Below, in pieces: positions 1 to 5,648 of a stretch of 5,648 nucleotides of DNA. The position numbers and the translations under genes were made by a program. The DNA comes from Weeksellaceae bacterium (GTDB lineage: Bacteria > Bacteroidota > Bacteroidia > Flavobacteriales > Weeksellaceae): assembly GCA_022701475.1 (NCBI GenBank), contig JAKOOI010000457.1, positions 1-5,648 on the forward strand, written 5' to 3'. Under the pieces are notes generated by a model, which was given only the letters and a program-made list of their open reading frames with translations, ran no database searches and was not told where the DNA came from. How positions within the stretch are numbered: the stretch's first letter is position 1; the number at the start of each line of letters is the position of its first letter.

Positions 1-1360
1 CGGTCTGTTCAGGGTCATTCGCAGGATCAAATTTATCGGTAAAGGCCGCCACGGAACCGAAGAATAACGGACCGGAAATTTCATAATATTTAATTCCGTT
101 TTCACCGGTATGCTTTCTGGCGCGGATTCTTTTGGCATTGTCCCAGGCAAAAACCAGGGCCGCAATCACGACTCCGACCAGGACCGCCAGTGCCAGATTA
201 TGCAAAACAATGGTCACCAATGCAACCACAATCCCTACGAAGATATCCGACTTCGGCATTTTATTGACGATCCGGATCGATACCCACTGGAACGTGCTTA
301 CTGCCACTACCATCATTACGCCGACAAGGGCAGCCATCGGGATGCGTTCAATGACAGGCGCTCCTACCAGAATAATAATCAGAATGGTAAAAGAGGCTAT
401 TATCGCTGAAAGCCGGGTCCTTGAACCGGCATTCAGATTTACCAGGGTCTGGGCTACCATCGCACAGCCTCCCATTCCGCCGAAAAAGCCGTTGGTGATA
501 TTGGCCAGGCCCTGGGCTACCGCTTCTTTGTTGGCATTTCCTTTGGATTCCGTGATTTCATCCACCATGGATAAAGTGAGCAGGGATTCAATCAGGCCGA
601 CGCCTGCCATAATAAGGGCATACGGGAAAATAACCTGCAGGGTTTCCAGCGAGACAGGAATTGCCGGGATATGGAAAGAAGGAAGGCTTCCGCTGATGCG
701 GGCGATGTCCGCTACCGTTTTGGTGGGAATCCCGAATCCTGCAGCAATAGCAAAAACCACAATAATGGCCACCAGCGATGCCGGAACGGCTTTCGTGATT
801 TTAGGGAAAAGACACACAACAGCCACCGTCAGTGCTGTTAGTCCGGCCATAATATAAAGTGAATCCCCCTGAATCCAGCCTGAAGTTCCGTCTGCGCCTG
901 TTGTTTTAAACTGTTCTATCTGTGCCATGAAGATAATCACGGCCAGGCCGTTCAGAAAGCCATACATGACCGGCTGCGGGATCAGCCGTACGAATTTCCC
1001 CCATTTGAACAGGCCGACAAGCATCTGAAGCAGGCCTCCGAGCGCTACCGTAGCAAAAAGATATTCTATGCCATGGGTCTTGATCAGGGCAATCAGCACA
1101 ACAATGGTAGCACCTGCACCTCCGGATACCATTCCTGGGCGGCCTCCCAGAATGGCAGTCACCAATCCCATCATAAAAGCAGCATACAATCCGGTGAGCG
1201 GGGAAAGCCCGGCCAGGATGGCGAAAGAGAGCGATTCGGGAATCATGGTCATGGCAACGGTAAAACCTGCCAGTAATTCGTTCCTGTAATTTATATTTTG
1301 TGGAAAACCGGGGAGATGGAGTGTATTTTTCATTTCGGCAACAAAGGTAGGCTGTTCCAT
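1..1360 (-). CDS. SulP family anion permease, C-terminus cut by window edge
   Basis: Inner-membrane transporter of the SulP/SLC26 family, which moves sulfate, bicarbonate or related anions; the substrate cannot be told from sequence. The minus-strand frame is open from ATG at 1360 to base 1, giving about 453 residues. An in-frame TGA lies a short way upstream and no other ATG intervenes, which fixes this start; a second ATG at 1333 is possible. Near residues 38-46 is the SulP signature PESLSFA, followed by AGLSPLTGLYAAF. Many hydrophobic segments follow, with GVGLIESLLT near residue 254 and the glycine-rich NGFFGGMGGC after it. Around residue 425 the protein turns hydrophilic and enters a STAS domain (KYYEISGPLFFGS near 425-437). 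Family members of this short type run to roughly 500 residues, so perhaps 50 are missing. GC content is clearly higher than in the right half of the window. Plus-strand open frames over this region are shadows. Confidence 0.95.
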   Translation of the reverse strand, partial: MEQPTFVAEMKNTLHLPGFPQNINYRNELLAGFTVAMTMIPESLSFAILAGLSPLTGLYAAFMMGLVTAILGGRPGMVSGGAGATIVVLIALIKTHGIEYLFATVALGGLLQMLVGLFKWGKFVRLIPQPVMYGFLNGLAVIIFMAQIEQFKTTGADGTSGWIQGDSLYIMAGLTALTVAVVCLFPKITKAVPASLVAIIVVFAIAAGFGIPTKTVADIARISGSLPSFHIPAIPVSLETLQVIFPYALIMAGVGLIESLLTLSMVDEITESKGNANKEAVAQGLANITNGFFGGMGGCAMVAQTLVNLNAGSRTRLSAIIASFTILIIILVGAPVIERIPMAALVGVMMVVAVSTFQWVSIRIVNKMPKSDIFVGIVVALVTIVLHNLALAVLVGVVIAALVFAWDNAKRIRARKHTGENGIKYYEISGPLFFGSVAAFTDKFDPANDPEQT

Positions 1361-1529
1361 TTTCAAAAACAATATTTCGTGGTATCTCGATTTAAAATTT
1401 CACAATAAGGAGGGTATCTGTTTGCCTGTTTGTCAAAGAACAGCGACTTCATTATTTCACTGCATAAACGATATATATAAGGTAATTTTAATCAAAATTC
1501 ACTTTTCCTAAAATTTTTTAACTCATTTT
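1361..1529. other. Intergenic region upstream of the SulP gene
   Basis: AT-rich non-coding DNA between the SulP gene (leftward) and the rightward promoter at 1530-1560. The SulP promoter should lie here, but I found no exact TAnnTTTG box on the minus strand. No RNA gene or convincing repeat is visible. Confidence 0.5.
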
Positions 1530-1560
1530 TTTGGTCTCACTCGAAATTTTTCTATATTTG
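1530..1560 (+). promoter_or_regulatory. Flavobacterial sigma-A type promoter
   Basis: TTTG at 1530-1533 and TATATTTG at 1553-1560 fit the known Bacteroidota promoter form TTG, 17-23 bases, TAnnTTTG, here with a 19-base spacer. It points toward the two HTH genes, so their mRNA would carry a leader of roughly 440 bases. Transcription should begin just after 1560, inside the inverted repeat at 1561-1579. Confidence 0.7.
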
Positions 1561-1579
1561 GAATTGAAGAAATCAATTC
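1561..1579 (+). promoter_or_regulatory. Inverted repeat at the expected transcription start
   Basis: GAATTGA (1561-1567) and TCAATTC (1573-1579) form a perfect 7-bp inverted repeat with a 5-base centre, directly touching the -7 box and followed by TTTT. It could be an operator for a dimeric repressor, possibly the downstream HTH proteins acting on their own promoter, or a hairpin at the 5' end of the mRNA. The symmetry is seen; the role is inferred. Confidence 0.4.
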
Positions 1580-2008
1580 TTTTCTGCAAAATTTTGATAT
1601 AATTAGTAATGATAATTAAAATTTGAGGCAGATCTAAAAACAACCGTTAAATCATATACAGCGGCAGCATGAATACATTCAGCAGGTAATAAAAGCATTG
1701 AATCCTGGGAAAAAACACTGGCTTTTTTCTCAACGAAGATGAACACATGAGAAAGAAAAATGGTAGTGACGCATTATCGGATGCAGAAAATTGCAGAATG
1801 ATTTATCAATATCGTGAGAGCGCAGCATTCGCAGCCCTTTACATAGAGAAAACTGCTGTTTCAGGACCTATCCCGATTTCCGTCTGGTTCAGTCATTTAT
1901 TTTTTCAGTCTCACTTTGGATTATTTTTTGAAGCTTATTATCAACCGGATAAAGCAGTCAACATGTTTTTACTGATGCTGTTATATAAAGAACAAATATT
2001 TATCAGAG
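1580..2008 (+). other. Long leader region before the HTH genes
   Basis: About 430 bases without a convincing gene. The one sizeable open frame is 1747-2019. A weak A/T-rich stem (GAAAAAA against TTTTTTC, roughly 1708-1730) is too poor to call a terminator. The 3' end carries the first copy of a 14-bp repeat that also spans the start of the next gene. Confidence 0.4.
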
Positions 2009-2019
2009 ATGTTATATAA
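1747..2019 (+). CDS. Doubtful small open frame, 90 codons
   Basis: An open frame that starts at ATG 1747 and ends at a TAA overlapping the first 11 bases of the HTH gene at 2009. The product has no recognised domain and an unusual composition, with a Phe-rich central stretch (WFSHLFFQSHFGLFF). Its last residues, MLLYKEQIFI, resemble the N-terminus of the next gene (MLYKEIHIG), which is better explained by a DNA repeat than by a shared protein function. It lies on the leader of the HTH transcript and could be a coupled leader peptide, but I think it is more likely not a gene. Confidence 0.15.
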   Translation: MRKKNGSDALSDAENCRMIYQYRESAAFAALYIEKTAVSGPIPISVWFSHLFFQSHFGLFFEAYYQPDKAVNMFLLMLLYKEQIFIRDVI

Positions 2020-2023
2020 AGAA
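1979..2023 (+). repeat. 14-bp direct repeat spanning the HTH start codon
   Basis: TGTTATATAAAGAA occurs at 1979-1992 and again at 2010-2023, 31 bases apart with no mismatch. The second copy includes the TG of the ATG at 2009. It may be a small duplication of the gene start or a paired protein-binding site (31 bp is close to three helical turns). Confidence 0.7.
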
Positions 2024-2425
2024 ATACATATAGGAAATTTTATAAAAGAAAGGGCTGAAGAATTGGCAATCAGCACAGAAAGAATTTGTAATTTCCTGAA
2101 AAAAGATGAGGACAGCGTTGAAAAAATGTACAAAAGTGCCTCTATAGAAACCGATCTGTTGCTCCGGTGCTCAAAACTGCTGGAATATGATTTTTTCAGG
2201 CTGTACAGCTCACACCTGATCCTCTATTCACCACCGTCGGCTGTTGATAAGAAGAAAAACCACAGATCGGATAAGATTCCTTACTTCAGAAAGAATATTT
2301 ATACCCAGGAAATCAAGGAATTCATCATCCGGAAAATACAGTCCGGAGAAATGACCCAGACCGACATCATCAAGGAATATTCCATCCCCAAAAGCACCCT
2401 TCACCGGTGGCTACAAAAACTCTAA
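2009..2425 (+). CDS. Two-domain HTH DNA-binding protein (Chryseobacterium type)
   Basis: A 138-residue protein, probably a DNA-binding regulator; its target is unknown. Residues 1-70 (IHIGNFIKERAEELAIS, then ETDLLLRCSKLLEYDFFRLY) look like an XRE/Cro-type helix-turn-helix. Residues 95-138 (YTQEIKEFIIRKI, then MTQTDIIKEYSIPKSTLHRW) form a second HTH of the kind found in IS3-type transposase OrfA proteins. I recognise the pattern as a protein common in Chryseobacterium, often labelled transposase. There is no DDE catalytic domain and no flanking terminal repeat, so I do not regard it as an active transposase. The start is fixed by the family-like N-terminus (M-x-YKEIHIG); no Shine-Dalgarno is seen, as is usual in this phylum. 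It forms an operon with the gene 12 bases downstream and shares its terminator. The upstream inverted repeat suggests possible autoregulation. Confidence 0.8.
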   Translation: MLYKEIHIGNFIKERAEELAISTERICNFLKKDEDSVEKMYKSASIETDLLLRCSKLLEYDFFRLYSSHLILYSPPSAVDKKKNHRSDKIPYFRKNIYTQEIKEFIIRKIQSGEMTQTDIIKEYSIPKSTLHRWLQKL

Positions 2426-2437
2426 ATCTGAAATCCC

Positions 2438-2782
2438 ATGCGCCCCAATTACAGTAAAATTTATAAGGACATGATTACAGAACATGATCCTGAGAAACTG
2501 GAAGACCCGAAGATACAGCGGATGCTGAAGAATTTAAAAACAACGGAAGATGTCCTGAAACTGAACGAGCTGGTATTCAAATCCTCCAAAGAAAGCCTGA
2601 GGAATAACCAGAAGCTGAAGACCTATGACAAAAAGACGATGCTTAAGCTGCTGCAGTACCAGCAGAAACACGGCCTGTCTACCAATTACATGTCTAAAAA
2701 ATACAGGATCAGCAGGACGACTATTGCAAAATGGAAAAAAACTTTTGAAGAAGAGTTTCAGAAATTAGCTGAAAAAAAATAG
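2438..2782 (+). CDS. Small HTH protein, partner of the preceding gene
   Basis: A 114-residue, very basic protein with one clear helix-turn-helix at about residues 86-108 (HGLSTNYMSKKYRISRTTIA, followed by KWKK), again of the transposase/homeodomain-like type. The N-terminal part (PNYSKIYKDMI, then DVLKLNELVF, then QKLKTYDKKTMLKLLQYQQ) is helical and resembles a conserved Chryseobacterium family that I recall always downstream of the 138-residue type. It begins 12 bases after that gene stops and ends 20 bases before a strong terminator, so the two form a closed two-gene operon. No catalytic domain is present. A joint regulatory role is inferred; database names such as transposase would be misleading. 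Confidence 0.8.
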   Translation: MRPNYSKIYKDMITEHDPEKLEDPKIQRMLKNLKTTEDVLKLNELVFKSSKESLRNNQKLKTYDKKTMLKLLQYQQKHGLSTNYMSKKYRISRTTIAKWKKTFEEEFQKLAEKK

Positions 2783-2802
2783 GCCCGTCCTGTTTATCAT
2801 AC

Positions 2803-2841
2803 AAAAAAGTCCGGTGAATCAGCTGATTCACCGGATTTTTT
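2803..2841. terminator. Strong bidirectional Rho-independent terminator
   Basis: Positions 2810-2835 are a perfect 26-bp palindrome (arms TCCGGTGAATCAG and CTGATTCACCGGA) flanked by AAAAAA at 2803-2808 and TTTTTT at 2836-2841. It ends the HTH operon on the plus strand, 20 bases after its stop codon. On the minus strand it ends the Y RNA region, directly abutting the 3' strand of Y6. Confidence 0.92.
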
Positions 2842-2981
2842 ATAAAGGTAACAGGCGGAAAAAGAAAAAGCGGGGCAACGTTATGCCGGAGTCGAACCGG
2901 ATAGCCTTGCAGGAAGTACCTGCTGCGCTATTCCTCCCCTTTTAATGGTAACGAAGGATCTTTTTCCTACGACACTTTATA
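2841..2981 (-). ncRNA. Y RNA-like RNA Y6, with an unpermuted tRNA-like module
   Basis: A 141-nt structured RNA closed by helix 1 (TATAAAG 2981-2975 with CTTTATA 2847-2841) and helix 2 (GGAAAAAGA 2967-2959 with TCTTTTTCC 2865-2857). The loop between them is TGTCGTA on the 5' side and GCCTGTTAC on the 3' side, the feature shared by all six RNAs here and resembling the Ro60-binding site of Y RNAs. The distal part has a canonical T arm (CCGG, loop TTCGACT, CCGG; 2900-2886). It also has a D-arm-like TAGCGCAGCAGGTA (2930-2917), 13 of 14 bases like Y4, but refolded into a longer hairpin (ATAGC/GCTAT, then GCAGG/CCTGC). GGGG (2939-2936) and CCCC (2875-2872) could close both hairpins. Here D precedes T, unlike Y1 and Y4. 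It follows the SUKH gene and ends at the shared terminator. Confidence 0.75.
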
Positions 2982-2992
2982 TTTTACACGTA

Positions 2993-3012
2993 AAAACAGA
3001 ATAACCTGTTTT
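2993..3012 (-). terminator. Weak terminator-like hairpin after the SUKH gene
   Basis: On the minus strand AAAACAG (3012-3006) pairs with CTGTTTT (2999-2993) over a 6-base loop, ending in a short T run. A second hairpin without a T tract lies at 3037-3059 (ACAGG-GAAT stems). Either could trim or partly end the SUKH message before Y6. The stem is AT-rich, so the call is weak. Confidence 0.3.
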
Positions 3013-3068
3013 GTAAATCCGTAATCATTTTTTATTACAGGCGAATAAAATTCTCCTGTTAAGATCCA

Positions 3069-3842
3069 TTATTCCAGGCCGAAATCGCGGAGACCGGAAG
3101 AATAAGACAGAACCACTTCTTTCAGGTAAGGGATATCCCTGGTTTCATCATATTGGAAACTCTTTTCAATGGGTTCCGTTGCTTCCCTGCTGAGTTCCGG
3201 ATAATACATCCGGTCTTCTTCATCAAAAACCAAACGGACAATACCGATATGATTCCGCATCTCATTAAGCAGGTACGTCTTTATGTCCCATCCCAGTATA
3301 CCCATGTCGAAACCGCTGATGCAGAGTACCGGTTTCCAGGCAAGATGTTCGCCGCTTACCATAAAATGGAATCCTCTTACCGGCAGAAGATCCGGAATTC
3401 GGGAAAACCATTCATTAAAAACAGCCCTCCGTTCTTCTTCGGATCCCGGTTCCGGTCCCCAGGATTTCAACCAGCATGTTCCGGCGGATCCCATATCCTT
3501 CAGCATGGAATCATAAGGATACCGGATCATCTCCAGGATTTCTTCCCGTTCTTCCCGCCAGTTATAGAAGAAAGTACATTCTTCAGTGAACTTTTCATTA
3601 TTGTATTCGTATTCCACGGTTTCCTTTCTGTCAACCGCATGGAGAATTTTCAGGAATTCACGGTGTTCAGGGGAAAACTTCACTTTATATTCCCTTTCTA
3701 TCCCTGCGATCTCTTCTTCTGCGAGCGGCAGCCATTTTGCCCCGTGCAATCCTTTCGGGACTGTGTTTTCATCAGACCAGGTCTTTTCTGTCCGGTCTCT
3801 GATCCAGTACAAAAAATCTGTTATGTTTTCTGGTATGTCCAT
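3069..3842 (-). CDS. SUKH superfamily (SMI1/KNR4-like) protein
   Basis: A 257-residue soluble protein with no signal peptide or membrane segment. Residues 38-72 (LPLAEEEIAGIEREYKVKF, then SPEHREFLKILH) carry the typical SMI1/KNR4 start: a helix, a Gly/Lys turn, a Phe-Pro-like stretch and an FLK helix. Later conserved-looking parts are CWLKSWGPEP (123-132), DLLPVRGFHFMVS (151-163) and PVLCISGFDM then GWDIKTYLLNE (171-194). SUKH proteins are best known as immunity proteins against contact-dependent and polymorphic toxins, many of them nucleases, but other members have housekeeping roles. No toxin gene is adjacent. The start at 3842 lies about 20 bases after the 3' strand of Y5 and its T run, and Y6 follows after the stop, so this is the only protein gene embedded in the Y RNA array. 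Whether it works with the RNAs is unknown. A long plus-strand frame over the same DNA is a shadow. Confidence 0.85.
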   Translation of the reverse strand: MDIPENITDFLYWIRDRTEKTWSDENTVPKGLHGAKWLPLAEEEIAGIEREYKVKFSPEHREFLKILHAVDRKETVEYEYNNEKFTEECTFFYNWREEREEILEMIRYPYDSMLKDMGSAGTCWLKSWGPEPGSEEERRAVFNEWFSRIPDLLPVRGFHFMVSGEHLAWKPVLCISGFDMGILGWDIKTYLLNEMRNHIGIVRLVFDEEDRMYYPELSREATEPIEKSFQYDETRDIPYLKEVVLSYSSGLRDFGLE

Positions 3843-3862
3843 TTCATTTACAATAGTAATAA

Positions 3863-3970
3863 AAAAGAGTCAATAAACGGGAAAGCTTTATACACCATTC
3901 AGGTTTATTCCGGAGTTGAACCAAGATCATAAGATATACCGAAGTAAACTTTCCCTGACGGCACTCTTTT
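3863..3970 (-). ncRNA. Y RNA-like RNA Y5, with T arm and acceptor only
   Basis: A 108-nt RNA with two perfect 7-bp closing helices: AAAAGAG (3970-3964) with CTCTTTT (3869-3863), and GGGAAAG (3955-3949) with CTTTCCC (3885-3879). The internal loop is TGCCGTCA on the 5' side and GTTTATTGA on the 3' side; of the six it is closest to the vertebrate Y RNA lower stem as I recall it (CCG opposite UUGA). The distal domain has a T arm (3925-3909, loop TTCAACT, G-U rich stem). It continues into acceptor strand ATAAACC (3908-3902), linker TGAAT and opposite strand GGTGTAT (3896-3890), 6 of 7 paired. There is no D arm or anticodon stem, so it amounts to a tRNA minihelix. It begins 8 bases after Y4 ends and finishes with a run of six T. 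Confidence 0.8.
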
Positions 3971-3978
3971 GTTTTTAA

Positions 3979-4117
3979 ATCAGGGTAATAATGTAAGAAT
4001 CTTCTGTCATTTGCTCTACCTGCTGAGCTACATCCCGTTTACAACAGAGATGGCAGGAATCGAACCTGCGACCCAATGGTTAACTATCCGAAGTATGATT
4101 CTGAAACGACACCTGAT
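3979..4117 (-). ncRNA. Y RNA-like RNA Y4, with a nearly complete permuted tRNA module
   Basis: A 139-nt RNA closed by ATCAGG (4117-4112) with CCTGAT (3984-3979) and AGAATC (4102-4097) with GATTCT (4001-3996). The loop is TGTCGTTTC on the 5' side and TACATTATTAC on the 3' side. The distal part is a tRNA in circularly permuted order: anticodon-stem strand CCATT (4079-4075), variable GGGTC, T arm with perfect stem GCAGG/CCTGC and loop TTCGATT (4069-4053), acceptor 3' strand CATCTCT (4052-4046), linker GTTGTAAA, acceptor 5' strand CGGGATG (4037-4031), TA, D arm GCTCAGCAGGTAGAGC (4028-4013), then AATGA (4011-4007). AATGA pairs with CCATT except at one position. The Y stem replaces the anticodon loop, which agrees with the published picture of YrlA as a tRNA mimic. 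The absence of free acceptor ends and of an anticodon makes a working tRNA unlikely. Confidence 0.85.
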
Positions 4118-4170
4118 CTTTATGATTAATAAATAATGGGTAGTAATATTGCTTTGCTAAGCCGGATCAC

Positions 4171-4198
4171 TCATTACCCATTACCCATTGCTCATTAC
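4171..4198. repeat. Four tandem copies of a 7-bp unit
   Basis: TCATTAC, CCATTAC, CCATTGC and TCATTAC follow one another exactly in register (consensus YCATTRC). A partial inverted copy (AATGGGTAGTAAT) lies at 4135-4147, so the minus-strand RNA between Y3 and Y4 could fold into an imperfect hairpin. Similar heptamer runs occur in flavobacterial intergenic DNA as I remember it; the role is unknown. Confidence 0.65.
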
Positions 4199-4208
4199 TT
4201 ATTTTTAC

Positions 4209-4277
4209 ACCGGGCAATCTGCAGAAAGCGTTTTTAGTTCAATGAAAGTCGAAGGAACTCTTTCTTACGGCACCGGT
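4209..4277 (-). ncRNA. Y RNA-like RNA Y3, short form without tRNA module
   Basis: A 69-nt RNA with helix 1 ACCGG (4277-4273) and CCGGT (4213-4209), and helix 2 AGAAAG (4265-4260) and CTTTCT (4228-4223). The internal loop is TGCCGTA on the 5' side and GCAGATTGC on the 3' side, the same pattern as in its neighbours. In place of a tRNA module there is a simple hairpin, AGTTC (4259-4255) with GAACT (4240-4236), whose loop begins CTTCG. CTTCG, or CATCG in Y2, also follows the 5' strand in the other members. Its promoter is the second TGCGTA/TAnnTTTG copy (4317-4352). Y4 and Y5 lie downstream with no visible promoter of their own. Confidence 0.75.
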
Positions 4278-4316
4278 TGCTTTTTAAGTTTTCATGGTTG
4301 TTGTTATTTGTTGATG

Positions 4317-4352
4317 CAAAATTACTCTGTCAGTACGCATTGTTTTTACGCA
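4317..4352 (-). promoter_or_regulatory. Regulated promoter for Y3-Y4-Y5, copy 2
   Basis: On the minus strand two TGCGTA hexamers (4352-4347 and 4339-4334, 13-bp period) precede the -7 box TAATTTTG (4324-4317). There is no good TTG at the -33 position, which the second hexamer overlaps. The arrangement repeats almost exactly upstream of Y1, so the hexamers are probably a binding site for an activator. Transcription would start about 35-40 bases before helix 1 of Y3. Confidence 0.65.
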
Positions 4353-4371
4353 GCTGAAATTTAATTTGAAA

Positions 4372-4457
4372 AACCAAGTAATAAGTTGTAACCGTTTTTT
4401 GAATGTTGTTCAAATTTTAAGCTTGACGATGGAACGCTTACGGAGACGACATTGGTT
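4372..4457 (-). ncRNA. Y RNA-like RNA Y2, short diverged form
   Basis: An 86-nt RNA found by the shared internal loop. Helix 1 is AACCAA (4457-4452) with TTGGTT (4377-4372). The loop is TGTCGTCTCC on the 5' side and AACTTATTAC on the 3' side. Helix 2 is GTAAGCGTT (4441-4433) with AACGGTTAC (4396-4388), two 4-bp blocks around one G-G mismatch. The distal loop is AT-rich and has no tRNA module. It begins 7 bases after Y1 ends, as Y5 does after Y4, and ends in a short T run. It is the least certain of the six because the loop is longer and helix 2 is imperfect. Confidence 0.62.
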
Positions 4458-4464
4458 ATTTTTA

Positions 4465-4593
4465 GCAGGGTAAAAAAGCAGACAGAAACTTACTGATGGA
4501 GTGATCCTTTACACCATCCCGGAATTCCGGGAGCAGGACATGAACCTGCATTGCCACCTCTGAAACGAAGAAATCCTGTCTTACGACACCTGC
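4465..4593 (-). ncRNA. Y RNA-like RNA Y1, with a permuted tRNA module
   Basis: A 129-nt RNA closed by GCAGG (4593-4589) with CCTGC (4469-4465) and AGACAG (4581-4576) with CTGTCT (4485-4480). The internal loop is TGTCGTA on the 5' side and GCTTTTTTAC on the 3' side. The tRNA module is permuted. Anticodon-stem strand GGTGG (4558-4554) pairs fully with CCATC (4499-4495), with one G-U. A T arm with perfect stem GCAGG/CCTGC follows (4549-4533). The acceptor strands are TCCCGGA (4532-4526) and TCCGGGA (4523-4517), joined by only two bases, and then comes a D arm GTG-TAAAGGAT-CAC (4514-4501) with the usual GG. The T loop is TTCATGT, which lacks the A normally found at tRNA position 58. It is the first unit after promoter copy 1. 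Confidence 0.85.
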
Positions 4594-4666
4594 TTTTTTA
4601 AGTTCTTATGGTTATTGTTATTTGTTGATGCAAAGTTATTGCCTTAGTACGCATTCTTTTTACGCA
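4580..4666 (-). repeat. Duplicated promoter-leader segment upstream of Y1
   Basis: About 87 bases here match 4264-4352 upstream of Y3, with one small length change and scattered substitutions. They cover the hexamer pair, the -7 box, a 30-40 base leader and the first bases of the RNA including GTGYCGTAAGA. The two transcription units therefore arose by duplication, while the RNA bodies behind them (129 nt tRNA-like against 69 nt short) have diverged completely. Confidence 0.8.
4631..4666 (-). promoter_or_regulatory. Regulated promoter for Y1-Y2, copy 1
   Basis: Minus-strand TGCGTA at 4666-4661 and 4653-4648 (13-bp period), then TAACTTTG at 4638-4631, matching TAnnTTTG. As in copy 2 the -33 TTG is missing. 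The region between the hexamers and the -7 box differs between the two copies while hexamers and box are kept, which supports a functional role. Confidence 0.68.
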
Positions 4667-4680
4667 CTTAAAAATTATTT

Positions 4681-4868
4681 GTTCTTTTGCCTTGAAGCAA
4701 AAGAACCAAAAATTCAAGACTTGGAAACTCCGGCTAAAAATAAGCTGTACGATCTAAAAATTCTAAACTTGCGCGACTTCATTATTTGTCTTCTTTTTCT
4801 ACTTTTGTGTCGCGCTTCAGACACTAGAATTTTCTTAACGTTCGTACAGCTTATTTTCTTAACGCCTG
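4681..4868. repeat. Long imperfect inverted-repeat element, probably dispersed
   Basis: First a perfect 10-bp hairpin, GTTCTTTTGC (4681-4690) with GCAAAAGAAC (4697-4706). Then a long interrupted stem: AAAATAAGCTGTACGA (4737-4752) with its complement at 4842-4857, AAAATTCTA (4757-4765) with TAGAATTTT (4825-4833), and GCGCGAC (4771-4777) with GTCGCGC (4809-4815). I recall very similar sequences scattered in Chryseobacterium intergenic regions. It encodes no credible protein; an open frame at 4622-4903 merely runs through it. It separates the DUF4145 gene from the Y1 promoter. Confidence 0.65.
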
Positions 4869-4889
4869 CATTTCCTAGGTCATTTTATT

Positions 4890-5498
4890 TTATTTCATCT
4901 TAGGCTTTCCTAATTTATCTAGTTTTAAATTTAATTCCTGTTTTCTTTTCTCTAATTTTTTAGGCTGAATAAAAACAAAATCAAACAGCTGTTCAATCAC
5001 TTCAATAAGCCATTCTGCTTCGCCACTCTCGACAGGAACAATTTCACCTGTACTTAAATCTTTAGAAGGATGCGCTGCAATATTTCCAATTTGCCTTACA
5101 GCATCAACTGCATCTGTAATGTGTGAAGGAATATCTGTCTTATCAGTAAAGATTTCAATTTCTTTAGCTAAACTTTTCTCTGAAATATTGAATTCTTCTC
5201 TTAAAATATTCTGCAATAATCTTCTCGTTAATGCAGCAGAAGCTTTTGGACTAGCTGAAAGTACTTTTACAGCTTCTTCATAGTCTTCTAAATACTTCTT
5301 TGGTATGTTACTTGAATTTTGAAAATCATTAGTTTTTGGATAAATTAATTTCTTCGAAGCTATTGTATCGATTTCCAAGCTGAAATTTCCATTAACTTTT
5401 AACTTTCCATTTTGTATTCCAACTACTAATTTATCGCAATTAGGACATTCTCCATAAAAAATCTCAATCCCTTCTTTTTTATCATCAGTTTGTTTCAC
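4890..5498 (-). CDS. DUF4145 protein, N-terminus lost to a nonsense codon
   Basis: From the GTG at 5498 the frame gives 202 residues. CPNC at residues 18-21 is half of a zinc ribbon. The DUF4145 core follows: EEAVKVLSASPKASAALTRR then LLQNILREEF (74-103), and the hallmark RQIGNIAAHP (135-144). A lysine-rich tail ends the protein. DUF4145 domains occur alone and in restriction and other defence-type proteins; their biochemical role is not settled. The same frame continues upstream to ATG 5561 with CPHC, the other half of the zinc ribbon, but a TAG at 5522-5520 interrupts it. Translation from the GTG would give a protein without that half, so the gene is probably inactive or reduced. Its base composition is much more AT-rich than that of the SulP and SUKH genes, which suggests acquisition by transfer. 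No promoter with a perfect -7 box is seen upstream. Confidence 0.75.
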   Translation of the reverse strand: MKQTDDKKEGIEIFYGECPNCDKLVVGIQNGKLKVNGNFSLEIDTIASKKLIYPKTNDFQNSSNIPKKYLEDYEEAVKVLSASPKASAALTRRLLQNILREEFNISEKSLAKEIEIFTDKTDIPSHITDAVDAVRQIGNIAAHPSKDLSTGEIVPVESGEAEWLIEVIEQLFDFVFIQPKKLEKRKQELNLKLDKLGKPKMK

Positions 5499-5561
5499 CT
5501 GTAATGGTTCTGTAAAATCCTAATCAAATTTCACAACGGTTGAACAATGTGGACAAATCAT
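5499..5561 (-). pseudogene. Detached 5' end of the DUF4145 gene
   Basis: ATG at 5561 begins MICPHCSTVVKFD, then TAG (5522-5520), then DFTEPLQ runs in the same frame into the GTG at 5498. CPHC with the later CPNC makes a plausible four-cysteine zinc ribbon, so 5561 is the likely ancestral start and the TAG a secondary nonsense change (or a sequencing error). Full length would be 223 residues. Confidence 0.7.
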
Positions 5562-5607
5562 ATTTATTGTAGTTTATATGGTTGATTAAATATACTAAAG
5601 TTATTGC

Positions 5608-5648
5608 TAGCCCCGATTGCAACGGCATCCTTTTTCTGTGAAGGCCTT
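5608..5648. other. Possible dispersed flavobacterial motif at the right edge
   Basis: TAGCCCCGATTGCAACGGCA followed by TCCTTTTT and the palindrome AAGGCCTT resembles a motif I have often seen in flavobacterial intergenic DNA, usually as one arm of a larger hairpin. The window ends inside it, so the partner arm cannot be checked. It lies upstream of the DUF4145 gene. Confidence 0.35.

What the first reader, a model, noticed from the sequence alone, without database searches (positions are those of the whole stretch)
2841..4593. Six Y RNA-like RNAs in one array
Seen: six minus-strand units each have two complementary closing helices whose sequences differ completely while the pairing is kept. 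The internal loop begins TGYCGT on the 5' strand in all six and ends TTAC (Y1, Y2, Y4, Y6), TTGC (Y3) or TTGA (Y5) on the 3' strand. Known: the Ro60/Rsr-binding stem of Y RNAs is a helix interrupted by such a loop, with CCG-type bases opposite UUGA-type bases. Inference: this is a multi-copy Y RNA locus of a flavobacterium, far richer than the one or two Y RNAs usually described per bacterium. No TROVE (Ro60/Rsr) gene is in the window; one should be in the genome.
Basis: partly seen in the sequence, partly recalled or inferred. Interest (0 to 1): 0.95.

Follow-up and report, generated by a model that had tools for sequence, protein, structure and literature searches.

The report
Array of tRNA-mimicking Y RNA genes
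A genome fragment of a Chryseobacterium-type bacterium carries six different predicted small RNA genes of the Y RNA kind, four of them with a tRNA look-alike part; in relatives such arrays follow the gene for a Ro60-like protein that is predicted to bind them, which would make this an unusually rich toolkit for handling damaged RNA.

Summary
Six minus-strand units (2841-4594) share a core: outer helix, bulged U, G-Y/R-C step, internal loop, inner helix. Across 426 units from 72 loci the variable Y and R pair in 423 (C-G 200, U-A 202, U-G 21). In 71 relatives' loci, 444 of 447 such units lie on the rsr (TROVE/Ro60) strand within 6 kb downstream of rsr, in the window's gene order. Strong model matches occur in 82 of 85 TROVE-positive genomes (118 searched); the three exceptions hold only a divergent second TROVE gene. 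The window's contig ends before the expected rsr, so its own rsr is unseen.
Arrays hold 3-11 units (median 8 in 60 named loci), of 11 types. Seven types carry a T-arm; two are clear circularly permuted tRNA mimics; one type, absent here, carries up to 33 nt identical to 23S rRNA. The array shares a promoter element with rsr, rtcB, RlaP, a second TROVE gene and a Band_7 gene. I read it as a modular set of Rsr-bound adaptors or decoys in an RNA-repair regulon. Expression, Rsr binding and function are untested here.

The parts
4629..4653 (-). promoter element TGCGYA-N10-WAYTTTGCA upstream of unit 1
   Evidence: exact match; within the repeated leader 4595-4680, 83% like 4281-4366
4464..4594 (-). 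unit 1 (type 6): Y core with T-arm, acceptor-like hairpin and a weak D-arm-like part
   Evidence: 5-bp T-arm; type 6 has 40 units in 39 loci
4372..4457 (-). unit 2 (type 2): short unit without T-arm
   Evidence: weakest fold (z -0.71); type 2 has 55 units in 51 loci
4315..4339 (-). second promoter element, upstream of unit 3
   Evidence: exact match; within the repeated leader 4281-4366
4209..4277 (-). unit 3 (type 5): core-only unit, 69 nt
   Evidence: type 5 has 43 units in 36 loci
3977..4119 (-). unit 4 (type 0): Y core with circularly permuted tRNA-like domain (T-arm, acceptor, D-arm)
   Evidence: Rfam YrlA match 4077-4006, 36.3 bits
3863..3970 (-). unit 5 (type 1): Y core with a 4-bp T-arm and a hairpin
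2841..2981 (-). unit 6 (type 3): Y core with acceptor-like GGGG/CCCC stem, hairpin and T-arm
2804..2841 (.). terminator-like inverted repeat directly after unit 6
   Evidence: 19-nt arms, 95% complementary, followed by a T-run on the minus strand

Best explanation
The window holds six paralogous Y RNA-type units, likely transcribed as small RNAs, which are predicted to be bound by an Rsr (Ro60) protein and likely act as interchangeable adaptors of one RNA-repair hub. Shown by sequence: one conserved core with different inserts, a T-arm in four of six units, a clear permuted tRNA-like domain in unit 4 and a partial one in unit 1, rsr upstream of such arrays in relatives, and a promoter element that also stands before rsr, rtcB and RlaP genes. 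Inferred: the array is transcribed as one or a few precursors when RNA is damaged and cut into RNAs of about 70-145 nt. Rsr holds each by the core. Each exposed module then recruits, or distracts, an enzyme or nuclease that handles the RNA it imitates (different tRNAs; 23S rRNA in relatives), so that one Rsr scaffold serves several RNA classes.
For: Covariation of the core; G-U 83 against A-C 26 in the outer helix, pointing to minus-strand RNA. 444 of 447 units downstream of and on the strand of rsr. Co-occurrence: 82 both, 2 model-only, 3 TROVE-only, 31 neither, of 118; one model-only genome, G039, has the C-terminal end of rsr at its contig edge, the other is the window's own incomplete genome, and the TROVE-only ones have just a 32-35% paralog. 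Gene order (SulP, two HTH ORFs, array) as in L013 and L019. T-arm in 81 of 81 type 0, 40 of 40 type 6, 63 of 67 type 1 and 44 of 47 type 3 units against 0.8-1.8 expected from shuffles. Shared promoter element.
Against: No RNA-seq, no binding data. The window's own rsr is not in the assembly. The Rfam YrlA score is below its curated cut-off. Single-sequence fold scores are modest. Two of six units (types 2, 5) have no T-arm, so tRNA mimicry cannot be the whole function. D-arm likeness is strong only for types 0 and 4; for types 6, 9 and 10 it is within two s.d. of shuffles. In the covariation test other registers of the 3' strand also paired in up to 61.7-86.5% of cells, the core being A/T-rich. 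The adaptor role rests on analogy with published YrlA.
Confidence: 0.7

Rival explanations
1. The units are Y RNAs, but their modules are baits: they absorb or report nucleases that cut tRNA or 23S rRNA, rather than recruiting processing enzymes.
For: Modules copy tRNA arms and, in relatives, a 23S stretch; the promoter element also stands before RNA-repair genes; extra tRNA arrays lie in the same island in two genomes looked at. [quoted passage not shown]
Against: In types 0 and 4 the anticodon arm is replaced by the Y core, so anticodon nucleases would lack their site; the same passage says YrlA's domain is not a substrate of that nuclease. No nuclease partner is known here.
Confidence: 0.3
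2. The array is decayed tRNA or mobile-element debris without function.
For: Many T-arm pieces; extra tRNAs nearby in two relatives; a repetitive stretch at 4122-4195.
Against: Compensatory pairs, recurrent order of types, linkage to rsr, and arrays in Chryseobacterium, Epilithonimonas and Flavobacterium.
Confidence: 0.03
3. The repeats work as DNA hairpins (attC-like or REP-like sites), not as RNA.
For: Same-orientation units with conserved ends.
Against: Wobble pairs favour one strand (U-G 21 against C-A 3; G-U 83 against A-C 26); promoter elements and a terminator-like repeat flank the units; none of the five window ORFs scanned matched an integrase or recombinase family.
Confidence: 0.02

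Closest known systems
YrlA (Y RNA-like A, Rfam RF02553)
   Same: stem from the two ends; T-arm, acceptor, D-arm in permuted order; unit 4 matches model positions 23-88 of 114
   Different: score 36.3 against a curated 69; several different modules per locus, some without a T-arm; arrays of up to 11 units instead of the one or two per genome that I recall and that the Salmonella rsr-yrlBA operon shows (PMC7790460, passages)
Salmonella rsr-yrlBA-rtcBA RNA repair operon
   Same: rsr, Y RNA genes and rtcB under common control
   Different: there one operon under the activator RtcR (PMC7790460, passages); here separate loci that share a promoter element TGCGYA-N10-WAYTTTGCA, with RlaP, Band_7 and a second TROVE gene besides
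Deinococcus Rsr-Y RNA-PNPase complex (RYPER)
   Same: a Y RNA would join an Rsr protein to a partner
   Different: there the partner, PNPase, is known (PMC4726728 and PMC7790460, passages); here no partner is known
Anabaena TrcR regulon
   Same: extra tRNA array, rtcB and a slipin gene under one control (PMC10272220, passages)
   Different: other binding site; no Rsr or Y RNA in the passages read

Membership tests
bacterial Y RNA (Rsr-binding RNA) | helix formed by 5' and 3' ends with a bulge and internal loop | tested here: met
bacterial Y RNA (Rsr-binding RNA) | gene linked to rsr | tested here: inconclusive
   met in 71 of 71 relatives' loci where rsr was located; in the window the contig ends first
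bacterial Y RNA (Rsr-binding RNA) | bound and stabilised by Rsr | not testable with these tools
   needs pull-down
YrlA (RF02553) | permuted tRNA-like domain | tested here: met
   unit 4; unit 1 in part; not shown in units 2, 3, 5, 6
YrlA (RF02553) | Rfam gathering score 69 bits | tested here: not met
   36.3 bits, unit 4 only; so not filed as an RF02553 member
rsr-yrl-rtcBA operon | rtcB next to the Y RNA genes | tested here: not met
   RtcB on contig C507, window on C30
RYPER | Y RNA tethers PNPase | not testable with these tools
   biochemistry
tRNA gene | ARAGORN-detectable tRNA | tested here: not met
   0 genes in the window

The most novel reading that the evidence does not exclude
A single Ro60-type protein carries a genome-encoded library of molecular look-alikes: up to eleven Y RNAs per locus, presenting different imitations (tRNAs, and in some species the 23S rRNA stretch around helices 69-71), expressed with RtcB, RlaP and extra tRNAs from one damage-responsive promoter type, so that one scaffold is addressed to each class of RNA that toxins or stress can break. 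The second TROVE gene has the same design turned inside out: a whole tRNA shape whose anticodon arm is the Y core.
Probability: 0.35. Interest if true: 0.95.

Novelty: new variant of a known kind. Interest (0 to 1): 0.87.

Why it matters
What bacterial Y RNAs do beyond tethering Rsr is, as far as I know, an open question. A conserved set of Y RNA-type units that share a core and differ in the attached module makes it directly testable: delete or swap one module and ask which partner or RNA class is lost. The 23S-like type would extend Y RNA mimicry from tRNA to ribosomal RNA, and the shared promoter element gives a way to find the stress that turns the kit on. My searches of the held library (several lists were capped) listed no paper that, by title and abstract, is about such arrays in these bacteria; but primary papers and reviews on bacterial Y RNAs that I looked up are not held, so they may describe some of this.

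Tried and rejected
Looked for rsr in the own genome with PF05731: none; a protein search then found only the divergent paralog fragment. Considered real tRNA genes: none by ARAGORN. Considered one covariance model for all units: not built, because the inserts differ too much; built two type-specific ones. R1 also scores ordinary tRNAs (inferred from E-values of 1e-5 to 1e-7 in genomes without arrays), so the raw tally 118 of 118 means nothing; I used the gap between 1.1e-20 and 1.3e-7. R1 and R2 were trained on units from these loci, the window's included, and those units had passed the stem scan, so they match and pair partly by construction. A first tRNA comparison was wrong because its search caught the core's CUUCG; replaced. 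Assigning single tRNA identities to types 6, 9, 10, 1 and 3 was given up: D-arm scores are near shuffled ones. Type 7 showed no T-arm and I found no source for it. Rfam gave no LSU rRNA hit in L041, L042 or L023 at E 0.5; the 23S match rests on blastn with the genus's own 23S. A motif-based locator missed rsr in L065, so that locus was dropped from the counts; its genome G084 does hold rsr at 81%.
Full report
1. What is in the window. The window is the whole contig C30 (5,648 bp) of a 73%-complete genome. Same-genus genomes have contigs whose lengths equal named Chryseobacterium records (for example G055:C6 and C. taiwanense, 171,751 bp), so I take it as a Chryseobacterium-type bacterium (inference). 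Genes: SulP transporter 2-1372 (-), two ORFs with weak HTH matches 2009-2425 and 2438-2782 (+), an ORF 3069-3842 (-) inside the array with a SUKH match below cut-off, a DUF4145 ORF 4890-5498 (-).

2. The six units. The scan found six minus-strand units with scores 12-18. Each has an outer helix of 5-8 pairs, UGYCGU, an inner helix of 4-10 contiguous pairs, UURC (UUGA in unit 5) and the outer 3' strand. Control: 11 hits in three Markov sets of 74 records.

3. Relatives. I took regions around rsr from 72 of the 85 genomes with TROVE matches. rsr was located by a motif in 71 of 73 loci, not in L065 and the window. At score 12 or more, 444 of 447 units lay on the rsr strand and within 6 kb downstream; three lay on the other strand. 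At score 13 or more each of the 71 loci has 3-10 units. The gene order rsr, array, two small ORFs, SulP in L013 and L019 is that of the window read from the other strand.

4. Structure. Homologs were retrieved with the middle part of scanned units (for the short types 2 and 5 this keeps some inner-helix bases), then aligned; the 3' register was the best-pairing one. The outer six pairs hold in 98.7% of cells (type 0, 114 homologs), 99.1% (type 1, 75), 92.5% (type 3, 62), 98.7% (type 4, 124), 89.5% (type 5, 85), 98.7% (type 6, 61), 98.8% (type 7, 16), 100% (type 8, 19) and 99.5% (type 2, 67); the best register more than 3 columns away gave 61.7-86.5%, the mean of registers 27-41%. Two-sided changes are clear in types 0, 3, 4, 5, 6 and 8; types 1, 2 and 7 hardly vary there and say little. 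RNAalifold, on scanned units, gives 20 of 31 pairs with at least one two-sided change for types 0 and 4 together (34 sequences) and 17 of 35 for type 3 (20 sequences). The variable Y of UGYCGU and R of UURC, which the scan leaves free, pair in 423 of 426 units. Wobble counts favour the minus strand as RNA.

5. Types. 432 units (score 13 or more in relatives, 12 or more in the window) gave 426 after overlap removal, falling into 11 groups and two singletons. Window order is 6, 2, 5, 0, 1, 3; in the eight loci whose order I printed, the types recur in a similar order, though type 5 can occur twice or three times. Types 0, 1, 3, 4, 6, 9, 10 hold a T-arm (4 or more pairs around a 7-nt loop) in 81/81, 63/67, 44/47, 41/44, 40/40, 11/11 and 6/8 units; types 2, 5, 7 and 8 in none. 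In types 0 and 4 (up to 40 units each) the D-arm side scores 17.8 and 18.5 against tRNAs of G055, shuffled best 9.2 and 9.0 (s.d. 1.2 and 0.9): clear permuted tRNA mimics. Type 3 has its T-arm after a hairpin inside a GGGG/CCCC stem. Types 2 and 5 are short.

6. 23S rRNA-like type. Type 8 (13 units in 13 loci; 17 of 80 named loci; not in the window) is 222-232 nt long. All 13 units match the 23S of two same-genus genomes over 25-33 nt at 84.8-100%, two of them 33 of 33 (E 2e-9). The rest of the module shows no such match. That the stretch is the helix 69-71 region is recalled knowledge.

7. Extent. With R1, 84 of 118 genomes have a strong match: 82 with TROVE, G039, and G000 itself. G039 has the last 74 residues of rsr (88% identity) at its contig edge; G017, G034 and G063 gave only the divergent TROVE paralog. 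Of 232 named relatives found the best 80 were kept. Among L145-L213 (69 loci, mostly Chryseobacterium, two Epilithonimonas), 60 with full downstream DNA hold 3-11 units by homology, median 8, a lower bound since one composite type counts two as one. Two of the 69 have none; their contigs end 0.2 and 1.7 kb after rsr. Eleven further loci, ten labelled Flavobacterium or Flavobacteriaceae and one labelled Limnohabitans, show 2-8 same-strand scan hits, one of them upstream of rsr and two overlapping. In all 80 named loci nine hits (score 13 or more) lie on the opposite strand. One more distant genus (G431, rsr 46% identity) has a single 81-nt core-only unit right after its TROVE gene: growth of the array from one core is a likely history, not shown.

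8. Regulon. TGCGYA-N10-WAYTTTGCA: 114 hits in 68 of 72 loci on the array strand, none on the other; 65 within 400 bp before the rsr start (median 58 bp), 41 within 250 bp before a unit, 8 elsewhere. The pattern was drawn from these loci, so this part is descriptive. In 10 whole genomes it occurs 38 times against 1 for the reversed pattern. Loci were given for 30 of the 38 sites. Of 20 downstream proteins put through Pfam: RtcB 4, RlaP 4, Band_7 5, TROVE 2, short-chain dehydrogenase 2, no family 3, one of these the own second-TROVE fragment. In the own genome the five sites lie before the array (two), a Band_7 gene (C201), the second TROVE gene (C232) and RlaP (C507; PF10127). The element also occurs in same-genus genomes without an array (G072 has four), so the regulon is wider; it is found in 175 of 296 family genomes, 12 of 33 genera, and outside the genus reversed-pattern hits occur too. 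Neighbouring units are 20 nt or less apart in 203 of 354 cases and TANNTTTG was found before 0 of 226 units with gaps under 60 nt, 23 of 128 with wider gaps and 23 of 72 first units, background 5.5%; a terminator-like hairpin follows the last detected unit in 48 of 72 loci. Processing of a shared transcript is therefore likely.

9. The second TROVE gene. Found in 11 of 118 genomes, one of them (G063) split by a stop. In all 12 loci read (11 genomes) a leader precedes it: a tRNA shape in normal order whose anticodon arm looks like the Y core closed at its far end, then a core-only unit, then the start codon. Rfam scores the first as tRNA at 40-43 bits in three of four loci searched. This circular permutant fits the view that Y core plus tRNA body is one design.

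10. Mechanism, shown and inferred. Shown: sequence, structure, linkage, shared promoter element. From passages of PMC8394870: YrlA mimics tRNA, is modified by DusA and TruB, and its stem binds Rsr. From passages of PMC7790460: rsr, yrl and rtcBA form an operon switched on by DNA damage and tRNA fragments. Inferred: that this array makes Rsr-bound RNAs, that modules recruit or distract RNA-handling enzymes, and that RNA damage induces it.

Noticed in passing
L233:3261-3494; L272-L283: A second, divergent TROVE gene has its own leader RNAs: a normal-order tRNA shape with what looks like the Y core in place of the anticodon arm, then a core-only unit.
   Followed up: partly
L236, L241, L247, L259, L262 leaders; L023:9200-9560 (-): Band_7 (slipin-like) genes have leaders of about 700-790 nt with two T-arms and D-arm-like parts in permuted order, under the same promoter element.
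   Followed up: partly
L243 leader (304 nt before RtcB): One RtcB leader holds a T-arm-like 3' part and a D-arm-like 5' part more than 100 nt apart.
   Followed up: no
L268, L270 (G055:C6 and G101:C1): 21 and 18 ARAGORN tRNAs upstream of rsr, in a region that begins with the same promoter element and holds genes resembling RNA-repair genes.
   Followed up: partly
L019:58-4806: Upstream of rsr: R2K ATP-grasp, cyclic-phosphate receiver domain, RLIG1 RNA ligase, metallo-hydrolase, phosphoesterase and two RNase_T exonucleases.
   Followed up: partly
window 5605-5648 (+): Weak partial Flavo-1 RNA (22 bits, E 0.35, cut by the contig end); Flavo-1 RNAs above the gathering score lie near rsr in 6 of 12 relatives' loci, which fits rsr being just off the contig.
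   Followed up: partly
window 3069-3842 (-): SUKH-like ORF (match below cut-off) between units 5 and 6; a similar ORF start follows the type 1 unit in several relatives.
   Followed up: no
window 4673-4857: Inverted repeats 4673-4690/4697-4714 and 4737-4752/4842-4857 of unknown nature.
   Followed up: no
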